From assembly GCA_019187105.1 (NCBI GenBank), contig JABAQM010000001.1, positions 3,130,734-3,194,733 on the forward strand: a stretch of 64,000 bases of DNA, written 5' to 3'. The position numbers and the translations under genes were made by a program. Positions within the stretch are counted from its first letter, which is position 1; each line of letters starts with the position of its first letter. The notes beneath the pieces are model-generated. The model did not search any database. It was not told the origin of the DNA and saw only the letters and a program-made list of their open reading frames with translations. This DNA is from Fimbriimonadaceae bacterium (GTDB taxonomy: Bacteria > Armatimonadota > Fimbriimonadia > Fimbriimonadales > Fimbriimonadaceae). This document shows positions 1 through 64,000 of this stretch, one piece after another.

Positions 1-1
1 G

Positions 2-1612
2 ACGTGGCGTCATGCATTCGCACTGGCCCTTTCGGCCGTGATCGTCGTCGGCTGCACCGGCGGTGGCTTTTCGGAGAAGGTCCAGCAGGGTAAGGGAAAT
101 GTCTTCCGGTACCCGCTGGTAACGAGTCCGACAACCATGGATCCGGGCGCGGTGCAGGATGGCGACACCATCGACTGCCTGCAGCAGATTTACGAAGGAC
201 TTGTGGGGTGGGGAGAGGATAACAAGCCACAACCGCGACTTGCCGAGCGAATCGACATCGAGGATGGCGGCAAGACTTACATCTTCACCCTGCGCGACAA
301 TATCAAGTTTCACAACGGGCGGGCCATAACAGCTGAGGACTTCAAGTGGTCGATGACGCGCAACCTCCAGAAGGGAGTGAATTCGCCTGTCGCCCAGCAG
401 TATCTGAGCGATATCGTTGGTGTGAACGCCGTCGCCGAAGGGAAGGCCCAGGAGATTTCTGGAGTCGAGGTTCGCGATCCCAAGACGCTGGTCATCCGCC
501 TCGACAAGCCCCGGCCCTACTTTCTTGGCAAGCTGACGTACCTCGTGGCAGCCGCGTTGCCCAAAGAAGTGGTGCCGTTCGACAAGCCGATGACGGAGAC
601 GTCCCAGATGATCGGTGCGGGGCCGTTTAAGCTTGCGCGGTATGTGCCGGATCAAATTGTCGTTTTAGAACCCAATGCCGACTATTGGGATGGCAAGCCT
701 GAGATCGATCAGATCGAGCGTCCAATCATTCTCGATGCTTCGACTCGGCTCAACAAGTACAAGGGTGGTGAACTGGACCTTGTTCAACTGGAACGCCAAG
801 ATATCGCCGGCCTCCAGCAGGATCCCGAGCTTAGCAAGCACTTGAAATTCTTCGACCGCCCCGCGATTTGGTACGTTGCCATGAACCAGATTGCGTTTCC
901 GGTGTTTCGCGATGTTCGCGTGCGGCGTGCGTTCGCGATGGCGATCGACAAGGAGCCGATCGTTAAGGACCTGCTTGGCGGCGTCAACACGATCGCCAAC
1001 AGCATCATCCCTCCCGGTGTCCCCGGTCATCGATCGGATGCAAAGGCCATACAGTTCAACGTAGAGGAGGCCAAGAAATTGCTGGCCGATGCCGGATTCC
1101 CGGGCGGCAAAGGATTCCCTCCGGTGGAACTTAACTTCCGGGAAGCCAGGCCCGACATTCGAATCGTGGCGGAAGCGGTTGCCGGCCAACTGAAGCAGAA
1201 CCTTGGCGTTGAAGTGAGCTTGAAAACCAGCGAGTGGGGGGCCTATCTGGAGAAGTGGAACCAGAAGACCGTCATCCCGTTCTATCACATGCGGTGGGCG
1301 GCCGACTATCTCGATCCCGAGAACTTCCTGAGTTTCATGCTCGCAACATACGGCCCCGAAAACAAGCTGGGCTACTCAAACCCCGAGTTCGATCAGCTTT
1401 GCCGAACGGCGGATATGACGATGGATTGGGACAAGCGCCAAGAGCTTTATTCCAAGGCGGAGGACATCGTGCTTCAGGATGCCCCTTGGATTCCCATCTA
1501 CTTCCAGCGTGATGCCGAGCTCATCCGACCCCGGGTTGCTGGTCTCAGGGAGTCGCTCTTTGGCCACTTGCCGCACAGCAGGGTTCGAATCGCATCCGCA
1601 ACGGGACCGTAA
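2..1612 (+). CDS. Peptide/oligopeptide ABC transporter substrate-binding lipoprotein (family 5), 5' truncated
   Basis: Solute-binding protein of the OppA/DppA type (SBP_bac_5), which captures peptides outside the membrane and delivers them to an ABC permease. The first GTG at 38 is not the true start: the frame stays open to the window edge and encodes a hydrophobic stretch ending in the lipobox V-V-G-C (Cys codon at 53), so the N-terminus of a lipoprotein signal peptide lies outside the window. The family signature LRDNIKFHNGRAITAEDF sits around residue 95 of the visible part, and the mature length of about 520 residues is normal for the family. No permease or ATPase gene is visible, so they would lie upstream or elsewhere. 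The substrate cannot be read from the sequence. Confidence 0.9.
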   Translation, partial: TWRHAFALALSAVIVVGCTGGGFSEKVQQGKGNVFRYPLVTSPTTMDPGAVQDGDTIDCLQQIYEGLVGWGEDNKPQPRLAERIDIEDGGKTYIFTLRDNIKFHNGRAITAEDFKWSMTRNLQKGVNSPVAQQYLSDIVGVNAVAEGKAQEISGVEVRDPKTLVIRLDKPRPYFLGKLTYLVAAALPKEVVPFDKPMTETSQMIGAGPFKLARYVPDQIVVLEPNADYWDGKPEIDQIERPIILDASTRLNKYKGGELDLVQLERQDIAGLQQDPELSKHLKFFDRPAIWYVAMNQIAFPVFRDVRVRRAFAMAIDKEPIVKDLLGGVNTIANSIIPPGVPGHRSDAKAIQFNVEEAKKLLADAGFPGGKGFPPVELNFREARPDIRIVAEAVAGQLKQNLGVEVSLKTSEWGAYLEKWNQKTVIPFYHMRWAADYLDPENFLSFMLATYGPENKLGYSNPEFDQLCRTADMTMDWDKRQELYSKAEDIVLQDAPWIPIYFQRDAELIRPRVAGLRESLFGHLPHSRVRIASATGP

Positions 1613-1618
1613 AAGTTT

Positions 1619-1645
1619 GGAGCCCAAGCCTGCGGCTTGGGCTCC
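1619..1645. terminator. Bidirectional hairpin terminator
   Basis: A perfect 12-bp stem (GGAGCCCAAGCC with GGCTTGGGCTCC) around a TGC loop lies between two convergent genes. On the minus strand it is followed by AAACTTTTA, so it probably serves the lyase gene as well as the binding-protein gene. Confidence 0.7.
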
Positions 1646-1671
1646 TGGATTCACGCTATGTGTCGTTTCGG

Positions 1672-3705
1672 TTAAGGCTTGTTTGAAACTTTTAGCCAGT
1701 CCTTGAGGGGCCATACCCTGACCGACGTATGCTTGGGTGCCCCTTCCTTTTGGGGAATGAACACCACGCTAAGTCGGGTCGTCGTCTTTGGACTCTTATA
1801 ATTGATCACGAGCTTGTTCATGCCAGTGAGCGGAGATTCCCCCAAGTCGGTATTGATCGTTCCGACCGAGAACCTTGCATTCCTAGGATTCCGGATGTAA
1901 GCCTTCATGACCTTGCCGTTCAGCGTGAGGGTTGCGGTTCGATAGTTCACGTCGAGCGTGGCGTAGGTATGCATGCCCCACTCCACAACGGTCCCCCGCT
2001 CCGCTTTGATCTCATCCTGGAGCACGACATACTTGTCGCCGACCAACATGATGCCGCGCTGCCAGAGGGTGCTCTTGTTGCCGTTCGCAGTCGACTGCTC
2101 GGTAACGGCGAACGGCTTGTTGCTGTCCGCGTTGAAGTTGACGATCTTCCCTTCGGCGAACTTCTGCTGGTCCACCTTGTCCAGCGTCAGGGTGTTCTGG
2201 CCCTCTGTGCGGCCACGATAGACGTCGTCTCGCGGCTGATCCGAGGTCATTCCGGTGTCGTTTGCCCATCGCTCACCGTTCCAGTCGAGGCAGAACGTGC
2301 CGAGATCGGGCTGGTTGTGATTGGCGCTGTTATCTCCACCTTTGAAGGCCACCGAGATTCCGTTGTTATCCTCCCAGGTGGAGCGCATGAACATCTGGTC
2401 GACGCCGTCGAACTTCTTATTCTTGGGCATCGTGAACAGGTCGTTTTCAGTTCCCGCCGGGGTGTACCAGAGCATGTCCATCGGCTGGGGACGTCGGGCC
2501 GCGATTCGCTGTCGCTGGTAAACCGCGTACTCGGGCTTGTTGAACTTGTTGGCGAGCCACATCAGAACGGGCGTCGCCACATTGTTTGTGCCGACGTTTG
2601 CGAAGTTGTAAACGATCTCGCTGCGTCCTCCCATGAAGAGCTTGTAGTCGCCAGTCGATTCCAAGCCCTCCGCCGCGGAAAGGGCGAAGTCGGTTCCGAG
2701 CGTATTGCTCAGCGACTGTGAAATGTAGGCGAGATGAAGCGTTGCATAGTCCCAGTAGCCATGACCTTCGATCCAGCCGCCGCCACCCTTGTACGAGTCG
2801 AGGGCGAGCCTGATCGACTTGAGGCAGTGGGCAAGGACTTCGCCGGCAAGGCCTGAATCGGTATCGCCGACCGCCAGGGCTGCCATAACGAGCCCAGCAT
2901 TCGATACCAGGGTGATGTTTAGGCCGGACCACTGCCACCACATGAGGGGATCGGCCGCTCGAAGCTGATCGAGTGCCGGCACCAGCGCTTTGTTCGAGAG
3001 CGCATTCACAACAGCAGTCTTGTCGGCCGGGCTCATTACGTCGTAGAGCCAATCCTGTCCGATCGCCGTGGCCATCGCACATTCGCTCACGAAGTGAAAG
3101 GTATTGGTCTGGGGGTACCAGCTTGGCCAAGAGGCCACATTGATCATTTCGTTCTTGGCGCGAGTTGCGGCGCCCAAGTCGCCAGTGGTGCGATAAACGT
3201 AGGCGCAAGTCATGATCACATCCGCGGCATATCGCGCTTCGCTGAGGATGCTGGCGTCGTTCCGGTAGATTGCCAATCGCATCGTCTTCATGTTGTTGGC
3301 GCGGTTAACCAGGAAGGTCTGATAGCCTTGCAGCGTCGTGTCGGTATTCAGGAGCTGCTTAATCTCGTTGAAGCGCGCTTGGGTTCCAAGCATGCGGGGT
3401 CGGGGCGGCTGGTTGTTTGCCACGAGCTGCTGCATGGCGTCGATCTCGAGCTGATTGGCCGGTGCGTAGGTGCCCCCGTATGCCCGCATGGTCTGCAGAA
3501 TGTCAGGTCGTCCGTGCTGGCGCCAGTTCGAGTGGTCGGCGTAGCCACCGCGGCTGCGCTCAAGTCGCCAGTCGCCGTATCGCGTGATCGGGCCCTGGGC
3601 AGCCCCCTGCCCAAGGCTGAAAACCGTTCCGTCGTCGAAAACCGTCTGCGCGCTTGCTGCTCCAGCGAGAACGCAGAGACACAGAGTTGTGATATTCCTT
3701 CGCAT
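1672..3705 (-). CDS. Secreted heparinase II/III-family polysaccharide lyase
   Basis: Likely cleaves an acidic polysaccharide by beta-elimination outside the cytoplasm. The 677-residue protein begins with a classical signal peptide (MRRNITTLCLCVLAGAASAQ). An alpha-helical toroid region of roughly residues 60-400 follows (conserved patches WIEGHGYWDY and HFVSECAMA), then a heparinase II/III beta-sandwich region with the diagnostic HNQPDLGTFCLDWNGERWA near residue 460. The order and length match heparinase II/III and alginate-lyase-like enzymes. The substrate (alginate, heparin-like or other uronate) cannot be decided. The gene stands alone and points at the preceding transporter gene; a structured element lies upstream at 3761-3819. 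Confidence 0.8.
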   Translation of the reverse strand: MRRNITTLCLCVLAGAASAQTVFDDGTVFSLGQGAAQGPITRYGDWRLERSRGGYADHSNWRQHGRPDILQTMRAYGGTYAPANQLEIDAMQQLVANNQPPRPRMLGTQARFNEIKQLLNTDTTLQGYQTFLVNRANNMKTMRLAIYRNDASILSEARYAADVIMTCAYVYRTTGDLGAATRAKNEMINVASWPSWYPQTNTFHFVSECAMATAIGQDWLYDVMSPADKTAVVNALSNKALVPALDQLRAADPLMWWQWSGLNITLVSNAGLVMAALAVGDTDSGLAGEVLAHCLKSIRLALDSYKGGGGWIEGHGYWDYATLHLAYISQSLSNTLGTDFALSAAEGLESTGDYKLFMGGRSEIVYNFANVGTNNVATPVLMWLANKFNKPEYAVYQRQRIAARRPQPMDMLWYTPAGTENDLFTMPKNKKFDGVDQMFMRSTWEDNNGISVAFKGGDNSANHNQPDLGTFCLDWNGERWANDTGMTSDQPRDDVYRGRTEGQNTLTLDKVDQQKFAEGKIVNFNADSNKPFAVTEQSTANGNKSTLWQRGIMLVGDKYVVLQDEIKAERGTVVEWGMHTYATLDVNYRTATLTLNGKVMKAYIRNPRNARFSVGTINTDLGESPLTGMNKLVINYKSPKTTTRLSVVFIPQKEGAPKHTSVRVWPLKDWLKVSNKP

Positions 3706-3760
3706 AATTCAATCCGCTCCGATGCCGTTGGTCGGCTCTGGGATGGGTATTCCGATTCGT

Positions 3761-3819
3761 GGGACTTAGGGACCGGGCAACGGTACCGGTCTGGCGGCAC
3801 GCCGAAGAAATCTAGTCCC
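3761..3819. ncRNA. Candidate structured RNA, three-stem junction
   Basis: Three nested stems can be drawn: outer GGGACT/AGTCCC (3761-3766 with 3814-3819), inner GACCGG/CCGGTC (3771-3776 with 3786-3791) and GGCG/CGCC (3793-3796 with 3800-3803). Together they form a three-way junction. It would lie in the 5' leader of the lyase gene (minus strand, about 55 bases before its ATG) or in the far upstream region of hsp20 (plus strand). It matches no riboswitch family I can recall, so strand and function are open. Confidence 0.3.
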
Positions 3820-3924
3820 TTTACCGCCGTTCAAATTGCCGCTGGCTAGCTTTCCTGCCCGTAATTGTGCTGGTCATAAGTGAGTTGTGATATATCAAGG
3901 AACTTTAGTGTAAAGGGCTCACGT

Positions 3925-3948
3925 TATAAGTAGTATCCCAAATTTGGG
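3925..3948 (+). promoter_or_regulatory. hsp20 promoter -10 box and adjoining palindrome
   Basis: TATAAG at 3925-3930 resembles a -10 box. It is followed by the perfect 12-base palindrome CCCAAATTTGGG (3937-3948), at or just after the expected transcription start and 8 bases before the AGGAGG ribosome-binding site (3957-3962). The position suits an operator or a leader hairpin controlling heat-shock expression. Confidence 0.4.
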
Positions 3949-3969
3949 AGAGAAATAGGAGGCAACCCA

Positions 3970-4443
3970 ATGATTCGATCTATCGTTAACTTCGATCCGG
4001 CTGAGGAAGTCCGTAACTTCGTCGAGACGTTCGACCGGTTGGTCGGTAGCCGACTGTCCAGCGAGTCTGGCGACGCCCGTTTGCTTCCCATCGATGTGGT
4101 GGAAACCGTCGGAAAATGGATTGTAAGGGCCGCTGTTCCAGGTGTATCGACCGAGGATCTTGACGTCAACATCGAGAATAACGTCCTCACGATCAAGGGT
4201 CAGTCGAAGCAGTTCGACGAATTCCGGGAAGGGAAGATCTACCGACGGGAATTGGTGCTCGGTTCATTCAGCCGCTCGATCAGGCTTCCGAGCAACGTCG
4301 ATATCGATCAGGTTGAGGCAGAGTTCGAGAACGGCATTGTAACGATCTCTTTGCCCAAGGTCGCCGAGGCCAAACCGATTCCGGTAAAAGTACCCATCAA
4401 GCAGATGGAGGCTCGTACGAGCGAAGCGGATAGCGAGGGCTAA
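3970..4443 (+). CDS. Hsp20/alpha-crystallin family small heat-shock protein
   Basis: ATP-independent holdase chaperone that binds unfolding proteins in the cytoplasm. The 157-residue product carries a full alpha-crystallin domain at about residues 45-140, with the conserved pieces VDVVETVGKWIVRAAVPGV-like near residue 40, ENNVLTIKGQ, and the closing NGIVTISLPK. The N-terminal arm (FDPAEEVRNFVETFDRLVG) is the usual variable segment. An AGGAGG ribosome-binding site 7 bases before ATG fixes the start. It is monocistronic: a 14-bp hairpin follows directly. Identification is secure; clients are unknown. Confidence 0.93.
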   Translation: MIRSIVNFDPAEEVRNFVETFDRLVGSRLSSESGDARLLPIDVVETVGKWIVRAAVPGVSTEDLDVNIENNVLTIKGQSKQFDEFREGKIYRRELVLGSFSRSIRLPSNVDIDQVEAEFENGIVTISLPKVAEAKPIPVKVPIKQMEARTSEADSEG

Positions 4444-4453
4444 GCGAACCGGA

Positions 4454-4488
4454 GAAGCGGCTCAGCCACAGGACGGCTGAGCCGCTTC
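4454..4488 (+). terminator. Hairpin terminator after hsp20
   Basis: Perfect 14-bp stem GAAGCGGCTCAGCC / GGCTGAGCCGCTTC with a 7-base loop, beginning 10 bases after the hsp20 stop. The nearest T run (TTTTTT, 4509-4514) lies about 20 bases further on, so it is an imperfect intrinsic terminator. Confidence 0.7.
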
Positions 4489-4556
4489 AGAGAGCTCCAG
4501 GAAGGCATTTTTTGTAATCTGCGGTTCTGGAAAGGACACTCTGGCAGTTTCCGTAG

Positions 4557-4562
4557 TAGAAT
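4557..4562 (+). promoter_or_regulatory. Candidate -10 box for the riboswitch transcript
   Basis: TAGAAT lies about 27 bases before the aptamer's first paired base. It fits the TANNNT boxes seen ahead of several genes in this window. No convincing -35 box is visible. Confidence 0.4.
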
Positions 4563-4584
4563 ACAAATGCGGCACCTAACCGTG

Positions 4585-4712
4585 CCGTGCGTCGAATCCA
4601 TCCCTCAAAAGATGGAACGGGGGACCCAGACCATAGGGGTGAATGGCAGTCGATTGAGACTGACTAGGGTAACTCTTGGCCCGAACCCGGCAGCTAACTC
4701 CGTAGACGTAGC
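4585..4712 (+). ncRNA. Cyclic di-AMP riboswitch (ydaO/yuaA type)
   Basis: The RNA aligns by eye to the ydaO aptamer from end to end. The P1 arm GCGTC (4589-4593) pairs with GACGT (4705-4709). Between them come CGAATCC, a short hairpin, ACGGGGGACCC, the conserved AGGGGTGAATGG, a stem AGTC..GACT, and the family hallmark CCGAACCCGGCAGCTAACTC. Known members bind two c-di-AMP molecules and usually switch genes off at high ligand, typically cell-wall hydrolases or potassium/osmolyte transporters. The first gene downstream on this strand is hisB. The 248 bases between aptamer and hisB hold small hairpins but no credible reading frame; an apparent frame from 4567 runs through the aptamer itself and is not a gene. 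Confidence 0.88.
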
Positions 4713-4903
4713 GAGAGTCGCAGGGCGGCCAATGATGGCCACCCAGCAACCGATGACCTGTCGAAGGCTTCGGGAGTATCCGCGATTCTCAAACACGTGG
4801 GCACGCTTTCGCCTACCCACGAGTGGGTTCGGCCATGCACGCACATGGCTCGGATCTAAGAGGTAAGGCGGGTGGGTGTCCTGAATACACCTCCTGTATC
4901 GCA

Positions 4904-4931
4904 GAAGGTCCTTCCGAAAGGGGGGACCTTC
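4904..4931 (+). terminator. Strong GAAA-capped hairpin, possible riboswitch expression platform
   Basis: A 12-bp stem GAAGGTCCTTCC / GGGGGGACCTTC (two G-U pairs) is closed by a GAAA tetraloop and followed by GACTTTAAG. It lies 29 bases before hisB. It could be the regulated terminator of the c-di-AMP riboswitch, although the U tract is short. Confidence 0.55.
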
Positions 4932-4948
4932 GACTTTAAGGGCTCCGG

Positions 4949-4954
4949 TATAAC
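4949..4954 (+). promoter_or_regulatory. -10-like box directly before hisB
   Basis: TATAAC ends 6 bases before the hisB ATG and no ribosome-binding site precedes that ATG. If active, transcription would begin at or next to the start codon and give a leaderless mRNA that bypasses the riboswitch. Confidence 0.4.
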
Positions 4955-4960
4955 CTTCCT

Positions 4961-5569
4961 ATGAGCAAAGGCACGCCGGGGGTGCGGTACGCCGAAGTCG
5001 AGCGGGAAACGACGGAAACCCGCGTTCAGGTCGTACTGGATCTCGACGGCGGCAGCCGACGCGACATTTCCACGGGGATTCCGTTTCTCGACCACATGGT
5101 GCAGTTAATGGCGTTTCACGGCCACATCAATCTGGGCATCAGCGCGGAAGGGGACACGGAAGTCGACGACCATCACACGGTTGAGGATGTCGGCATATCG
5201 CTGGGCCGGGCCATCAGAAACGCCCTTACCGACAGCGAGGATATCGTGCGATATGCGAGCAACCACACACCGATGGACGACGCCCTCATCCTCGTCGCCC
5301 TTGATATCTGCGGCCGCGGCAACCTGTGCTTTAATGTCGATTTTCATCGTGAGAAGCTAGGCGACCTTTCAACGGAGAACGTGGCCGAATTCTTTAAGGC
5401 GGTGGCAATCCATGCCGGAGCCAACATCCACGTCCACAAAGTGTGCGGCAGCAACGACCACCATGTCTGCGAAGCCATCTTCAAAGGCTTTGGGCTTGCA
5501 CTCCACCAGGCCACCCGCCATAACGAACGCCGTGGGGTCGTGCCCTCGACCAAAGGCAAGATCGATTGA
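4961..5569 (+). CDS. hisB: Imidazoleglycerol-phosphate dehydratase
   Basis: Catalyses step six of histidine biosynthesis, dehydrating imidazole glycerol phosphate to imidazole acetol phosphate in the cytoplasm. The 202-residue protein shows the two Mn-binding repeats typical of the family: DHMVQLMAFHG and DDHHTVEDVGI in the first half, and DHHVCEAIFKGFGLAL in the second. It is the monofunctional form, with no histidinol-phosphatase domain. A GTG at 4982 would give a start closer to the usual family N-terminus; ATG 4961 is preferred because of the TATAAC spacing. It overlaps hisH by 4 bases and heads a hisB-hisH-hisA operon, downstream of a c-di-AMP riboswitch. Confidence 0.95.
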   Translation: MSKGTPGVRYAEVERETTETRVQVVLDLDGGSRRDISTGIPFLDHMVQLMAFHGHINLGISAEGDTEVDDHHTVEDVGISLGRAIRNALTDSEDIVRYASNHTPMDDALILVALDICGRGNLCFNVDFHREKLGDLSTENVAEFFKAVAIHAGANIHVHKVCGSNDHHVCEAIFKGFGLALHQATRHNERRGVVPSTKGKID

Positions 5570-6156
5570 CAACCATCCTGGATTACGGCATGGGCAATCT
5601 TCGCTCGGTCGAGCGTGCGGTTCGCCATCTCGGCTTCGACTGCGAAGTTCGGCCGGAGGTTGGGTCAACCGATAGGCTGATCATCCCTGGGGTCGGCGCC
5701 TTTGGTGCAGCGATGGATCGGATTCGCCACCAGGCCGCGTCCATTCAGCAGCATGCCGCCTCGGGCCGTCCCTTGCTCGGAATTTGCCTCGGACAGCAAA
5801 TGCTGTTCGACCGCAGCGAGGAGCATGGCGACCACCGGGGCCTTGGCTTAATCCCGGGTTCGGTGCGCTTTTTACCCGTCCATGCTGGTATCAAAGTCCC
5901 GCACATCGGTTGGAATGGGCTCGAGCCCGCCAATGGGTCGGTGTGGCCGACAGCCGACGAGAACCAGGGCCAGGTGTATTTCGTGCACTCCCTTTACACC
6001 GAATGCGATGACCTGTCCGACGTTGCCGCATGGACCGAACACGGTATCCGCTTTGCATCGGCAGTGCGCCGCAATAACGTATGGGGCTGCCAGTTTCATC
6101 CCGAAAAGAGTGGGGAAGTCGGCCTTGCCATCCTTCGGGAGTTCCTGGTTTGCTGA
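5566..6156 (+). CDS. hisH: Imidazole glycerol phosphate synthase, glutamine amidotransferase subunit
   Basis: Releases ammonia from glutamine for the HisF cyclase, step five of histidine synthesis. The 196-residue class I amidotransferase opens with ILDYGMGNLRSVERAV, has the oxyanion region PGVGAFGAAM, the nucleophile Cys in LLGICLGQQMLF, and the catalytic His-x-x-Glu in CQFHPEKSG. It starts with TTG, whose last two bases are the first two of the hisB TGA stop (TTGA overlap), so translation is coupled. The partner hisF is not adjacent; hisA follows with a 7-base overlap, so hisF must lie elsewhere or outside the window. Confidence 0.95.
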   Translation: MTTILDYGMGNLRSVERAVRHLGFDCEVRPEVGSTDRLIIPGVGAFGAAMDRIRHQAASIQQHAASGRPLLGICLGQQMLFDRSEEHGDHRGLGLIPGSVRFLPVHAGIKVPHIGWNGLEPANGSVWPTADENQGQVYFVHSLYTECDDLSDVAAWTEHGIRFASAVRRNNVWGCQFHPEKSGEVGLAILREFLVC

Positions 6157-6863
6157 TTTGGCCGGCGATCGATCTTCGACAGGGGCGCTGTGTCCGCTTG
6201 CGGCAAGGCGATTTCAACCGCGTGACTTCTTACGATGGAGACCCGATCGATATCGCAAGGTCGTTCGCCGACCAAGGGGCGGACGGCATCCACTTGGTCG
6301 ACCTCGACGGCGCAAAGACGGGGGAATCCTCCCACCTCCGGACCTTGGAAACAATGGCGGAGCTGCTAAGCATTCCGGTCGAATTCGGCGGCGGCGTGCG
6401 AACGCTGGAGTCCATCAGGTCGGCTCTTGACGCAGGCGCCAAACGCGTCGTACTCGGGACGAAACTGGCCCGTGACCCTGCGTTCGCCAGCTTGGCCTTA
6501 GCGCAGTTTGGAAACGCTATCGTTGCCGGCATCGATTCAAACCAGGGAAAGGTGGCGGTTTCAGGCTGGCTGGAGGCAACCGACCTGGATGAGGTCGAGT
6601 TTGCCCAATCCATTCATTCTATGGGAGGAGTCAGAGCGATCGTAACCGACATTGGCCGGGATGGCATGATGACGGGCCCAAATCTCGACCAGCTCCGCGA
6701 CATGGTCGCGAGGTCAGGTCTCAAGATCATTGCAAGTGGAGGTATCGGATCCCTGCAAGACTTACGGGACCTTGTGTCAACCGGCGTCGAAGCGGTGATC
6801 GTCGGGCGGGCCCTCTACGAAGGCGCCTTCACGGTTGCTGACGCAGTTCAAAGCCTCCGATAA
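6150..6863 (+). CDS. hisA: ProFAR isomerase (HisA)
   Basis: Isomerises ProFAR to PRFAR in step four of histidine biosynthesis. The 237-residue (beta-alpha)8 barrel begins MLIWPAIDLRQGRCVRL, containing the N-terminal catalytic Asp. It carries VEFGGGVRTLES, the second catalytic Asp in DIGRDGMMTGPN, and the phosphate-binding IIASGGIGSLQDL and AVIVGRALYEGAF. I place the start at TTG 6150 because the family begins exactly at M-(L/I)-I-x-P-A-I-D; the open frame extends to 6081, but that extension is unrelated to the family and overlaps hisH. Third gene of the operon. Confidence 0.94.
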   Translation: MLIWPAIDLRQGRCVRLRQGDFNRVTSYDGDPIDIARSFADQGADGIHLVDLDGAKTGESSHLRTLETMAELLSIPVEFGGGVRTLESIRSALDAGAKRVVLGTKLARDPAFASLALAQFGNAIVAGIDSNQGKVAVSGWLEATDLDEVEFAQSIHSMGGVRAIVTDIGRDGMMTGPNLDQLRDMVARSGLKIIASGGIGSLQDLRDLVSTGVEAVIVGRALYEGAFTVADAVQSLR

Positions 6864-6869
6864 GGCGTC

Positions 6870-7100
6870 TCAGTTCAATTTGCGGCGACGGAGCAGTGCC
6901 GCGAGGCCCATCCCGATCGATGCGATGGCTGCCGGCTCCAACGATGACTCAGAGGCAGGGGTGGTGAACGCGTACCCACTGTTGCCGGCATCGGAAATCA
7001 AGCTGGTCGACTCGCTCACGGCCGGTACGGCGGCCCGACTCGCTGCTGCTACGAGGAGGACTTTGACCAAGACCAGCGATCGAAGGATTTTCCTGTTCAT
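6870..7100 (-). CDS. Small secreted protein with degenerate PEP-CTERM tail
   Basis: A 76-residue protein with an N-terminal signal-like segment (MNRKILRSLVLVKVLLVAAASRA), a short Ser/Thr-rich middle, and a C-terminus SLEPAAIASIGMGLAALLRRRKLN-like in layout. That end matches the PEP-CTERM sorting signal (motif, hydrophobic helix, Arg cluster) except that the Pro-Glu-Pro box is reduced to Leu-Glu-Pro. In known systems such tails are recognised by exosortase. The mature part is only about 30 residues, so it may be a remnant or a small surface peptide. Its 3' end faces hisA 6 bases away. The start was chosen at the Met before the charged n-region; no ribosome-binding site is evident. Confidence 0.55.
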   Translation of the reverse strand: MNRKILRSLVLVKVLLVAAASRAAVPAVSESTSLISDAGNSGYAFTTPASESSLEPAAIASIGMGLAALLRRRKLN

Positions 7101-7237
7101 TCCTGGGAACGATTCGATCACGATTCGTGCCATTTGCACGGTCGCGACCAACCAGCAACTTCCGGTTGGTGAAACAGGACTTTGGACCCACGCAATGCCG
7201 TCAGCTTCCGCGATTGGTGATCGCTATTCGTGGGTTT

Positions 7238-7313
7238 TGGCGCGCTCGAGAGGACTCGAACCTCCGACCCCCAGCTCCGCAAGCTGATGCTCTATCCACT
7301 GAGCTACGAGCGC
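7238..7313 (-). tRNA. tRNA-Arg (anticodon GCG)
   Basis: Read on the minus strand the 76 bases fold as a full cloverleaf. The acceptor is GCGCTCG/CGAGCGC, the D arm starts at AGCTCAGTGGATAGAGC, the anticodon stem TCAGC/GCTGG encloses loop TTGCGGA, and the T arm contains GGTTCGAGTCC. A discriminator G and an encoded CCA close it. Anticodon GCG reads CGC. Bacteria more often read CGN with ACG modified to ICG, so the GCG form is of minor note. Confidence 0.95.
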
Positions 7314-7335
7314 GTGGACTTGAGAGGATACCCGA

Positions 7336-8676
7336 CTAACCGCCCTTGGCCAGCCTCGCGAAGGTCTCTTTGTCGACCGATCGCATGAGGCACTCCTCGT
7401 AGCTGGTTTCTCCGTTCTTGAAGAGGGCAGCGAGCGAGGAATCCATCGTTTGCATACCGATCTGGGCATTGGTTTCGATGACCGAGTACATCTGATGGGT
7501 CTTGCCCTCTCGAATCAGGTTCTTGATTGCGGGCGTGCCCAACATGATCTCGATTGCCGCCCTACGACCCCCTCCGAGCCTCGGCAGGAGCTGCTGTGAG
7601 ATAACGGCCTCCAGAGTGTTTCCGAGCAGGACCCTGATCTGATCTTGTTGGTCGCTGGGAAATACGTCGATAATGCGGTCGACGGTCGACGGAGCATTCC
7701 GGGTGTGGAGCGTGCCAAAGACAAGGTGGCCGGTTTCAGCGAGGGTGAGCGCTGCCTCGATCGTCTCAAGGTCGCGAAGCTCGCCGACCAGAATGATGTC
7801 AGGATCCTCGCGGAGTACCGCCCTGAGCGCGTTGTGGAAGTTATAGGTGTCAGCATGCATTTCTCGCTGATTCACCATGCACTTCTTATGGCCATGCAGG
7901 TACTCGATGGGGTCTTCGATCGTGAGAATGTGATTCGTGCGATTCTCGTTGATATCATCGATCATCGAGGCAATGGTCGTCGACTTGCCCGACCCAGTGG
8001 GTCCAGTAACCAGGATTAATCCGGATGTTCGCTTGCTGATTTCCCGAATGACGGTGGGAATTCGAAGCTCTTCAAACGTTGGAATTTTGGTTGGAATCGC
8101 GCGGAGAGCCGCCGACACGCTGCCTCGCTGCATGTAGACGTTGAAGCGGAACCGCGCCAGCCCTTTGACACTGTAAGCGAAGTCCAGCTCATGCGTCTGC
8201 TCGAACTTCTGCAGGTTGTCATTGTTGAGGGTGTCGTAAACGAGTCTGCGAGTGTCCTTTGGTTCCAGTACCTCAAACGGCAGGGGCACCATTTCTCCGT
8301 CGAGGCGAACCATGGGTGGCAGCCCGACCGTGAGGTGAATGTCGCTTGCCTTGCGCTCGATCGCAATCCGCAGCAGCTCGTCGATGTGGACGTCGTGGAT
8401 CGGCCGCACACCCTCGCCGGTGGCGTGTTGGCGCACCCCAGTCTCGACACCAAAGTCGTACTTGTCGGCGTTGACTTCCGGCATGCGAAGTTCGTCCGGA
8501 ATTGCGGCAGGAATGTAGCCGGACATCTCGATGACCTTCGGACCATCGCTCTCCGCAGCGGTCTGGCCTACGGGCAAACCGTTACGGGGGTCGATCGCCA
8601 AGCCCTCCTCGGCGGCCGGATTTAACTTTTCAGCATCCGAGTTGATAACCTTGTTCCAATCAAACGCGTTCGACAT
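7336..8676 (-). CDS. pilT: Type IV pilus retraction ATPase PilT
   Basis: Hexameric AAA-like ATPase that depolymerises type IV pili for twitching motility, acting at the inner face of the cytoplasmic membrane. The 446-residue protein has a PilT PAS-like domain (DIHLTVGLPPMVRLDGEMV), then Walker A GPTGSGKSTTIASM, the Asp box (NHILTIEDPIEYLH), Walker B DPDIILVGELRD, His box GTLHTRNAPSTVDRIIDVF, and a C-terminal AIRNLIREGKT-like end (AIKNLIREGKTHQMYSVI). The first ~90 residues are an extra, probably disordered N-terminus compared with standard PilT of about 350 residues. It is last in the minus-strand cluster after the HDOD gene (9-base gap). Confidence 0.95.
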   Translation of the reverse strand: MSNAFDWNKVINSDAEKLNPAAEEGLAIDPRNGLPVGQTAAESDGPKVIEMSGYIPAAIPDELRMPEVNADKYDFGVETGVRQHATGEGVRPIHDVHIDELLRIAIERKASDIHLTVGLPPMVRLDGEMVPLPFEVLEPKDTRRLVYDTLNNDNLQKFEQTHELDFAYSVKGLARFRFNVYMQRGSVSAALRAIPTKIPTFEELRIPTVIREISKRTSGLILVTGPTGSGKSTTIASMIDDINENRTNHILTIEDPIEYLHGHKKCMVNQREMHADTYNFHNALRAVLREDPDIILVGELRDLETIEAALTLAETGHLVFGTLHTRNAPSTVDRIIDVFPSDQQDQIRVLLGNTLEAVISQQLLPRLGGGRRAAIEIMLGTPAIKNLIREGKTHQMYSVIETNAQIGMQTMDSSLAALFKNGETSYEECLMRSVDKETFARLAKGG

Positions 8677-8685
8677 GGTCTTTTC

Positions 8686-9543
8686 CTAGATCTGCAATTT
8701 GGCGGCGGCCGCGATGGCAACGGTTCCGCCTTCGATATAAAGAGGTATCTGTTCAGGTGTGATTCCTAATTCTTCCAGGGCCCATTCCGGCCAGTCCGTG
8801 TGGGCCTTTTCGGGCTCTAGCGCCGACCGGGCAATCAGATTAGAAAGGCAGACACAGGCTCGCAAGGGCCGATTATCATCATTGGCTTCCGGCTCATCCA
8901 GATAGTTAATGCCGGCCACAAGCACGTCGGGAAAGCCCCACTGCCGCGATACCGCAAGCGCAACTTCGATGTGGTCGCAGCCATAGACATGCTTTTCGGC
9001 TTCACGTTCGCTCCCGTAGTGGGAAGTCAAGACTTCCACGTTGCCGTAGTCGGCGCCGCCGAAGCGGTCAAGCAAATTCTTTCCGACCATATGGAGCAGA
9101 CCGCACGTATAGGCTTCGTCCCGACCGGTTCGGCTGGTCTTGGTCGCGAGCCACGCCGAACAGTGGGCGGTATCAAGGCTGTGACGCCACCACGACCGTC
9201 TTCGAAGCGAATCCCTGTCGCTCTTGCCAACGAAAAGATCGAAAACGCCGACCGTCATCGCGAGCTGGCGAAGCGCTTTAAAACCGAGGAACATGATCGC
9301 CTCCCGAATAGAGGTCACCTTCTTCGAAAGGGCATAATGGGCGCTGTTGGCGTGAGCGAGCACGCGGCTGGAAAAGCCAGGGTCCACGATAATCGCTTGC
9401 TCGATCGACCCCGCAGAGGCCTCTTCGGAACCCGTCATTTCCAAGATCTTGTGGACGACCTGGGGAAGGACGGCAAGCTGGTTGGCTTTGGCACAGATAG
9501 CCTCAACTGGGTTTGGATTGTCGGGAATGGGTTGCGCAGCCAA
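8686..9543 (-). CDS. HDOD-domain signalling protein
   Basis: A 285-residue HDOD protein (an HD-related domain lacking metal-dependent phosphohydrolase residues), typically a regulatory scaffold in motility and stress signalling. The signature runs from LAVLPQVVHKILEM through IIVDPGFSSRVLAHANSAHY and VTSIREAIMFLGFKALRQLA to the distal CDHIEVALAVSRQWGFPDVL. The start is TTG at 9543, supported by GGAGG 8 bases upstream and by the sharp family boundary; no alternative ATG fits. It sits between pilB and pilT, so a role in pilus control is likely, but this is inference from position. Confidence 0.85.
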   Translation of the reverse strand: MAAQPIPDNPNPVEAICAKANQLAVLPQVVHKILEMTGSEEASAGSIEQAIIVDPGFSSRVLAHANSAHYALSKKVTSIREAIMFLGFKALRQLAMTVGVFDLFVGKSDRDSLRRRSWWRHSLDTAHCSAWLATKTSRTGRDEAYTCGLLHMVGKNLLDRFGGADYGNVEVLTSHYGSEREAEKHVYGCDHIEVALAVSRQWGFPDVLVAGINYLDEPEANDDNRPLRACVCLSNLIARSALEPEKAHTDWPEWALEELGITPEQIPLYIEGGTVAIAAAAKLQI

Positions 9544-9586
9544 CGATCAGTCCTCCTTCAAATTGTCGGTTCGGTTGGACGAGATA

Positions 9587-11305
9587 CTAAGCATAAATCA
9601 CCCTCAAAACCTCATCAACCGTGGTAACTCCCATTAGGATCTTGCTAACGGCATCGACCTGAAGCGTTTTCATCCCGTTTTGAACCGCAAGCTGCCTTAA
9701 GATATGGCTGGGCGACTTGTGGAGAATCTGGTCGCGGATATCATCGTTAAGCTCCATCAGCTCGTGAACGCCGGTTCGTCCTTTGTAACCTGTTCCCTTG
9801 CAGTGGTCGCAGCCTGCGCCCTTGAACAGCGTGATCTCGCCTCCGGTTTCCATGCCGACATCTTCAGGCACAGGGAAGCCATACCGGATTAGGCTTTCGC
9901 GGCTAGCCATGTACGACTCCTTGCAGTTCAGACAGATCTGCCGGACGAGGCGCTGGGCGAGAACACCGACGAGCGACGAGGAGATCAAGAAGGGCTCCAC
10001 CTCCATGTCGATCAATCGAGTCGGTGCCGACGGAGCATCGTTCGTGTGCAGCGTGCTGAGGACGAAGTGGCCGGTTAACGCGGCCTCCATGGCTATGGTC
10101 GCGGTCTCCTTGTCGCGCATCTCGCCGACCATGATGATGTCGGGATCCTGGCGCAGCATCGCCCGCAGTCCGGCTGCAAAGGTCATGCCTGCGCGATTGT
10201 TGACGTTGCACTGGTTGATGCCGGAAAGCTCGTATTCGACAGGGTCCTCGATCGTGATGATGTTGGACTCGCCGGTGTTGACCTTGTTCAGCATCGAATA
10301 CAGGGTCGTGGACTTGCCCGAGCCAGTCGGGCCGGTAACGAGCACAATTCCGTAGCTGCGGCTCGACAGGTCCTCGAGTGTTTTCAAGTTGTGGGGAAGA
10401 AAGCCGAGCTTCGATAGCCCCACGTTGATCCCGCCCTTGTCGAGCACCCGGAGGACAATTTTCTCCCCGTAAACAACGGGAAGAGTTGAAACGCGAAAGT
10501 CGTACTCTTTGCCGCCAATGACAGCGCTAATCCGGTTATCTTGGGGGACTCGCTTCTCGGCGATATCCATGTTGGACATGATCTTGAAACGGGAGGTCAG
10601 GGGTGCGACCACCTTCTTCGGCAACGTCATCGCCTGGATCATCACGCCATCAATGCGGAAGCGAACGGTGATGCCATCCTTTCTCGGTTCGATGTGGATA
10701 TCGCTGGCTTTGTCGGCCACGGCCTGGTTAACGATGAGCGTGGCCAGTCGGATGATGGGCGCATCCTCACCCATCTCCCTAAGCTCATCTTCGCTAAGGT
10801 CGTCAGGCTCGCTGGACGAAAGCTCCATCGTTCCGTCGAAGTCCTTCATCACGCCTGCGAGGGCATCGTTGACGTTGATGTCGACCTTGAAGTGGTTGCT
10901 TAGGGCGGCGGCCAGGTCTTCTTCGACCGCAATCGCCGGTTCAATTTCAAGACCCGTCGTGAGTCTCAGTTCGTCGATGACGAAAATGTCGAGAGGGTTC
11001 GCCATCGCGACGATCAGCCGGCCGTCGACGATTCGGAGCGGTAACGACTTGAAGCGCTTGGCTACCTGGGGGGAGAGCAGCTGAAGTGCATCGGGGCTCG
11101 GAGATGTTTGGGAAAGATCTTCGAACGGAATTCCCCACGCCTTGCCTGTGCAACGTACGCGGTCCCGCTCAGAGACCAATCCCATGCTGACGAGAACCCG
11201 GGCAATGGGTTCGGTACCGCCGAGCTCGCGTTGCTTGTCTTCGGCAAGCCGAAGCTGGTCGTTCGTGATCAGCCCTTCCTCCACAAACAACTCCCCTGTC
11301 AGCAT
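9587..11305 (-). CDS. pilB: Type IV pilus assembly / type II secretion ATPase PilB (GspE family)
   Basis: Extension ATPase that powers pilin assembly at the inner membrane. The 572-residue protein has an N-terminal MshEN/T2SSE-N domain (GELFVEEGLITNDQL, then LLSPQVAKRFKSLPL), the ATPase core with Walker A GPTGSGKSTTLYSM, Asp box IITIEDPVEYEL, Walker B DPDIIMVGEMRD and His box STLHTNDAPSAPTRLIDM, and the tetra-Cys zinc site CLNCKE..CDHCKG typical of GspE/PilB. The start at ATG 11305 (AGGG just upstream) matches the family N-terminus; the longer open frame to 11446 overlaps a small gene and is not conserved in type. Followed by HDOD and pilT. Confidence 0.94.
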   Translation of the reverse strand: MLTGELFVEEGLITNDQLRLAEDKQRELGGTEPIARVLVSMGLVSERDRVRCTGKAWGIPFEDLSQTSPSPDALQLLSPQVAKRFKSLPLRIVDGRLIVAMANPLDIFVIDELRLTTGLEIEPAIAVEEDLAAALSNHFKVDINVNDALAGVMKDFDGTMELSSSEPDDLSEDELREMGEDAPIIRLATLIVNQAVADKASDIHIEPRKDGITVRFRIDGVMIQAMTLPKKVVAPLTSRFKIMSNMDIAEKRVPQDNRISAVIGGKEYDFRVSTLPVVYGEKIVLRVLDKGGINVGLSKLGFLPHNLKTLEDLSSRSYGIVLVTGPTGSGKSTTLYSMLNKVNTGESNIITIEDPVEYELSGINQCNVNNRAGMTFAAGLRAMLRQDPDIIMVGEMRDKETATIAMEAALTGHFVLSTLHTNDAPSAPTRLIDMEVEPFLISSSLVGVLAQRLVRQICLNCKESYMASRESLIRYGFPVPEDVGMETGGEITLFKGAGCDHCKGTGYKGRTGVHELMELNDDIRDQILHKSPSHILRQLAVQNGMKTLQVDAVSKILMGVTTVDEVLRVIYA

Positions 11306-11352
11306 GCCCTGGTAGTCGTTCCGTAAGCCAGGGTAAGAACCGGCCAGTGGCC

Positions 11353-11547
11353 TTACGAGGGTCGGCGAACAAAGGCAAAAACCAGTACCGTGACGCCAAA
11401 ACCGATAAAGAGGCCCCACGCCAGTGGCGGGCCACTGGATCGCCACAACTGGAGCCCACCCAGAATGCTCAAGATGCCGCAGGTGATGACCAACGCGCCG
11501 ACAATTCGGTCAGAAAAGGCCCGCCAGCGTTCAAAGAGGCCGGCCAT
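11353..11547 (-). CDS. Small two-helix membrane protein coupled to ispG
   Basis: A 64-residue protein ([16 protein letters not shown] start) with two predicted membrane segments, about residues 14-30 (IVGALVITCGILSILGG) and 38-60 (PLAWGLFIGFGVTVLVFAFV), ending in RRPS. Its ATG overlaps the ispG TGA stop (TGATG), so it is probably translated by coupling, and pilB begins 47 bases later. I do not recognise a family. The tight overlap and clean hydrophobic pattern argue that it is real. Confidence 0.6.
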   Translation of the reverse strand: MAGLFERWRAFSDRIVGALVITCGILSILGGLQLWRSSGPPLAWGLFIGFGVTVLVFAFVRRPS

Positions 11548-12764
11548 CAGACGACTTGAAGGTGGTGCAACGGCTTGGGCGTCAACGGCGGATCGGCCCA
11601 CACGCCATCGTCCTTCAGCAATTGGACGAGCGCATTCACGCCTTCCTCCTGGGGAATGTTGTTTCGAACCACTTCCTTCTTCCGGTACAGCGTGATCATG
11701 CCGCCCGCTTTGCCAACGTAGCCGTAGTCCGCGTCGGCCATTTCTCCCGGGCCGTTGACGATACAGCCCATCACCGCGATGTCGAGTCCGACAAGGTGCC
11801 GAGTGGCTTCACGTACTTCATAGAGCACTTTGGGAAGGTCGAACTTGGTTCTGCCGCAGCTGGGGCATGCAATGTACTCGACCTTGGTCTTCCGCAGGCC
11901 GAGGGCCTGCAGAATGTCGTAGCATACGGGGATCTCGTTGATAGGGTCTTCACTGAGCGAAACCCTGATCGTGTCGCCGATTCCTTCCGCGAGCAGCGTG
12001 CCGATCCCGGCGGTACTTTTGACTCGGGCATATTCGCCGTCTCCTGCCTCGGTGACGCCAAGGTGGAGGGGATAGGACATGCCTTCCTTGTCGTTCTGGT
12101 TGACGAACAGGCGGTTAGCCGCCAGCATGATAGGGACTCTGCTGGCTTTCAGGGACACATTCAGATTGCGGAAATCGTGCTTTTCGCAAAGCCGGATGTA
12201 CTCCATCGCGCTCTCCACCATGCCTTCTGGGGTGTCGCCGTGGGTAACCAGCATGCGTTCGGCGAGTGAACCGTGATTAACGCCGATGCGCATGCCTCGG
12301 GCGTACTTCTTGCAGGCATCGATGACGGGAAGCAGTGACGCCTCGATGGCCTGTCGTTCGGTCGCGTGCTCTTCCGCGCTGTATTCTTCCTTGTTGGTTG
12401 GCTTGCGGAAGACGAAGAGCCCGGGATTTAGGCGAATTTCGTCTACGTGTTTTGCGGCCTCGACAGCGATGTCGGTTCCTTGGTGGTGGACGTCGGCGGT
12501 GAGCGGGACGTACTGATACTTCTCGGTGACTTTCGCTCGGATTTCTTCCACGCACTGGGCCTCGCCGAGAGTCGGGGTGGTAACGCGAACGAGTTCGCAA
12601 CCGGCTTGGTGGAGGCTGATGATCTGGTCCACACAGGCTTCGATGTTCCGGGTCTCTTCGGTGATCATCGACTGGACGACCACCGGATGCCCACCGCCGA
12701 TCGTAAGGGGCCCGATGCGGCATGGGCTTGTTGGGCGCCGTTGGTAGGTGATTTCCCGGTTCAT
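11547..12764 (-). CDS. ispG: 4-hydroxy-3-methylbut-2-en-1-yl diphosphate synthase (IspG/GcpE)
   Basis: Iron-sulfur enzyme of the methylerythritol phosphate pathway that reductively converts MEcPP to HMBPP for isoprenoid synthesis. The 405-residue protein has the TIM-barrel opening [23 protein letters not shown], the helical [12 protein letters not shown] region, and the C-terminal 4Fe-4S domain with [11 protein letters not shown] and [19 protein letters not shown] supplying the three Cys ligands and the conserved Glu. The length suits the bacterial one-piece form. First gene of the minus-strand cluster, diverging from imuB across 157 bases. Confidence 0.96.
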
Positions 12765-12901
12765 GCGGTTCGTTTTAGTTTACGTGAAGCGCTTGATGGC
12801 CATTTCATTGGGCGCGATTGCGGATGCGGTGCGGAGCCTCACGCCTGTTCAAATCTTCCGAAATCACCCCAAAAATTCCCTTTGAAATTAGCAGATACCT
12901 C

Positions 12902-12917
12902 GTCTATAATAGTAGAC
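12902..12917 (+). promoter_or_regulatory. Perfect inverted repeat over the imuB -10 box; candidate LexA-type operator
   Basis: GTCTATAATAGTAGAC consists of arms GTCTA and TAGAC with a 6-base spacer. A consensus -10 hexamer TATAAT (12905-12910) lies inside it, and the imuB ATG follows 11 bases after the hexamer with no ribosome-binding site between. A repressor bound here would block the promoter. Because imuB/dnaE2 cassettes are LexA-controlled elsewhere, LexA is the natural candidate; the motif differs from the LexA boxes of well-studied phyla. Confidence 0.55.
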
Positions 12918-12921
12918 AGAT

Positions 12922-14232
12922 ATGCGCTATTATCTTCACATCTCGCTTCACCGGTTCTTCGCCTTGGCGCTGGCGAGCCGCCAGCCGAGCCTGAAGGGAA
13001 GTCCCTTCGTGATCGATGCGGATGGAACGGTACTGGATCTCAGCTTGGAAGCGGAAATCCAAGGCGTTCGCAAGGGAATGGGATTAAGCGAAGCGCGGTC
13101 GATCTTGCCGGAAGTTCGGGTGATTTCCTATGTTGCCGCAGAATACGAAGAGGCAAGGGCAACCTGGCTCGATGCCTGCCTGTTGTTCTCCAATGTGATC
13201 GAGCCGGGCGAGCCGGACGAGGCGTGGATCGACTTGACCGGTCATCCCGATCCCGCGTGGATCGCCGAGGAGCTGGTTTGCGAAGTTCGCCGCGCTTCCG
13301 GCTGTCTGGTGCGGGCGGCGATCGCTCCCCGTAAGTGGGTCGCCCGGCTGGCCTCGTCGATATCGCAGCCGGTGATTGGGCTCGCCGAGCCGGAAATCAA
13401 CGAGATAGCGGAAGTTTTTGGCGAATCTGGGTGGACCAAAGCGACCTTGAAGGAGCGAAAAGGAGGCGGCTTTGGCCGAGCCATGCGCCGATTCGAGGCC
13501 AGCCTTCCGGTGATCTCCGATGTGTTTGCCTTTTTGGATCCGATTCCCACCCGCCACCTCGAACCGGTGGCCTTGACCCATCGTGCTCGGCTGGAATTCC
13601 TGGGCTTCCGAACGATCGGCCAGGTTGCCCGAGCCTCGGTGGCGGTGCTGCGCCGTCATTTCGGGGTCGAAGGGACGGCGATTCGGGAAGCAGCGATGGG
13701 CGGAGCTTCCGATGCTGTCCGAGCGATTTACCCCCCTGATTCGGTGAGTGTCAAGCGGACCTTCGAGGGCGGCTGCCGCGATGCGGTCGTCCTCGATTCC
13801 GCCCTGCGGGAGACGGCGGCGCGGCTGGCGTGCGAGCTCAGCGAGCGGGATCGGGTCGGGGCCGATCTGATTGGGGTGATCGAGTCGGAAACCGGGCGAA
13901 TCCGACTCCAACGTCGGATGGCCAAGCCGATGCAGGCAGCGGCGCCCCTTTTCCGGGCGATGCAGCAGATGATGCTGGGTCAGGAAGAGAACTGGTCGGA
14001 AGGGATCTGGGGATGGCGTTGGACAATGCCCGGGCTCCAGCCGACTAAGCGGCGGCAGGTTGCCTTTAGGACGATGCCGAACGTGCCCGACAAGCAGGCT
14101 CGGGCCGAACAGGCAATGGGCGGATTGAATGCGGCCTATGGGCCGAACCGGGTGCTGCGGGCGGCGGATGTGCCGGAAACCCGGCGTCAGCGGGTGCTCC
14201 GCATTTGGGGCGAATCAAATGGCTGGTTCTGA
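12922..14232 (+). CDS. imuB: ImuB, Y-family polymerase-like mutasome protein
   Basis: Y-family-fold protein that in known mutasomes links the sliding clamp to the error-prone polymerase DnaE2. The 436-residue protein starts MRYYLHISLHRFFALALA: where active DinB enzymes have the first catalytic Asp, this one has ISLHRFF, so that residue is lost. IEPGEPDEAWIDLTG, the second acidic motif, is kept. A thumb/HhH region (LEFLGFRTIGQVARASVAVLRRHFG) and a basic C-terminal part follow. Loss of the first Asp agrees with ImuB acting as a scaffold rather than a polymerase. It overlaps the following dnaE2 gene by 14 bases. ImuA is not visible. A palindrome covers its promoter. Confidence 0.88.
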   Translation: MRYYLHISLHRFFALALASRQPSLKGSPFVIDADGTVLDLSLEAEIQGVRKGMGLSEARSILPEVRVISYVAAEYEEARATWLDACLLFSNVIEPGEPDEAWIDLTGHPDPAWIAEELVCEVRRASGCLVRAAIAPRKWVARLASSISQPVIGLAEPEINEIAEVFGESGWTKATLKERKGGGFGRAMRRFEASLPVISDVFAFLDPIPTRHLEPVALTHRARLEFLGFRTIGQVARASVAVLRRHFGVEGTAIREAAMGGASDAVRAIYPPDSVSVKRTFEGGCRDAVVLDSALRETAARLACELSERDRVGADLIGVIESETGRIRLQRRMAKPMQAAAPLFRAMQQMMLGQEENWSEGIWGWRWTMPGLQPTKRRQVAFRTMPNVPDKQARAEQAMGGLNAAYGPNRVLRAADVPETRRQRVLRIWGESNGWF

Positions 14233-17221
14233 ACGGCTAATTGCCCGATGGCGCGAAATCGGCGCCTGGTGGGCGGACGAACCGACGCTGGAGGTCGCAC
14301 GCTATCTCGATAAGCGAGGCATTCGGCGGGAGGTTCAACGGGTCTTGTCCCCGGATTCTTCACCGTCCTCCGAAGAACCGGGGGGCCCGTTGAGAGGGCC
14401 ACGACGGCACGATCGGCGCTGGGATAACGTCCGCGAGCCGGATCATCGTGACGAATGGTCGTTGCGCCCACGAAAGGTACGCGATGAAAAGGTGTCCTAT
14501 GCCTGCGGCAAGGTGGTGAAGGGAAGAGGCGAAGAGTATGCCGCCTTTTTGCGCGGTCTCGGCCACTCGGGCAATCCCAAGGCCTACGCGCCGCTCCACG
14601 TCATGAGCGGCTATGCCTTCGGCCGTAGCGTCATGTTTGCCGAGCAGATCGCCCGAACCGCCGCTCACTACGGTCTGCCCGCCGCCGCGATCACCGATCC
14701 GTTTTCCCTTGTTGGCGCGGTCGAGTTCGCCCATGAGGCGTCCAAGCTCGGCGTCAAGCCTCTGATCGGCGCTTCTCTGGAAATAGAGGATGGCGGTGAG
14801 ATCGTGCTGATCGCCCGCAGCAAGCTGGGCTACCGTAGCCTGTCGATGCTGATAACGGCCTGCCTCCTGGAGGAGCCTCGCCAGTTCCCCTTGGCTACTT
14901 GGACGCGGTTGGAACGCCATTCCCAAGATCTCGTCTGCTTGACCGGAGGCGACTTGGGGCCGCTCAACCGCCGGCTGGTATCGCGCGATTTCGAGCGCGC
15001 AGAGGAAATTGGTCGGCGCTTGGTTGCCCTGTATGGCGGCGACAACGTCTTCGTCGAGATCGAGCGCAGCTATCTTCCTTGGGAGATTGCGGTGAACGGA
15101 CGCCTTTTGGAATTGGCCGAACACCTTGGACTCAAAGCGGTCGCCGGCGGTGTGGTAACCCATGCCCGGCCGGAGGAGTTTCCCGCCCAAGACATCCTCA
15201 CCTGCGCAGAAACGCTCTGTACGGTTGACGAAGTGATCGGGCGCAAACCACAGCGCCATACCTCTCAGCCCCAGGTCAAGCCGACCCCTCGTCGAGCCCT
15301 CAACGCCGAGCGATTCTTTCGAAGCCCCGATGAGATGGTGGCGATTTTTGGTGATCGCCCCGATCTGCTTGCGGCCACCTTGGCAGTGGCAGATCGCTGT
15401 GACGACAATGTGCTGCCCGACCGGACGCGGCTGCCTCAGATCTTCGATAACCCCAACCAGGTTCTGAGGGATGCCACTTGGGCAGGTGCTGCTCATCGCT
15501 ATCGCATGATGCCGCCCGAGCTCAAAAAACGGATTCACGAGGAGTTGGACCGGATTAGCCGGCTGAACTTTGCCGACCACTTTCTGGTGATGTGGGATGC
15601 CTGCCGGTGGGCCGGCGAACAGAACATCCTCTTCAGCGGACGAGGATCGGTGGTGGATTCCGTGGTTTCCTACTGCCTGGGATTCTCACGGATCGACGCC
15701 TTTCGCCACAATCTGCTGTTTGACCGCTTCTTGCCCGAAGATGGCAGCAAACGTCCCGATATCGACGTCGATTTCGAGGCGAAGCGGCGCGACGACGTCC
15801 GCAACTATCTTTCAGGCAAGTACGGTGAGCGTCATGTCGCCACCGTCTGTGCGGTCGGCGCCCTTTGCACGCGGGGGATCGTTCGGGATGTTGGAAAGGC
15901 TCTTGGATTGCCGACTGCGGTAATCGGCTTTCTCGCCAAGCGCGTTCATGGCGGGGTCGCACCGGAATATCTTGAGAAGGCGCTGATGACCCGGCCCGAG
16001 TTAAGGGGAAGCCACATCCCTCGCGAACGGTTTCGGTGGGTGTTCCAGCTTGCCAAGGAGCTTGCCGACGTGCCTCGGAACATGCGTGCCCATTCTTCCG
16101 GAGTCGTGATCTCGTCGGTTCCGATCGAGGAGACCGTGCCGGTGATGTGGTCGGCTTCGGATGGGTTGGGCGACAACCATCTGCGGATCATGCAGTGGGA
16201 CAAGCGCAGCACCAAGCACTTCTTCGATAAGTTCGACATCCTCTGCTTGCGTGGCCAGGATGTCCTTTCCGGCACGCAGAACCGGGTAAGGGAAACCATC
16301 CCCGATTTCAACGTGGAGCATGCTCCCTTGGAGGATGAGGATGCCTACCGGGCGATGCGCTCGGGAAATCTGATCGGCATTCCTCAATCGGCCTCACCCG
16401 CGATGCGACAAGCTCATATTCGGCTTAAAACCCAGGATCTGGTTGATGCCAGTCTTGTCCAAGCCGGTATCCGCCCTGGCGTGGGTGGCGCGGTGAAAAT
16501 CAACGAACTGATCGCCAGGCGGCGCGGCAAGCCCTATACCTTCGAACATCCCGATCTCGAGTCCATCCTCGGCCATACCTATGGGATCATCGTCTTCCAG
16601 GAGCAGGTGGATCAGCTCCTGCAGACCTTCTGCGGCTACTCCTCCGGCGAAGCCGAAGATATTCGGGACAAGATCCACAAGCGGCGGCGGGAGGATTACG
16701 GCCAGGTTATCCGCGACGAGGTCTTGGAGCGCATTCGATCACGGGGCTATTCCGCTTCAGTGGCTGAGAACGTTTTTGAGCTTGTGGCCGGATTCAAAGG
16801 TTACGGCTTTGCCCAAGGGCATGCCCTTGCCTTTGCCGAGATTTCGATCCGGTCGATCTTTTGCCAGCAGAACTTTCCCGCGGAGTACTTTGCGGCTCTG
16901 CTGCAGGCCCAGCCCGCCGGCTATTACGGTCCAACCACGATTGCGAACGAGGCGCGCAGTCGAGGGGTGGCGATGCTTCCCGTCGATGTGAACCTCAGCA
17001 GTGAGGATTTCCAGGTGGAGGATGTGCAATCGGAAATGGATCCGAAGATCGTGCTGCCACGGGCAGGGATCCGGACGAGTCTGACTCAAGTGGCGGGGCT
17101 GTCCGAAGCGACTCGCAAACGCATCGTGGCCTGGCAGATCGCTGCAGGCCCGGCAAAGGAACATCTGGCTAGCCTTGCCGAATTACAGCAAGCCCCGGTT
17201 CAGACGGAGGTGAGACGATGA
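14219..17221 (+). CDS. dnaE2: Error-prone DNA polymerase III alpha subunit DnaE2, N-terminal and catalytic part (divided gene)
   Basis: C-family translesion polymerase partner of ImuB; this 1000-residue product holds the catalytic region. Residues 1-~100 contain a short WREIGAWWADEPTLEVARYL segment resembling the DUF6504-type wing usually found after ImuB. A PHP domain begins near residue 126 (LHVMSGYAF). Its metal motifs are degraded: His-x-His is HVM and the usual TDHG is TDPF, so the domain is probably inactive. The polymerase part has GRGSVVDSVVSYCLGF, the catalytic aspartates in PDIDVDFE (residues 513-519), VFQEQVDQLLQTFCGYSSGEAE, and GYGFAQGHALAFAEIS. It stops at the helix-hairpin-helix boundary; the rest is encoded by the next gene, joined by an ATGA overlap. 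Confidence 0.9.
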   Translation: MAGSERLIARWREIGAWWADEPTLEVARYLDKRGIRREVQRVLSPDSSPSSEEPGGPLRGPRRHDRRWDNVREPDHRDEWSLRPRKVRDEKVSYACGKVVKGRGEEYAAFLRGLGHSGNPKAYAPLHVMSGYAFGRSVMFAEQIARTAAHYGLPAAAITDPFSLVGAVEFAHEASKLGVKPLIGASLEIEDGGEIVLIARSKLGYRSLSMLITACLLEEPRQFPLATWTRLERHSQDLVCLTGGDLGPLNRRLVSRDFERAEEIGRRLVALYGGDNVFVEIERSYLPWEIAVNGRLLELAEHLGLKAVAGGVVTHARPEEFPAQDILTCAETLCTVDEVIGRKPQRHTSQPQVKPTPRRALNAERFFRSPDEMVAIFGDRPDLLAATLAVADRCDDNVLPDRTRLPQIFDNPNQVLRDATWAGAAHRYRMMPPELKKRIHEELDRISRLNFADHFLVMWDACRWAGEQNILFSGRGSVVDSVVSYCLGFSRIDAFRHNLLFDRFLPEDGSKRPDIDVDFEAKRRDDVRNYLSGKYGERHVATVCAVGALCTRGIVRDVGKALGLPTAVIGFLAKRVHGGVAPEYLEKALMTRPELRGSHIPRERFRWVFQLAKELADVPRNMRAHSSGVVISSVPIEETVPVMWSASDGLGDNHLRIMQWDKRSTKHFFDKFDILCLRGQDVLSGTQNRVRETIPDFNVEHAPLEDEDAYRAMRSGNLIGIPQSASPAMRQAHIRLKTQDLVDASLVQAGIRPGVGGAVKINELIARRRGKPYTFEHPDLESILGHTYGIIVFQEQVDQLLQTFCGYSSGEAEDIRDKIHKRRREDYGQVIRDEVLERIRSRGYSASVAENVFELVAGFKGYGFAQGHALAFAEISIRSIFCQQNFPAEYFAALLQAQPAGYYGPTTIANEARSRGVAMLPVDVNLSSEDFQVEDVQSEMDPKIVLPRAGIRTSLTQVAGLSEATRKRIVAWQIAAGPAKEHLASLAELQQAPVQTEVRR

Positions 17222-17904
17222 CGCTGCCATTCGCTTCCTTTTTTGATTTCGTCGCGAAGGTTCGTCCCGACCGGGATGAGCTGGAGTCGCTGATTTTATG
17301 CGGGGCCTTGGACTCGCTTCATTCCAACCGACGAGAGATGCTGTGGGCGATTCCGAAGGCCATGCAATGGTCGGCGACGATCGGCGGGGAAGCAGGTTCC
17401 TTCGCCATGGACCTGCCGGAACCGACCTTCGACCCGTGTCCTGAAGATTTGACACCGGAAGAGCGGGCGATTCAGGAACGGCGCATTCTCGGCATGGACA
17501 TCCATCGCCACCTGATGGCCTTCGAACGGGAGCGGGTGCAGGAAAAAGGCGGCCTTACCACCCAGGAGGTGAAGAAACTCCCCGACAAAGCGAAGGCGAT
17601 CGTAGTCGGCAATCCGATCCGGCTCCGCTTTCCACCCACGCCGAGCGGCAAGCGAGTGGTGTTTTTCGACCTGGAAGACGAAACTGGTCTGCTGAACGTG
17701 ACCTGCTTCGACGCGGTTTATCGCCGATACGGGCATGCCATCGTCTGTTCGCCCTACATTACGATCGTGGGTCGGTGTCAGGACCGTGACGGCTGCCCCG
17801 CCTTTCTCGCCCAGCAGGTTTATCCTTATCGGTCGCTCATCGAACAGCGAATCGGCGAACTGCAGGAGTTGCCGCTCAAGACGGCCGACTTCCTGGTCGG
17901 ATGA
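17218..17904 (+). CDS. DnaE2 C-terminal part: helix-hairpin-helix and OB-fold domains as a separate gene
   Basis: A 228-residue protein that corresponds to the C-terminal end of a normal single-chain DnaE2. ASFFDFVAKVRPDRDELESL and RREMLWAIP are the fingers/HhH segment. RRILGMDIHRHLM matches the 'TGLSLRAHP' position, and KRVVFFDLEDETGLLNV with ITIVGRCQDRDGCPA form the OB fold that binds single-stranded DNA. It starts at ATG 17218, overlapping the stop of the catalytic gene (ATGA), with an ideal GGAGGTGA ribosome-binding site 5 bases before the ATG. That site argues for a real second gene rather than a frameshift. The two chains presumably assemble into one polymerase. Confidence 0.85.
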   Translation: MTLPFASFFDFVAKVRPDRDELESLILCGALDSLHSNRREMLWAIPKAMQWSATIGGEAGSFAMDLPEPTFDPCPEDLTPEERAIQERRILGMDIHRHLMAFERERVQEKGGLTTQEVKKLPDKAKAIVVGNPIRLRFPPTPSGKRVVFFDLEDETGLLNVTCFDAVYRRYGHAIVCSPYITIVGRCQDRDGCPAFLAQQVYPYRSLIEQRIGELQELPLKTADFLVG

Positions 17905-17977
17905 TAAGCCCGGATCGCTTTGGCAACAGGGGAAAAGGCCCCCTACAGTGATGAACGTCAATCTCCATGATTCATAC

Positions 17978-18002
17978 TGTCGATAGACTGAACCTATCGA
18001 CA
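17978..18002 (+). promoter_or_regulatory. 9-base inverted repeat before the lysozyme-like gene
   Basis: TGTCGATAG and CTATCGACA are separated by seven bases. The repeat ends just before GGAGGT (18005-18010), the probable ribosome-binding site of the gene at 18022. It may be an operator or an mRNA hairpin that limits access to that site. Confidence 0.45.
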
Positions 18003-18021
18003 TGGAGGTCGAAGCGTCATC

Positions 18022-19494
18022 ATGGTCTTTTTCGCGCTGGCAATAGGGCAGAATTCCGCGTTCTCAGAAGTCGAGCGGGCTCAAATCCTTTCGTTCTGGG
18101 CAGAGCCACAACGCTACATCGTCGAGCGCGTATCCGCGGACGGCAAGACGCCCCGCTACCAGGTCAGACTCAGCATCGAAGGATCCAAGTGGCTTCTCGA
18201 ATTCCGAAAAGCGACCGGGCAGGGCAAGAACACTACCCTGGACTTCGTACCCCCCGATCCCGAGATGCTCGCCGAGTGGAACGCGTGGATCAATAGCCGC
18301 ATCCATTGGGATCGCCACCTCCAATTCTTGGCAGCCACTGAAAAAGCAGCCGCGGAGCGTGAGACACCCCCCGTCGATGAGTACCCCACCGACCCGGTCG
18401 ATCCCGGCCCCCAACCAGAATCCCTGGTTGCCTTTGCGGGCGAAAGCCCCAGCTTCGCCACAATCGTCGAACCGAACCGATACAAGGTCACGTTCGACGA
18501 CAAGCGAACCTGGATCTACGAGGACAATATCAAGGCGCCCCACAACTACGCCTATTACCGATTTCCTTCGGGAGTGATCAGAGGCGGAACCCCGGTCAAG
18601 AAACTGCCCGAATCGGAACTGAACAGGCTCGCCAAAGTGGCGGGGATTGATGAGCGGAGCTTTCGGATCATGAAGTCGGTGTCCTTGCTGGAGGGAGGCT
18701 TCGACTCGGTTAACACCTATGACACCGGCTTCGTCAGCGTTGGATTCATCCAATTCGCCTGTCTGTCAGCCGGTGCTGGGTCACTCGGGCAGGTGCTTCA
18801 AGCAATGAAGTCCGCTGATCCGATTGCGTACCAGAGCTATTTTCGTCGGTATGGTCTCGACGTATCCGCCGACGGCAACCTGGTGGCGGTCGACCTCAAG
18901 ACAGGCGATGAGCGAGTAGGGCCCGACGCAGCGATGGCCATTATCGAAGACAAGCGACTCATCGCCGCGTTCGAACGCGCTGGCGCGGAGTGCGGCAGCT
19001 TCCGAATCGCACAGCTTAGGATCGCCTATCAGCGATACTTCCCAAGCGATGTCCTAACCATCAACATCGCCGGTAAAGCGACGCAAGTCCCCGTTGAAAA
19101 ACTCTTCAAGTCCGAAGCGGCATTGGCCACCTTTATGGACCGAAAGGTCCACACCGGGAAAATCGGGCCGCTAAGGGAGCGCGTGCAAGCCGTGTTCGAC
19201 CAGAACGGACTGACCTCGATTGCAGAGTTTGCCGACCACGAGCGGGACGTTGTGGCGGCCATGCGGCATCGCAAGGACTTCTTGAGCGACGCCATGCTGA
19301 CGCAGCCCCGCCTGATAAGCGATATTGCATCGCGCAAAGGAACACGCACGAAGCCGCCGCTCAAAGCCGCAGACAAGCCCAAGCAGCCTGCCAAGGCCGT
19401 CCCCAAGCCAAAGACGGCGGACAAAAAGCCGCCGGAAAAGAAGCTGACCAATCCGGCCGACGACACGACTCGGAAGGCCGTGTCCGACGGTTAG
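18022..19494 (+). CDS. Lysozyme-like protein of unknown role
   Basis: A 490-residue protein. The centre (about residues 218-260) reads SVSLLEGGFDSVNTYDTGFV followed by SVGFIQFACLSAGAGSLGQVL. This is the layout of lysozyme-superfamily muramidase domains: a catalytic Glu followed by a Thr/Tyr-Asp segment and then a Gly-x-x-Gln-Phe. The short N-terminal MVFFALAIGQNSAFS is weakly signal-like. The C-terminal ~60 residues are a Lys/Pro/Ala-rich tail (KPKQPAKAVPKPKTADKKPP), likely disordered and able to bind peptidoglycan or nucleic acid. GGAGGT lies 11 bases upstream of ATG. It follows the mutasome genes but has its own leader with an inverted repeat. The muramidase assignment is tentative. Confidence 0.55.
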   Translation: MVFFALAIGQNSAFSEVERAQILSFWAEPQRYIVERVSADGKTPRYQVRLSIEGSKWLLEFRKATGQGKNTTLDFVPPDPEMLAEWNAWINSRIHWDRHLQFLAATEKAAAERETPPVDEYPTDPVDPGPQPESLVAFAGESPSFATIVEPNRYKVTFDDKRTWIYEDNIKAPHNYAYYRFPSGVIRGGTPVKKLPESELNRLAKVAGIDERSFRIMKSVSLLEGGFDSVNTYDTGFVSVGFIQFACLSAGAGSLGQVLQAMKSADPIAYQSYFRRYGLDVSADGNLVAVDLKTGDERVGPDAAMAIIEDKRLIAAFERAGAECGSFRIAQLRIAYQRYFPSDVLTINIAGKATQVPVEKLFKSEAALATFMDRKVHTGKIGPLRERVQAVFDQNGLTSIAEFADHERDVVAAMRHRKDFLSDAMLTQPRLISDIASRKGTRTKPPLKAADKPKQPAKAVPKPKTADKKPPEKKLTNPADDTTRKAVSDG

Positions 19495-19856
19495 ACCCAG
19501 GTCGATGCGCGCCGGAAGATTTTCTCCGTCACCGGACGCCGGACGTGGGCGAATACGAAATTGGGCCAGCCGGCCATAAAGTCCATCGAGTAATCAGTGG
19601 GCGGCGCAATTAAGACCAGTGGGACGGACTTGGCCGCCGGATGGTCCATCTTGGCATTGGCGAACTTCTCGTATCCACCAACCTTGTGGGGTTCTTCGAG
19701 CGTGGCGAGCATGTCGACGAAAATCATGTCGGCGTTCTCGCACGCGTCCAACGCCGCCTGCCAGCTTCCGCAAATCACGAGGTCATCCGATGTCGGAATC
19801 CCGGAACGTGCGGCTCCTGCCAGTTCGTCGTCACCGGTAAAGAGCACGAACCTCAC
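19491..19856 (-). CDS. Receiver-like protein of unknown function
   Basis: A 121-residue cytoplasmic protein: MRFVLFTGDDELAGAARSG, then ENADMIFVDMLATLEE, then KSVPLVLIAPPTDYS and FVFAHVRRPVTEKIFRRAS. The alternation resembles a truncated response-regulator receiver fold, with Asp in GDD, Asp in FVDM, and a late Arg where the conserved Lys would be. It is not a confident match. Its stop overlaps the stop of the convergent lysozyme-like gene by 4 bases, and it diverges from hisC by only 49 bases. Confidence 0.55.
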   Translation of the reverse strand: MRFVLFTGDDELAGAARSGIPTSDDLVICGSWQAALDACENADMIFVDMLATLEEPHKVGGYEKFANAKMDHPAAKSVPLVLIAPPTDYSMDFMAGWPNFVFAHVRRPVTEKIFRRASTWV

Positions 19857-19905
19857 CGGCTGATATTATCTGGTCTCCCCGATCTTTCGTTCACAATAGG
19901 ATGGA

Positions 19906-21021
19906 GTGAGCTCCTTTTCGATCCGAGAGAACGTGCGACGCATGCAGCCGTACTCTCCCGGCAAGCCGATCGACGAGGTGCAGCGAGAGTTAGGATTAAC
20001 CGAGGTTATCAAGCTCGCGAGCAATGAGAATCCGCTCGGTCCGCCTCCCAAAGCCGTCGAAGCGGCAAAGCATGCCGTAGAAAGCTTGCATGTCTATCCC
20101 GACGCTTCCGCCTTCCGGCTTCGAGAGGCGCTGGCGAATCATGTTTCATTGCCGATGGAGAGCATTCTTGTCGGCAATGGCAGCGACGAACTAATCCATA
20201 TTCTGGGTGAGGTCTTTCTTGGTGGGCCCGATGATGCGGTGGTGGTGGGCTCGCCGTCCTTTGTCCGCTACGACGCTGCAGCGGAGCTGGCAAATTGCCG
20301 CTTGGTTCGAGTCCCCCTCGACGCCGAACTGCGCCACGACCTCGACGCTATGGCGTTGGCGATTACTCCCCGCACCCGATTGGTGTTTGTGGCGAATCCA
20401 AACAACCCGACCGGCACCATCGTGGACGGCGATGGCATTCGCCGGCTGGTCTCGAAACTGGCGCCTGGATCGGCGCTGGTTCTGGATGAAGCGTATTTCG
20501 AGTTTGCTCAGGACGCCCCCGGCTATCCAAACAGCAGGGACCTGGTTGCGGAAGGCTTGCCGGTCATTGGCTTGCGAACTTTCAGCAAGACCTACGGCCT
20601 GGCCGGCATTCGGCTCGGCTACATGATGGCGCCGCCCGAGATCATCGACGCCTGCAACCGGGCACGAGAGCCGTTCAACACCAACGCCGTAGCCCAAGCT
20701 GCAGCGCTCGGGGCGTTGACCGACCAGGAGCACCTTCAGGCAACCGTTGCCAACAACCGCCGACAACTCGAACGCATGACGCAGGCATTCACCGATTTGG
20801 GCCTCAGGTGCATTCCGAGCTATGCCAACTTCCTTCTCGTGGACCTCGGCCGTCCGGCCGAGCCCGTTTTCCATGAGCTGCTGAAGAAAGGCGTGATCGT
20901 GCGGTCCGGTCACGTCCTGGGACTGCCGACATATTTAAGGATTTCCGTTGGAACCGAAGCCGAAACCGACCGCTTGATTGAAGCCATGAACCAAATCGCA
21001 CCCATTGGAGAACCCGCATGA
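19906..21021 (+). CDS. hisC: Histidinol-phosphate aminotransferase
   Basis: PLP-dependent enzyme converting imidazole acetol phosphate and glutamate to histidinol phosphate; many members also serve aromatic amino-acid transamination. The 371-residue fold-type I protein has [15 protein letters not shown] at the start, [12 protein letters not shown], the Asp-Glu-Ala-Tyr of [10 protein letters not shown], the PLP Lys in [17 protein letters not shown], and the C-terminal Arg in [18 protein letters not shown] start at 19906 with AGGATGGA just upstream. It overlaps the DAHP synthase gene by 4 bases, linking histidine and aromatic synthesis in one transcript. Confidence 0.93.
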
Positions 21022-22058
21022 TCGTCGTGATGAAGACCGGCACCGCCCAGGAGAACATCGACCATGTGATCGATCGGCTTGAAGAGCTGGGCTATACCGT
21101 AACCACTATCGTAGGCGTCGAAAAAACGATCATCGGCGCGGTTGGCAGCGACTACGAGCGTGTCGACTTCTTCGATCAGCTGCGGGCTTACGACTACGTC
21201 GACGACGTGCTGCTGATTTCGAAGCCCTACAAATTCGTCAGTCGAGAATTCAAAACGGGGCGCAGCACGATCGATGTGGGCGGGGTGCTGATTGGGGGCG
21301 ACGAGGTCGTCATGATGGCCGGGCCTTGCACCGTTGAAAGCGAAGAGCAACTGTTTACGACCGCAGAACGGGTGGCGAAGGCTGGCGCCAGGGTGCTGCG
21401 CGGCGGCGCTTACAAGCCCTCGACTTCTCCCTACAGCTTCCAAGGCATGGGCGTCGAAGGCCTCAAGCTGCTCAAGGAGGCGGGTAAGCGGTTCGGCCTA
21501 AAGGTGATCACCGAAGTAATGGATCCACGGAAGGTCGAGCTCGTGTCCGAGTACGCCGACATCCTCCAGATCGGTACCCGCAACATGCAGAACTACGATT
21601 TGCTTCGGGAGGTCGGCCTTTGCAGTACGCCGGCGATGCTCAAGCGAGGCATGTCCAGCAAGTACGAGGAGTTTCTCCTCGCCGCCGAATACATCGCAGC
21701 CGGCGGCAACGAGCGGATCATCCTCTGCGAGCGGGGAATCCGCACGTTCGAGTCCCACACACGCAACATGCTCGATCTGGCGGCTATTCCGGTGCTGCAC
21801 CAGCTTTCGCACTTGCCAATCGTTATCGACCCGAGCCAAGGGACGGGTCGGCGGGAGCTCGTCGCCCCGCTATCCCGTGCCGCGATCGCCTGCGGGGCCG
21901 ATGGGCTGATCATCGAGGTGCATCCGAACCCTGACCACGCAATCAAGGATGGCGCCCAGAGCATCACGATCCCGAGCTTCGAGGCCATGATGCCGGAGCT
22001 TGAGCGGGTGGCTCAGGCGGTGGGCCGGTCGATGAATCTCGAGCCGGTAATGGCGTAG
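21018..22058 (+). CDS. aroF: 3-deoxy-7-phosphoheptulonate (DAHP) synthase with N-terminal regulatory domain
   Basis: First enzyme of the shikimate pathway, joining PEP and erythrose 4-phosphate. Residues 1-~70 form the ferredoxin-like domain ([21 protein letters not shown]) that mediates feedback inhibition in Thermotoga-type enzymes. The KDO8PS-like barrel follows, with [71 protein letters not shown] and the metal ligands in [15 protein letters not shown] and [11 protein letters not shown]. The length of 346 matches this subclass. Coupled to hisC by ATGA and followed by a hairpin terminator. Confidence 0.94.
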
Positions 22059-22062
22059 CAAA

Positions 22063-22088
22063 GGGGGTCAACCAGCGGGCCGACCCCC
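22063..22088. terminator. Hairpin between convergent genes
   Basis: GGGGGTC pairs with GACCCCC across a 12-base loop immediately after the DAHP synthase stop and 11 bases beyond the end of the convergent gene. No U tract is present on either side. Confidence 0.55.
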
Positions 22089-22099
22089 GATCCGTCGGC

Positions 22100-22798
22100 T
22101 TACGACGTTCGCTCGATCGAGACCTTCATATCCATCGGAGCCATCTGCGGGATGGGCACCTTGGTCTGCTTGGCGTCGATCTTAACCAGCGTTCCGTCCT
22201 TGACGTGAATCCAAACGGTACCTTCGCTCGTCGCGGGATCGGAGCCTTCGGTTTCCTTGAACGCGTGCTTGATCTTGACCGTGTCCCATGATCCGACCTT
22301 CTCGAAGCCGAGGACCTCGTAATCAGCCTTCGCAGCGGCGGCGCCGGTCTTGGAGTCAGCCTTGAACACGTGGCTCCACTTCGATCCAACCTTCAGCGGA
22401 TCGGTCGGGAACTTGAAGACGGAAATATTGGCCAGGCGGTAGTAGCTGCCGTCGACGCCGTCGCCTTTCAGCTCCACGACTTCGCCGCTCGGCTTGTTGA
22501 TGTAAAGGGTGGCTTCTTGGCTGGGCGCTTCCATTTCGTCCTCACCCATCTTGATCTTCATGTCCGACTGTTTCGACTCGGTGTGAATGTTGCCGTTGTC
22601 CTCGATCTTGACGACCTTGTCGGTCGTGACCGCGGTGACCAAGAGCGCGGTGCCGCTAAATTCGGCCTGCACATTGAGCTTGTAGCTCATCGTATCGCCG
22701 ACCTTGGCCACTCGCTTGAGCACGAGCGCCGCATCTTGAACCGCGGTGGCGGCCAGGGTGAGCGTCAGCGCGCTCAATGCAAGGGAAATTCGCTTCAT
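22100..22798 (-). CDS. Secreted protein of unknown function
   Basis: A 232-residue protein with an N-terminal signal peptide (MKRISLALSALTLTLAATAV) and a soluble beta-rich body: LKRVAKVGDTMSYKLNVQAE, IEDNGNIHTESKQSDMKI, DPLKVGSKWSHVFKAD, EGTVWIHVKDGTLVKIDAK. The layout resembles DUF6263-like or generic lipid/metal-carrier periplasmic proteins, but I cannot name the family. It has one gene per transcript and converges with the DAHP synthase gene. Confidence 0.7.
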   Translation of the reverse strand: MKRISLALSALTLTLAATAVQDAALVLKRVAKVGDTMSYKLNVQAEFSGTALLVTAVTTDKVVKIEDNGNIHTESKQSDMKIKMGEDEMEAPSQEATLYINKPSGEVVELKGDGVDGSYYRLANISVFKFPTDPLKVGSKWSHVFKADSKTGAAAAKADYEVLGFEKVGSWDTVKIKHAFKETEGSDPATSEGTVWIHVKDGTLVKIDAKQTKVPIPQMAPMDMKVSIERTS

Positions 22799-23069
22799 AA
22801 AATTGGGTTAGTCTCCTCCGAGAATTACGCGCAGTGTACCGGCGTCGTTACGGGCACTTCGATCATTGGTCGCCCGATGGTAAGCGGCAATCGGAGACGG
22901 CCACTTGCCGTTGAACGACGCACTTTCCGACTGGAACGGGATAAGAAGTGATCCATTAACTTGTACAGGAGTCGTCAGGAGCCGGCGATTGCCCGGCGAA
23001 GAACCGCGAGACCCTTGACGGCCCGCTGCCAACAACCTAGGGCCCCTGTGCCAAACTTGTATTGCCCCG

Positions 23070-24257
23070 ATGCCTATCGTATCCGTTCGCATTCCCCAAA
23101 TCGGTGAGGGCCTGCAAGAGGCCCGACTGGTTGCCGTCTTGAAAAACCCTGGCGATACCGTCAAGCGCGATGAGCCGATCTATCAGATGGAGACGGACAA
23201 GGCGGTGATGGACGTCGAATCGCCGTACGAAGGCGTGCTCGTCGGCTGGTCGGCGGCGGTGGACACGATCCTGCCCATCGGCGACGAGGTCGCCACCATG
23301 GAGGTCGCCGACGGCGTGACCGAGGTTCCTGCCGCCCACGGTTCGCCCGGCGCAGCGACCACAGCAACCGCAACCGCTCCCGCTGCGGCAGCCGCCTCAT
23401 CCGGCTCCCGTCGTCTGGACGTCCCGCCTCGGTCGCGGGCGTATGCGAAGGAGAAGGGCCTTTCCGACGCTGACCTGGAAGGGATTCCGGCTGCCGGATC
23501 CAAGCTCATGCCGTCGGATATCGACGCCTTCTTGTCGGGTGGGGGAGCTCCGGCGCCGGCTGCGACCAGTGACGCGTTCGTCGAGGTGCCGATGGGTCAG
23601 AAGCAGCGGCTGCTGAGCTCGCGTCTGGTTCGCGGCTCGCAGCTCGTGGTGCCCGGCACGATCACCGTAGCATGCCGGTGGGGCGCCATCGAACAGCGAC
23701 GCAGCGCCTACAAATCGAGCGGCGGAGACTTCCAGCCGTCTGCGTTTACACTCTTCGCCTTTGCCGTGGCCCAGGCACTCAAGCATCACCCGGCGCTCCG
23801 GTCCACGATGATCGGCGACGCAACGATCCGCACTTACCATCATGCAAACCTGGGCATCGCCGTCGCCTTGCCCGGCGACGAGCTGGTGATGGCGGTGGTG
23901 GAGGATGCCGACGCCCTGCCGTGGCGCGACTTTGCCAACCGCACCCGGGAGCGCATCGAAACGGCTCGGGGAGGCCAGGATCAGGCAACGGAAGCGTTGA
24001 CTATCAGCTTGACCAATATGCAGGCGTTCGGGCTGCGCGATGCCGTGCCCGTCGTCGTCCCGCCCGCGGTAGCGACGCTCTTTTTGGGCGAGCCTTACAA
24101 CGGACTCGACCAGGACTCCAACGAGCCCCGGCTCATGCGGTACGTCAATCTGGCCCTTACGTTCGACCACCGGATGATGAACGGGGTCGGCGCCGCCGAG
24201 TTCCTGAACGCGGTCAAGCAGAACGTTGAGGGTATTGACGCACTGGTCGGCGAATGA
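23070..24257 (+). CDS. Dihydrolipoamide acyltransferase (E2 of a 2-oxoacid dehydrogenase)
   Basis: E2 core that passes an acyl group from lipoate to CoA. Domains in order: lipoyl domain at 1-~78 with the lipoylated Lys in METDKAVMDVESPYEG; an Ala/Thr-rich linker; the E1/E3-binding domain at about 112-150 (VPPRSRAYAKEKGLSDADL, GIPAAGSKLMPSDIDAFL); and the catalytic domain ending FDHRMMNGVGAAEFL. The active-site His is present, but the usual HRxxDG reads HRMMNG, Asp replaced by Asn. It heads a tightly overlapping operon with a biotin carrier and HMG-CoA lyase, favouring a branched-chain 2-oxoacid substrate; E1 and E3 are not in the window. Confidence 0.88.
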   Translation: MPIVSVRIPQIGEGLQEARLVAVLKNPGDTVKRDEPIYQMETDKAVMDVESPYEGVLVGWSAAVDTILPIGDEVATMEVADGVTEVPAAHGSPGAATTATATAPAAAAASSGSRRLDVPPRSRAYAKEKGLSDADLEGIPAAGSKLMPSDIDAFLSGGGAPAPAATSDAFVEVPMGQKQRLLSSRLVRGSQLVVPGTITVACRWGAIEQRRSAYKSSGGDFQPSAFTLFAFAVAQALKHHPALRSTMIGDATIRTYHHANLGIAVALPGDELVMAVVEDADALPWRDFANRTRERIETARGGQDQATEALTISLTNMQAFGLRDAVPVVVPPAVATLFLGEPYNGLDQDSNEPRLMRYVNLALTFDHRMMNGVGAAEFLNAVKQNVEGIDALVGE

Positions 24258-24982
24258 GGCCTCTGATTGGCATAACCGCGATTCCCACGAGCGATCCCGC
24301 CGATCCGCGGGGTGGTGGCAACTTCAGTCTTTATTGGAACTATCCCGAGGCCGTTGCCAAGGCTGGCGGTGTGCCAGTGATCCTGCCTTGCCATGCCGAT
24401 CCCGCGACCGTTATGTCGCTCATCGACGGCTGGCTGATTCCGGGCGGGATCGATATGGACGCAAGCCACTACGGTGAAGAAAACCACCCGGCATGTGAGC
24501 TGCAGGATCCATCACGAATCGCCTACGAGCGAAGGCTTTGGGAGGCCATGCCCACGGGTTTACCGGTGCTCGGCATCTGCTACGGCGCTCAATTCATCAA
24601 TGTCTTGCACGGAGGGGGCCTGGAACAGCACATCCCAGACCGGAAAGAGACCGCCGACCATGTCAGTGGAGCGATGCAGACCTACGGCGTCGAACCGGGT
24701 TCCCGGCTCGCCCATATTCTGGGTTCCGATCGGGCCGAGGGAAGATCATTCCACCACCAGGCGATCGACCACCGGATTGGCAGCGGGCTCCGGGCGGTGG
24801 CGTGGCACGAGGATTCGACGGTCGAGGCCATCGAGGGAACCGGCGATCGCTGGATCATCGGGCTTCAGTGGCACCCGGAACGGTCGATGGGCTCGCCCAC
24901 GTCCGATCGGATCTTCGATGCATTCGTTGTCGCGGCGGCACGCTACCAGGAGGCTAAGCACGGTGTCCAAGTACCGAGTTAA
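24254..24982 (+). CDS. Class I glutamine amidotransferase-like hydrolase (peptidase C26, PuuD-like)
   Basis: A 242-residue gamma-glutamyl hydrolase-type protein. It opens with MRPLIGITAIPTSDP and has GWLIPGGIDMDASHYGE, the nucleophile Cys in PVLGICYGAQFINVLHGGGL, SFHHQAIDHR, and the catalytic His-x-Glu in GLQWHPERSM. The best-known relatives cleave gamma-glutamyl-GABA in putrescine degradation, but no other puu genes are here. It overlaps the E2 gene by ATGA and the next gene by 20 bases, so it belongs to the same operon. Its role there is unclear. Confidence 0.85.
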   Translation: MRPLIGITAIPTSDPADPRGGGNFSLYWNYPEAVAKAGGVPVILPCHADPATVMSLIDGWLIPGGIDMDASHYGEENHPACELQDPSRIAYERRLWEAMPTGLPVLGICYGAQFINVLHGGGLEQHIPDRKETADHVSGAMQTYGVEPGSRLAHILGSDRAEGRSFHHQAIDHRIGSGLRAVAWHEDSTVEAIEGTGDRWIIGLQWHPERSMGSPTSDRIFDAFVVAAARYQEAKHGVQVPS

Positions 24983-25400
24983 CGGGGTCGAAACCGAGTT
25001 TCCAAAGGACGTTGAAGCGACCATCAGCCCACTCTCCGACCGGTTGATGGTACGAACCGCTGACGGTGCGCATTCGGCTGTCGTAGCGCGTACGGGGGAT
25101 AAGACCTTGGTGAGTTACCAGGGCAGGGTGTACGAAATCCAAAAGGCGAGCCTGGCCGGCGCGGGCCCTACTGCAAGTGGAAACGGCGAGGCGCTGGCCC
25201 CAATGCCGGGCTTGATCGTCGATGTGCTGGTGGGGAACGGAGAGGCGGTCACGAAGGGCCAAAAGCTGCTGATCCTCGAGGCGATGAAGACGCAGCAGCC
25301 AGTCTCGGCGCCTTTCGATGGGGTGGTCGAGAACCTTGGTGTCGCAAAGGGCGACCAGGTTGTCGAAGGCCAGCTGCTTGTCAAGGTCAAGCCGGCATGA
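24963..25400 (+). CDS. Biotin carboxyl carrier protein/domain
   Basis: A 145-residue carrier whose C-terminal ~70 residues form a biotinyl domain: ALAPMPGLIVDVLVGNGEAV, the biotinylated Lys in LILEAMKTQQPVSAPFDG, and GDQVVEGQLLVKVKP. The N-terminal half (SKYRVNGVETEFPKD and LVSYQGRVYEIQKA) matches the spacer of acyl-CoA carboxylase alpha subunits. I place the start at GTG 24963, with AGGAGG 9 bases upstream, inside the end of the preceding gene. It carries no biotin carboxylase domain. With HMG-CoA lyase next (ATGA overlap), a 3-methylcrotonyl-CoA or related carboxylase is the likeliest parent enzyme. Confidence 0.88.
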   Translation: MSKYRVNGVETEFPKDVEATISPLSDRLMVRTADGAHSAVVARTGDKTLVSYQGRVYEIQKASLAGAGPTASGNGEALAPMPGLIVDVLVGNGEAVTKGQKLLILEAMKTQQPVSAPFDGVVENLGVAKGDQVVEGQLLVKVKPA

Positions 25401-26281
25401 TACGAATTGTGGAAGTTGGTCCCCGCGACGGGTTACAGAACGAGCCGATTCCGATCCCGACCGACGTCAAGCTCGCGTTTATTGGCCGTTTGCTGGAAGC
25501 TGGACTCAAAGAGATCGAGGCAACCAGCTTTGTCTCTCCGAAGTGGGTGCCGCAGCTCGGCGATGCCGCCGAACTATGGCCGGACCTTCCTGCAGGTGGC
25601 GTCTACAGTGCACTCGTTCCAAACCTCAAAGGGCTTGAGCGGGCGCTGCAAGTCGGTGTGGAGCGGATCGCCATCTTCACCGCAGCCAGTGACGAGTTCA
25701 CGCGGAAGAACATCAACATGTCGGTGGACGAGTCGCTCGCCGTCTTCGCCGAAGTCGCCGCTGCTTTTCGAGAGGCGAGACCCAATGGGTGGATTCGGGG
25801 GTATGTCAGTACCGCCTTCGAATGCCCTTATGCAGGGCGAATTGACCCCAAGCGAACGGTCTGGGTGGCTGAAAAACTGGTTGATATTGGTGTTAACGAG
25901 ATAAGCATCGGCGACACCATCGGCGTGGCATCACCCAAGGAGGTGAGATCGCTGACACCTATGCTGAATGAGGCCGTGGGAAGCGATCGCTTGGCCTACC
26001 ATTTCCATGACACGAGGGGTACCGCTATCGCCAACGTGGAGGCCGCCATGGAGCTTGGCGTGTGGCAGTTCGACTCGGCGGCGGCTGGACTTGGGGGCTG
26101 CCCCTATGCAAAGGGTGCTGGAGGCAACCTGGCTACCGAGGATCTGGTCTACCTGCTCGAACGCGAAGGGATCGAGACGGGGGTCAATCTTGAGCTTTTG
26201 GCACAGGCATCCCAACCGGTCCTGGCACACCTTGGTCGCCCGCCGATGTCGAAGGCGCAGCTAGCGGTCTTGGCCGAGTAA
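25397..26281 (+). CDS. mvaB: Hydroxymethylglutaryl-CoA lyase
   Basis: Cleaves HMG-CoA to acetyl-CoA and acetoacetate, the last step of leucine breakdown. The 294-residue TIM barrel begins IRIVEVGPRDGLQNEPIPIP and has IEATSFVSPKWVPQLGDA, YVSTAFECPYAG, EISIGDTIGVASP, the metal His-x-His in LAYHFHDTRGTAIANV, and the signature catalytic Cys loop AGLGGCPYAKGAGGNLATED. All are diagnostic of the family. Last gene of the E2-amidotransferase-biotin carrier-lyase operon. Its final 98 bases overlap the convergent membrane-protein gene. Confidence 0.93.
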   Translation: MIRIVEVGPRDGLQNEPIPIPTDVKLAFIGRLLEAGLKEIEATSFVSPKWVPQLGDAAELWPDLPAGGVYSALVPNLKGLERALQVGVERIAIFTAASDEFTRKNINMSVDESLAVFAEVAAAFREARPNGWIRGYVSTAFECPYAGRIDPKRTVWVAEKLVDIGVNEISIGDTIGVASPKEVRSLTPMLNEAVGSDRLAYHFHDTRGTAIANVEAAMELGVWQFDSAAAGLGGCPYAKGAGGNLATEDLVYLLEREGIETGVNLELLAQASQPVLAHLGRPPMSKAQLAVLAE

Positions 26282-27137
26282 GCGCAAAAACGGCCATGCC
26301 GACCGAGAGGACGGCAACCGCAAGCGTCATCCACTTTTCTTCACGATTGAGATTGAAAGCGTCGAGATTAACGAGCAAGACGCACAGACCGATCGGCACC
26401 AGAGCGGGGAGCATGCCTAGCGAAATAGGACCGATCTGCACGCTACCAAAGGCAATCACGATCCCGATGTAGGCAAGAAGAACCGCAACGACCCACCGAA
26501 ATGTCTGCTGGGTCTTCATCCTGAAGCGAAAGAGTGCGATAAAGAACATCGCCAGGAAGAAGAAGTCGGCCGGGCCGACGTACGCCATGGGCGCACCCGT
26601 GAGACTTGGGACGCTTGCGGCGACATTTCGAAAGATCTGTGGGTGGGCGGCAAGAATCCTCTGGGTCGGACTGTCGGGCCAAAAAATCGCAAGCATGTCG
26701 AACCCGGCCAAAAAGATAGCGACCGGTGGAATGAGGTTAGCTTCCTTGAGAAGGATGGCCAGCAATGCTCCGAGACCGACACACCAGATCGGCAGCCCAA
26801 GTTGAGCAAGAGCTTCCCCAAAGTGCATGCCAAACGACTCCGGCGGTGAAGCGCCCCGAAGCATCACACCGACTGCCTGGATTACGATGCCGGACACCAG
26901 AAACACGACGCCGTTTCGGACCGTCCAGGTGTCGGAACCCACGCGATACAGGGCGATGATCGGGAGACCGACGAAGAGAAGAGTTAGCAGAATGTTGACC
27001 GGTATGATCGCTGCGGGTGCGAGTCCAACGAAAGGAAGCCCAAGCCGCAGGATGAACAACAGGGCAAGAACTGCGAAGAAGGCCAGCGTGCCCTTTCCAA
27101 TCCCGGCTTTAGGTGCTTGCTGCGGCGTAGATTCCAT
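26184..27137 (-). CDS. Polytopic membrane protein of unknown function
   Basis: A 317-residue protein with roughly nine hydrophobic segments, such as LAFFAVLALLFILRLGLPFV, NILLTLLFVGLPIIALY, GVVFLVSGIVIQAVGVML, WCVGLGALLAILLKEA, FFFLAMFFIALFRF and WMTLAVAVLSVGMAVFAL, and a Pro/Ala-rich cytoplasmic-type tail. No family is recognised. The start at ATG 27137 follows a 29-base overlap with the glycosyltransferase gene, so the two are co-transcribed. The tail region (98 bases) is antisense to the end of mvaB. Confidence 0.7.
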   Translation of the reverse strand: MESTPQQAPKAGIGKGTLAFFAVLALLFILRLGLPFVGLAPAAIIPVNILLTLLFVGLPIIALYRVGSDTWTVRNGVVFLVSGIVIQAVGVMLRGASPPESFGMHFGEALAQLGLPIWCVGLGALLAILLKEANLIPPVAIFLAGFDMLAIFWPDSPTQRILAAHPQIFRNVAASVPSLTGAPMAYVGPADFFFLAMFFIALFRFRMKTQQTFRWVVAVLLAYIGIVIAFGSVQIGPISLGMLPALVPIGLCVLLVNLDAFNLNREEKWMTLAVAVLSVGMAVFALTRPRPLAAPSTSAGDQGVPGPVGMPVPKAQD

Positions 27138-28299
27138 TGGAGCTTGAATTCCGAATAGCCTCGCGGTAAACGGCGACGACCTTGCTCGCGGTGACTTCGG
27201 GAGAGTACGCCCTTGCCGTGGCTTGGGCTTCGCGTGACAGCCGGACATAGAGGTCGTCATTTTCCAGGCATGCCGCGATACGATCCGCGATCACTTCGGG
27301 GTCGTTGCGGACGAGGAAGCCGTTGACCCCGTCTTCGACCGCTTCTGCCGCACCACCCCCTTGGACGACGACACTGGGCAAGCCGTAAGACATTGCTTCC
27401 ACGACGACCAAGCCCTGAGTTTCGGTCATCGAGGAGAAGACAAAAAGGTCGGCAGTTGCATAGTACTCGCTGACACGTTCGCGCGGAATGTACCCGGTGA
27501 ACTCCACACGGTCGCCGATACCTTGGTTTCTGACCTCGGCCTCACAGTCCCGCCGGAAGGGCCCGTCCCCAACGATGATGAGGTGGAGTCGGGGGTCGCC
27601 ACGCATGGCTAGGCTGGCCGCCTTGATCAGGGTGAGCATGTTCTTCTCTCGCGCGATGCGACCGACGTAGAGGAGAACTTTGGCGTTGGGGTCGATACCA
27701 AGGCCGAGGCGAGCCTCACTGCGATCCCGTGGAGCTGGGGGGGAGACCCCGGTCGAGATAACCGTCATGGGAGTCTGAACGGAATGTCTGCGGAGCCATT
27801 TCTGGGCAGCCTCGCTTGGTGTAATCACATGATCTACCGAATCGAAATAAAAGTTCGTATGTTTTGCCGTTTTATATCGCACGTACCACTTAGGAAAAAA
27901 CGGAACATAGTGTACATACTTATCATATAGTGTGTGGTACGTGGCAACGATTGGCAGATCGTGCGACTGTGCCCATCTCAGTCCCACAAAACCGATGGTG
28001 AACGGCGTATGGGAGTGAATGACATCGAATGTGTGACGACGGAATTCCCGAAGCATCGGATAAAAGGGGGGAATGGCAAGCGGATAACCCCTCGTCCATG
28101 GGGTCTGGAAGGCAGGGAAGCGGTGGATGTTCGGATCCCGGTCTTGATGACGGAAGTGAGACGCCGTAAACAGGTGGACCGAGTGCCCCTGTCGTCGAAG
28201 CTCCCTGATCAGTAGATCGATGCTGATGCTGACACCGTTAAGGATCGGCAGAGCACTGTCGGAGAACAGCGCGATCCGAAGGGGCGCGCTCTCCAGCAC
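27109..28299 (-). CDS. GT4-family glycosyltransferase
   Basis: A 396-residue GT-B fold enzyme that transfers a sugar from a nucleotide donor to a lipid or glycan. The N-terminal RIALFSDSALPILNGVSISI and HSHTPFTIGFVGLRWA resemble diacylglycerol or phosphatidylinositol glycosyltransferases (PimB/UgtP-like GT4). The C-terminal donor half has LLYVGRIAREKNMLTLIKAA, IVGDGPFRRDCE, and the E-x7-E motif in SSMTETQGLVVVEAMSYGLP. The start is GTG 28299, 5 bases after the stop of the upstream HTH gene. The acceptor is unknown. Confidence 0.88.
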   Translation of the reverse strand: MLESAPLRIALFSDSALPILNGVSISIDLLIRELRRQGHSVHLFTASHFRHQDRDPNIHRFPAFQTPWTRGYPLAIPPFYPMLREFRRHTFDVIHSHTPFTIGFVGLRWAQSHDLPIVATYHTLYDKYVHYVPFFPKWYVRYKTAKHTNFYFDSVDHVITPSEAAQKWLRRHSVQTPMTVISTGVSPPAPRDRSEARLGLGIDPNAKVLLYVGRIAREKNMLTLIKAASLAMRGDPRLHLIIVGDGPFRRDCEAEVRNQGIGDRVEFTGYIPRERVSEYYATADLFVFSSMTETQGLVVVEAMSYGLPSVVVQGGGAAEAVEDGVNGFLVRNDPEVIADRIAACLENDDLYVRLSREAQATARAYSPEVTASKVVAVYREAIRNSSSNGIYAAAST

Positions 28300-28304
28300 G
28301 TGCT

Positions 28305-28895
28305 TTATCCTTCTGGGTGCCGGCCGTGCTCTTCGACAAACTTCACGACGCCGCTCAACCGGAAGCGGCGCTGGCCGCCTTTCGTCCGGTGGTGGGTCAA
28401 CCACTCGCGGTTGGTGTAGCGCCGAACCGTTGCCGGGCAAACGCCGAGCAGGCGGCTAACTTCCTCAAGGGTGAGCTCCGGATCGAGGAGACGTCGGATC
28501 AGTTCCTGTCGAGTCTCTTTGAATTCACCGCGGTAGTAGTTTGCGGTAACGGAGTCGTCGAAGAAGCTGCTGAGAAAATCGATGTTCTTGGGCAGATATT
28601 GCCAGATCGCCTGGATTTCGGGGTCGATCTGCTTGATCTCAGGAGTGGCCTTTACCCGCCGTGGTCGCGGGGCGCTTAGGTGCCGCTTCTTGAACTTCGT
28701 CGCCACCTTGCCCGGACGGTCGAGGAGCGCAGACGCCGACTTCTTGGCATCGTTGGCGCGAAGGTATTCACCAATCGACGGAATGTCGACGACGCCGTCT
28801 TTAATTCCGTTTGTGACTCCTGATTCCTTCGCAGTCTCGGCATCCTGGAATGCCTTCTCAATGTATGCAAGTGGATCGAACTTCTGTGAGGACAC
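28305..28895 (-). CDS. MerR/excisionase-type helix-turn-helix protein
   Basis: A 196-residue protein with a C-terminal winged HTH of the MerR/BldC/excisionase type (about residues 140-190): LTLEEVSRLLGVCPATVRRY followed by a wing with RTKGGQRRFRLSGVVKFVEEHG. The N-terminal ~130 residues are charged and have no domain I recognise (Lys/Arg patch FKKRHLSAPRPRRVKA). GTG start at 28895 with AGGAG 10 bases upstream. It precedes the glycosyltransferase in one operon and may regulate surface glycan synthesis; that link is positional only. Confidence 0.75.
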   Translation of the reverse strand: MSSQKFDPLAYIEKAFQDAETAKESGVTNGIKDGVVDIPSIGEYLRANDAKKSASALLDRPGKVATKFKKRHLSAPRPRRVKATPEIKQIDPEIQAIWQYLPKNIDFLSSFFDDSVTANYYRGEFKETRQELIRRLLDPELTLEEVSRLLGVCPATVRRYTNREWLTHHRTKGGQRRFRLSGVVKFVEEHGRHPEG

Positions 28896-28975
28896 TAACC
28901 CTTTCTCCTACTGTAGCTGCCTGGCAGCAAGGCTGTATTTTACTTCAATGGAACGTGGCATTGCCGCCACAGTAA

Positions 28976-29980
28976 CTAGACGATGAACATGGCATCGCCG
29001 AAGCTCAAAAACCGGTAATTCTCGCGTAGCGCCTCCTCGTATGCCGAAAGCAGGTAATTCAGCGGGCAGAACGCCGAAAGCATCACCAAGAGCGAGCTTT
29101 TCGGCATGTGAAAATTTGTGACAATAGCATCCACGACTCTCGGCTGAAAGCCTGGCCTGATGTACAGAGTGGTTTCCGTTTCGCCCGATTCGACGTGTTT
29201 GGGTCCGGTGGCAAAGGTCTCCAAGGTACGAACCGTTGTCGTACCCACCGCCACCACTCTTCCAGCCGTGCCGTTGATGGCTTGCTGGGCTTCGGGGTCA
29301 ATGCGGCAGCGTTCGCCGTGCATTCGGTGGTCCTCGATCTGATCCACCTGGATGGGACGAAACGTATCGATGCCGATATCCAGAGAAACTCGGACGATCC
29401 CTACCTGCCTTTCTTGGAGCCGTTGCATCACGGCATCATCCAGATGGAGACCGGCCGTAGGTGCAGCCGCGCTGCCCGGTCGGCGACCAAAGACGGTTTG
29501 GTACCGGGATTCTAGTTCGAGCGGCTGGCGGATGTAGGGTGGCAAGGGGACTTGGCCGACGTCCTCCCATGGGGTCTCTTGCCTCATCCAGCGAAGCTCC
29601 CGATGGCCTTCGGAAAGATCACGCACCACCTCCGCTTCGCCGACGTCGAATCGAATGCGAACGCCCGGTCTTAGGGTGCGGGCCGGCCGGACGAGGGCGA
29701 CCACATTGCCAGGCGTGGCTGCAGGGCGAATAATGAGTGCCTCGACCTTCCCGCCGGAGGATTTCCATCCGATTAATCTTCGCGCCGTCACCCGTGTCTC
29801 GTTGAGGACTACAAGGTCGCCTGGGTCCAGCAGGTCGGGCAGCTCTCGAAACTGTCGGTGACTGACTTCACCCGTTGTCCGATTGAGGACGAGCAAGCGG
29901 GAACTGCTTCGGTCGTCCAAGGGCACCTGCGCTATACGGTCTTCGGGCAGGTGGTAATCGTAGTCGCTTAATCGAGCGAT
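28976..29980 (-). CDS. queA: S-adenosylmethionine:tRNA ribosyltransferase-isomerase, probable AUC start
   Basis: Transfers the ribosyl moiety of SAM to 7-aminomethyl-7-deazaguanine in tRNA, making epoxyqueuosine. Clear family motifs include DPGDLVVLNETRVTARRL, SAAAPTAGLHLDDAVMQRL, RVSLDIGIDTFRPIQVD, VVAVGTTTVRTLE, and NFHMPKSSLLVMLSAFC. The first GTG (29926) would remove the conserved N-terminus: upstream and in frame the sequence reads LSDYDYHLPEDRIAQVPLDD, the expected QueA opening. No ATG, GTG or TTG precedes it, but an ATC codon (29978-29980) lies 7 bases after GGAGG, giving a 334-residue protein of normal length. It overlaps the HAD gene by 13 bases. Confidence 0.9.
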   Translation of the reverse strand: MARLSDYDYHLPEDRIAQVPLDDRSSSRLLVLNRTTGEVSHRQFRELPDLLDPGDLVVLNETRVTARRLIGWKSSGGKVEALIIRPAATPGNVVALVRPARTLRPGVRIRFDVGEAEVVRDLSEGHRELRWMRQETPWEDVGQVPLPPYIRQPLELESRYQTVFGRRPGSAAAPTAGLHLDDAVMQRLQERQVGIVRVSLDIGIDTFRPIQVDQIEDHRMHGERCRIDPEAQQAINGTAGRVVAVGTTTVRTLETFATGPKHVESGETETTLYIRPGFQPRVVDAIVTNFHMPKSSLLVMLSAFCPLNYLLSAYEEALRENYRFLSFGDAMFIV

Positions 29981-30678
29981 CGAATCGCCTCCAGCAGGTC
30001 GGTGAGGCGAGCTAATCGGAAACCTTCCGACTTGGTTGATCTGCGGTCGAGATGAAATGCCTTCATACCCACGCCCTTGGCACCCCGATAGTCATCGATA
30101 AGGTCGTCACCGACGTGTATGACTTCATCGACCGTCAGGCCAAATCGATCCATCATGATCTGAAAGATCGCTGGATCTGGCTTTTCGACACCTTCCTCTA
30201 AGGATGCAATCGCAAACTCGAAATAACCCGCCAGATCGGTTATCGAAATCGCCCGGTGAAGGGTGACGTCCCAGTTGCTGAGGATCGCCAGTCGCAAGCC
30301 GGCAGCCCGAAGCGCTTCAAGCGCCGGCAGCACGTCGCAGTAGGGTGAAAAGTGGGTTTGGAACGGTCCGAAAAGCCGCGCGTCGGCGTGCTCAAGAATG
30401 TCGGTGAGCCTTCCGTCAGGAATAGAGAGATCCGAAATCCACTCGGCCGTAACCTCTTCCCAGAAGCCTTGGCAGGCCAGTTGGTCCTTCGTCAAATTGA
30501 GCCGAAGATAGTCGGGCCAACGGCGCCTTAGGATCGCGTCATAGCGGGATCGAGCGTCTGGGCGGTCGACCTCGAAGCCAAGTTCCTCAACGATGCCAAC
30601 GGCAAACGCGCTGGGTTGCCAGTCGATCCGGAGGAGGGTCCCGGCGCAGTCCAATGATACGGCTTTGATCTTGCCCAA
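29968..30678 (-). CDS. HAD-family hydrolase (REG-2/HDHD3-like)
   Basis: A 236-residue HAD phosphatase. Motif I is SLDCAGTLL: the nucleophilic Asp is present, but the usual second Asp (DxD) is Ala, as in the REG-2/HDHD3 branch. Motif II is LAILSNWD, motif III the Lys of EKPDPAIFQIMM, and motif IV GDDLIDDYRGAKGVGM. A helical C1 cap lies between. The substrate is unknown. Its end overlaps queA, so the two are co-transcribed and translation of queA may depend on it. Confidence 0.82.
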   Translation of the reverse strand: MGKIKAVSLDCAGTLLRIDWQPSAFAVGIVEELGFEVDRPDARSRYDAILRRRWPDYLRLNLTKDQLACQGFWEEVTAEWISDLSIPDGRLTDILEHADARLFGPFQTHFSPYCDVLPALEALRAAGLRLAILSNWDVTLHRAISITDLAGYFEFAIASLEEGVEKPDPAIFQIMMDRFGLTVDEVIHVGDDLIDDYRGAKGVGMKAFHLDRRSTKSEGFRLARLTDLLEAIRSLD

Positions 30679-30685
30679 GGGTCAT

Positions 30686-30719
30686 AAAAAGGGGCTCGGC
30701 GAGATTATCGCCAAGCCCC
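30686..30719 (-). terminator. Intrinsic terminator of the citrate synthase gene
   Basis: On the minus strand GGGGCTTGGCGA pairs with TCGCCGAGCCCC (one U-G) around a 5-base loop and is followed directly by TTTTT: a textbook rho-independent terminator 15 bases after the gene. Confidence 0.85.
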
Positions 30720-30733
30720 GGGGAGGAACCAGC

Positions 30734-31879
30734 TTATCGTTCGCTGATCGGGACCCACGCAACGTTATGGGGTCCCTCATAGATGCACTTAGGTCGAATA
30801 AGGCGGTTATTGTCAAGCTGCTCGATAGCGTGAGCGCACCAGCCGGAGACACGAGCGATGACGAAGATCGGCGTGTACAGGTCGATGGGAATTCCGAGCA
30901 GGTAGTAGGCATAGGCAGCTGGGAAGTCCACGTTCGGAAAAAGTCCCTTCTCCTCAAGCATCACACGCTCAAGGATATCGGCAATGTCTCCCCACTTCGT
31001 GTCCCCTTTTCGCCGACCGATTTCCTTGCCAACTTTGGTCATGTACATCGCTCGGCTGTCGCCCTTCTTGTATTCGCGGTGCCCGAAGCCCATGATTTTC
31101 TTCTTGTTCGCCAGGGCGTCGCGGATCCAAGCCTCAGCTTTGTCGGGCGAACCGATTTCCTGAAGCATGTACATGGCTTCTTCGTTTGCCCCACCGTGAA
31201 GCGGTCCCTTGAGTGTGCCGATGCCAGTAACGATTCCGCTGTACACATCGCTGAGCGTCGCGACAGTCACTCGGCAGGCGAAGGTGCTGGCATTGTAGCC
31301 GTGCTCGGCATAGAGCGTCAGCGAGGCGTCCATTACCTTTTCGGTGTACTCGTCGGGTTCCTGGCCGTCGTTCATCAGGTACAGGAAATTGCCAGCGATC
31401 GTATGCTCGGGTTTGCCCGGAATAGGCTCTTTACCCTGCCTGATTCGGTGGCCGTTGGCAACCATCGTCCCGGCCTTAGCCAGGATGCGGACTGACTTGC
31501 GGACGTTGGCGTCGTGATCAGTCGACGGCGCCGCATAGTCTGGATCAAAGGGGGCATAGACCGCGAAGGCCGTCTTGATGACGTCCATCGGATGAGTCGT
31601 CTTCGGGAGCTGTTTAAGGGCGGTGTAAACCTCGTTGGGAACATTGCGTTCCTTTCCAATCACCTCCCGGAAATTCTCGAGCTCGGCGGCGTTAGGCTGC
31701 TTCCCGTAAAGCAGCAAGTAAGCTGTCTCTTCGAAGCTGCCGCGCTCAGCGAGGTCATGGACATCGATGCCCCGATAAATCAGGCTGCTGCGGTCACTGT
31801 CGATCTCGCTGATCGTCGTAATACCGCCAATGACGCCTTCGAGGCCAGGGCTGTAATTCGGGTAAGTGGTAGCGCTCAT
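30734..31879 (-). CDS. gltA: Citrate synthase
   Basis: Condenses acetyl-CoA and oxaloacetate in the first step of the TCA cycle. The 381-residue protein is of the short type (about 370-390 residues). It has SSLIYRGIDVHDLAERGSF near the N-terminus, and all three catalytic residues are visible: His in LKGPLHGGANEEAM, His in IMGFGHREYKKGDSR, and Asp in LFPNVDFPAAYAYYLLG. The short type includes 2-methylcitrate synthases; no prp genes are adjacent, so citrate synthase is preferred. Single gene with a strong terminator. Confidence 0.93.
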   Translation of the reverse strand: MSATTYPNYSPGLEGVIGGITTISEIDSDRSSLIYRGIDVHDLAERGSFEETAYLLLYGKQPNAAELENFREVIGKERNVPNEVYTALKQLPKTTHPMDVIKTAFAVYAPFDPDYAAPSTDHDANVRKSVRILAKAGTMVANGHRIRQGKEPIPGKPEHTIAGNFLYLMNDGQEPDEYTEKVMDASLTLYAEHGYNASTFACRVTVATLSDVYSGIVTGIGTLKGPLHGGANEEAMYMLQEIGSPDKAEAWIRDALANKKKIMGFGHREYKKGDSRAMYMTKVGKEIGRRKGDTKWGDIADILERVMLEEKGLFPNVDFPAAYAYYLLGIPIDLYTPIFVIARVSGWCAHAIEQLDNNRLIRPKCIYEGPHNVAWVPISER

Positions 31880-31954
31880 GGGAACGAACTCAGTACCCGG
31901 CAGTTTACTCGACCGGTTGAGTTCCTCTCATCGTTGTAGCCCTTCCTGGTGACA

Positions 31955-32380
31955 TTAACTTTCAGGGTAGATGCTGTAGGCGTTCCAATCCGGATCGACC
32001 TTGAGCCTAAGGCTCGCCATTTGGCCCACATGGTAGGCATCGTGAAGAGCCAAAAAGCCGAGGCCGATGTCGACGGCCTGGGTGTCGTCGAGCTCCAAAC
32101 AGGCTTCCACAGCTTCCGACCTGAGCTTGTGCATATCGGCGAGCATCGTCGGTCCGTCTGGAGACTCTGAATGGTAGGTGCCCCATTCATGGGTTTCGCC
32201 ATTTGCCGCCTTCTTTGCCGCGATATAGACCTCTGATAGGTGTTCGACTGTTTCCAGGCCAGTCATAGCATCATCGCTAGTCCGGCCCGTCCAGGCTCCG
32301 GGAGGCAACGAGTCGAAGACTTGGCTTAGCTGAAATCCGGCGTCGTCGATGGCCTTGCGCAAGACATCTTTGGCGTTCAT
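31955..32380 (-). CDS. DinB-fold (four-helix) protein
   Basis: A 141-residue DinB/YfiT-like protein (start MNAKDVLRKAIDDAGFQLSQ at ATG 32380). The family's three metal-binding His are represented by ETVEHLSEVY in the middle and the C-terminal HDAYHVGQMASL. Such proteins are often thiol-dependent S-transferases (bacillithiol/mycothiol) or damage-inducible proteins; the substrate is unknown. It diverges from the methyltransferase gene 28 bases away. One of three DinB-fold genes in this window. Confidence 0.75.
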   Translation of the reverse strand: MNAKDVLRKAIDDAGFQLSQVFDSLPPGAWTGRTSDDAMTGLETVEHLSEVYIAAKKAANGETHEWGTYHSESPDGPTMLADMHKLRSEAVEACLELDDTQAVDIGLGFLALHDAYHVGQMASLRLKVDPDWNAYSIYPES

Positions 32381-32407
32381 CAGAGGGAGTATCGCATACT
32401 GCGGGGA

Positions 32408-33127
32408 ATGTCGAGAGCGCGCGAGCTTTGGATTCAGTCCGCCGAGGCTTGGTGCCGATTTGCGGATGCCGATCCACATCGGGTCGGAATGCTCGATGAC
32501 CGGATGAATGAGCTTTGTGGCCCCGGAAACTCGAAGTGGGCTCTTGACTTGGGTTGCGGTCAGGGCCGCTACTTGTCAAGCCTTAAAGGGCTGGGTTGGA
32601 ACCCAGTCGGGCTCGACCCCGTGCCCGAATTAGCAACGGTGGCCAAAAGTTACGGAGCGGTAACGATTGGTGCGGGAGAGGGCCTGCCGTTTAAATCGGA
32701 CACCTTTGACCTTGTGATCAGTTATATCACGCTCGTCGATGTCGAGGGGGTTCGGCATTGTATGCGTGAGATTGGCCGAGTACTGGCGCCGGGCGGATCC
32801 GTATTGGTCGCGAATCTCAACGGCTTTGTGACAGCTTCCGATCATGGCTGGCTCCGTGACGAGCTTGGTCGCCAGCTACATATTCCGGTCGATCGGTACT
32901 TCGAAGAGCGGGGCATCGAACAGGAATGGAAAGGGATGCGGCTTATAAACTTTCACCGGCCCATGCAGACCTATATCCAGGGGTTTCTTGCGGCCGGTTT
33001 GCAACTCGTCCATTTCGAGGAGCCTTCGCCGAATAGCGCTTGTCAGCAACGCTTTCCTGAACTGAACGATAACTTGCGCGTACCTTACTTCCACATCATG
33101 AAATGGCACAAGCCGACCCGGATCTAA
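32408..33127 (+). CDS. SAM-dependent class I methyltransferase
   Basis: A 239-residue protein of the Methyltransf_11 type: motif I WALDLGCGQGRYLSSL, motif II region PVGLDPVPELATVA, LPFKSDTFDLVISYITLVDV, and REIGRVLAPGGSVLVANLNG. The C-terminal half (FHRPMQTYIQGFLAAGLQLV) resembles small-molecule methyltransferases of the UbiE/biotin-C superfamily. The substrate is unknown. Its last 25 bases overlap aat, suggesting co-transcription. Confidence 0.82.
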   Translation: MSRARELWIQSAEAWCRFADADPHRVGMLDDRMNELCGPGNSKWALDLGCGQGRYLSSLKGLGWNPVGLDPVPELATVAKSYGAVTIGAGEGLPFKSDTFDLVISYITLVDVEGVRHCMREIGRVLAPGGSVLVANLNGFVTASDHGWLRDELGRQLHIPVDRYFEERGIEQEWKGMRLINFHRPMQTYIQGFLAAGLQLVHFEEPSPNSACQQRFPELNDNLRVPYFHIMKWHKPTRI

Positions 33128-33717
33128 CACCAAAACTCATCGCCATGGCCTACCGCCAGGGGTACTTCCCGATGGCAACCGAAGACGGGGACATCGACTG
33201 GTACCTCAGCCATGATCGCGCGATCTTCCCCGTCGAAGGAATCCGCATGTCTCGATCGCTTCGTAGAACCATCGCTCGCGGAACCTTCGAAATTCGTTTC
33301 GACACCGAATTTGAGGCAGTCATGCGTGCCTGCCGACGACCAAAGGACAATTGGATCGACGAGCGTTTGATCAGAGTTTATGTCGAGGTCCATCGAGAGG
33401 GGTGGGCGCACTCCGTAGAGTGCTTCCAGGCTGGCCGACTTGTCGGCGGCCTCTACGGTGTGAGCATTGGCGCCTGCTTCTGTGCTGAATCCATGTTTCA
33501 CACTGTGACGGACGCCTCCAAAGTGGCCCTGCATGCCGCTGTTGAGAAATGCCGAGAACTGGGCTTCAGGTTGTTTGACGCCCAGGTGATGAGCCCTCAC
33601 CTGGCAAGCATGGGGGCCGTCTCCCTTAGCCACGAGGAGTATCTGGTCCGGCTTCGCCGCGCCCTCCGTAAAACCACGGTATGGAGCCGGGATGACCTCC
33701 ATTTCCGGTATTTGTAG
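33103..33717 (+). CDS. aat: Leucyl/phenylalanyl-tRNA-protein transferase
   Basis: Adds Leu or Phe from aminoacyl-tRNA to N-terminal Lys/Arg of proteins, marking them for ClpS/ClpAP degradation (N-end rule). The 204-residue protein has the full set of family blocks: AYRQGYFPMA, DIDWYLSHDRAIFPVEGIRM, RSLRRTIARGTFEIRFDTEF, RPKDNWIDERLIRVYVEVHR, GRLVGGLYGVSIGACFCAES, MFHTVTDASKVAL, and SPHLASMGAVSLSHEEYL. The start inside the methyltransferase gene matches the usual family N-terminus. Confidence 0.93.
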   Translation: MAQADPDLTPKLIAMAYRQGYFPMATEDGDIDWYLSHDRAIFPVEGIRMSRSLRRTIARGTFEIRFDTEFEAVMRACRRPKDNWIDERLIRVYVEVHREGWAHSVECFQAGRLVGGLYGVSIGACFCAESMFHTVTDASKVALHAAVEKCRELGFRLFDAQVMSPHLASMGAVSLSHEEYLVRLRRALRKTTVWSRDDLHFRYL

Positions 33718-33783
33718 CCGGAACCATGCCAATGCGGTCGCCGAAGATTGACTTGGCCCAAGGAGTGGGTTAAGGGTGCGAGG

Positions 33784-33990
33784 ATGGCACGAAGACAGCT
33801 TAAAGTCGTTCGACTGGTAGAGCCGGAATTATGCGTTGAATGTCGGTTTGCCGACATGGCTGAAGTCGAGATGGACGACGGCAAGACGCAGCGGATGGTT
33901 TATTGCCGAAGATTAGATTGTGACAATTGGGATTACGGGACCGTCGAGTCGGCAAAACGCGTCGAAGTCGACGGAGATAGCGCGGCATAG
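33784..33990 (+). CDS. Small four-Cys protein of unknown function
   Basis: A 68-residue protein (MARRQLKVVRLVEPELCVEC) with Cys pairs C-x2-C (CVEC) and C-x4-C (CRRLDC) spaced about 24 residues apart, a typical small zinc-binding layout. The middle is acidic (DMAEVEMDDGKTQRMVYC). No named family is evident. It follows aat on the same strand after 66 bases and may share its transcript. Confidence 0.6.
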   Translation: MARRQLKVVRLVEPELCVECRFADMAEVEMDDGKTQRMVYCRRLDCDNWDYGTVESAKRVEVDGDSAA

Positions 33991-34103
33991 ACTGCCCAGC
34001 TTGGTTCCGCACATTTACGCGAATGCACCGCGGGTTGCGGAACTTTGGCACCGTTCTTGTAAACTTAGAGTCATTGGCGCTCGCTGGACGCCATGGGAGT
34101 GAT

Positions 34104-34829
34104 ATGTCCATTCGAACGGTATTTCTGACGGGTCTCATTGCCCTTTTATGCGCCTCGGCATCTGCGCAAGTCATTTATTCGAATACGCAGGGCAACCTTT
34201 TTAGCTCCAGTGCCTCTCCACGTTATGCGCTGGATGATGTCGAACTATCGGAAGACCATTACTGGGAGATCGATAAGATTAAGGTTGGGTATGTTGTTGC
34301 CGGCACGGGGGATGCGGCGGATTTCGACATTCTCGTTCGGTACTGGGATGAGGTGGATTATTTCCCGTTCGGCAGCCTGGTTTCGTTGCCGATCAACCGC
34401 GGATTTCTTGGAAGTGCGGTCATTCAAGTTCGTGGGGCAGAAAACGGGATCTACACGACCGATTGGCAAGATATCAAGAACATTAAGACCTTCGACGGCC
34501 GCGTCGGCGTCGAGTTCTCATTCTGGAATCCCGGTACAGCCGTCACCCATGGGAACGCCACGCTGACGCAGGCTGAAATGGCCAATTTCAACCGCCGTGC
34601 AACTCACCTGTTTGCGGGTGGCCCCGTGGAGATTGGGTCCAGTGCAGATGTCTACTGGCGAGATGCCGATAACAACGGGCAATTCGATCCGAGCGATCAG
34701 CGTAATTTCGGGGGCTGGCCGAATTACGCCAACTTCTATCACGCGATCGAAGCAGTCCCTGAGCCAACGACGGTTATGGCCTTGCTAGCTGGTATTGCGT
34801 TCAGCTTCAAACGTCCGCGCCATCGGTAA
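34104..34829 (+). CDS. Secreted PEP-CTERM protein
   Basis: A 241-residue exported protein: signal peptide MSIRTVFLTGLIALLCASASA, a beta-rich body (YALDDVELSEDHYWEIDKIK, VGVEFSFWNPGTAVTHGN), an Asp-rich loop DADNNGQFDPSDQRNFGG resembling a Ca-binding segment, and the sorting tail EAVPEPTTVMALLAGIAFSF then KRPRHR. PEP-CTERM tails are processed by exosortase, usually in exopolysaccharide producers. The start at ATG 34104 with GGAG just upstream is preferred over 34023, which would add a non-secretory extension. Function of the body unknown. Confidence 0.82.
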   Translation: MSIRTVFLTGLIALLCASASAQVIYSNTQGNLFSSSASPRYALDDVELSEDHYWEIDKIKVGYVVAGTGDAADFDILVRYWDEVDYFPFGSLVSLPINRGFLGSAVIQVRGAENGIYTTDWQDIKNIKTFDGRVGVEFSFWNPGTAVTHGNATLTQAEMANFNRRATHLFAGGPVEIGSSADVYWRDADNNGQFDPSDQRNFGGWPNYANFYHAIEAVPEPTTVMALLAGIAFSFKRPRHR

Positions 34830-34979
34830 TATTGCTTGATTACGTCGCACAATCGCATTCCTCGCAGGCTAGTTTCTTAGTTCTGGCATACAATAGGTCA
34901 TTCGCGGTTAAGGGCAGACAACGCGCTGCTAAGGCATCGCGGTTGAGTCCCTTCTGACCGTGAGTTTAAGGAAGGAGTT

Positions 34980-35774
34980 ATGCGAAAAATCTCAATGACG
35001 GCTCTAGCGTTGGCAGCCGTTTCGGGCAGCCAAGCACAAGAACTCTTTGGCGGAGATCTTGCCATTAAGGCGGAATTCAACGTCAACGAGTCACAAACCT
35101 ACGAATCACCTGCGCTCGATAAGGCCTATTCCAACATCTCGAATTTTGGTGGACAGGCGATGGCGAACGGGGGTGCAGCCAACCAAAGCGGCAACATCAT
35201 CACCAAAATGGTTGGGGATGACATCACGGCCCTCGGCGCGTATGCTGGCCAACAGGTCCAGCAGGTCACTTTTTCCGTCTTCAACGGCAATACGTCCGAC
35301 GTTTCGGTCCGTGCCCGTATCCGGTTCTACCGGAATGACGGAAGCGGTGGGAATCCGGGCACTTACGTGATCGGTTATTCGTTCAACCCGTTGACTTTTG
35401 CTGCCGGTAAAGTCACGCTGGTGACGGGCAACCTTGGAACGGGTTCAGGTTTCTTCTTGCCCGGAGGCACATTCTGGGCTGGAATCACCTTCGACAACAA
35501 TACCGGTGGAACCGGCGCTACCGAAGCGCAGTTGAACAACTTTGGTCAGGGACTCTTCAATCCCCCGACCATCGGCAGCAGCGCCGATGTGGCTTTCATT
35601 ACCAATGCGGCGGGCTCGTTCGTTGGCAACAACCCTCCGGGAAGCCAGTTCAACTTTGGCGGGAATCCGATCGCTAATTTCGGCTGGGAATTCCAAGCCG
35701 TGCCTGAGCCGGCAACCATGGCCGCTCTCGGCCTCGGTCTCGCCGCGCTCGCTCGAAAGCGACGCAATCGCTAG
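34980..35774 (+). CDS. Secreted PEP-CTERM protein
   Basis: A 264-residue exported protein with signal peptide MRKISMTALALAAVSGSQA, a Gly/Asn-rich beta body (VSVRARIRFYRNDGSGGNPG, TFWAGITFDNNTGGTG), and the sorting tail QAVPEPATMAALGLGLAALA followed by RKRRNR. GGAAGGAG precedes the ATG. It is tandem with the previous PEP-CTERM gene, but the two bodies differ, so they are not a recent duplication. A hairpin terminator follows. Confidence 0.85.
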   Translation: MRKISMTALALAAVSGSQAQELFGGDLAIKAEFNVNESQTYESPALDKAYSNISNFGGQAMANGGAANQSGNIITKMVGDDITALGAYAGQQVQQVTFSVFNGNTSDVSVRARIRFYRNDGSGGNPGTYVIGYSFNPLTFAAGKVTLVTGNLGTGSGFFLPGGTFWAGITFDNNTGGTGATEAQLNNFGQGLFNPPTIGSSADVAFITNAAGSFVGNNPPGSQFNFGGNPIANFGWEFQAVPEPATMAALGLGLAALARKRRNR

Positions 35775-35784
35775 GACCGGTTAG

Positions 35785-36726
35785 TTACTGTCGGCGGGAG
35801 GGCTCCGAGTCCTCCCGTCGTCCATTTGTAACCTCTTCAAAAGCCTCGATGACCATTGCTGAAGTGATGGATCGAATGCCGACCGGCCCTTGAAGGGCCC
35901 GGTATGTTGGCACGGCGTGGCCCCATTTTGCAGGTGAGTTGGGACCGAACGCCACAACAGTCGGGGTTCCCAGGGCGGCAGATACGTGCATCAGGCCAGT
36001 GTCGCTGCCGATGACCGCGCAAAGGCCGGCCATGGACCGCATGGTTTGACGGAGGTCTGGGCTGCTGATGGTGTCCTTCACAAGGCCACCGGACATACGG
36101 GAAAACTCCTGCATCTGGTCGGCCTCATCGGGGCCCCCCAGCAGCCCAAGGTCCAACCCCCTCGACGCGAGCTCGGCCGCAACCTTGGCGAGCGTGGTGA
36201 ACGGCAACCGCTTGGAGGCATAACGGGCTCCCGGCTGGATGCCGACCATCGTGGGACGTTGCACCGGGCCTTCGGAGGGAAGCAAATGAAGCTTCGGCTG
36301 GGCCGGTCGGTTGCCCTGTCCAATCAGGTCGAGATAGCAGGCGGCTTCGCTGCGGTCGGCACGGTAAGTGATCCTGGTCGTGAGGAGAGCGCTCCTCGCC
36401 TCCGTCGCATGTCCGATCCGCTCCGGTATCTTTGCGAGCCGGGCAGCGAGCGCTGAGCGGAAGCTGCGGTTGACAAGAAGAACGCGCCGAAACTGCTCCC
36501 CCCGCAACCACCGCACCGCTTCTCGAAGGCCACCGAGCCCCTTGACCTTGAATCCTGGACCAAAGTCCAGATGATCACTCCTGTCGGCAAAGACTGATCG
36601 AACCACGTTGCCCGCGATAACTACGGGTCGAGACTCCTCGGCGAGGGCGTCGATGAGTGGAAGGGCCATTACAGCATCGCCGATGAATTGTGGCTTTAGC
36701 CAGACGAGGACTCGGTCAGATTTCAA
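35785..36726 (-). CDS. GT9-family (heptosyltransferase-like) glycosyltransferase
   Basis: A 313-residue GT-B enzyme of the ADP-heptose:LPS heptosyltransferase family. It has the N-terminal RVLVWLKPQFIGDAVMALPL (usual 'GD' motif), TMVGIQPGARYASKRLP, LLGGPDEADQM, and GLCAVIGSDTGLMHVSAALG followed by VVAFGPNSPAKWG. The family builds cell-envelope polysaccharide, mostly lipopolysaccharide core. It overlaps the following-upstream GT9 gene by 11 bases, forming a two-gene operon. Donor and acceptor are not predictable. Confidence 0.85.
   Translation of the reverse strand: MKSDRVLVWLKPQFIGDAVMALPLIDALAEESRPVVIAGNVVRSVFADRSDHLDFGPGFKVKGLGGLREAVRWLRGEQFRRVLLVNRSFRSALAARLAKIPERIGHATEARSALLTTRITYRADRSEAACYLDLIGQGNRPAQPKLHLLPSEGPVQRPTMVGIQPGARYASKRLPFTTLAKVAAELASRGLDLGLLGGPDEADQMQEFSRMSGGLVKDTISSPDLRQTMRSMAGLCAVIGSDTGLMHVSAALGTPTVVAFGPNSPAKWGHAVPTYRALQGPVGIRSITSAMVIEAFEEVTNGRREDSEPSRRQ
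35792..35820 (+). terminator. Hairpin after the PEP-CTERM gene
   Basis: A 10-bp stem CGGCGGGAGG / CCTCCCGTCG with one G-U pair and a 9-base loop. It begins 18 bases after the PEP-CTERM stop and lies inside the end of the convergent GT9 gene. No U tract. Confidence 0.5.
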
Positions 36727-37714
36727 GGCAATTCAGGAGGGACGCGAGCGGAATCTCCGCTACTTCTCGACCTTCGCCAGGCTCGAGCACGCAGACGTTG
36801 GCTGCGGGTGGGGCCCAGAGCCGATGGATTCCGTGTCGGAACAGTCCTGCAGTAGGGGTTGAGGTCGACGCGGCAAGGTGGAGGATTCCGTTGTCGAGGG
36901 TGATGATTTGCTTTGCTTGGGCGATCGCTCCAACGACCTCAGGCAGGCGGTAGCGTCCTCGGAGGTCAGCGACACCCATATCAACCAGACGGTCTTCTAT
37001 CTCGATGCCCTGATAAAGTCCGGCCTGGATTTTCCGAGGTGCGCCCAGCAGGCCAATGGAATACCGGGGCAAGAGGTGTTCAACCAATGCTTCCCAGGCT
37101 TTGTCGGCCCATGCCTTTGACGCCAGACTGGCCGAGCATGAAATCAGAACGTCCGTCCCCGGCGACTCGGGTAGCTTCATCGGGAGGTCGTAGGGGGGAA
37201 TATTGCCGTCGAGATATGAGCAGCGCGCGAAGATTTCGGCGATAAAGGGCGAATGCAGGAACGGGTAGCGCTCGCACAGGTCGGCCGCGATCCAACCCTT
37301 GTCCCGCCAAAGATCACCCCGACGATCGTCGGGGTATTCGAGATCGCCCCGCCCACCTTGCCCGACGCACGGCCCGCAGAGGTGTCCGCTCCCAGCGAGC
37401 GCTCCGGCAACGACCTTTGACATTGCCGTACTCTCAAGATTGATGACAAGATCAAAGGGTTCCGATGCGGCGAGGTGTTTGACCGCCTCAGTCGGTTCTG
37501 ACCCATGCAGCAGCCAGTAAGAGTCCATCAGCTCCGAAGCCTCCAGAAACTCTTGCGCTCGCGACCCCGACACTGCCTGCAGGTGCGATGGCTGGAGCTC
37601 GCGACGAACCATGGCCAAGATGGAGGTCTGAATGGCGTAGTTGCCAAGCGCGTCGTTCGCTATGACCGCCACCCGGGGATTGGGCGGCAACCCGGAGCCG
37701 GCGTAGCGCTGCAC
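36716..37714 (-). CDS. Second GT9-family glycosyltransferase
   Basis: A 332-residue GT9 protein, more divergent than its partner. It has NPRVAVIANDALGNYAIQTS at the N-terminus (GNY in place of the usual GD), TDVLISCSASLASKAWADKA, IGLLGAPRKIQAGLYQG, and QAKQIITLDNGILHLAASTS followed by GLFRHGIHRLWAPP. Weakened N-terminal residues suggest a changed acceptor. First gene of the pair, diverging from the sugar kinase gene across 36 bases. Confidence 0.8.
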   Translation of the reverse strand: MQRYAGSGLPPNPRVAVIANDALGNYAIQTSILAMVRRELQPSHLQAVSGSRAQEFLEASELMDSYWLLHGSEPTEAVKHLAASEPFDLVINLESTAMSKVVAGALAGSGHLCGPCVGQGGRGDLEYPDDRRGDLWRDKGWIAADLCERYPFLHSPFIAEIFARCSYLDGNIPPYDLPMKLPESPGTDVLISCSASLASKAWADKAWEALVEHLLPRYSIGLLGAPRKIQAGLYQGIEIEDRLVDMGVADLRGRYRLPEVVGAIAQAKQIITLDNGILHLAASTSTPTAGLFRHGIHRLWAPPAANVCVLEPGEGREVAEIPLASLLNCLEI

Positions 37715-37736
37715 GACCAGAGTTTAGCCGCGCCGG

Positions 37737-37742
37737 TAGGAT
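37737..37742 (+). promoter_or_regulatory. -10-like box directly before the sugar kinase gene
   Basis: TAGGAT ends 8 bases before the ATG at 37751 and no ribosome-binding site intervenes, the arrangement of a leaderless promoter. Confidence 0.4.
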
Positions 37743-37750
37743 AGGGACCA

Positions 37751-38614
37751 ATGGCGCTCGTCGGGATCGACGCTGGAGGAAGCAAAACACGCCTGGTGGC
37801 GGTGGATACGGCCTCGAATTCGGTTACGGCCGAAAGAATGCTCGGCCCCGGGAACTGGGCCACTTCCGCTAGCGGCGGTTGGCGATCGCTTATCGGTGAA
37901 ATCCTGGCCGATATCGACATTGATGCGGCGGTGATCTGTGCGGCAGGGATCGTTTCGCCTCAAGACCGTGCGACGGCGACGCAAGTTGTCAAAGAGCTCC
38001 TTCCGACCGCCTGGGTGCGCGTGACGGCCGACTTTGTTGCCCCTCTCGGCATGGTTCCGCTGAACACGGTCGTGGTCATCGCCGGTACCGGCTCGGCGGT
38101 GGTCCGAGCAACCAACGACGGGATCGTCAAACTCGGCGGCAACGGATATCTGCTCGGAGACGAAGGCTCACTGGTCGACATAGGAAAGCGTGCGATCCGG
38201 TCGTACATCTCGGGGAGAGGAGAGGGCGTCAGCGAAATCTTTGGTGGGATGACGCCGGCCGAGGCTATTGCCGCCACCTATCAAGGAGACAACCCGGTCG
38301 AGTTTCTCGCCCAGGTAGGGAAGCGAGCGGTGGCCAGTTTTCCAAAGTCTCGCCAAGTCATTGAAGACGCGATGGCGGATCTTGCCGAAATCACCGCCCG
38401 GCTCGAGCCGAGCGAGCGCGTAATGCTCACCGGGGGCCTTTGGAGGCTGCAGCCAGAGCTCGTCCACGTTTTCCAGAAGGGCCTTTCCCATTGCGGCTAC
38501 CCTGGCGTGTCCTGCGAGGTGCTCGATGATGAGCCCGTGATGGGTGCGGTAAAACTGGCGAGGCTACTCTTCGATGAGCACGGAAGCCCGAAATCCCCGC
38601 TCCTACAGCCTTGA
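37751..38614 (+). CDS. BadF/BadG-family amino-sugar kinase (GlcNAc/MurNAc kinase-like)
   Basis: A 287-residue ASKHA-fold kinase. It has phosphate-1 LVGIDAGGSKTRLVAVD, phosphate-2 VVVIAGTGSAVVRA, the family loop LGGNGYLLGDEGSLVDIGKR, and an adenosine motif near MLTGGLWRLQPELV. Relatives include N-acetylglucosamine kinase and the MurNAc/GlcNAc kinase MurK. Its end overlaps murQ by 41 bases; since MurQ acts on MurNAc 6-phosphate, a MurNAc-phosphorylating role is the best guess. It may replace the PTS import (MurP) used by enteric bacteria. Confidence 0.82.
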   Translation: MALVGIDAGGSKTRLVAVDTASNSVTAERMLGPGNWATSASGGWRSLIGEILADIDIDAAVICAAGIVSPQDRATATQVVKELLPTAWVRVTADFVAPLGMVPLNTVVVIAGTGSAVVRATNDGIVKLGGNGYLLGDEGSLVDIGKRAIRSYISGRGEGVSEIFGGMTPAEAIAATYQGDNPVEFLAQVGKRAVASFPKSRQVIEDAMADLAEITARLEPSERVMLTGGLWRLQPELVHVFQKGLSHCGYPGVSCEVLDDEPVMGAVKLARLLFDEHGSPKSPLLQP

Positions 38615-39428
38615 TCGTATGTCCGCGCGCGAAATCGTGCGGCTCATGAACGAGGAAGAAGCCATCGTCATGCGTGCGATGCAAGGGGCCGAAGCTGCGA
38701 TCGCCGCCGCGGCGGAGCGCGTCGCCGAGACATTCCGCTACGGCGGTCGCGTGGTCTACGTCGGCGCGGGAACGAGCGGTCGCGTGGCCGCTGCAGATGC
38801 TGCAGAAATGCAGCCGACGTTCAGCATTGAGCCTGGCCGCTTTATCACGCTCATCGCGGGGGGACCGCATGCGGCGAGCGAGAGTATAGAGGGCGCCGAG
38901 GATGAGGAGTACGAGGCCATCGCCAGCGTCAATGGTCTGGATCTTTCCCGAAAGGACGCGGTAATCGGCCTAAGCGCAAGTGGGAGGACCCCCTATGTCG
39001 TGGCCGCGGTCAAGCACGCTGCCGCCAAGGGAATCTGGACCTGCGGTATTGCAAACGTCAAGGGTACGCCCCTTATGGCGGTTAGTGAGCATACGATCCT
39101 CATCGAAACCGGACCCGAGGTGCTGACCGGTTCAACTCGACTGAAGGCCGGCACTGCCCAAAAGATGGTACTGAACCGAATCAGCACCACCGCAATGGTG
39201 CTTTGCGGCAAGGTGATCGAGAACTTGATGATCGATGTTCACCCCAAGAATCAGAAGCTGAAGGATCGCTGCATCAATATCCTGAGAGAATTAACCAGCG
39301 TGACTCAGGAGGAGGCCCGTCAGCTCTTGGAGTCGCATGGCTACAATATCCGGAGCGTGCTGGCCCTCCTGCATGACCGCGAGAAGCCGCGTGCTGATGC
39401 TCATTCTGCCCAAAAGCAGCTTCCCTGA
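38574..39428 (+). CDS. murQ: N-acetylmuramic acid 6-phosphate etherase
   Basis: Cleaves the lactyl ether of MurNAc-6P to give GlcNAc-6P and D-lactate, in peptidoglycan recycling. The 284-residue SIS-domain protein has MSAREIVRLMNEEEAIVMRA, YVGAGTSGRVAAADAAEMQP, IEGAEDEEYEAI with the catalytic Glu region, VIGLSASGRTPYVVAAVKHA, TGSTRLKAGTAQKMVLN and NLMIDVHPKNQKLKDR. All are diagnostic. Slightly shorter than the usual ~300 residues at the C-terminal UBA-like part, but complete. Co-transcribed with the kinase; 28 bases of convergent overlap with the next gene. Confidence 0.94.
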   Translation: MSTEARNPRSYSLDRMSAREIVRLMNEEEAIVMRAMQGAEAAIAAAAERVAETFRYGGRVVYVGAGTSGRVAAADAAEMQPTFSIEPGRFITLIAGGPHAASESIEGAEDEEYEAIASVNGLDLSRKDAVIGLSASGRTPYVVAAVKHAAAKGIWTCGIANVKGTPLMAVSEHTILIETGPEVLTGSTRLKAGTAQKMVLNRISTTAMVLCGKVIENLMIDVHPKNQKLKDRCINILRELTSVTQEEARQLLESHGYNIRSVLALLHDREKPRADAHSAQKQLP

Positions 39429-40297
39429 TCGATCGCAAAGCCGCGATATCGCGCTTCGAACACGTGCCGTCCGGCAACGAATGCCATATCGTCAAAGCCT
39501 GGAAGCTCGTACGCGTAACAGCCGTTTAGCTCATGGAATGCCCGCTGAGCCTCGTAAGCCGCAACGAGACGCATGCGGATGGGGTGAGAATCGGACACCG
39601 CTGCGGAGTCTCCGGTCTTGAGGAATACCCATTCTCCCCAGTTCCATGGCCGGTGCATGTCGATAACTCCCTGTGGCGACCAGACCCAATTGGATTCCGG
39701 CCGACCAGGCACCTTGCTATAGCCGCTGGGTGATTGCTCAAGCTCCCACTGCACACGGCTGAAATTGACCTTCCATCGGTCACCATCGTTTGGGGGGCAG
39801 GCGGTGCCGGCGAGCTCAGCGAGTCCGAACCACGGCAAATCTATCCAAACTCGCCAACCGCTATCGACGTCGGACGGATCGTTCAGACTTCCGAGCAGTT
39901 CGACCCGGGTTTCCAGCCCCTTGAGGTCGTATCCGGTCAGGGCCGGGCCACCCGCTCGATACGGCTTCACCAGCAGCAAATCCCATACGGTATTCAGCGC
40001 GTTGACTTCGACCTCGAGGTAATTGCAGTGGTCGCCATCGGGATCGAGAAACAGCTCAAAGTCGTTGTCCTGGAAGATCACGCTATCGCGGTCCGAGAGC
40101 GTTGCCCAAAGGTGGGGTTCGTCCAGTTCGGCGAAGACGTGCAACCCCCAGGGGCTCCAGAGTCCCTTAAAGCGAGTCCGATACCGGGGCGTCGCAAGCG
40201 TGGAAATGTCGACGAAGTCTTCCGACCAGTCGGCTGTCACCCAATCTTCAGCAAGAGGACGGGCATTGCACCAGTGGCAGCCATAGACGCGCGGCAC
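39401..40297 (-). CDS. CBM9-like carbohydrate-binding domain protein
   Basis: A 298-residue protein of the family-9-like carbohydrate-binding type: RPLAEDWVTADWSEDFVDI, SPWGLHVFAELDEPHLWATL, FQDNDFELFLDPDGDHCNYL, VEVNALNTVWDLLLVKPY, GWRVWIDLPWFGLAEL, and WVWSPQGVIDMHRPWNWGEW. It has no signal peptide, so it is either cytoplasmic or exported by an unseen route. Catalytic function is not indicated. Such proteins occur widely in Armatimonadota, Planctomycetes and Bacteroidetes. Confidence 0.8.
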   Translation of the reverse strand: MPRVYGCHWCNARPLAEDWVTADWSEDFVDISTLATPRYRTRFKGLWSPWGLHVFAELDEPHLWATLSDRDSVIFQDNDFELFLDPDGDHCNYLEVEVNALNTVWDLLLVKPYRAGGPALTGYDLKGLETRVELLGSLNDPSDVDSGWRVWIDLPWFGLAELAGTACPPNDGDRWKVNFSRVQWELEQSPSGYSKVPGRPESNWVWSPQGVIDMHRPWNWGEWVFLKTGDSAAVSDSHPIRMRLVAAYEAQRAFHELNGCYAYELPGFDDMAFVAGRHVFEARYRGFAIDQGSCFWAE

Positions 40298-40344
40298 GGC
40301 GAACTATAGCCCATCGTGGCCTCGCGGTACAGTGTATTGGCTTC

Positions 40345-41805
40345 ATGAGCATCCCAATCGAGGAACTCACCCCCCGCCAAATTGTCGCCGAGCTGGATAG
40401 GTATATCGTCGGCCAAGATGCGACCAAGAAAGCGGTTGCGGTGGCCCTTCGCAACCGATACCGCCGTCAGCAGCTTCCTCCCGCCGAACGGGATGACATC
40501 GTCCCCAAGAACATCCTGATGATCGGGCCGACCGGCGTGGGGAAGACCGAAATCGCACGGCGATTGGCCCAGCTGGCGAAGGCGCCCTTCATCAAGGTCG
40601 AGGCGACGAAGTTCACCGAAGTCGGATACGTGGGTCGCGATGTCGAATCCATGATCCGTGACTTGGTCGCCGGTGCGGTCCGACTAGTGGAACAGGAGCG
40701 AATGGACGCCGCTCGACCGGCGGCAGAGAGGCAGGCCCTCGATAGGTTGGTCGAGCTTCTCGAGGAGTCCCGACCAAAGAAAAGGAAAAAGCGCAAGACT
40801 CCGGCCGAGCTTGACAACCCAATTGTGCGGCAAGCCTTCGAAATGTTCGGCAAGGCGATGCACGATGAATACCCCGATTCGGACTCCACCTCTGAAGATA
40901 CCGAGGACGAGTCTCCCGCGGAGCGAAAGAAGCGAAAGGCCGCCCTTCGAAGACAGATCGTCAGTGGGAAGCTAGACGACCGCGAGGTCGAGGTGGAGAT
41001 CGACGAGCCGGGCGGCAATCCATTCGTCCAAGTCTTCACACCCCAAGGGCTCGAGGAGATGGGATTGGATCTGATCAACCAGGCAGGTTCGATGTCCGGA
41101 AGGCGCTCATACCGCACGATGAAGGTGTCGGAAGCGCTTGAAATCCTGGTGGACCAGGAGGCCAGGAAGCTCATCGACACCGGGAGCGTCCACCGCGAGG
41201 CTGTGCATCGGACCGAACAGACCGGCATCATTTTTTTGGACGAGATCGACAAAGTTGCGGCAAAGACCGGAGGGGCAGGGCCAGACGTCTCTCGGGAAGG
41301 CGTGCAACGAGATCTGTTGCCAATCATCGAAGGTTCCACCGTCGCAACCAAGTTTGGGCCTGTCAAGACCGACCATATCCTCTTCATTGCCGCCGGCGCC
41401 TTTCACATGTCCAAGCCAAGCGATTTGATTCCCGAACTCCAGGGCAGATTGCCCATCCGGGTGGAACTGGACAATCTAAGCGAGGCCGACTTCAGGAAGA
41501 TCCTCCATCAGCCGAAGAACGCGTTGTCGAAGCAATACGTGCAGCTCCTGGCCGTAGACGGAGTTGATTTGGAGTTCAAACCTGCCGCTCTTGATGAAAT
41601 CGCGAAGATCGCGGCGGAGGTCAATCTCAAGGTTGAGAACATTGGCGCCCGCCGACTTCATACGGTAATGGAAAAGTTGCTTTCGAATCTGCTGTTCGAG
41701 GCCCCAGACGCGAGTCGTCGGAAGGTTGTGGTGGATGTGGAATTCGTGCAGACTCAGCTTGCCGAACTGGCCCAAGACGCGGACCTAAGCCGCTACATTC
41801 TTTAG
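40345..41805 (+). CDS. hslU: ATP-dependent protease ATPase subunit HslU
   Basis: AAA+ unfoldase that feeds substrates to the HslV peptidase. The 486-residue protein starts IEELTPRQIVAELDRYIVGQ and has Walker A MIGPTGVGKTEIARRLA, the pore loop VEATKFTEVGYVGRDVES, and a long I-domain (about residues 110-270, with the KKRKKRKTPAEL and acidic EDTEDESPAERK patches). Walker B is GIIFLDEIDKVA; sensor regions include IAAGAFHMSKPSDLIPELQG and ENIGARRLHTVMEKLL. The C-terminus DADLSRYIL has the conserved tail that docks into HslV. hslV, normally adjacent, is absent from the window. Confidence 0.95.
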   Translation: MSIPIEELTPRQIVAELDRYIVGQDATKKAVAVALRNRYRRQQLPPAERDDIVPKNILMIGPTGVGKTEIARRLAQLAKAPFIKVEATKFTEVGYVGRDVESMIRDLVAGAVRLVEQERMDAARPAAERQALDRLVELLEESRPKKRKKRKTPAELDNPIVRQAFEMFGKAMHDEYPDSDSTSEDTEDESPAERKKRKAALRRQIVSGKLDDREVEVEIDEPGGNPFVQVFTPQGLEEMGLDLINQAGSMSGRRSYRTMKVSEALEILVDQEARKLIDTGSVHREAVHRTEQTGIIFLDEIDKVAAKTGGAGPDVSREGVQRDLLPIIEGSTVATKFGPVKTDHILFIAAGAFHMSKPSDLIPELQGRLPIRVELDNLSEADFRKILHQPKNALSKQYVQLLAVDGVDLEFKPAALDEIAKIAAEVNLKVENIGARRLHTVMEKLLSNLLFEAPDASRRKVVVDVEFVQTQLAELAQDADLSRYIL

Positions 41806-42512
41806 TCTCGGGCGGCGAGCCAGTCTTCGTAACGGATCCTCTTGCCGGTCTCCAAATGGCTCTTAAGCGACTCAAGAGCCCAGGACCAGCCCTTTTTCAT
41901 GCTTTCGCAACCATCAGGCCCAGGAAGCTTGTCGTGGGTGATTAGCACGGCGGTTTTCCCATTTTCCTTGTCAATAAACTGGATCGTGACAAGGGAGCCT
42001 GGGCAATGCTCGGCGTTTTCCCAAGTGAATTCCAACCGGCCCACTTCGCCTTGGCTATTGCGAACTGGACCGATCGGAATGATCTTCCGATACACGCCCG
42101 TGTCCTTGTCGTCGTTGGCATACTGGCCGCCAACCTGGAGATCAATCCTTGTTCCGGAGGAGAACCAACTGTCCATTCCGTCGGCGGTCGTCCACGCGGC
42201 AAAGACTTCTTCCGGGGTGGCTTGGATAGTCCTGGATACGTTGACGCAGAAGCTTCCATCACTTCGCTGTCCGGGCAATCGCAGGCCTGTCTCCTGCTCA
42301 AACCAGACGGTCAGATTCTGTGCCCACCAGGGATCGACGCCATGATCCGATTCGAGGTGGTTTGCCGCTGCCTTGTGCCCGTTCTTGGCGACATCGAAGG
42401 ACGTCAGGACGTGGCGCCAGTGCTCCAAAGGATGCCCCGTTGCCGCCTCAACCGCTCCCGGCGAGACGGACTCGCCGGTTCGACGTACCTGGTCTTTTGA
42501 TGGGCTTGCCAT
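41802..42512 (-). CDS. SRPBCC/AHSA1 domain protein with N-terminal DUF4287-like segment
   Basis: A 236-residue two-part protein. Residues 15-~75 (VEAATGHPLEHWRHVLTSFD, HLESDHGVDPWWAQNLTVWF) match the DUF4287-type helical segment. Residues ~85-225 form an AHSA1/SRPBCC fold: VSRTIQATPEEVFAAWTTAD, SWFSSGTRIDLQVGGQYAND, EVGRLEFTWENAEHCPGSLV, and CESMKKGWSWALESLKSHLE. SRPBCC folds bind small hydrophobic ligands. Its stop overlaps the hslU stop by 4 bases. Confidence 0.78.
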   Translation of the reverse strand: MASPSKDQVRRTGESVSPGAVEAATGHPLEHWRHVLTSFDVAKNGHKAAANHLESDHGVDPWWAQNLTVWFEQETGLRLPGQRSDGSFCVNVSRTIQATPEEVFAAWTTADGMDSWFSSGTRIDLQVGGQYANDDKDTGVYRKIIPIGPVRNSQGEVGRLEFTWENAEHCPGSLVTIQFIDKENGKTAVLITHDKLPGPDGCESMKKGWSWALESLKSHLETGKRIRYEDWLAARD

Positions 42513-42515
42513 GAG

Positions 42516-43415
42516 CTAGTCCTTGCTGGCCCCTTCTTTGATCCAGGTTTCGATCGTGGCGATGTCGGCCTCTGGTAGCGGCGACCGGTCCTTGGGCATG
42601 CGGGGCTGCGACCGACCAGTGATGTACGAAACGATCGAACTGGAAGCTGGGTCGCCCTTGATCACGCCCTTCATCGATGACTCATACGAAGCGAGGTTTA
42701 GGCCGCCTTGACTGCGTTGCGCGGAGTGGCACGGCATACAGGAGCGGCTGAAGATGGCAGACACCGCCGCCCATGTGGCATTCGATTTTGAGGCCTCAAC
42801 CTTCGTGGCACCCGCCGGAGGGACAAACGTAAAGGTGCTGCTGGGTGGCGGAGAATCGTGGAGCTTTAGCTCCGTGGCGAGAACGATGATGTTCTGCCCA
42901 TTGTCCTGCAGCGTGTAACCGCGGGCCACGCCAGTTGCCTCGTCGACCAGAAGCGAGGCCGGGGTGCCGTCCTTTCGGCCGAGCTCCCATTCCATGAGAT
43001 TGAGGCCCTTGATCACTCGCTTTTTGCCTTTCTTGGCTGCCAGCACATCGACAAACGGCGTCTTAGCCCAGAGGGCTGAAAATCCCCAAAGCTCTGCGCC
43101 GTCAAGAACCTTGGTTAGGGAATCGGAAGGCAAGGCAGACTCCGAATAGGTCTTGTCTTTCGCCCGAAACTCGGTTAGTTTGGTGCCGTCGCTAACGAGA
43201 CTTCGTCCCGGCAAGTCGATCCACACCCGACTGGGCTTCTCGAACCGCAGCACCCACTCGCTTGCTGGTTGGCCGGTCGGCATCACGGTCAGGGTCGCCT
43301 CGACCCAGCTGGCCTTTGAAAGCTTTGCATTATGGTCTGCGAGCACCTTTGGAATTTCAGCGGAACCCAATCCAAAGACAGCAACGATAACGGCGCCAAG
43401 CCACAAGCCCTTCAT
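42516..43415 (-). CDS. Secreted protein fusing an outer-membrane-lipoprotein-like domain to a c-type heme domain
   Basis: A 299-residue exported protein (signal MKGLWLGAVIVAVFGLGSA). Residues 25-~200 resemble the LolA/DUF2092 beta half-barrel (WVLRFEKPSRVWIDLPGRSL, ASLLVDEATGVARGYTLQDN). Residues ~225-299 are a planctomycete-type cytochrome c domain with the heme motif CMPCH in IFSRSCMPCHSAQRSQGGLN, and later MPKDRSPLPEADIATIETWI. The later MPKDR Met could be the distal ligand. The combination is unusual and suggests a membrane-associated redox sensor or carrier. It is 3 bases upstream of the SRPBCC gene. Confidence 0.78.
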   Translation of the reverse strand: MKGLWLGAVIVAVFGLGSAEIPKVLADHNAKLSKASWVEATLTVMPTGQPASEWVLRFEKPSRVWIDLPGRSLVSDGTKLTEFRAKDKTYSESALPSDSLTKVLDGAELWGFSALWAKTPFVDVLAAKKGKKRVIKGLNLMEWELGRKDGTPASLLVDEATGVARGYTLQDNGQNIIVLATELKLHDSPPPSSTFTFVPPAGATKVEASKSNATWAAVSAIFSRSCMPCHSAQRSQGGLNLASYESSMKGVIKGDPASSSIVSYITGRSQPRMPKDRSPLPEADIATIETWIKEGASKD

Positions 43416-43466
43416 AGCGTCGAAACTACCCGAAACTGATGACGGAAAAATAGGGGCGGTATCGGT

Positions 43467-43472
43467 TATGCT
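43467..43472 (+). promoter_or_regulatory. -10-like box directly before the Tat-exported oxidoreductase gene
   Basis: TATGCT ends 8 bases before the ATG at 43481, with no ribosome-binding site between. Confidence 0.35.
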
Positions 43473-43480
43473 GAGCGATC

Positions 43481-44770
43481 ATGGCTCAGAAGTTGTCTCG
43501 ACGCGATCTGCTCAAGGCTTCCGCCGCGGCAGCGGTTGCGCCCGTTATCGTCCATGCGACTCCAAAGCAGGATAAGGTCCGGTTTGGCGTCATTGGCGTT
43601 CGTGGCCGGGGAGGCAGCAATCTAGACTCCGCCGCTCAATACGGAAAGGTCGTCGCGCTCTGTGACGTCGATGCGACGTTTCGTGGCGAGGCGCTTGCCG
43701 CCCACCCCGACGCCGCGACGTTCGAGGATTTCCGTCAGATGCTGGATGCTATGCACCGGCAGATCGACGCGGTTGTGGTGAGCACGCCCGACCATACCCA
43801 TGCGGTAGCAGCGGCGATGGCGATGAAGTACGGGCTCCACGTGTATTGCGAGAAGCCGATGACCCGCACGATTTCCGAAGCGCGGAGATTGGCTCAGCTG
43901 GCCAAAGACAAGAAGGTCGCGACCCAAATGGGCAATCAGGGCACTTCGCTGCCGAGCTTGCGCCAAGCCGCCGAACACATTCGCAGAGGCACCTTCGGTG
44001 CCGTCAAGGAAGTTCACTGTTGGACGGATCGCTCAGGTGGATGGTGGCCCCAGGGCGTCGACCGACCACAGCCCGCGCCCACGCCGCGGACAGTCGACTT
44101 CAACCTGTGGCTTGGACCCTCACCGGATCGGCCCTATGCTCAGGGGTACCACCCGTTTGCGTGGCGCGGCTGGTGGGACTTTGGCAGCGGCGCTCTTGGC
44201 GATATCGGATGCCACTGCATGAACCTGCCGTTCGCGGCTCTGGACTTGCGCGATCCAATCGCCGTTCAAGCTCAAACGAGCGGACACAACCGGGATAGTT
44301 TTCCCTCATGGTCGATCGTTACATACGAGTTTGGGCAGCGCGGCAAGAGAGCCCCGTTAAAGCTGGTGTGGTACGACGGCGGCAAGGTTCCCTCGCAGGA
44401 TATCGCACCGACCCTCAAGTATCCGCCCAACGGCTGCCTGATCGTTTGCGAACAGGCGGTCCTCTATGCCGCAGCCGAATATGCCGGAAGCGTGGAAGTT
44501 ATCGGGCAGGGTCCGCTGCCGGAGATCGAAGTTGACATTTCGCCTGGCCACTTCGCCGAATGGGTGAGGGCAATCCAAGGCGGCAAGCCGTCGATGGCGA
44601 ACTTCCCGAACTACGCCGGCCCTCTGACGGAGACGGTTCTCCTCGGAAACCTCGCCGTTTGGGCAGATGGCCCACGAGTCGAATGGGATGCTCGGAGGAT
44701 GTCGGTGAAGGGAAGCAACGAGTTCGACAAGCTGATTCGACCCGACCGGCGACCAGGATGGGATTTATAG
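43481..44770 (+). CDS. Gfo/Idh/MocA-family oxidoreductase with Tat signal
   Basis: A 429-residue NAD(P)-dependent sugar dehydrogenase-like protein, predicted to be exported folded. The N-terminus QKLSRRDLLKASAAAAVAPV has the twin-arginine motif. The Rossmann part has VRFGVIGVRGRGGSNLDSAA, VVSTPDHTHAVAAAMAMKYG, and the family signature CEKPMTRTISEARRLAQLA. The C-terminal half contains a conserved glycine-tryptophan region (WRGWWDFGSGALGDIGCHC). Exported Gfo/Idh/MocA proteins are common in Planctomycetes and Armatimonadota; the substrate is probably a sugar or cyclitol. Ends 6 bases into the convergent rbsK gene. Confidence 0.88.
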   Translation: MAQKLSRRDLLKASAAAAVAPVIVHATPKQDKVRFGVIGVRGRGGSNLDSAAQYGKVVALCDVDATFRGEALAAHPDAATFEDFRQMLDAMHRQIDAVVVSTPDHTHAVAAAMAMKYGLHVYCEKPMTRTISEARRLAQLAKDKKVATQMGNQGTSLPSLRQAAEHIRRGTFGAVKEVHCWTDRSGGWWPQGVDRPQPAPTPRTVDFNLWLGPSPDRPYAQGYHPFAWRGWWDFGSGALGDIGCHCMNLPFAALDLRDPIAVQAQTSGHNRDSFPSWSIVTYEFGQRGKRAPLKLVWYDGGKVPSQDIAPTLKYPPNGCLIVCEQAVLYAAAEYAGSVEVIGQGPLPEIEVDISPGHFAEWVRAIQGGKPSMANFPNYAGPLTETVLLGNLAVWADGPRVEWDARRMSVKGSNEFDKLIRPDRRPGWDL

Positions 44771-45661
44771 GCTCTCGACAAAGCCTTTCACTTCGGAATA
44801 GCTCGGCATGGATGGCTGTGCGCCCCGGCGGGTGACGCTGAGGCTCGCAGCCATCATGGCGATCTCGCAAACACCGAGCTTGTCGTCGGATTGGTTCCAT
44901 AGTGCGGCAACAACCCCGCAGAAGCAATCCCCGGCGCCAGTGGAATCCACTGCGTCCACGTCTGGCGCCTGCATAGCCAGCTTCTCTTCGTTTGGGAGGT
45001 GAAGCTCGAAGCCTTCCTTGCCGCGGGTAACGATAGTGGTCCCTCGGTACCCCCGCTCACTCGCGACAGACCAAAGCCGCCCTGCTTCGGACTCGTTGGG
45101 AACCGCCACATCGACAGCCGACCAATTGAGGCCTTCAAAGTTGGTGATCGGCGCGGGATTCAGGATCGTCGTCATTCCCGCGTCCTTGGCCCTGGCAAGG
45201 CAGAGATTCACAGCTTCGGTGGGGATCTCCAGTTGGACCAGCATGGCCGTTGCGCCGCCTCTGGCAAGGTTCTCGATCGGAATGCGGCTTGCGTCGATCG
45301 TGTGGTTTGCGCCGGGAACGACGACGATCTGGTTCTGGCCGCTCGAATCGACCAGGATTACCGCGGTTCCTGTGGGCCGATCGGAGGCGACCTGGATGTG
45401 GGCGATATTGGCTCCTGATTCAAGCAAGCTCCGCCGCAAAAGATCGGCGTGGGCATCAGCCCCAAGGCAGCCGACAAAGGTCGCGTCCGCCCCAAACCTG
45501 GCCGCAGCGACTGCCTGGTTGGCGCCTTTGCCGCCGGGATGGACCTCGAACCCGAGGCCGATCACGGTTTCTCCTGCACAAGGGAAGCGTTCGACTCGCG
45601 CCACCAAGTCTGCATTCGCGCTGCCGACCACCAGCACGTTTCCAGCGCGGAACTCAGTCAT
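44765..45661 (-). CDS. rbsK: Ribokinase-like PfkB sugar kinase
   Basis: A 298-residue PfkB kinase; ribokinase phosphorylates ribose at O5. Sequence signatures are VVGSANADLVARVERFPCAG, HPGGKGANQAVAAARFG (PfkB motif 1), TAVILVDSSGQNQIVVVPGA, and DSTGAGDCFCGVVAALW containing the catalytic Asp and anion hole. The length and the N-terminal pattern fit RbsK well. It is last in an arsenic operon, starting by ATGA overlap at the end of arsC, a context I do not know for ribokinase. Confidence 0.85.
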   Translation of the reverse strand: MTEFRAGNVLVVGSANADLVARVERFPCAGETVIGLGFEVHPGGKGANQAVAAARFGADATFVGCLGADAHADLLRRSLLESGANIAHIQVASDRPTGTAVILVDSSGQNQIVVVPGANHTIDASRIPIENLARGGATAMLVQLEIPTEAVNLCLARAKDAGMTTILNPAPITNFEGLNWSAVDVAVPNESEAGRLWSVASERGYRGTTIVTRGKEGFELHLPNEEKLAMQAPDVDAVDSTGAGDCFCGVVAALWNQSDDKLGVCEIAMMAASLSVTRRGAQPSMPSYSEVKGFVESL

Positions 45662-46074
45662 TCCGCGGACCCTTCAAGCTCCTCGACCAGCCGCTCGACT
45701 CGTTGCCGAACTTGGTCGCGGATCTTCCTGACAGTCTCGATGGGCTGCCCGGACGGATCGTCGATGCCCCAATCCTCTGCCATGAGGAAGCGGACCGGGC
45801 ACCGGTCGGCTTCGACACCGCACCCCATCCCTATCGTTCGATCCGCCCAGGATACGATCTCGGCCGTAATCGATTTTGGGCTCTGGCCAATCATTGGAAT
45901 CCCGATCTCATCCATCACCTGTACGACAGTTGGGTTGAGCGAGCCGGCACCTTCGGTGCCGGCTGACTTGGCCCTTGCCGCGAGACCTCGTTCCTCGGCA
46001 GCACGATTTAGAAACGCCTCTGCCATTTGCGACCTGCCCGCATTGTGGACGCAGACGAAGAGGATCGTTGTCAT
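45658..46074 (-). CDS. arsC: Arsenate reductase, thioredoxin-coupled (LMW phosphatase fold)
   Basis: Reduces arsenate to arsenite. The 138-residue protein has the CX5R phosphate loop VCVHNAGRSQMAEAFLNRAA near the N-terminus, the two redox Cys in TIGMGCGVEADRCPV (matching the Cys82/Cys89 pair of the S. aureus enzyme), and the acid Asp in EDWGIDDPSGQ. The three-Cys set indicates thioredoxin as the reductant. Its ATG overlaps the arsM stop and its stop overlaps rbsK, both by ATGA. Confidence 0.93.
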   Translation of the reverse strand: MTTILFVCVHNAGRSQMAEAFLNRAAEERGLAARAKSAGTEGAGSLNPTVVQVMDEIGIPMIGQSPKSITAEIVSWADRTIGMGCGVEADRCPVRFLMAEDWGIDDPSGQPIETVRKIRDQVRQRVERLVEELEGSAE

Positions 46075-46955
46075 GCCGGCTTTACAGCTCGAATGAAGGC
46101 GCTCATGATCTTCCCGTCCAGGGCCTGCCGCTCATTTGGCGTGAGGCTGCCAATTCCGTGTTCGCTCCAAGTCCCCTCCAGATCGGAGAATCGGTAGCGC
46201 CGAGTGGGCTCGATGTCGATGTCCGCAAATCCGGCCTTTTCTAGACCCTGGCGATACTCGTCTCTGTCGAGCGCGCCGGCGACACACCCGACGTACATCT
46301 CCATGTCTCTTCGTACCGCATCGGGCAACGGTCCATCGACTACGACATCGGAGACAGCGAAGCGACCCCCGGGCCGAAGCACTCTGAAGGCCTCCTTTAG
46401 CACTTGGCTCTTGTCGGCGGACAGGTTGATCACACAGTTGCTGATGATCACGTCGATCGACTCATCGGGCAGCGGAATCTGCTCGATATGTCCTTTGAGA
46501 AACGTAACGTTTGACGCTCCCGCTTCCTGTCTATTCTTCTCGGCGAGGGCGAGCATCCCGTCGGTCATATCCAGGCCATAGGCGAACCCTGTCGGGCCGA
46601 CCCGTTTCGCTGATAGAAGCACGTCGATGCCGCCCCCACTGCCAAGGTCGAGTACGATCTCTCCCTCGCGAAGTTCGGTTAATGCGGTCGGGTTGCCGCA
46701 GCCTAGAGATGCCAGAATCGCTGCCTCCGGAACCTCGCTTGCCTCTGTATCGGAATACAGGTTCGATGTAATGGGGTCCACGGTATTGGTACAACATCCC
46801 TCTGACTTGGGCTCGTTTCCGCCGCAGCAAGGCTCTTCGCCAGAGCCGCAACAGGCGGCCGTTCCCGAAGTCATGACATGCAGTGCTGCCTCGCCATACT
46901 TCCGGCGCACCAATTCTCGAATGTCGTCTCGATCTAGCAGGTTGGTATCGTTCAT
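46071..46955 (-). CDS. arsM: Arsenite S-adenosylmethionine methyltransferase
   Basis: Methylates trivalent arsenic to volatile or less toxic forms. The 294-residue protein has an N-terminal Cys-rich stretch (TAACCGSGEEPCCGG then SEGCCTNTV), SAM motif I GEIVLDLGSGGGIDVLLSA, and the three conserved arsenic-binding Cys in ASLGCGNPTALT, IISNCVINLSADK and MYVGCVAGALDR. The start is ATG 46955 (AAGGA 7 bases upstream, ATGA overlap with arsR); an upstream GTG at 46976 is less likely. Central gene of the ars operon. Confidence 0.93.
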   Translation of the reverse strand: MNDTNLLDRDDIRELVRRKYGEAALHVMTSGTAACCGSGEEPCCGGNEPKSEGCCTNTVDPITSNLYSDTEASEVPEAAILASLGCGNPTALTELREGEIVLDLGSGGGIDVLLSAKRVGPTGFAYGLDMTDGMLALAEKNRQEAGASNVTFLKGHIEQIPLPDESIDVIISNCVINLSADKSQVLKEAFRVLRPGGRFAVSDVVVDGPLPDAVRRDMEMYVGCVAGALDRDEYRQGLEKAGFADIDIEPTRRYRFSDLEGTWSEHGIGSLTPNERQALDGKIMSAFIRAVKPA

Positions 46956-47314
46956 TTTTTTGTTCCTTGGCAGCACGATTCGCTGCCGCTATATGCCGCT
47001 TGAAAGTAACCGGCCAAGCCCTTGAGGCCGTCCGGGTCGATGCCGCAGATCATCTGCTGGCCACGTTTCTCCATTCGGATCAGACCCGCTTCGCGGAGTT
47101 CCTTGAGGTGGAAACTGATGGTAGAAGTTGCTCGGTCGATGCCCGTGATGTGGCAGCAAACCTGCCCGACCGAAGGGCCGGACGCGGGGCTGACACTTCC
47201 AGAATCGTCGATGCCTACTTCGCAGTCCCGACATTGAAGCAGGAACTCGAAGATTCGAACCCGGGTCGGATCGCCGAGCGCTTTGCACATTCTCGCCAGC
47301 CGAGTGGAGTCCAT
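46952..47314 (-). CDS. arsR: ArsR/SmtB-family arsenic-responsive repressor
   Basis: Dissociates from DNA when As(III) binds. The 120-residue winged-helix protein has MCKALGDPTRVRIFEFLLQC, the recognition helix STISFHLKELREAGLI and wing RMEKRGQQMICGI. Likely metalloid ligands are Cys in CRDCEVG and QVCCHITG near residues 28-31 and 52-53, plus a C-terminal CC. It heads the arsR-arsM-arsC-rbsK operon; an inverted repeat sits 20 bases upstream of its start. Confidence 0.92.
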   Translation of the reverse strand: MDSTRLARMCKALGDPTRVRIFEFLLQCRDCEVGIDDSGSVSPASGPSVGQVCCHITGIDRATSTISFHLKELREAGLIRMEKRGQQMICGIDPDGLKGLAGYFQAAYSGSESCCQGTKK

Positions 47315-47334
47315 ACAAAGACTATACCACGATA

Positions 47335-47352
47335 TTTCGAGAAATCTCGAAA
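47335..47352. promoter_or_regulatory. Inverted repeat, candidate ArsR operator
   Basis: TTTCGAG-AAAT-CTCGAAA, arms of 7 bases with a 4-base centre, inside an A+T-rich divergent promoter region between arsR and the DUF1800 gene. Position and symmetry suit an ArsR dimer site. Confidence 0.6.
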
Positions 47353-47378
47353 AATATACGATCCGTTCTCACTCCACA

Positions 47379-47384
47379 TATAAT
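47379..47384 (+). promoter_or_regulatory. Consensus -10 box directly before the DUF1800 gene
   Basis: TATAAT ends 6 bases before ATG 47391, so transcription should start at about the A of the ATG: a leaderless promoter. No clear -35 box is visible. Confidence 0.55.
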
Positions 47385-47390
47385 GGCGGT

Positions 47391-48842
47391 ATGAGGCGGG
47401 TGGAAGCATCCCATCTGTTGCGTCGGTTCGGGTTAGGCGCAAGCCGGTCGGAGATCAACGCTCTGGAGCCCCTTTCGGATGAGGCTGCGATCGATCGGGT
47501 CCTCAACTTCACCAATGCTGACGACTTCGTTATTCACCCATTTGAGCTGATTTGGGATCGGAACGACCAGTTCAATAGTCAACCGAGCCGGGTGTCTGCC
47601 TGGTGGTTCCTACAGATGGTCTTGACGGGCAAGCCTGCGGTCGAGAAGCTCACGGTGTTCTGGCACGACCATTTCGCGACGAGCGCCTCAAAGGTGCAGG
47701 CCGGATTGGTCATGCTGAACCATATCCAAACGCTAAGGCGCATGGGGCCTGGCCGCTTTCGAGACCTGCTCGGCGCCGTCGCGGTGGATCCGGCAATGCT
47801 GGTGTGGCTAGATGGCCAGCTCAGCATCAAAGGAAGCCCGAACGAGAACTTTGCTCGCGAGCTCTTCGAGCTTTTCACTCTTGGAATCGGCCACTACACC
47901 GAGCAGGACATCAAGGAAGCTGCCCGAGCCTGCACCGGTTGGAATCTCAGGAGCGTGGCGCTGGGTGGGAACGCCCCCGGGCGGCTGCGGCAACTGGTGC
48001 GAGCAGCTCCGGACCTCGATCCCCTTGTTTATTCGAGCTATACACCGGGATTGCTGGATGCAGGCACCAAGACCATCCTTGGCAAGACGGGCAGGTTCGA
48101 CCTGAACGGGCTGCTCGACATCGCCTCCGATCATGCCCAGACGGCTCGTCACATCGGAGCCAAGCTGTGGGAGTTTTACGTTTATCCGGACCCTGAGGCC
48201 AAGATCGTGGACCGGGTTGCGAAGGAATGGCGAAGCTCCGATGGTGATAGCTTGAAGGTCCTTCGGTGGATGGCAAAAACCGATGAATTCTGGTCGAAAA
48301 GAGCTCGGCGCGCGATTGTGAAGTCACCGGTTGACTTCGTTATTCCGTTGCTTCGGCAATTCGAAATGCGAGAGCAATTGCTGGCCCTCCGTGCCAAAGA
48401 CGCCGAGCCGGAGGTTCCGCTTGCCCAGCCACTTCGAAACCTCGCAACCGGTGGACTCACCGCGATGAACAAGATGGGGATGCTGTTGCTCTATCCTCCG
48501 GATGTCGATGGATGGAGCTGGGGGACGAACTGGATCACCTCAGCAACAGTGATCGATCGCATACGATTCATGGACGGCCTGGCGGCCAACGCTGCTGGCG
48601 GAGCAGCGGCGCTGGTCAAGGCGCTGCAAGACATCGGTGCGACGCAAAGCAACGAAGCGGTCGCCGAGGGAATTCTAAGTGTTTTCGACGCGGAACCGGC
48701 CATCGAGGGGACAGGAATCTTGGCTGAGGCGTTTGGCAAACGTGGTGGCGTGGGCCTGCTGACCGATCCCCGGCGTGCCTCCCCAGCCTTCCGCGACGTG
48801 ATGCGGCTTATCGGCTCGATGCCAAGCTTCCAGTTCTGCTGA
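47391..48842 (+). CDS. DUF1800-family protein
   Basis: A 483-residue protein of the DUF1800 family (often paired with DUF1501 proteins; suggested polymer or cell-surface role, function unproven). Family blocks: EASHLLRRFGLGASRSEINA at the start, WWFLQMVLTGKPAVEKLTVF followed by WHDHFATS, SPNENFARELFELFTLGIGH, YTEQDIKEAARACTGW, and the late YPPDVDGWSWGTNWI. No signal peptide. The start follows a TATAAT box by 6 bases. No DUF1501 partner is adjacent; the last 35 bases overlap the convergent aminotransferase gene. Confidence 0.88.
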   Translation: MRRVEASHLLRRFGLGASRSEINALEPLSDEAAIDRVLNFTNADDFVIHPFELIWDRNDQFNSQPSRVSAWWFLQMVLTGKPAVEKLTVFWHDHFATSASKVQAGLVMLNHIQTLRRMGPGRFRDLLGAVAVDPAMLVWLDGQLSIKGSPNENFARELFELFTLGIGHYTEQDIKEAARACTGWNLRSVALGGNAPGRLRQLVRAAPDLDPLVYSSYTPGLLDAGTKTILGKTGRFDLNGLLDIASDHAQTARHIGAKLWEFYVYPDPEAKIVDRVAKEWRSSDGDSLKVLRWMAKTDEFWSKRARRAIVKSPVDFVIPLLRQFEMREQLLALRAKDAEPEVPLAQPLRNLATGGLTAMNKMGMLLLYPPDVDGWSWGTNWITSATVIDRIRFMDGLAANAAGGAAALVKALQDIGATQSNEAVAEGILSVFDAEPAIEGTGILAEAFGKRGGVGLLTDPRRASPAFRDVMRLIGSMPSFQFC

Positions 48843-49941
48843 CGACGTCCAAGGACTCTCGCAGAATAGCGATCATGCGCTCCTGCGTTTCATGGTCCTT
48901 TACGGCGATTCTGATGGCGCACATCGCGGGAAGGCTTCGCAGATAGAGCCCGTTCAGCTGGCAGTGATCGAGAAGTCGCTGCTGATCGATCGTAGGCACC
49001 CAGACCACCCAGTTGCCCACGGACTCGACTACTTTGCCGAGTGGGTCCAGTTTTGATATCGCTGCTGCCAAGGCGGCACGAAGTGTTCGTGTCGCGTCAT
49101 AACACTTTTGATAATATTGGGGCTCGTCGAGTGCACGGATAGCCGCGATCTGTGCCGGAAGCCCCACTAACCAAGGCGGCGACCATTTCCTGATCGTAGA
49201 GATTAGACCGGTATTGGCAACCAGGTAGCCGGCCCTGGCGCCGCTGAGGGCGAGAGATTTCGAAAGGGACTTGCAAACGATGGCATTCGCGGTTTCGCAG
49301 GCTGTAGCTTCGAGCGATTCCTCGCCCTCGATGTAGTCGATATAGGCCTCGTCAATCCAGCACGTGGTTCTTGGTGGCAAGCGCTCTAAGAACGCCTTAA
49401 GGTTCGACGCCGGAATGTGTCGGCCGGTCGGGTTGTTCGGGTTGACGATCACGATGAAGTCATATCCGCTGGTTGCAGCGCCAATCAACTTGTCGAGGTC
49501 GACGAGGTAACAATCGGAAGGTAGGAGGGGAAAGGTATCGACGGAGCATCGCATCACGTTGCGGCAAAAGTGCGCGTACTCGCCATACATCGGATCCAGA
49601 AGAAGGACGCGCGAGGAGGGCGCCAACAGGTGAGGAAGTGTTCGATAGATCAGGTCCGAAGAGCCAGCGCCTACTGCAATGGAACATTCGGGAATGCTGC
49701 GGGCTTTCGAAATGGCTCGGACCAAACCTTCGGCGTGAGTGGGAGGAGCCGTCTTCAAGGACCAGGACAGGTGATCTCGTAGCGCCTTAACCACACCCGG
49801 AGCTGGAGGGAACCAGGCATCCAAGACGTCAGCAGCTATGACCTCGTGGCAGCGCTCCAGGCTTTGGAGATCGTCGCCGATGGCTTGAAAAGCAGCACCA
49901 CCGTGATAGCAGGTTTCCGTCCTTGATAACGACTGGCTCAT
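48808..49941 (-). CDS. PLP-dependent class I/II aminotransferase (HisC/CobD-like)
   Basis: A 377-residue fold-type I enzyme. It contains IVIVNPNNPTGRHIPASNL, TTCWIDEAYIDYIEGEES, and the PLP Lys in IVCKSLSKSLALSGARAGYL, with a C-terminal CAIRIAVKDHETQE carrying the carboxylate-binding Arg. It resembles histidinol-phosphate aminotransferases and L-threonine-phosphate decarboxylase (CobD) equally; no cobalamin genes are near and a better hisC lies at 19906. Substrate therefore undetermined. Confidence 0.82.
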   Translation of the reverse strand: MSQSLSRTETCYHGGAAFQAIGDDLQSLERCHEVIAADVLDAWFPPAPGVVKALRDHLSWSLKTAPPTHAEGLVRAISKARSIPECSIAVGAGSSDLIYRTLPHLLAPSSRVLLLDPMYGEYAHFCRNVMRCSVDTFPLLPSDCYLVDLDKLIGAATSGYDFIVIVNPNNPTGRHIPASNLKAFLERLPPRTTCWIDEAYIDYIEGEESLEATACETANAIVCKSLSKSLALSGARAGYLVANTGLISTIRKWSPPWLVGLPAQIAAIRALDEPQYYQKCYDATRTLRAALAAAISKLDPLGKVVESVGNWVVWVPTIDQQRLLDHCQLNGLYLRSLPAMCAIRIAVKDHETQERMIAILRESLDVVSRTGSLASSR

Positions 49942-50038
49942 TTTCTTAGCCGTTACGATTGCAGATCGGTGGTCGTTGCCAACCCAGGTTCGATCGGCCC
50001 GGAACTACCCATATCGGGCAACCCGGTGGAAACCGGAC

Positions 50039-50542
50039 CTAAACCCGCCGGCTCTCGTCTCGCCAAACGCCCCACACGTTGGCCTCGTCCCACTCTTCGG
50101 TCGGTTCATTGCCGGCGTTGCGCAAACCAACCAGGATGCAGGCGAAGTGATAGCCGTCGTGCCAGAGCATGTGCTGCAGGAAGTAGATGGCATCGTCGTA
50201 TGCACCGGCTTGGCCGTTGCCCGCCCTCTCCTTAACGGCGTCGTGGACCGCCTGACCACTGATTTCAAGTTGCCGACGGATTTCAGCCAGATCGTCGATT
50301 GGAATCCACGTGTCGCCTTCCTGTGAGTAGACGTCTCCGAGCTTCGCCTGCTCATCCTTGGACACCTGGCCTAGCCAGTAGTGCCGGACTTCGTGGATGT
50401 GGCACAGGTGCTCCTTGATGGAGAAGCTGTCTTCACTGGATTTGACCTCCTTGTTGCCATCGGTGACCAGCGAGGTGATATTGGCGAGGATTCGACGATT
50501 TCGATTCCACGAGTCGAGTAGAAGGGTGAGGATTGGGTCCAT
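50039..50542 (-). CDS. DinB-fold protein
   Basis: A 167-residue DinB-like four-helix protein. Candidate metal-binding His lie in IKEHLCHIHEVRHYWLGQV and in the C-terminal LQHMLWHDGYHFACILVGLR, the positions used by the family. It begins at ATG 50542 and is expressed alone. A thiol S-transferase role is possible but not shown. Second of three DinB-fold genes here. Confidence 0.75.
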   Translation of the reverse strand: MDPILTLLLDSWNRNRRILANITSLVTDGNKEVKSSEDSFSIKEHLCHIHEVRHYWLGQVSKDEQAKLGDVYSQEGDTWIPIDDLAEIRRQLEISGQAVHDAVKERAGNGQAGAYDDAIYFLQHMLWHDGYHFACILVGLRNAGNEPTEEWDEANVWGVWRDESRRV

Positions 50543-50615
50543 GTTTGCTACCTTGCGTCGACTTATAGTACACGAAAGATCGTCAAAAGGGTAGCCAAAT
50601 GTCTATGGTTGATTG

Positions 50616-51260
50616 CTACTTCACCCGCGCCAGCATCAGGCCGTCACCCACGGTAAGAAGCGCCGCATCCACGCGTGGGTCGGATGCGATGGCCAGGCCC
50701 ACCTGTCGGAGGGCGACCGTGTCCGCATCGTCGATTGCAAGGTCGGCGACTTTTCCGTCCCAGAGCAGGTTGTCGAGAACGATCAGGCCGCCAGATCGTA
50801 TCAGCTTGAGACATCGCTCGTAATATGCGTGGTAGTTCTCTTTGTCGGCGTCGATGAAGGCCATGTCGAAGCTCTCCGCCTCCAGGCCGGCCAGCGTTTC
50901 GAGGGCAGGTGCGATGCGGAGGTCGATGCGGTCCGCGACGCCGGCTTCCACCCAATAAGACTGCCCAATTGCCGTCCATTCTTCGATGACGTCGCAGGCG
51001 ACCAGTCTGCCGTCGGGCGGCAGGGCCATCGCCATCTTGAGGGTCGCATATCCGGTGAAGACCCCGATCTCGACAATGCGTTTGGCACCCACCAACTTGA
51101 CCAGGAGCGCCAGCACGGCGCCAACTTCGGGCGAGCTGGCCATGGCCGATCGCTCCAGTCGCATCGTTTCGTCGTATAGCCGACGCTCGACCTCGGTTGA
51201 CTTCACGAGGTTGGCATCGATGTACCGCTCGACGGCTTCCGGCAAGAGAGACCTACCCAT
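50616..51260 (-). CDS. SAM-dependent O-methyltransferase (family 3)
   Basis: A 214-residue class I O-methyltransferase related to caffeoyl-CoA/catechol O-methyltransferases: IVEIGVFTGYATLKMAMALP as motif I, RLVACDVIEEWTAIGQSYW, AESFDMAFIDADKENYHAYY with the metal-ligand Asp pair, and LIVLDNLLWDGKVAD with the third ligand. Such enzymes methylate catechol-like phenols with Mg. It lies between two DinB genes, all on the minus strand but with separate spacing. Confidence 0.88.
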   Translation of the reverse strand: MGRSLLPEAVERYIDANLVKSTEVERRLYDETMRLERSAMASSPEVGAVLALLVKLVGAKRIVEIGVFTGYATLKMAMALPPDGRLVACDVIEEWTAIGQSYWVEAGVADRIDLRIAPALETLAGLEAESFDMAFIDADKENYHAYYERCLKLIRSGGLIVLDNLLWDGKVADLAIDDADTVALRQVGLAIASDPRVDAALLTVGDGLMLARVK

Positions 51261-51286
51261 TGACCCTCAGTATAGGCGGCGACTTC

Positions 51287-51787
51287 CTAGTTGTCTTCGG
51301 TCTCGTGCCCGAAGACTTCCCGTACAGAGTAGATCTGGCCGGTGTGGTAGGCGACGTGGAAACCCATGTATTGCAGCACCATGCCCCACGTGGCTTTATC
51401 GCTGCCGTTCGCGAGCATGTGGCTTTCGGGGTTGAGGTTTTCTACGATCGACTTGGCTTCACCATGGACCGTGGTCAACTCTCGCAGCACGTCGGCAGTT
51501 GTTAGTTCCAGCCGTACCGGAGCGTTCACGATAGCTGTGTAATACGAGAACGCTCGATCGACCAGCGGGCTCTGTATCGGTATGTTCTCGCGTCCGACAT
51601 CACCAGACGAGGGTTTGGTGGCCAGCGCCGCTTCGCCAAAGGCAATGTGGCCGGCGAGTTCTCCGACGCTGAGCAATCTCGGATGCGCCCGCAACCAGAG
51701 GTCGCTGTCACTGAGGCCGCCCATCGCAATAGCGAGTTCGCGGTGCGCCTCGTCCCAAGCTCGCACAAGGTGCTCCAGGTGTAGCAT
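51287..51787 (-). CDS. DinB-fold protein
   Basis: A 166-residue DinB-like protein: MLHLEHLVRAWDEAHRELAI, LSVGELAGHIAFGEAALATK with the central His, and YMGFHVAYHTGQIYSVREVF with the C-terminal His pair. These give the three-His pattern of the family. It ends 26 bases upstream of the O-methyltransferase start and may share its transcript. Third DinB-fold gene of the window. Confidence 0.76.
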   Translation of the reverse strand: MLHLEHLVRAWDEAHRELAIAMGGLSDSDLWLRAHPRLLSVGELAGHIAFGEAALATKPSSGDVGRENIPIQSPLVDRAFSYYTAIVNAPVRLELTTADVLRELTTVHGEAKSIVENLNPESHMLANGSDKATWGMVLQYMGFHVAYHTGQIYSVREVFGHETEDN

Positions 51788-51901
51788 GGGACCATTCTAT
51801 CCCCAAGCTAGACGCATGTCTGTCGGTGCGGCGAGGGCGTTTCTCGATGTGCGCGACATCGCTTTGGGAACCAAACGCCATGGCATCGCGTAGGCTCCAC
51901 G

Positions 51902-53269
51902 ATGAAGTTTGCCGTTTGCATGACCGCCGCTTTCCTAGCGGCCCTCTCTTGGGCCGATGACGTCGACGATTTGATTCGGAAAGAAATGGACGCTCGCCGC
52001 ATCCCTGGGATGTCCGTGCTGATCACAAAAGACGATAAGCTGATCAAGCGGGCTGCCTATGGCAAAGCCGACCTCGAGCTTGATGTGCCGATGACGGTGC
52101 ACCATGTCATGGAGAGCGGGTCAATCGGCAAGACCTTTACCGCAACCGTCATTTTTCAGCTCATCGAAGAAGGGAAGCTGAACCTGAGCGATACGCTCGG
52201 CAAGAGGCTTAAGGATTGCCCCGAGCCGTGGAAGGATCTCACTCTGCAGATGCTTCTAAGTCATTCCAGCGGATTGCCGGACTATGCAGGCGTTCCTGGG
52301 CTGGGCCTGATCGAAAAGTGGGAGAAGGCCGATTGGTTCAAAAAGATGCCCACGCTGCCGTTCGACTTTGCGCCAGGCACCCAGTTCGCGTATAGCAACA
52401 GCAACTACTGGTTGCTTGGCTTTGTGGCAGAGGAGGCGGGCGGCAAGCCGATCTTGGAGCTCGTCCAAGCTCGCATCTTCGATAAGCTCGGCCTCAAGCA
52501 TAGTTATGTTGCCGACGAGCTCGCCATCATCCCACACCGCGCGAAGGGTTACCTGCGCAATGGACCGACCCTGCTGAACGGTCCGAGCATCGCACCCGGA
52601 TACGGGGACGGCTCGCTCATCAACTCGTGCGAGGATCTGGCCGCTCTGGAGAAAGGATTGCGCGAGGGCAAGCTGCTCAAGCCTGAAACTGTGGCTCAGA
52701 TGCAGACGGCCCATCGGCTGCCAAACGGACGAAAGACCGGCTACGGTTACGGCTGGTTTGTTCGAGAGGTCAACAAGATCAAGCTCGTTTCCCACGGCGG
52801 CAACACAGCCGGCTACTTTGCCTCGTTATTCCGGGTTCCCACGAAGGGGCTCACGATCGTCGTGGAGGGCAACATCCACGATGTCGGAGGTGACGGCGTC
52901 GCGCAGAAGATCGCCGAACTCTATGTGCCCGAACTGCGCTACGTCAAGCTCCCCGAGGCGCAGGACCCTGATCCCAAGGCAACGGCCCAGCGACTGGACG
53001 TTATCAAGTCGCTGGCTGCTAGAACGCCGAACGAAGAGCTGATCGACCCGGATATGTCCGCCCGATTAAAGACCGGAAGGGGCCAAATGGCAATGGGAAG
53101 CTTTGCACGATTCAAAGACCTTGGTAAATTGGCCTACCTTGGCACCGAGGCCGATGATCCCGATACCGTCGTCAAGTACCGTGGGGAACTCAACGGTAAA
53201 ACCTACTTGTTCACCTTCACCATCACAAAGGCTGGGAAAGTGTATAGCGTAGGCCATCGGGAAGAGTGA
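51902..53269 (+). CDS. Secreted serine beta-lactamase-like hydrolase (class C fold)
   Basis: A 455-residue exported hydrolase of the class C beta-lactamase/esterase family. The signal peptide MKFAVCMTAAFLAALSWA is followed by the nucleophile in MESGSIGKTFTATVIF (SxxK = SIGK), the Tyr motif in FAYSNSNYWLLG (YSN), and the third motif in LVSHGGNTAGYFASLF (HGG, as in esterase-like members). A C-terminal domain of about 90 residues follows. Role: cell-wall peptidase or esterase; true beta-lactam resistance is not implied. Confidence 0.88.
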   Translation: MKFAVCMTAAFLAALSWADDVDDLIRKEMDARRIPGMSVLITKDDKLIKRAAYGKADLELDVPMTVHHVMESGSIGKTFTATVIFQLIEEGKLNLSDTLGKRLKDCPEPWKDLTLQMLLSHSSGLPDYAGVPGLGLIEKWEKADWFKKMPTLPFDFAPGTQFAYSNSNYWLLGFVAEEAGGKPILELVQARIFDKLGLKHSYVADELAIIPHRAKGYLRNGPTLLNGPSIAPGYGDGSLINSCEDLAALEKGLREGKLLKPETVAQMQTAHRLPNGRKTGYGYGWFVREVNKIKLVSHGGNTAGYFASLFRVPTKGLTIVVEGNIHDVGGDGVAQKIAELYVPELRYVKLPEAQDPDPKATAQRLDVIKSLAARTPNEELIDPDMSARLKTGRGQMAMGSFARFKDLGKLAYLGTEADDPDTVVKYRGELNGKTYLFTFTITKAGKVYSVGHREE

Positions 53270-53301
53270 GGCGCTTTCTCGCCCAGGTAGTTGCATTGTA
53301 A

Positions 53302-53327
53302 GGGGAGCGGGATCAGCCACGCTCTCC
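53302..53327. terminator. Hairpin between convergent genes
   Basis: GGGGAGCG pairs with CGCTCTCC (one G-U) across a 10-base loop, between the serine hydrolase and the FMN reductase gene. No U tract. Confidence 0.5.
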
Positions 53328-53330
53328 TAG

Positions 53331-53921
53331 TTAGTCGGTAGGGCAGACGACCTCTTCGTGCGGTACCACCGTGAGCACTCGCACAATGAAATCATGGAAC
53401 TCCGCAACGTAGTTTCTGAGGAACTTCTCGGTGGACGGATTCGTGACGTTGCCGTCGGCGTCGATGAGGTCGGGGGTGAATGTGATATAGGCCTCGGGCG
53501 AGTTCATTTGCGGCGCGTTCAGAAAGCTCAGCACACTGCGGAGGCTCTGTTGGGCAACGGCCGTACCAATCGAGCCAGGAGACGTTCCGATGACGGCGGT
53601 CGGCTTTCGCGCAAACGAGTTGGTCCCCCAAGGTCGGCTGGCCCAGTCGATCGCATTCTTCAATCCACCTGGGATGGAACGGTTGTACTCGGGTGTCACA
53701 AACAGGATCGCATGCGAACGGCTGACCGCGTCCTTGAGCGCCTTCGCCACCGGCGGAAAGCTGCTGTCGTAATCGCTGCTGTAAAGGGGGAGATCCCGAA
53801 TAGCGATCTCCTCAAATTCTAAGTCCGGCGGAGCCAATTTGATGAGGGCCTGGGCAAGTTTACGGTTGATCGAGGTCGAAGACAGGCTTCCGACTAAGTA
53901 GCCCACATTGTATGTCGCCAT
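53331..53921 (-). CDS. NADPH-dependent FMN reductase-like flavoprotein
   Basis: A 196-residue flavodoxin-fold protein of the NADPH-dependent FMN reductase/ChrR/AzoR type. It has NVGYLVGSLSSTSINRKLAQ as the FMN phosphate loop, IRDLPLYSSDYDSSFPP, FVTPEYNRSIPGGLKNAIDW (the family signature), and KPTAVIGTSPGSIGTAVAQQ. Reduces FMN, quinones or chromate in characterised relatives. Monocistronic. Confidence 0.9.
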   Translation of the reverse strand: MATYNVGYLVGSLSSTSINRKLAQALIKLAPPDLEFEEIAIRDLPLYSSDYDSSFPPVAKALKDAVSRSHAILFVTPEYNRSIPGGLKNAIDWASRPWGTNSFARKPTAVIGTSPGSIGTAVAQQSLRSVLSFLNAPQMNSPEAYITFTPDLIDADGNVTNPSTEKFLRNYVAEFHDFIVRVLTVVPHEEVVCPTD

Positions 53922-53993
53922 TACTCAAGATACGCCGGGTTAGTCGTGGATTGAGTCCCACAACTTCTTCGGTGCTACTTCAGACGCTGGTAC

Positions 53994-54620
53994 CTAAACT
54001 CGTTTTCGCCTCAGCGCAATGAGCCCTAGCCCAAGCCCGAGCGCTGCCATGCTGACCGGCTCCGGTACCACATTGATTTCGAAAGCGCCAGCCGGCAACT
54101 GCATGCTGTAGTTGTAGGTTTCGCCGCCGTCGTAGCTGAAGCCGCAAAGCTGCTCGTCCGTGACAGTTGTCATGTTCCACGCGTCCCAAGTGTCATCGAC
54201 GACGTAGTGGGTGCCAAGCCAATACTTCGTCCCAGCCACAAGGAAGGGCGTGTCTTCGGAGTTTGTAAGGTTGAGCAGGTCTGGCTCACCAAGCTCAGCA
54301 AGGGTCTCCGTCCACGCAATGAGTGGATTCCCAAGGGTGTCCGATCCACTATCGTCGTAGAGTATGACCCGCCCAATGTTGGTACCCGCAACGTGGCCGA
54401 ATGGAATGACGACGCTGGTCAACGATCCTGATGCGAGGGCAGTGAACTGGAACGCAACGACTTGGGTTGGAAAACCACTGGTTGGGCCCGAAACCGTCCA
54501 TCCACCGGCGATTTCATACCCATAGTTCGTCCCAAAGTTCGAATAGCAGACAACTGCGTAAGGTGCGGATGCAAGGGCTACCCCAGCGATCGTGGCAGCA
54601 ACTCGCGTTTGCCATTTCAT
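53994..54620 (-). CDS. Secreted PEP-CTERM protein
   Basis: A 208-residue exported protein with signal peptide MKWQTRVAATIAGVALASAP, a beta-rich body (VVAFQFTALASGSLTSVVIP, TKYWLGTHYVVDDTWDAW) and the sorting tail NVVPEPVSMAALGLGLGLIA followed by LRRKRV. AAGGAG lies 7 bases before the ATG. The body resembles 'choice-of-anchor' PEP-CTERM domains; its role is unknown. Confidence 0.85.
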   Translation of the reverse strand: MKWQTRVAATIAGVALASAPYAVVCYSNFGTNYGYEIAGGWTVSGPTSGFPTQVVAFQFTALASGSLTSVVIPFGHVAGTNIGRVILYDDSGSDTLGNPLIAWTETLAELGEPDLLNLTNSEDTPFLVAGTKYWLGTHYVVDDTWDAWNMTTVTDEQLCGFSYDGGETYNYSMQLPAGAFEINVVPEPVSMAALGLGLGLIALRRKRV

Positions 54621-54952
54621 GTGCTTCTCCTTTCTAGGTGCTCGGTCCTGATATAGAACAACCGAGATCCAATGCTTTCACCTTGAATCTACCTATGTGG
54701 AGATGCCAGATCCTGTCGCAATTTTAGTGTCACTACTTAGACCGACCCAAGCGCCTCGACTCTCGATCTGCTGAACCGTTGTGCAGGCAGCGTGGGACCT
54801 AAAACGTGCTCCGCACAACGGTCTTCGTCTAAAAACTGCCGACCGGGACACTCAATGCGGACCAGGCTCTGGATCCTTCCTTGCGTTCCTCTCGTGCCAG
54901 GTTCGTCGGCCGGACAACAAGCCCGGAACGGCCATGGTGATTCCGGTCCCTG
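54621..54952. other. Intergenic stretch without a recognised feature
   Basis: 332 bases between two minus-strand PEP-CTERM genes. No credible reading frame or RNA gene is visible. GGCCG..CGGCC around 54911-54936 could form a weak hairpin near the end of the upstream gene's neighbourhood. Confidence 0.5.
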
Positions 54953-55627
54953 CTAAGCGTTTGGAGTCTTTCGACGCCGGCGGACCACCGCAGCCAGCCC
55001 CGCGCCGAGCGCGAGCATGGTAGCCGGTTCCGGTATCGCCTGGGCGGTCATGTGGAAATCCCACGGCGCGCAGCCGGTCGAGCTGCCCATTGGATCGTAG
55101 TGGCGCTCAGCCCGTAAACGGTAATCGCCCGGACCCCAGAGTGCCGAGTAGCTATGGATCTGGTTCCGGTCGACGAGAAGGACCCAGTTGATGCCATTCC
55201 AGAAATCGATTTCGGCCCACGAATTGGGGAGATCGAACAACGCGGAGGTTGTGACGATGTTCGGTATGTCGAGATTGATCCCCAGCCAGAGCTGGCTCAG
55301 CAGATGTGCGCTGTTGCCGGCGCCGTTGTCGACCGAATCCCAACACGCGACCAGTTGGACGTCGAGGGTGGTCGGCGTACAATTCCAGCCGACGCTCGCG
55401 AACGAGTGAACCGTGCTCGACCCCTGACTGGCGAAGGCATCGATCTGGTGGAAGAAGTTCTGCTGAGCGCCGGTGCTGTTGTTCGTCCACGATTGGAGAT
55501 CCTGGGAAGCGCCCGAGAAGGCATAGGCTTCCAGGTTATAGGCGGCGTCCCACACGGTCATGGTCTGCGCAGAAGCAGCGGCCGAAACAGCGAGGGCGAC
55601 GACGATCGAATACTGGCGAAGCATCAT
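54953..55627 (-). CDS. Secreted PEP-CTERM protein
   Basis: A 224-residue exported protein with signal peptide MMLRQYSIVVALAVSAAASA, an aromatic-rich body (FWNGINWVLLVDRNQIHSYS, YDPMGSSTGCAPWDFHMTAQ) and the sorting tail AIPEPATMLALGAGLAAVVR followed by RRRKTPNA. The start is the first of two adjacent Met codons (55627), with GGGAG 10 bases before it; the longer open frame to 55726 would mask the signal peptide. Confidence 0.83.
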   Translation of the reverse strand: MMLRQYSIVVALAVSAAASAQTMTVWDAAYNLEAYAFSGASQDLQSWTNNSTGAQQNFFHQIDAFASQGSSTVHSFASVGWNCTPTTLDVQLVACWDSVDNGAGNSAHLLSQLWLGINLDIPNIVTTSALFDLPNSWAEIDFWNGINWVLLVDRNQIHSYSALWGPGDYRLRAERHYDPMGSSTGCAPWDFHMTAQAIPEPATMLALGAGLAAVVRRRRKTPNA

Positions 55628-55722
55628 GTTAACTCTCCCACGGGACACCTTCATTATATGGCGAGAAATGTCAGAGTTATGTAAACCTGGTAGCCAAGCG
55701 CTTGCTCGCTGTCCAATCGGCG

Positions 55723-56652
55723 TCAACGAGTGGTTTCGCGTTTGAACTCGAACTTCCGGGGCGTCCCGCCTTTCGTGTAGCCGATCGTCGCCGTCAGGGC
55801 GTCCCCAGAGAGCTCGTAGACGATGCGTTTGGGATAGTCGTGGCGAGGGTTGTCGAACACCGCCCGATTGCCGCTCATCTCGGTCAGGACGAACTCGGTT
55901 GGCGCGGCGCCGTTGGGTTGGGCGATGTAGACCAGTCCGCCGTCGCGTTCAACGATGCGCAAAAACTCGAAGGCCGACATCTTGCCGCTGGCGTTGACAG
56001 TCCGCGATGTGGCAAGCATCGCCCCGCCCTTCGCCGGGCTCCATCGCTCTTCGAAGGTCGCCCCCGAGCTCCTCGTACCGACCCACGCGCCCTCCAGCCA
56101 TTTGAGGTCACTGATCGTGGCCTTAAAGGCGGCCGGCATCGGAATGTCCTGGGGATGGCGGTAAAGCCCGACGGACCAGACCCCCGCGGTCAGCTCGAGG
56201 TTGGATCGCACGACCAGCCCGTCCTTCGTCATGCGGAATTCCCGCTTGATGAGCCCTTCTGCTGCCTGTCCGCTTCCTCGCACGAACTCCATCTCGGTGG
56301 CGAGCAGGCCGTCTTTCCACGAGGCGCGATAGCGGGTCAAGGTTCCGGGGTTGGCGCCCGCGATCTCGGTGGGGGTGCCGTCGAGCTTGACTTTCACATC
56401 TCGGTTGCCGCCGCCGCCATGGCCCCACACCAGAACCACCGCGCCGTCTTCGATCTTGAAGATGAAGCGCGAATTCATCGGCGGATTCATCTGCTCCTGC
56501 GCGCGGCCCTCGGTGCGATCCTCGACGAAGATCCACTCGCCGTCGAAGGCGCGGACGTCGGGGTCCTGCGTCGCGGCCGTGCCGGCGGTCGAAAGGAAAG
56601 CGACGAGCGAAAGGACGGGAAGCGTAAGGGCAAGCCGGGCGAGAAGTTGCAT
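55723..56652 (-). CDS. Secreted DUF6265-domain protein
   Basis: A 309-residue exported protein with signal MQLLARLALTLPVLSLVAFL. Residues ~190-305 form a DUF6265 domain: LKWLEGAWVGTRSSGATFEE, RWSPAKGGAMLATSRTV, FEFLRIVERDGGLVYIAQPN, and VFDNPRHDYPKRIVYELSGD. The preceding region (FDGEWIFVEDRTEGRAQEQM, GLIKREFRMTKDGLVVRSNL) looks like a second lipocalin/THAP4-like barrel. Function unknown. ATG 56652 was chosen because the signal peptide begins there. Confidence 0.8.
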   Translation of the reverse strand: MQLLARLALTLPVLSLVAFLSTAGTAATQDPDVRAFDGEWIFVEDRTEGRAQEQMNPPMNSRFIFKIEDGAVVLVWGHGGGGNRDVKVKLDGTPTEIAGANPGTLTRYRASWKDGLLATEMEFVRGSGQAAEGLIKREFRMTKDGLVVRSNLELTAGVWSVGLYRHPQDIPMPAAFKATISDLKWLEGAWVGTRSSGATFEERWSPAKGGAMLATSRTVNASGKMSAFEFLRIVERDGGLVYIAQPNGAAPTEFVLTEMSGNRAVFDNPRHDYPKRIVYELSGDALTATIGYTKGGTPRKFEFKRETTR

Positions 56653-56924
56653 GGCGATGATTACCGTGAAAGGTTGTCGAAGTGTAGCAACATTGCGGTT
56701 CGTCATTCCGAGCGGGGTGTGGGGCTACGCGGCACGGGAGAAGGCGTCTTGGAAGTCGCCATGGCGGGCGAGTGGTCGGCAGAGCCCTTGCCGCGAACGG
56801 CTCTAACCACCCGGACGCGATTAGATGCCCGAGCGCATCATCACCGACTACTCGAACCAAAGCGCTTCTCCGGTTAATGCGGTCCGCAGAACCCGGATGC
56901 GGGCCAGGTCGTAGGTAACTTCAA

Positions 56925-57101
56925 TTGCGTTTTGTCCGCAGCAAGCCGTGGTGGAAGAGCCGTCTCGATCCGTCTGAGGGGGAATGGTGGGCGATTGTCG
57001 CAGGTTCCATCCTTCCCGAACTTGGCTGCCTGTTGGCGGTTTTCCTGTTTCCGATCTGGGCAATGGTGAGGCTCGTGCGCCGGCTTCGCAGAATGAAGTA
57101 G
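56925..57101 (+). CDS. Possible small single-pass membrane protein
   Basis: A 58-residue frame from TTG 56925: KPWWKSRLDPSEGEWWAIVA, then a hydrophobic stretch GSILPELGCLLAVFLFPIWA, then the basic end VRLVRRLRRMK. The charge pattern (hydrophobic helix followed by Arg/Lys) is that of a real membrane peptide, and AGGT lies 8 bases upstream. A non-ATG start and lack of known relatives keep this uncertain. The remaining bases of 56653-57191 show nothing except a CATTCCGAGCG repeat-like motif near 56703. Confidence 0.35.
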   Translation: MRFVRSKPWWKSRLDPSEGEWWAIVAGSILPELGCLLAVFLFPIWAMVRLVRRLRRMK

Positions 57102-57191
57102 CAACCCGACGACCGGAAGTTAGATCGTCACGAGACCCTGCAAAACGCCTTCAGATTCCGCGCATTGCGCTGCCGCGAGTAAGATGCCGGC

Positions 57192-57671
57192 ATGGCATCG
57201 GTCATGACCCCTTCGACGACGGCTCTCATCGTGGGAGTGGTGTTGGGTGGGGTGGTGTGGGGGTTCGGCCGATTGGTGGGGCTCGACCGCGAACGCGCGT
57301 ACTATGCGACGATTCTGGCGGTGGTGGCGCTGTACTATGCCCTGTTCGCGGTGATGGGGCGCTCGATGGAAGCGCTGCTGCTCGAATCGATCGCGATCGC
57401 GGTGTTCTTCGTGCTGACGGCGCTCGGTTTCAGGCGCAGCCAGTGGATCGTGGCGGCCGGCCTGGCCGGGCACGGCCTCTATGACGCGGTTCACGGGGCG
57501 TTGATCTCCAATCCGGGGATGCCGGTCTGGTGGCCCTATTTCTGCGGCAGCATCGATGTCACCATGGCCGTCGGCCTGGCCGCGATCCTGGTGAGGCAAG
57601 AGCGGTCGGCGACTTCCGTTATTGGAGAACCCGCGATGGACAGTGGGGAAGCGCTAACTCGGAATGCCTGA
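57192..57671 (+). CDS. Integral membrane protein of unknown function
   Basis: A 159-residue protein with about five membrane segments: TALIVGVVLGGVVWGFGRLV, YYATILAVVALYYALFAVMG, ALLLESIAIAVFFVLTALGF, WIVAAGLAGHGLYDAVHG, and CGSIDVTMAVGLAAILV. The His/Asp residues of GHGLYDAVHG lie within or next to a helix and may be functional. No named family is recognised. Monocistronic. Confidence 0.7.
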   Translation: MASVMTPSTTALIVGVVLGGVVWGFGRLVGLDRERAYYATILAVVALYYALFAVMGRSMEALLLESIAIAVFFVLTALGFRRSQWIVAAGLAGHGLYDAVHGALISNPGMPVWWPYFCGSIDVTMAVGLAAILVRQERSATSVIGEPAMDSGEALTRNA

Positions 57672-57753
57672 CGGCAGCCGCGGGATAGCGAATCCCCGGG
57701 CCACTCGCCCGTGGGAGTAAGCTCGAGGCCGCCCTTGGACGACGAGCAAACCG

Positions 57754-58194
57754 ATGAAAAAGGCTCCTGCCAAAGTCAACTATCGCGAAACCCAGCTATG
57801 GATCGATGCCAAGGCCCTCGCGCTTGAGGTTTATCGCCTGAGCGCGAATTGGCCACAAGAGGGCCAGGAGTTGGCCACCGAGATTCGTGGCCTGGCGCGA
57901 ACGGTGGTCCGATCCGTGCCAAACGCATTCAAGAAACCCGGCATCTCCGGCAATTTTTATCTCCAGCTGTCGAGGGGGTCGTTTGCCGAACTTGAAGCGC
58001 TCCTGGAGATCGCGGTGGAACTCGGGTTCTTGGAGCCGACTGCGTCGGGCAAAGTCCAGGAGCTTGCCAAACCCATTGAAGCAAAGTTCAGTGAACTTGC
58101 AGCGGAGGCGAAGAAGCACGCGAAGGAAATGATGCACAAGCGCACGAGCCTGTTCGGTGGCGGTGGCTTCGATGACGACGACGACGACTTCTAA
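57754..58194 (+). CDS. Four-helix-bundle (23S rRNA IVP-type) protein
   Basis: A 146-residue protein of the four-helix-bundle family named after the proteins encoded in 23S rRNA intervening sequences: YRETQLWIDAKALALEVYRL, LATEIRGLARTVVRSVPNAF, NFYLQLSRGSFAELEALLEI, AVELGFLEPTASGKVQEL. An added Lys/Ala helix and a C-terminal Gly-rich segment ending in six Asp (GGGGFDDDDDDF) are unusual for the family. Function unknown. Here the gene is chromosomal and not within rRNA. Confidence 0.8.
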   Translation: MKKAPAKVNYRETQLWIDAKALALEVYRLSANWPQEGQELATEIRGLARTVVRSVPNAFKKPGISGNFYLQLSRGSFAELEALLEIAVELGFLEPTASGKVQELAKPIEAKFSELAAEAKKHAKEMMHKRTSLFGGGGFDDDDDDF

Positions 58195-58259
58195 GCAGCT
58201 TTAATGCCGAGCCTGGGTCGTTAAAGTCCTAATGTTGGTTGGAGGATGAACGCCGGGCA

Positions 58260-58312
58260 TTGCCATTCCGAGCGAGGGCATCCTGACCCGGGGAGGAATC
58301 TAACTGTCCGCG
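58260..58312. repeat. CATTCCGAGCG/GAGGAATCT repeat-like element
   Basis: CCATTCCGAGCGAGGG at about 58262 and GAGGAATCT at about 58295 are the two ends of a dispersed palindromic repeat (CATTCCGAGCG..AGCGAGGAATC) common in many bacterial genomes. A second partial copy (TCATTCCGAGCGGGG) lies near 56703. Confidence 0.35.
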
Positions 58313-58426
58313 CTTCGTGCTTCAGGTGCGGGACTCCATCCAATAGGCGATTACGGCTAGTTCTTCCGTCGAGGACGCGTTCGAGATGACGGACCGAATG
58401 CACCCGACGACCTAAGATCGGCCCGC

Positions 58427-58432
58427 TATACT
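58427..58432 (+). promoter_or_regulatory. -10-like box directly before the gene at 58439
   Basis: TATACT ends 6 bases before ATG 58439 and no ribosome-binding site is present, indicating a leaderless mRNA. Confidence 0.45.
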
Positions 58433-58438
58433 GATCCA

Positions 58439-59056
58439 ATGATCATCAGTGCGGCGATCATGTGTTGTTTGGCGAGCGCGGACCACATCCAACAGGTGCC
58501 CGAGGGGGTGCGATACAAGCGCGCGTCCGCTGGCGCCAATTCGGCCGCGCTTGCCAAGCTTAAGGCGGTATTCGTCTCGAACCCGAAGAAGCAAGCGTTC
58601 GGCCCGCTGGTAGGAAAAGGCCTGATCATCGGCCCCGGATTATGGGGCGCCATGAAGGGCAAGGTCGGAAGCAAGTTTCAGAACTCCCCTCCCGCTACCT
58701 TCGCCGTCCCGACCGCCAAGGGCCTCGTCGAGATGGCCGGAAGAGTGGCGAAAACACCCGAACAGCAGTCGATAGCGTGGGCCTATATGCAGTCGATGAC
58801 GCCAAAGAAACCAAAGCCAACGATCAGAAAGGCAAGTGCGGCCGAGCTCAAATACTACTGGGCGATTTGCGCCTGGGACATCCGCGAGCCGTTGTTCGTG
58901 TTGGAGCTTGGCGAAGAACGATTGCTGATCAACCTGATCGCCGAGGGAAATGATTTACGGGGTTTCTACGTCGACCGCTTGCCGCCGATCCACAGGCCCC
59001 AACGGGCGACAGATCATAGCGAAGGCCGTAAGGCCTGGTATCGCGTCCACCCATAA
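58439..59056 (+). CDS. Possible exported protein of unknown function
   Basis: A 205-residue protein with an N-terminal segment (MIISAAIMCCLASADHIQQ) that may be a short signal peptide. The body is basic with no recognisable motif (GPLVGKGLIIGPGLWGAMKG; AAELKYYWAICAWDIREPLF; ERLLINLIAEGNDLRGFYVD). Start supported by the TATACT box spacing. Nothing in the context indicates function. Confidence 0.55.
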   Translation: MIISAAIMCCLASADHIQQVPEGVRYKRASAGANSAALAKLKAVFVSNPKKQAFGPLVGKGLIIGPGLWGAMKGKVGSKFQNSPPATFAVPTAKGLVEMAGRVAKTPEQQSIAWAYMQSMTPKKPKPTIRKASAAELKYYWAICAWDIREPLFVLELGEERLLINLIAEGNDLRGFYVDRLPPIHRPQRATDHSEGRKAWYRVHP

Positions 59057-59192
59057 GGTCCAAGCCCCGGAGGGGCGGCAGAATCCTTGGGCCGCCTGAG
59101 CAGATGACGCCGGCTGAGTGCAAGTCCGCGTTGGGGACCCTGGCCACCAATGTGCCACACACCGACTCAGCGACCGGACTTCAGCCCCGCTG

Positions 59193-59198
59193 TAGAAT
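59193..59198 (+). promoter_or_regulatory. -10-like box directly before the gene at 59204
   Basis: TAGAAT ends 5 bases before ATG 59204; no ribosome-binding site is visible. Confidence 0.4.
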
Positions 59199-59203
59199 GG
59201 GAC

Positions 59204-59740
59204 ATGGATTGCCTGCAGACACCGTTGTGGATTGCGATTGCACTGAGCGGTAGTTCGGTGGCCATGAGCGACGCTTACCTCGCCGGTGTCGAACCCGGCA
59301 TAACTTCAATGAGGGAACTGGCAAGGCGGCACGGAGCTCCGGAAGTGCTTGTCGGGCAGCACCCAAACAGTCGATACTGTTGGGTTTTTAAGGATGGGCT
59401 GACGCTGACCGTCGACGGCTGGGAGCCCGATACGACCGGTTACGGATATGCAATAGATTTTGTTTCGGTCAGCGACTGGAAGGGCCAATTGAAGGAATCG
59501 CTGCGCGCCAATAAGCTGTTACCCTCGCTGAGCCTGGTTTCTGACTTGAAAATCGGCATGTCAGAGGACCAAGTGCTTACGGCCATGGGAATGTCCAGAA
59601 CGGGGCGCCCGAAGGGTAACAGGGCTTTCGATATTCAGATTCGTTCGGGACATAAAGACTCGAAGACGGTCATCTTGAGGCTGGTTTGGGACCGCATGGT
59701 GCGGTTGAATGGCATTCAGCTGTTAGCGCCAAGGGGCTAG
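59204..59740 (+). CDS. Exported protein with SmpA/BamE-like repeats
   Basis: A 178-residue protein with a signal-like start (MDCLQTPLWIAIALSGSSVA). Two similar halves each carry a 'Gly-Met/Ile-x-x-x-x-(V/L)' turn: GVEPGITSMRELARRHGAPE and LKIGMSEDQVLTAMGMSRTG. The second is close to the BamE/SmpA-type repeat of outer-membrane-associated lipoproteins, but without a lipobox. The start at ATG 59204 is preferred because of the -10 box at 59193 and the signal peptide; the frame is open from 59150. Confidence 0.55.
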   Translation: MDCLQTPLWIAIALSGSSVAMSDAYLAGVEPGITSMRELARRHGAPEVLVGQHPNSRYCWVFKDGLTLTVDGWEPDTTGYGYAIDFVSVSDWKGQLKESLRANKLLPSLSLVSDLKIGMSEDQVLTAMGMSRTGRPKGNRAFDIQIRSGHKDSKTVILRLVWDRMVRLNGIQLLAPRG

Positions 59741-59931
59741 CTTTTCTTCTGAAGCCCCCGACAGGCTCGGTCCTGGCATGGAACGGATAATCGCCACATG
59801 CATCGCCGAGGCTCGTCATGAGGACGTAAAATGCCCTTCCAAACCCAGGTTAGCGTTATGAACCTGACGACACCCTTCCGCTCGTTCGCAGACGGTTCAC
59901 AGCGAGTTAGCCAAAGCGCATAATCATGGGC

Positions 59932-60915
59932 ATGGACTTAGGGGGCCCACTTCACGTCGCGCTACGCTTGTCGTTGATCGGATTTGCATGCATCCAGGGC
60001 ACGTCGGATGGCACTCGGGATGTCCAGGCCGAAGTCGCCCAGATGTTGAACGGCTTGGACGCGCGCACCGCCGTGTATGCGAAACACCTTCCGTCCGGAA
60101 AATCAATTGGCGTCCGTGCCGATCAGTCGATGAACACCCTGTCCATCATCAAGATCGCGGTCATGATCCAGGCCTTCCGCGAGGCAGACGCGGGGAGGCT
60201 GAAGCTGAGCGCCCGCTACACGGTGCGCCCGGAGGATATGCGGCGAGGCTCTGGGCTCATCCAGACGTTCGATCCGGGTCTGAAGCTCACCTACCGCGAT
60301 CTTATCGAACAGATGATCGTTACCAGTGACAACACCGCAACGGACATCTTGATCAAGAAGGTTGGCAAGTCGGCGGTGAACAAGATGCTCGCCAAATTCG
60401 GGTTTAAGAAGACCCGGCTGAACATCACCACCGGCGAGCTTTTTCGGGAGGGATTCATCCGTGTCGATCCCAAGAACGCGAAGATGACCGACCGCCAAGT
60501 CTTCGACCTTTACTGGCCAAGCGGCCCTCGTCAGGACGAGATGGACTTCCAGCTGGAGGGCGATCCGTCCAAATGGCTGGGCGTAACGACTGCCCGGGAG
60601 ATCTCGCAGATTCTCGAAGGGATCTTGAACGCCAGGTTTGCCAGCAAGGCCAGCAGCCGCGCGATGCTGGATATGCTCAAGCGACAGTTTTACAGTTCGC
60701 GGCTCCCCCAGCGGATTCAATGGAAGACCGGCATCGAGATCGCGCATAAGACCGGTGACTGGCCACCGCTGGCGGGAAGCGACGTCGGCATTCTTTTCTA
60801 TCCCGGTGGCCCAACCGTCGTGGCGATCCTTACCGGGCAGAACAAAGGCGATTTCTTCGAGCTCGAAGCGGTCCAAGGCCGGATCGCGGAGCTGCTGGTC
60901 AAGGAATGGAAATAG
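59932..60915 (+). CDS. Class A beta-lactamase-like serine hydrolase
   Basis: A 327-residue exported hydrolase with the three active-site motifs of class A enzymes: SxxK in MNTLSIIKIAVMIQAF, SDN in MIVTSDNTATDILIKK, and KTG in EIAHKTGDWPPLAGSD. The N-terminal DLGGPLHVALRLSLIGFAC is signal-like and ends in a possible lipid-modified Cys. The omega-loop Glu of true penicillinases is not evident, so activity on beta-lactams is uncertain and a cell-wall role is equally possible. CATAAT (59919-59924) lies 7 bases before ATG 59932, favouring this start over 59926. Confidence 0.83.
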   Translation: MDLGGPLHVALRLSLIGFACIQGTSDGTRDVQAEVAQMLNGLDARTAVYAKHLPSGKSIGVRADQSMNTLSIIKIAVMIQAFREADAGRLKLSARYTVRPEDMRRGSGLIQTFDPGLKLTYRDLIEQMIVTSDNTATDILIKKVGKSAVNKMLAKFGFKKTRLNITTGELFREGFIRVDPKNAKMTDRQVFDLYWPSGPRQDEMDFQLEGDPSKWLGVTTAREISQILEGILNARFASKASSRAMLDMLKRQFYSSRLPQRIQWKTGIEIAHKTGDWPPLAGSDVGILFYPGGPTVVAILTGQNKGDFFELEAVQGRIAELLVKEWK

Positions 60916-61030
60916 GCGGAACGTAGGGCGTCGAGCTTGCTGAGGGCATAGTGGATGGCCGCAAGGTCATGCATCGCCCAGCTTGGGGTTCGTCGGGTTC
61001 CTGGTCGGGGTGATGTATTATGGGCCCACG

Positions 61031-62152
61031 ATGATGCAAGTAAATCCAGGGTTACTTAGTTCTGCACAGAGTAAATGGGGGCCGCAACCGGAGAATAGAC
61101 AAGGAGCGGTGAAGACATATAAATGCGCAAGTCTCTCTTCGTTTCTGAAGCAGTACACGGATAAATACAGGAGCAACAAGGCAATTGTTTTTCGGGGGCA
61201 TGCCCGAGGCGAATGGCAGCTTGAATCATCACTCCGCCGGCAGATGCTCCGCCAATTTGGATTTGAACAGGAATCAAGATATCGGCGAGCTCAAGGCTCC
61301 TTCAGTCCAGCGTTTTTGGAGTTCCTTGAGCACCTTTACACGACGGGCCCGGAAACCGTGAGATCGTACATTGACGCATACGCCAACCTAAGAGGAGAGA
61401 TTGAGAGCAGCGCCGAACAGAGCTTCCGGCACAGTCTGGTAAAGAATCTCCTTTTAGATGATCCAAAAGATTTCGACCTGCATGTTCATCGGCGACAAAT
61501 TCGCCTCCGCCAGCTTGAAGCCAAGCTGCTCAGCCTAGCACAGCACTACGGGTTACCTACTCCTTTGCTCGACTGGACTACCTCACCGTTTGTCGCCTGG
61601 TTCTTTGCGCTCGCCGATTTGGTAGAGCCGGTCAAGCCAACAGTCGTTGGCATGGTTCCTGAGGTGTTGCGTCAGAACATCGAGTTCTTCTTGGAAGACC
61701 GGATAGAGGAGATTCGCCAATGGGCGCAACGTACTGCATTAGTCGAAAGGCGAAGGGAATCCAACACACCAATCGATCGCAGCTACCTCATCGACCATAC
61801 TGACATCACGGACCTGGTTGAATTGGATCGCTTCGCTACGGTTGATGGCTTCCTTCCTGACAACGACAGGATCGTCCCTCAAAGCGGCCTCTTGACGAAC
61901 CAATCCACGCACTACACATTGGAGGATGTAGCGCGCAAAGTCTGGCGGGGAGGTGAGCCTCTAATCGTTAAATTCGTGCTGACGAAGCAGGCTAGGCACG
62001 AAGCGCTGCAACTATTACGCAGGATGAACGTTCACGCTGGTACCTTGTTCCCTGGACCAATTGGGGCTGCCCGCCTGGGCCTTGACGCAATTCGAATTAA
62101 AGAGTACTCCGGCAAACTTCGTTGGTCGGCGCCACCGCCAGGATTCATCTGA
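61031..62152 (+). CDS. FRG-domain protein
   Basis: A 373-residue protein with an FRG domain: the name-giving AIVFRGHARGEWQLESSLRR near residue 51 and the conserved AQHYGLPTPLLDWTTSPFVA near residue 175, with the terminal GAARLGLDAIRIKEYSG. FRG proteins are of unproven function and are frequent near phage-defence genes. G+C drops here: bases 61141-61200 are 45% G+C against 63% in 60541-60600. The start is uncertain (TTG 60983, ATG 61013 or 61031); 61031 is preferred because TATTAT (61016-61021) lies 9 bases before it. It is followed closely by an unknown gene. Confidence 0.8.
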   Translation: MMQVNPGLLSSAQSKWGPQPENRQGAVKTYKCASLSSFLKQYTDKYRSNKAIVFRGHARGEWQLESSLRRQMLRQFGFEQESRYRRAQGSFSPAFLEFLEHLYTTGPETVRSYIDAYANLRGEIESSAEQSFRHSLVKNLLLDDPKDFDLHVHRRQIRLRQLEAKLLSLAQHYGLPTPLLDWTTSPFVAWFFALADLVEPVKPTVVGMVPEVLRQNIEFFLEDRIEEIRQWAQRTALVERRRESNTPIDRSYLIDHTDITDLVELDRFATVDGFLPDNDRIVPQSGLLTNQSTHYTLEDVARKVWRGGEPLIVKFVLTKQARHEALQLLRRMNVHAGTLFPGPIGAARLGLDAIRIKEYSGKLRWSAPPPGFI

Positions 62153-62254
62153 ACCTTACTAAGATGTCTGGATGGCTGGGATCGACCTGGTCCGATCGGG
62201 CGGGGTACATGCCACCGGATCAGGAGAACTCACGGCCAACAGTCCGGCAAGCAG

Positions 62255-62260
62255 TAAGAT
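62255..62260 (+). promoter_or_regulatory. -10-like box directly before the gene at 62268
   Basis: TAAGAT ends 7 bases before ATG 62268 with no ribosome-binding site, as in other leaderless starts here. Confidence 0.35.
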
Positions 62261-62267
62261 TGCGATC

Positions 62268-62840
62268 ATGGGATTGATGATCCATTCGCTCGGCGAACTT
62301 CCGGCCTCGGCAGCCCGTGGGTTCTTCGTTTACCTGCTGGACTATGGGTGGGATGATCCGCTGTGGAAGGTCGTGATCGAAAACTTCAATAAGATGGCCG
62401 AACTGGCTTCTAGCAATGATGCTGTCGTTATAAGGGGCACGGTCGCGGCTCACTTTACTGACGAAGTTCTCTCATGGCATCAAATTAATGGGGAATCGGG
62501 TGAAACTGTGCTCCCGGCCCTCATGGTGACAACGCGAAATCCGCATCAATTTAAGCAGGGGAACCGAGAGAGCGATCGGCCGCCTCAGAAAGACAGTATT
62601 CTTTTGATCCCCCTCCGTAGGATGTGCAAGTCACCTGTCGAGGTCGTACCGCTAATTGAGCAGCTTTTCAGCGACATAAAAGAAAAGCAGCAACTGAGCA
62701 GTTTTCAGGTTGCAAAAGAGCTCCGGGCAGGAATTGGCAAGGCAATAGTCGACAGTCTTATTCTTGAACCCAACTTGGGCGGAGTCGGCGTTAATTTGAT
62801 GTCGATCTTGAATTTCTTGCGCGGGCGGCGAGGCAAGTAG
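62268..62840 (+). CDS. Protein of unknown function, partner candidate of the FRG protein
   Basis: A 190-residue protein: MGLMIHSLGELPASAARGFF, LDYGWDDPLWKVVIENFNKM, SNDAVVIRGTVAAHFTDEVL, LPALMVTTRNPHQFKQGNRE, and a C-terminal LRAGIGKAIVDSLILEPNLG. Alternating beta and alpha segments suggest a compact alpha/beta fold, but no family is recognised. The preferred start is ATG 62268; the frame is open from 62172, 19 bases after the FRG gene. Same A+T-rich patch and strand as the FRG gene, so the two may act together. Confidence 0.6.
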   Translation: MGLMIHSLGELPASAARGFFVYLLDYGWDDPLWKVVIENFNKMAELASSNDAVVIRGTVAAHFTDEVLSWHQINGESGETVLPALMVTTRNPHQFKQGNRESDRPPQKDSILLIPLRRMCKSPVEVVPLIEQLFSDIKEKQQLSSFQVAKELRAGIGKAIVDSLILEPNLGGVGVNLMSILNFLRGRRGK

Positions 62841-62897
62841 GCGTCCAGTGAATCTGGGGGTATAGGCGTGTCCTGCCCGGTCACTAGTCGGTATGAA

Positions 62898-63113
62898 TCA
62901 AGCAAACACGTTCTGGCAGAACCCGCACTGGAGGGTATCTTTCTGCGCACTCTGGATCGCCGACTCGACGAGACTAGCAGCTAGGACAAACCCTATGGAG
63001 CCGAAGTATCCAAGGCCCGTACCCGGCTTGCCTACCACTACAATGTTCGTGGAGCCGCAGGCGGGACAGGATCGTCCGAGACCGGTGGCAACCTGATACC
63101 GAGGATCGTTCAA
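62898..63113 (-). CDS. Small zinc-ribbon membrane protein
   Basis: A 71-residue protein with two Cys pairs, CPACGSTNIVVV near the N-terminus and LQCGFCQNVFA at the C-terminus. They flank a hydrophobic stretch (YFGSIGFVLAASLVESAI) that may be a membrane segment. The layout is a split zinc ribbon. The start is TTG 63113 (MNDPRYQV), weakly supported; no ribosome-binding site is seen. Function unknown. Confidence 0.55.
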   Translation of the reverse strand: MNDPRYQVATGLGRSCPACGSTNIVVVGKPGTGLGYFGSIGFVLAASLVESAIQSAQKDTLQCGFCQNVFA

Positions 63114-63140
63114 AACTGCTGGCGTCTGGCGAGCGCGGCG

Positions 63141-63312
63141 CGGGTGGCCGGGGTTTGGGTGACTGGCGCGAACATCGTGACCTGTTTGTTTCCTCCTCCC
63201 TTCAACTGGGTGGCCCGGGTTCGCAATGCTAACCCGGGCGCGAAGCGCTCTTAATCCACCTCACAACAGCTTGTGACGGGCGGGTGGCCGGGGTTTGGGA
63301 AGCTAACCCCGG
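63141..63312. repeat. Cluster of REP-like hairpin repeats
   Basis: The 19-base CGGGTGGCCGGGGTTTGGG occurs identically at 63141-63159 and 63281-63299. Two hairpins of the same design follow: CCCGGGTT..AACCCGGG (63214-63221 and 63231-63238) and CCGGGGTT..AACCCCGG (63288-63295 and 63305-63312), each with 8-base arms and a 9-base loop ending GCT. The first copy lacks its right arm. Confidence 0.65.
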
Positions 63313-63661
63313 TACCGAAGGCATTCCGGCATCCTGATCCTGTCGCCGAATAGTCGCGCCATTTGGCGGACCCCTCTTCTGGTGACCCGAGGCGCGCTGG
63401 ACCATTTGAGTGGATCAAGTGGGCGTGCCGCAAAAGGCCGAAAGGAGACGTCACGGCGGAAAGAAATCCCTCCGAAACGAAGCCCGATCTCTGCGAAGAA
63501 AATTCCTATCTCGGGCCAAGAAAAGTCCATCTCTGCGATGGTCAAAGGAAATTTTTTGCCCGCGAAAGAAAAAAAGTCGCCAAAGACATCTCAAAACTGG
63601 CGGAAGACCGGGAATAAGTCCCAACAGGAGGGCCAAAAGGGGCCCCTGGAGGATCATTCCT
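63313..63661. other. Non-coding leader with A-rich degenerate short repeats
   Basis: No convincing gene. From about 63470 to 63600 the sequence is purine-rich with loosely repeated ~21-base units (CCGATCTCTGCGAAGAAAAT, CCTATCTCGGGCCAAGAAAA, CCATCTCTGCGATGGTCAAA). Open frames through it are low-complexity. GGAGG at 63648-63652 is the ribosome-binding site of the next gene. Confidence 0.45.
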
Positions 63662-64000
63662 ATGAGTTATATCACGGAGAATTTGCAGGATGGCGAATTC
63701 AATTCCGCCCTTGCCAACTTCAATGCCGTCTGCATCGCCAATGCGGCGACGCTGGCGCTGACTCCGAGCGACCTGACCGCGATCGCCGCCGCTGCGACCG
63801 GGTTCAACACGACCTATAACGCCGCCACCGCCGCCAAGGCCTCGGCCAAGAACAGCGTGGAAGCCAAGGACCTCCAGAAGAAGTCCAGCCGGGCGACCGT
63901 CAACAAGTACGCCAAGCTCTTCCGCGCGAACCAGGCGGTGCCCGACAATCTGCTCGACAGCCTGATGCTGCCGCACCACAAGACGCCGGGCACGAAGACC
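63662..64000 (+). CDS. Helical protein of unknown function, 3' truncated by the window
   Basis: The first 113 residues of a plus-strand gene: MSYITENLQDGEFNSALANF, NAVCIANAATLALTPSDLTA, IAAAATGFNTTYNAATAAKA, and VNKYAKLFRANQAVPDNLLD, LMLPHHKTPGT. The Ala-rich helical repeat pattern, with LGLT-like 'ALTPSDL', resembles a widespread hypothetical family found in Planctomycetes and Verrucomicrobia. GGAGG lies 9 bases before ATG 63662. The C-terminal part is outside the window. Confidence 0.7.
   Translation, partial: MSYITENLQDGEFNSALANFNAVCIANAATLALTPSDLTAIAAAATGFNTTYNAATAAKASAKNSVEAKDLQKKSSRATVNKYAKLFRANQAVPDNLLDSLMLPHHKTPGTKT

Follow-up and report, generated by a model that had tools for sequence, protein, structure and literature searches.

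The c-di-AMP riboswitch that precedes hisB in the Fimbriimonadaceae bacterium (Armatimonadota) considered here is best explained as the head of its own c-di-AMP-sensing noncoding RNA, with hisB being transcribed separately from a leaderless promoter; we put the probability of this reading at roughly 60%. The comparison of related sequences leads to the following proposal: a separate RNA of about 370 nt would start near position 4569 of the window (i.e. the whole 64,000-nt stretch of DNA that was analysed) and end near 4940. The riboswitch would form its 5' part, while in its 3' part CACCUCCU, which is the anti-Shine-Dalgarno sequence of the 16S rRNA, would closely precede a terminator-like hairpin. 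We infer that c-di-AMP binding, whatever the direction of the switch, would change either the amount of this RNA that is made or the exposure of CACCUCCU, and that the RNA would act in trans on mRNAs with a Shine-Dalgarno sequence (SD), perhaps as an anti-Shine-Dalgarno regulator.

The aptamer and its adjacency to hisB

A covariance search of the window recovered RF00379, the c-di-AMP (ydaO/yuaA) riboswitch, at 4580-4722 on the forward strand at 78.7 bits, where the gathering score is 38 (E 1.3e-16 for the window), the alignment covering the whole model (positions 1-134). The earlier note had recognized a ydaO aptamer here and named a low score with this model as the outcome that would speak against it; the full-length match lies far above the cut-off. 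Even with a permissive threshold, the Rfam scan of the window gave no other family relevant at the riboswitch locus. The aptamer is thus a predicted c-di-AMP sensor. The source genome contains a second RF00379 copy, for a total of two, and one gene for a diadenylate cyclase, the c-di-AMP synthase, so the organism is probably able to make the ligand. The riboswitch RNA is expected to start near 4569, and a promoter-like pair, AGGACA-18-TAGAAT (4533-4562, +), was picked out there by consensus match, with one found versus 0.1 expected in shuffles. A coding reading of the leader was rejected: the 99-aa ORF at 4567-4866 overlaps the aptamer, and the ORFs for which relatives turned up behind other sites do not include it.

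On the same strand, profile matches confirm the histidine genes named in the earlier note: hisB, coding for imidazoleglycerol-phosphate dehydratase (4961-5569; NF002111, 241 bits), hisH (5566-6156; TIGR01855, 202 bits) and hisA (6129-6863, start not settled; TIGR00007, 244 bits). Our survey of the family spanned 85 genomes of 32 genera, with 118 RF00379 and 76 HisB matches. The comparison of gene order that the earlier note had proposed shows that the hisB-riboswitch adjacency is not confined to the window: a same-strand riboswitch lies upstream of 25 of the 76 hisB copies, in 11 of the 32 genera, and the distance from riboswitch to HisB domain is at most 500 nt in 23 of these 25 (980 and 1506 nt in the other two). 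No riboswitch was found when 40 unlinked hisB loci were scanned against Rfam. As riboswitches are so few per genome, this adjacency appears to be far beyond chance, and to be real and either old or repeatedly kept.

With hisB standing behind the riboswitch in so many genera, control of histidine synthesis by c-di-AMP looked strong at first; it was overturned by the leader sequences and the hisB promoters. A TATAAC hexamer at 4949-4954 (+), the predicted -10 box of hisB, is separated by 6 nt from the start codon (ATG, 4961), as for a leaderless start. Of the riboswitch-linked hisB copies 21 of 25, and of the unlinked ones 39 of 43, have a comparable -10-like hexamer 3-12 nt before the ATG, versus 389 of 5701 (7%) for any ATG in the same stretches; the stricter pattern TANNNT at 4-10 nt gives 12/25, 27/43 and a background of 212/5702, respectively. 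The 43 are what remained of 51 unlinked copies after four were not fetched and four gave no start. Because such a box precedes the ATG with or without a riboswitch, hisB is probably leaderless throughout the family and has a promoter of its own. This supports, at the level of sequence, the suggestion in the earlier note that the TATAAC box serves hisB as promoter. The companion suggestion, that c-di-AMP controls histidine synthesis, is unsupported as the conserved function: the module also occurs away from hisB, and in two genomes a further gene intervenes between module and hisB, namely a MarR gene on the other strand in G017 and a Fic gene in G063.

The same data bear on a true cis riboswitch, in which c-di-AMP would decide read-through of the hairpin at 4904-4931 and thereby add a longer hisBHA transcript to that of the leaderless promoter. 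The 25 linked hisB copies favour such an arrangement, and the weak T-run of the window hairpin leaves read-through into hisB possible. Nevertheless, we regard it as unlikely: the -10 box is as much a feature of hisB copies lacking the riboswitch, the MarR and Fic genes interrupt the supposed leader, the unit is conserved elsewhere too and, as detailed below, the sequence behind the hairpin is poorly conserved.

A separate observation concerns HisB itself, of which the family has a lower-scoring kind (about 95-150 bits versus 170-220), found in G002, G005, G007, G012, G016, G021, G025, G082, G083, G084 and G091. Both kinds occur together in five genomes (G005, G007, G012, G083 and G091), and in G012 the riboswitch precedes the lower-scoring one.

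A conserved unit from aptamer to terminator-like hairpin

The conserved unit shows a characteristic order: aptamer, a domain of about 165 nt, CACCTCCT (a sequence of the 16S rRNA tail) and a terminator-like hairpin. In the leaders of many relatives a structured stretch leads to GCACCTCCTGTTGAGC or one of its variants, behind which stands a GC-rich hairpin that frequently carries a T-run. In the window, the second domain, between aptamer and anti-SD motif, spans 4723-4884 (+); it is divergent here, while in relatives its sequence is kept within a genus. At 4888-4895 (+), CACCTCCT matches 8 nt of the 16S rRNA 3' tail exactly, and the predicted terminator-like 3' end of the unit lies at 4904-4942 (+). 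The 12-bp GAAA-capped hairpin reported just before hisB in the earlier note can be read directly at 4904-4931; its tail, GACTTTAAGG, is a weak T-run, and it is absent from the terminators listed by the consensus scan. In many relatives the T-runs behind this hairpin are strong. The window copy is among the more divergent ones of the module, and no clear similarity was seen between its second domain and that of the better conserved genera.

Over 21 within-genus pairs the aptamer averages 0.855 identity, the domain 0.738 and motif plus hairpin 0.752; behind the hairpin the mean falls to 0.408 (0.472 before the aptamer, 0.293 for random stretches). Because of this fall, the conserved unit is seen to end at the hairpin, before the next gene, and it does so also where one member of the pair adjoins hisB (G062) and the other does not.

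The comparison likewise shows independence from hisB and from any one neighbour. Of the family's 26 modules away from hisB, with ORFs called mechanically, 9 have their closest downstream ORF in the opposite orientation and 16 in their own, the genes differing among these, while for one module no such ORF was seen. Pfam searches identify, immediately behind the hairpin, a convergent gene for uracil phosphoribosyltransferase in G075 and G078, a CoA-ligase (SucD-like) upstream of the module in G075 and G009, an RNA polymerase beta gene further downstream in G018 and an Hsp70 (dnaK) gene closely downstream in the same direction in G034. In G095 a sucD-like gene closely follows the module, again in the same direction. 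Since a same-direction gene follows so closely, a leader role is possible in G034 and G095. Among the relatives, then, an aptamer is joined to a conserved body that runs up to a terminator irrespective of neighbours, as looked for in a noncoding RNA, the terminator being weak in the window.

The motif was counted at 130 RF00379 sites. Under a loose definition, which asks for a motif of the type ACCTCC[T/G] starting from 20 to 215 nt downstream of the aptamer, it is present at 53 of these, and never at more than one site per genome; the strict definition, motif plus hairpin, retains 37. By group, the 53 divide into 46 of 111 sites in the family and 7 of 19 in other families, the family count leaving out G098:C127, G104, G102, G092:C117, G103, G073:C63 and G072:C20 from its 118 sites. 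The motif occurs at only 2/130 sites in an equal upstream stretch and 1/130 further downstream. The reverse complement, taken as another control, is found at 21/130, more than expected by chance, and many of these cases are the SDs of genes behind the other class of riboswitch. Twenty of the 53 motif sites adjoin hisB and 33 do not; conversely, the motif as defined is missing in 5 of the 25 hisB-linked modules (G063, G064, G071, G027 and G096). A minus-strand gene whose SD would be the motif in reverse complement was considered and rejected, as the flanks, inspected by eye, show no consistent start codon.

The exact 16-mer of the family motif was found in 15 of 291 genomes of the phylum, in 13 of them inside these modules. 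Matches outside modules (L182, L188, L192 and L197) have no aptamer and by eye look like coding sequence. Eleven named records carry the family motif, with eight bearing Fimbriimonadaceae, Fimbriimonas or Armatimonadetes in the title, another Methanoregulaceae, and one each Cyanobium and Paenibacillus; the last two are chance matches in coding sequence. The record titled Methanoregulaceae archaeon (L189, JADZEW010000026.1) carries a bacterial module, and its title or binning is probably wrong.

Structure of the unit and the anti-Shine-Dalgarno letters

In the window the anti-SD letters fall in a possible 5-bp hairpin, ATACA-CCTCC-TGTAT (4885-4899, +), with CCUCC in the loop. Family support for it is modest: a stem of at least 3 bp surrounds CCUCC in 30 of 46 modules, and in many relatives it is short or absent. 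The pairing slightly exceeds that with shuffled partners (194 versus 181 pairs, p 0.002, with relatedness not removed). GGATCACCTCCT is found twice in the source genome, and the context of one copy was recognized by eye as a 16S 3' end. In the energy model, with the aptamer left out, the predicted openness of CCUCC is higher than that of other C-rich 5-mers (0.53 versus 0.34), and its predicted gain in openness on leaving the aptamer out is 0.13 versus 0.06 for these (p 0.016). For the window copy the predicted openness rises from 0.04 to 0.81, and in the unconstrained full-length fold its CCUCC is predicted to pair with an upstream GGGUGGGU.

The sister family f5 has a distinct layout. Close behind the aptamer there is an early terminator-like hairpin in 7 of 7 modules, and the domain that follows is closed by an invariant GUCAGG:CCUGAC helix, with a second hairpin behind the motif; the loci L025, L031, L035, L041, L054, L061 and L064 each combine a c-di-AMP aptamer with two terminator-like hairpins. 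By analogy, this layout is that of a riboswitch gating a noncoding RNA. In the window's own copy no early terminator was seen behind the aptamer, and the switch there must therefore work differently, if at all. A gene for a SurA-like peptidyl-prolyl isomerase (named by eye) follows the f5 module in several loci.

As the f5 motif letters pair invariantly with the upstream GUCAGG, they could be structural rather than trans-acting, which bears on a further reading: the downstream part might itself be an undescribed sensor or attenuator, placed as the second in a tandem behind the c-di-AMP aptamer, and CACCTCCTG might serve it as a structural strand and not as an anti-Shine-Dalgarno seed. Besides the f5 helix and the early terminator between aptamer and domain, the conserved paired elements of the domain fit it, RNAalifold on 11 long modules predicting 38 pairs, of which 17 show at least one two-sided change. 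Yet modules with a convergent gene directly downstream have no gene to switch, and in the main family the letters of the motif are conserved with no conserved upstream partner of the motif being seen. On balance, we hold a tandem sensor to be improbable.

Candidate targets and precedents

At most of the family's other RF00379 sites, and at the second one in the source genome too, an SD and a gene for a small protein come within about 60 nt behind the riboswitch; of the 72 remaining sites, 17 yielded no such SD-led ORF. The small proteins are about 90-140 aa long and several end in PFMEYSS or PFMEFSS (e.g. L072:2188-2583, at G000:C1 near 2523209); two SD-led ones that were searched had no Pfam match. 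The riboswitch of the window has no SD-led gene behind it, unlike most of these, as might be expected of an orphan which lost its target gene and has no present function, an option raised in the earlier note. It is nevertheless very improbable: members of a genus keep aptamer, domain and hairpin alike, the three are conserved at different positions too, and no genome has more than one such module. Moreover, the RNA downstream of the aptamer, being itself conserved up to the terminator-like hairpin, looks like the product.

Returning to the separate noncoding RNA, many of the SDs at these other sites are complementary to CACCTCCT or most of it, and for this reason the SD-led small-protein mRNAs are proposed as natural candidates for control in trans. 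A fuller version, in which the trans RNA would mask SDs when CACCUCCU is exposed and so, in a lineage whose genes such as hisB appear leaderless, shift translation between SD-led and leaderless mRNAs with the c-di-AMP level, is tentative and, to our mind, unlikely. Were it true, the targets to expect would be those SD-led genes for small proteins that stand behind the other c-di-AMP riboswitches in the genomes concerned.

Precedents exist for both halves of this proposal. In the relevant portion of PMC7602753, EutX and Rli55 are cobalamin-riboswitch-controlled sRNAs of Enterococcus and Listeria: as there described, they share with the proposed RNA that a noncoding RNA begins with a riboswitch, and the early terminator of f5 likewise separates aptamer from body, whereas here the ligand would be c-di-AMP and the window copy shows no such terminator. 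The αr14 sRNAs such as NfeR1 carry CCUCCUCCC anti-SD motifs, going by the part of PMC10746234 that deals with them. They resemble the proposed RNA in having conserved anti-Shine-Dalgarno letters, possibly in a loop, and differ from it in that here there is one motif rather than three, CACCUCCU rather than CCUCCUCCC, headed by an aptamer and in another phylum. In the open-licence literature we found no paper combining a riboswitch-headed RNA and an anti-SD with c-di-AMP.

Tandem Na+-I/c-di-AMP riboswitches, as summarized in PMC9481103, also join a c-di-AMP aptamer to further structured RNA, comparable to f5 with its more than one terminator-like hairpin; they differ in that the second domain of the window matches no other Rfam family. 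The RF00379 class as a whole is presented, in the pertinent text of PMC7266159, as controlling adjacent downstream genes. While the window has the same full aptamer, the conserved unit here stops short of the next gene. This is a warning that control of a gene does not follow from a riboswitch being conserved in front of it. A c-di-AMP version of a riboswitch-controlled noncoding RNA would widen the reach of this messenger from single genes to translation via an anti-Shine-Dalgarno RNA, in a phylum with little RNA biology.

Elsewhere in the window, the minus-strand ORF at 1672-3705 gives a weak match to heparin-sulfate lyases, far below curated cut-offs. A small ORF at 6870-7151 (-) ends in GLAALLRRRKLN, which we take to resemble a PEP-CTERM-type tail.

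Follow-up and report, generated by a model that had tools for sequence, protein, structure and literature searches.

A DnaE2-type translesion polymerase encoded by two overlapping genes and divided between its helix-hairpin-helix hairpins in a Fimbriimonadaceae bacterium

The window analyzed here is a 64,000-nucleotide stretch from the 3.3 Mb genome (two contigs, ~99.6% complete) of a member of the Fimbriimonadaceae (Armatimonadota). Three genes lie head to tail on its plus strand, with imuB overlapping dnaE2-N and dnaE2-N overlapping dnaE2-C; no ImuA gene adjoins dnaE2 in this operon. The features, in window positions, are:

12902..12917, plus strand: GTCTATAATAGTAGAC, a promoter -10-like box with a GTAGAC half-site, before imuB and conserved in the family
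12922..14232, plus strand: imuB, for an inactive Y-family-like polymerase of 436 aa (Pfam IMS, E 8e-21)
14219..17221, plus strand: dnaE2-N, the catalytic chain of 1000 aa (chain 1; Pfam, NCBIfam, alpha subunits in the PDB, and alignment A2)
17096..17137, plus strand: the first helix-hairpin-helix (HhH) hairpin segment, GLSEATRKRIVAWQ, the final part of chain 1 that can be aligned with relatives (alignment)
17138..17218, plus strand: the chain 1 tail of 27 aa, forming the N-side of the expanded loop between the hairpins (alignment)
17206..17213, plus strand: GGAGGTGA, the 8-nt Shine-Dalgarno sequence of dnaE2-C
17218..17221, plus strand: ATGA, the dnaE2-N stop overlapping the dnaE2-C start
17218..17904, plus strand: dnaE2-C, of 228 aa (chain 2), with the second (HhH)2 hairpin (residues ~4-41) and an OB-fold region (~143-194)

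The N-terminus of ImuB, as translated from the window, reads HISLHRFF at the position where DinB-type enzymes have HVDMDCFF; judged by eye, the first catalytic aspartate is gone. Chain 1 contains, in order, an N-terminal extension, PHP, palm/thumb, fingers, and the first (HhH)2 hairpin, and carries the sequence RPDIDVDFEA, which matches the active-site aspartates (PDxDxD) of the DnaE catalytic core. It matches PF07733 (E 4e-62), a finger profile (E 8e-28), and the error-prone polymerase model PRK05672 (5.6e-149, which for the split chain falls under that model's curated cut-off). The replicative DnaE1 of this genome is a separate, intact alpha subunit (C1:542567-545002), distinct from dnaE2-N and 29% identical to the N chain. 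Chain 2 ends ~35 residues past the OB match, like intact relatives, and is without the C-terminal tau-binding domain. On sequence criteria, the protein is a variant rather than a typical member of DnaE2, because the cut between its hairpins departs from the one-chain, uninterrupted (HhH)2 of that class.

The initial annotation held that the catalytic gene ends at the HhH boundary and that a separate gene supplies the HhH and OB-fold part. The Pfam HHH_6 profile is instead divided, with chain 1 covering positions 1-53 and chain 2 covering 50-90; since this match runs over both chains, the HhH domain itself is divided. Alignment with relatives places the cut between the two (HhH)2 hairpins, within a loop of variable length, such that chain 2 does supply the second hairpin and the OB region but the first hairpin belongs to chain 1. 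Aligned to alpha subunits in the PDB, chain 2 begins at approximately residue 914 of T. aquaticus Pol III alpha. Its OB match in Pfam is weak and sub-threshold. In a predicted model of chain 2, the hairpin helices are supported (pLDDT 78-89); the model is poor beyond the first 55 residues (mean pLDDT 52.7), including the OB part. By one fixed measure, the inter-hairpin loop is usually 24-30 residues long in relatives and reaches 37-78 residues in G091, G071, G064, G086, G021, G061, G020, G018, and G094.

The start of dnaE2-C is as previously described, i.e., the two ORFs are present, the second ATG overlaps the first stop, and a Shine-Dalgarno sequence lies just upstream. In 864 kb of the window genome, counting both strands, Shine-Dalgarno sequences of at least 8 nt precede 13 of 24,463 ATGs (0.05%), and none of the 28 out-of-frame ATGs inside dnaE2-N is preceded by one of at least 6 nt. 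Coupled translation of dnaE2-N and dnaE2-C in the window is supported by this arrangement. Since the two reading frames differ by one step, a one-base error could formally account for the split: a base would be missing from the sequenced or assembled loop, and the gene would truly encode one chain with an expanded loop. The dnaE2-C frame is open upstream to ~17173, 15 codons ahead of its ATG, the joined chain would have a loop of 56 residues, inside the range of the relatives, and broken dnaE genes exist in some relatives' genomes, such as G032 (both dnaE1 and dnaE2). Against this, dnaE2 has the only frame break in ~197 kb of the window genome compared with ORFs of three relatives (the other candidate was an artefact, an ORF antisense to a prepilin-like region), and a Shine-Dalgarno sequence of such strength is rare before ATGs. 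These observations, together with a second genome that has the same cut in unlinked genes, make an error unlikely.

We searched related genomes for the same split. The C part is present in 81 of 113 genomes of the class and, with contig-edge fragments set aside, stands alone in only two of them, i.e., the window genome and the genome G070 (contig JAIXUN010000003.1; MAG D1_MAG_00021). A scan of the phylum, in which 153 of 291 genomes matched, found no further clean split. The genus of the window is represented by one genome, so that its split is known from that genome alone. Nearly all family relatives have a single-chain DnaE2; continuous genes had been proposed as grounds for refuting the split, but they show only that it is derived and not that it is false. 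Several other candidates were set aside: the short C frame of G022 opens at the second base of its contig, that of G087 starts at query residue 25 and was taken to be cut off by a contig edge, the parts in G151 lie on different contigs, and G277 and G282 show multiple breaks or missing stretches. G032 and G102 are broken elsewhere, at query residues ~580 and ~244, respectively. In G032 (CP021424.1; L044, L059), frame changes interrupt dnaE2 and the replicative dnaE1 alike, a pattern that suggests indel errors in the assembly.

In G070, the catalytic gene (L205 4767-1411, minus strand, 1118 aa) encodes a chain that runs to GLSDETRTRILGW and then has a 28-aa tail rich in P, S, and G before the stop, with another gene following. 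The C gene (L065 5992-6675, 227 aa) lies downstream of a ComEC-like gene, and its product starts MNRFSGFFDFVAKVRP, compared with MTLPFASFFDFVAKVRP in the window. The cut site is the same in both genomes; by the fixed measure, the loop halves comprise 38 + 18 residues in the window and 41 + 17 in G070. The two G070 genes are ~22 kb apart on contig C4, with imuB on contig C1, and neither this genome nor the window genome contains an intact dnaE2 copy. Because its genes are ~22 kb apart, the G070 split is not a frameshift. Moreover, because this relative has the same cut with its genes apart, the two-piece enzyme looks real rather than a sequencing error, and G070 is the strongest support for a two-gene DnaE2.

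The unlinked genes of G070 also bear on a programmed -1 frameshift, by which an occasional full-length chain would be made beside chain 1 alone. In the window, the 15 open codons before the dnaE2-C ATG mean that a shift within them would yield one fused product. However, no canonical slippery heptamer was seen by eye in the overlap, the Shine-Dalgarno sequence is placed for initiation at 17218, and frameshifting between genes that are apart is impossible; we regard this mechanism as highly improbable. Rejoining after translation can be set aside more firmly still. Cyanobacterial DnaE is a known split C-family polymerase (PMC3919608) whose chains are rejoined by protein trans-splicing, but Pfam detects no intein or Hint domain in either window chain, and the extra residues at the cut (27 aa in chain 1, ~3 in chain 2) are far too short for intein halves. 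A split intein is refuted by the sequence.

Of the C-part columns invariant in 41 intact relatives, 40/40 are kept in both the window and G070, and the reading frames of dnaE2-N and dnaE2-C are otherwise free of stops and breaks. Branch lengths on a fixed tree give C/N ratios of 1.13 (window) and 0.65 (G070), compared with 0.59-2.06 for intact forms, so that neither small protein shows accelerated evolution. These findings argue against recent pseudogenisation, in which the stop would be real, the polymerase dying, and chain 2 a remnant. Such a loss would be tolerable in that DnaE2 is non-essential wherever tested (PMC3919608), and the gene is absent from several family genomes; decay might also not yet be visible after a very recent event. 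Nevertheless, the branch lengths are not raised, the Shine-Dalgarno sequence is strong, and the promoter ahead of imuB is conserved, leaving pseudogenisation very unlikely.

Trees require two changes to explain the window and G070 splits. A topology uniting them as sisters was rejected (p-AU 0.013) on a 21-row tree with few strong forks, a test of moderate strength given how many forks are weak, and shared ancestry of the splits was discarded on this basis. Because the tree rejects sisterhood of the split forms, DnaE2 was probably broken on two occasions at the same site. G070 groups with the long-loop forms G020 and G021, whereas the nearest rows to the window, G014, G100, and G002, are short-looped. 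Such a pattern would be expected if the loop first grew and the gene then split in the G070 clade, and if loop growth and fission both took place on the window's own branch.

In the window and in most of 19 relatives, the sequence TATAATAGTAGAC occurs ~10 nt ahead of the imuB start codon. Scored against the relatives' matrix, 12902..12917 reaches 25.2 bits, compared with 12.3 for the next best site in the 64-kb window. The imuB start codon lies ~7-10 nt past the TATAAT box in the window (12902-12925) and in most relatives; owing to this spacing, the imuB mRNA is probably leaderless. Some relatives carry a palindrome, GTAGA-N6-TCTAC. In G070, copies of it abut the ATG codons of dnaE2-C and imuB, and a further copy extends across the start of a dinB-like ORF; its count there (four in 3.8 Mb) is uninformative alone because it is not above that of a reversed control pattern. 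The palindrome also occurs at dinB-like genes of G012 and G014, and GTAGAC half-sites lie ahead of lexA in G014 and G070; no operator-like site was found before lexA in the window genome. Copies before dinB-like or imuB genes are at L128 14928-14943, L234 1501-1516, L238 1501-1516, and L226 near 2698. These positions suggest that GTAGA-N6-TCTAC is a LexA operator of Armatimonadota; a literature search found no paper on a LexA binding motif in this phylum. A putative LexA-type operator would imply joint induction by DNA damage, as judged from the position of the motif. The chains of G070 are probably controlled separately and by the SOS response. The earlier suggestion of separate control is plausible for G070, where the C gene has its own operator-like palindrome, but not for the overlapping genes of the window. 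The proposed exchange of the DNA-binding end finds no support, as each genome has a single C part and a single catalytic part.

Other features of the locus were observed. DnaE2 proteins of the family have an N-terminal extension of ~120 aa with a conserved WREAGEWWxGEPxRE (window 14219-14580; alignment A2 columns 1-130), for which searches of Pfam and plasmids gave no Pfam match and nothing useful. ImuB ends early, at RVLRIWGESNGWF. The extension could represent an ImuB-C domain transferred from ImuB to DnaE2; in the mycobacterial model, the ImuB-C domain binds the PHP domain, which the extension adjoins. In the PHP domain (window 14591-14620, LHVMSGYAFG), the second His of the usual metal-binding LHxHSxYS is missing, so this domain is probably inactive as a nuclease. 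Elsewhere, at L072 ~10450-10600 (G000:C1:170.4-170.6 kb), the strand read contains GAACCTGATCCGG near a prepilin-like gene, which suggests a putative TPP-type riboswitch.

We conclude, with a probability of about 0.78, that an ImuC-type, C-family DnaE2 translesion polymerase has been split by gene fission into two chains, which are predicted to re-associate. The variable loop between the hairpins would have grown and a frame break arisen inside it, which would have been kept because the strong Shine-Dalgarno sequence and the ATGA overlap let ribosomes re-initiate. In the window, both chains would be produced from a single imuB-dnaE2N-dnaE2C transcript and, the genes overlapping, be made close together. 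Half an (HhH)2 could be unstable, and the chains may re-associate by completing this domain. ImuB may help to hold the halves together, perhaps steadying them as a bridge, since its thumb touches the HhH region in the modelled mycobacterial mutasome (PMC12926913). In G070, the same fission would have led to unlinked genes, with an operator-like palindrome on the C gene. Of the initial annotation's deliberate two-subunit translesion polymerase, the genuine two-gene structure of DnaE2 and its coupled translation are supported, while re-association and error-prone synthesis by the split enzyme are predicted. A more tentative, and doubtful, proposal is that the HhH-OB subunit licenses DnaE2, with chain 1 idle or distributive until the separately made C subunit joins through ImuB and completes the DNA-binding domain; the separate promoters of G070 would then be a second switch on mutagenesis. 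A natural break inside (HhH)2, made twice, offers a way to test which roles (HhH)2 and OB have in DnaE2 and whether the polymerase is held together by ImuB; two-chain complementation can be assayed directly.

Apart from the intein-split cyanobacterial DnaE, we found no description in the open-licence literature of a C-family DNA polymerase that works as two unjoined chains. Fragmented dnaE genes were noted in a 2013 survey of homologues of Pol III alpha, which also treats the cyanobacterial intein split; they were regarded as frameshifts, in part perhaps due to sequencing errors, and were put back together (PMC3919608). The present dnaE is likewise in pieces, but its cut recurs in another genome, where the genes are unlinked and the small one carries an operator-like site. 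The case cautions surveys against joining such fragments as a matter of course. As in cyanobacterial DnaE-n/DnaE-c, a C-family alpha subunit arises from two genes; the cyanobacterial enzyme, however, is replicative and intein-spliced, whereas the window has no intein sequence and is cut between HhH hairpins. The portion of a 2026 survey considered here describes split ImuB and contains no split DnaE2; the iPolY plus stand-alone ImuB-C of its DnaE2X systems similarly spread a mutasome component over two chains, but there ImuB is divided and here DnaE2 (PMC12926913). The closest likeness is to ImuA-ImuB-DnaE2 mutasomes, e.g., of Mycobacterium tuberculosis, which share the C-family core, PHP, HhH, and OB, the absence of a C-terminal tau-binding domain, and an operon with an inactive Y-family ImuB; in contrast to these, the window DnaE2 has no adjoining ImuA gene and comprises two chains, divided inside (HhH)2.
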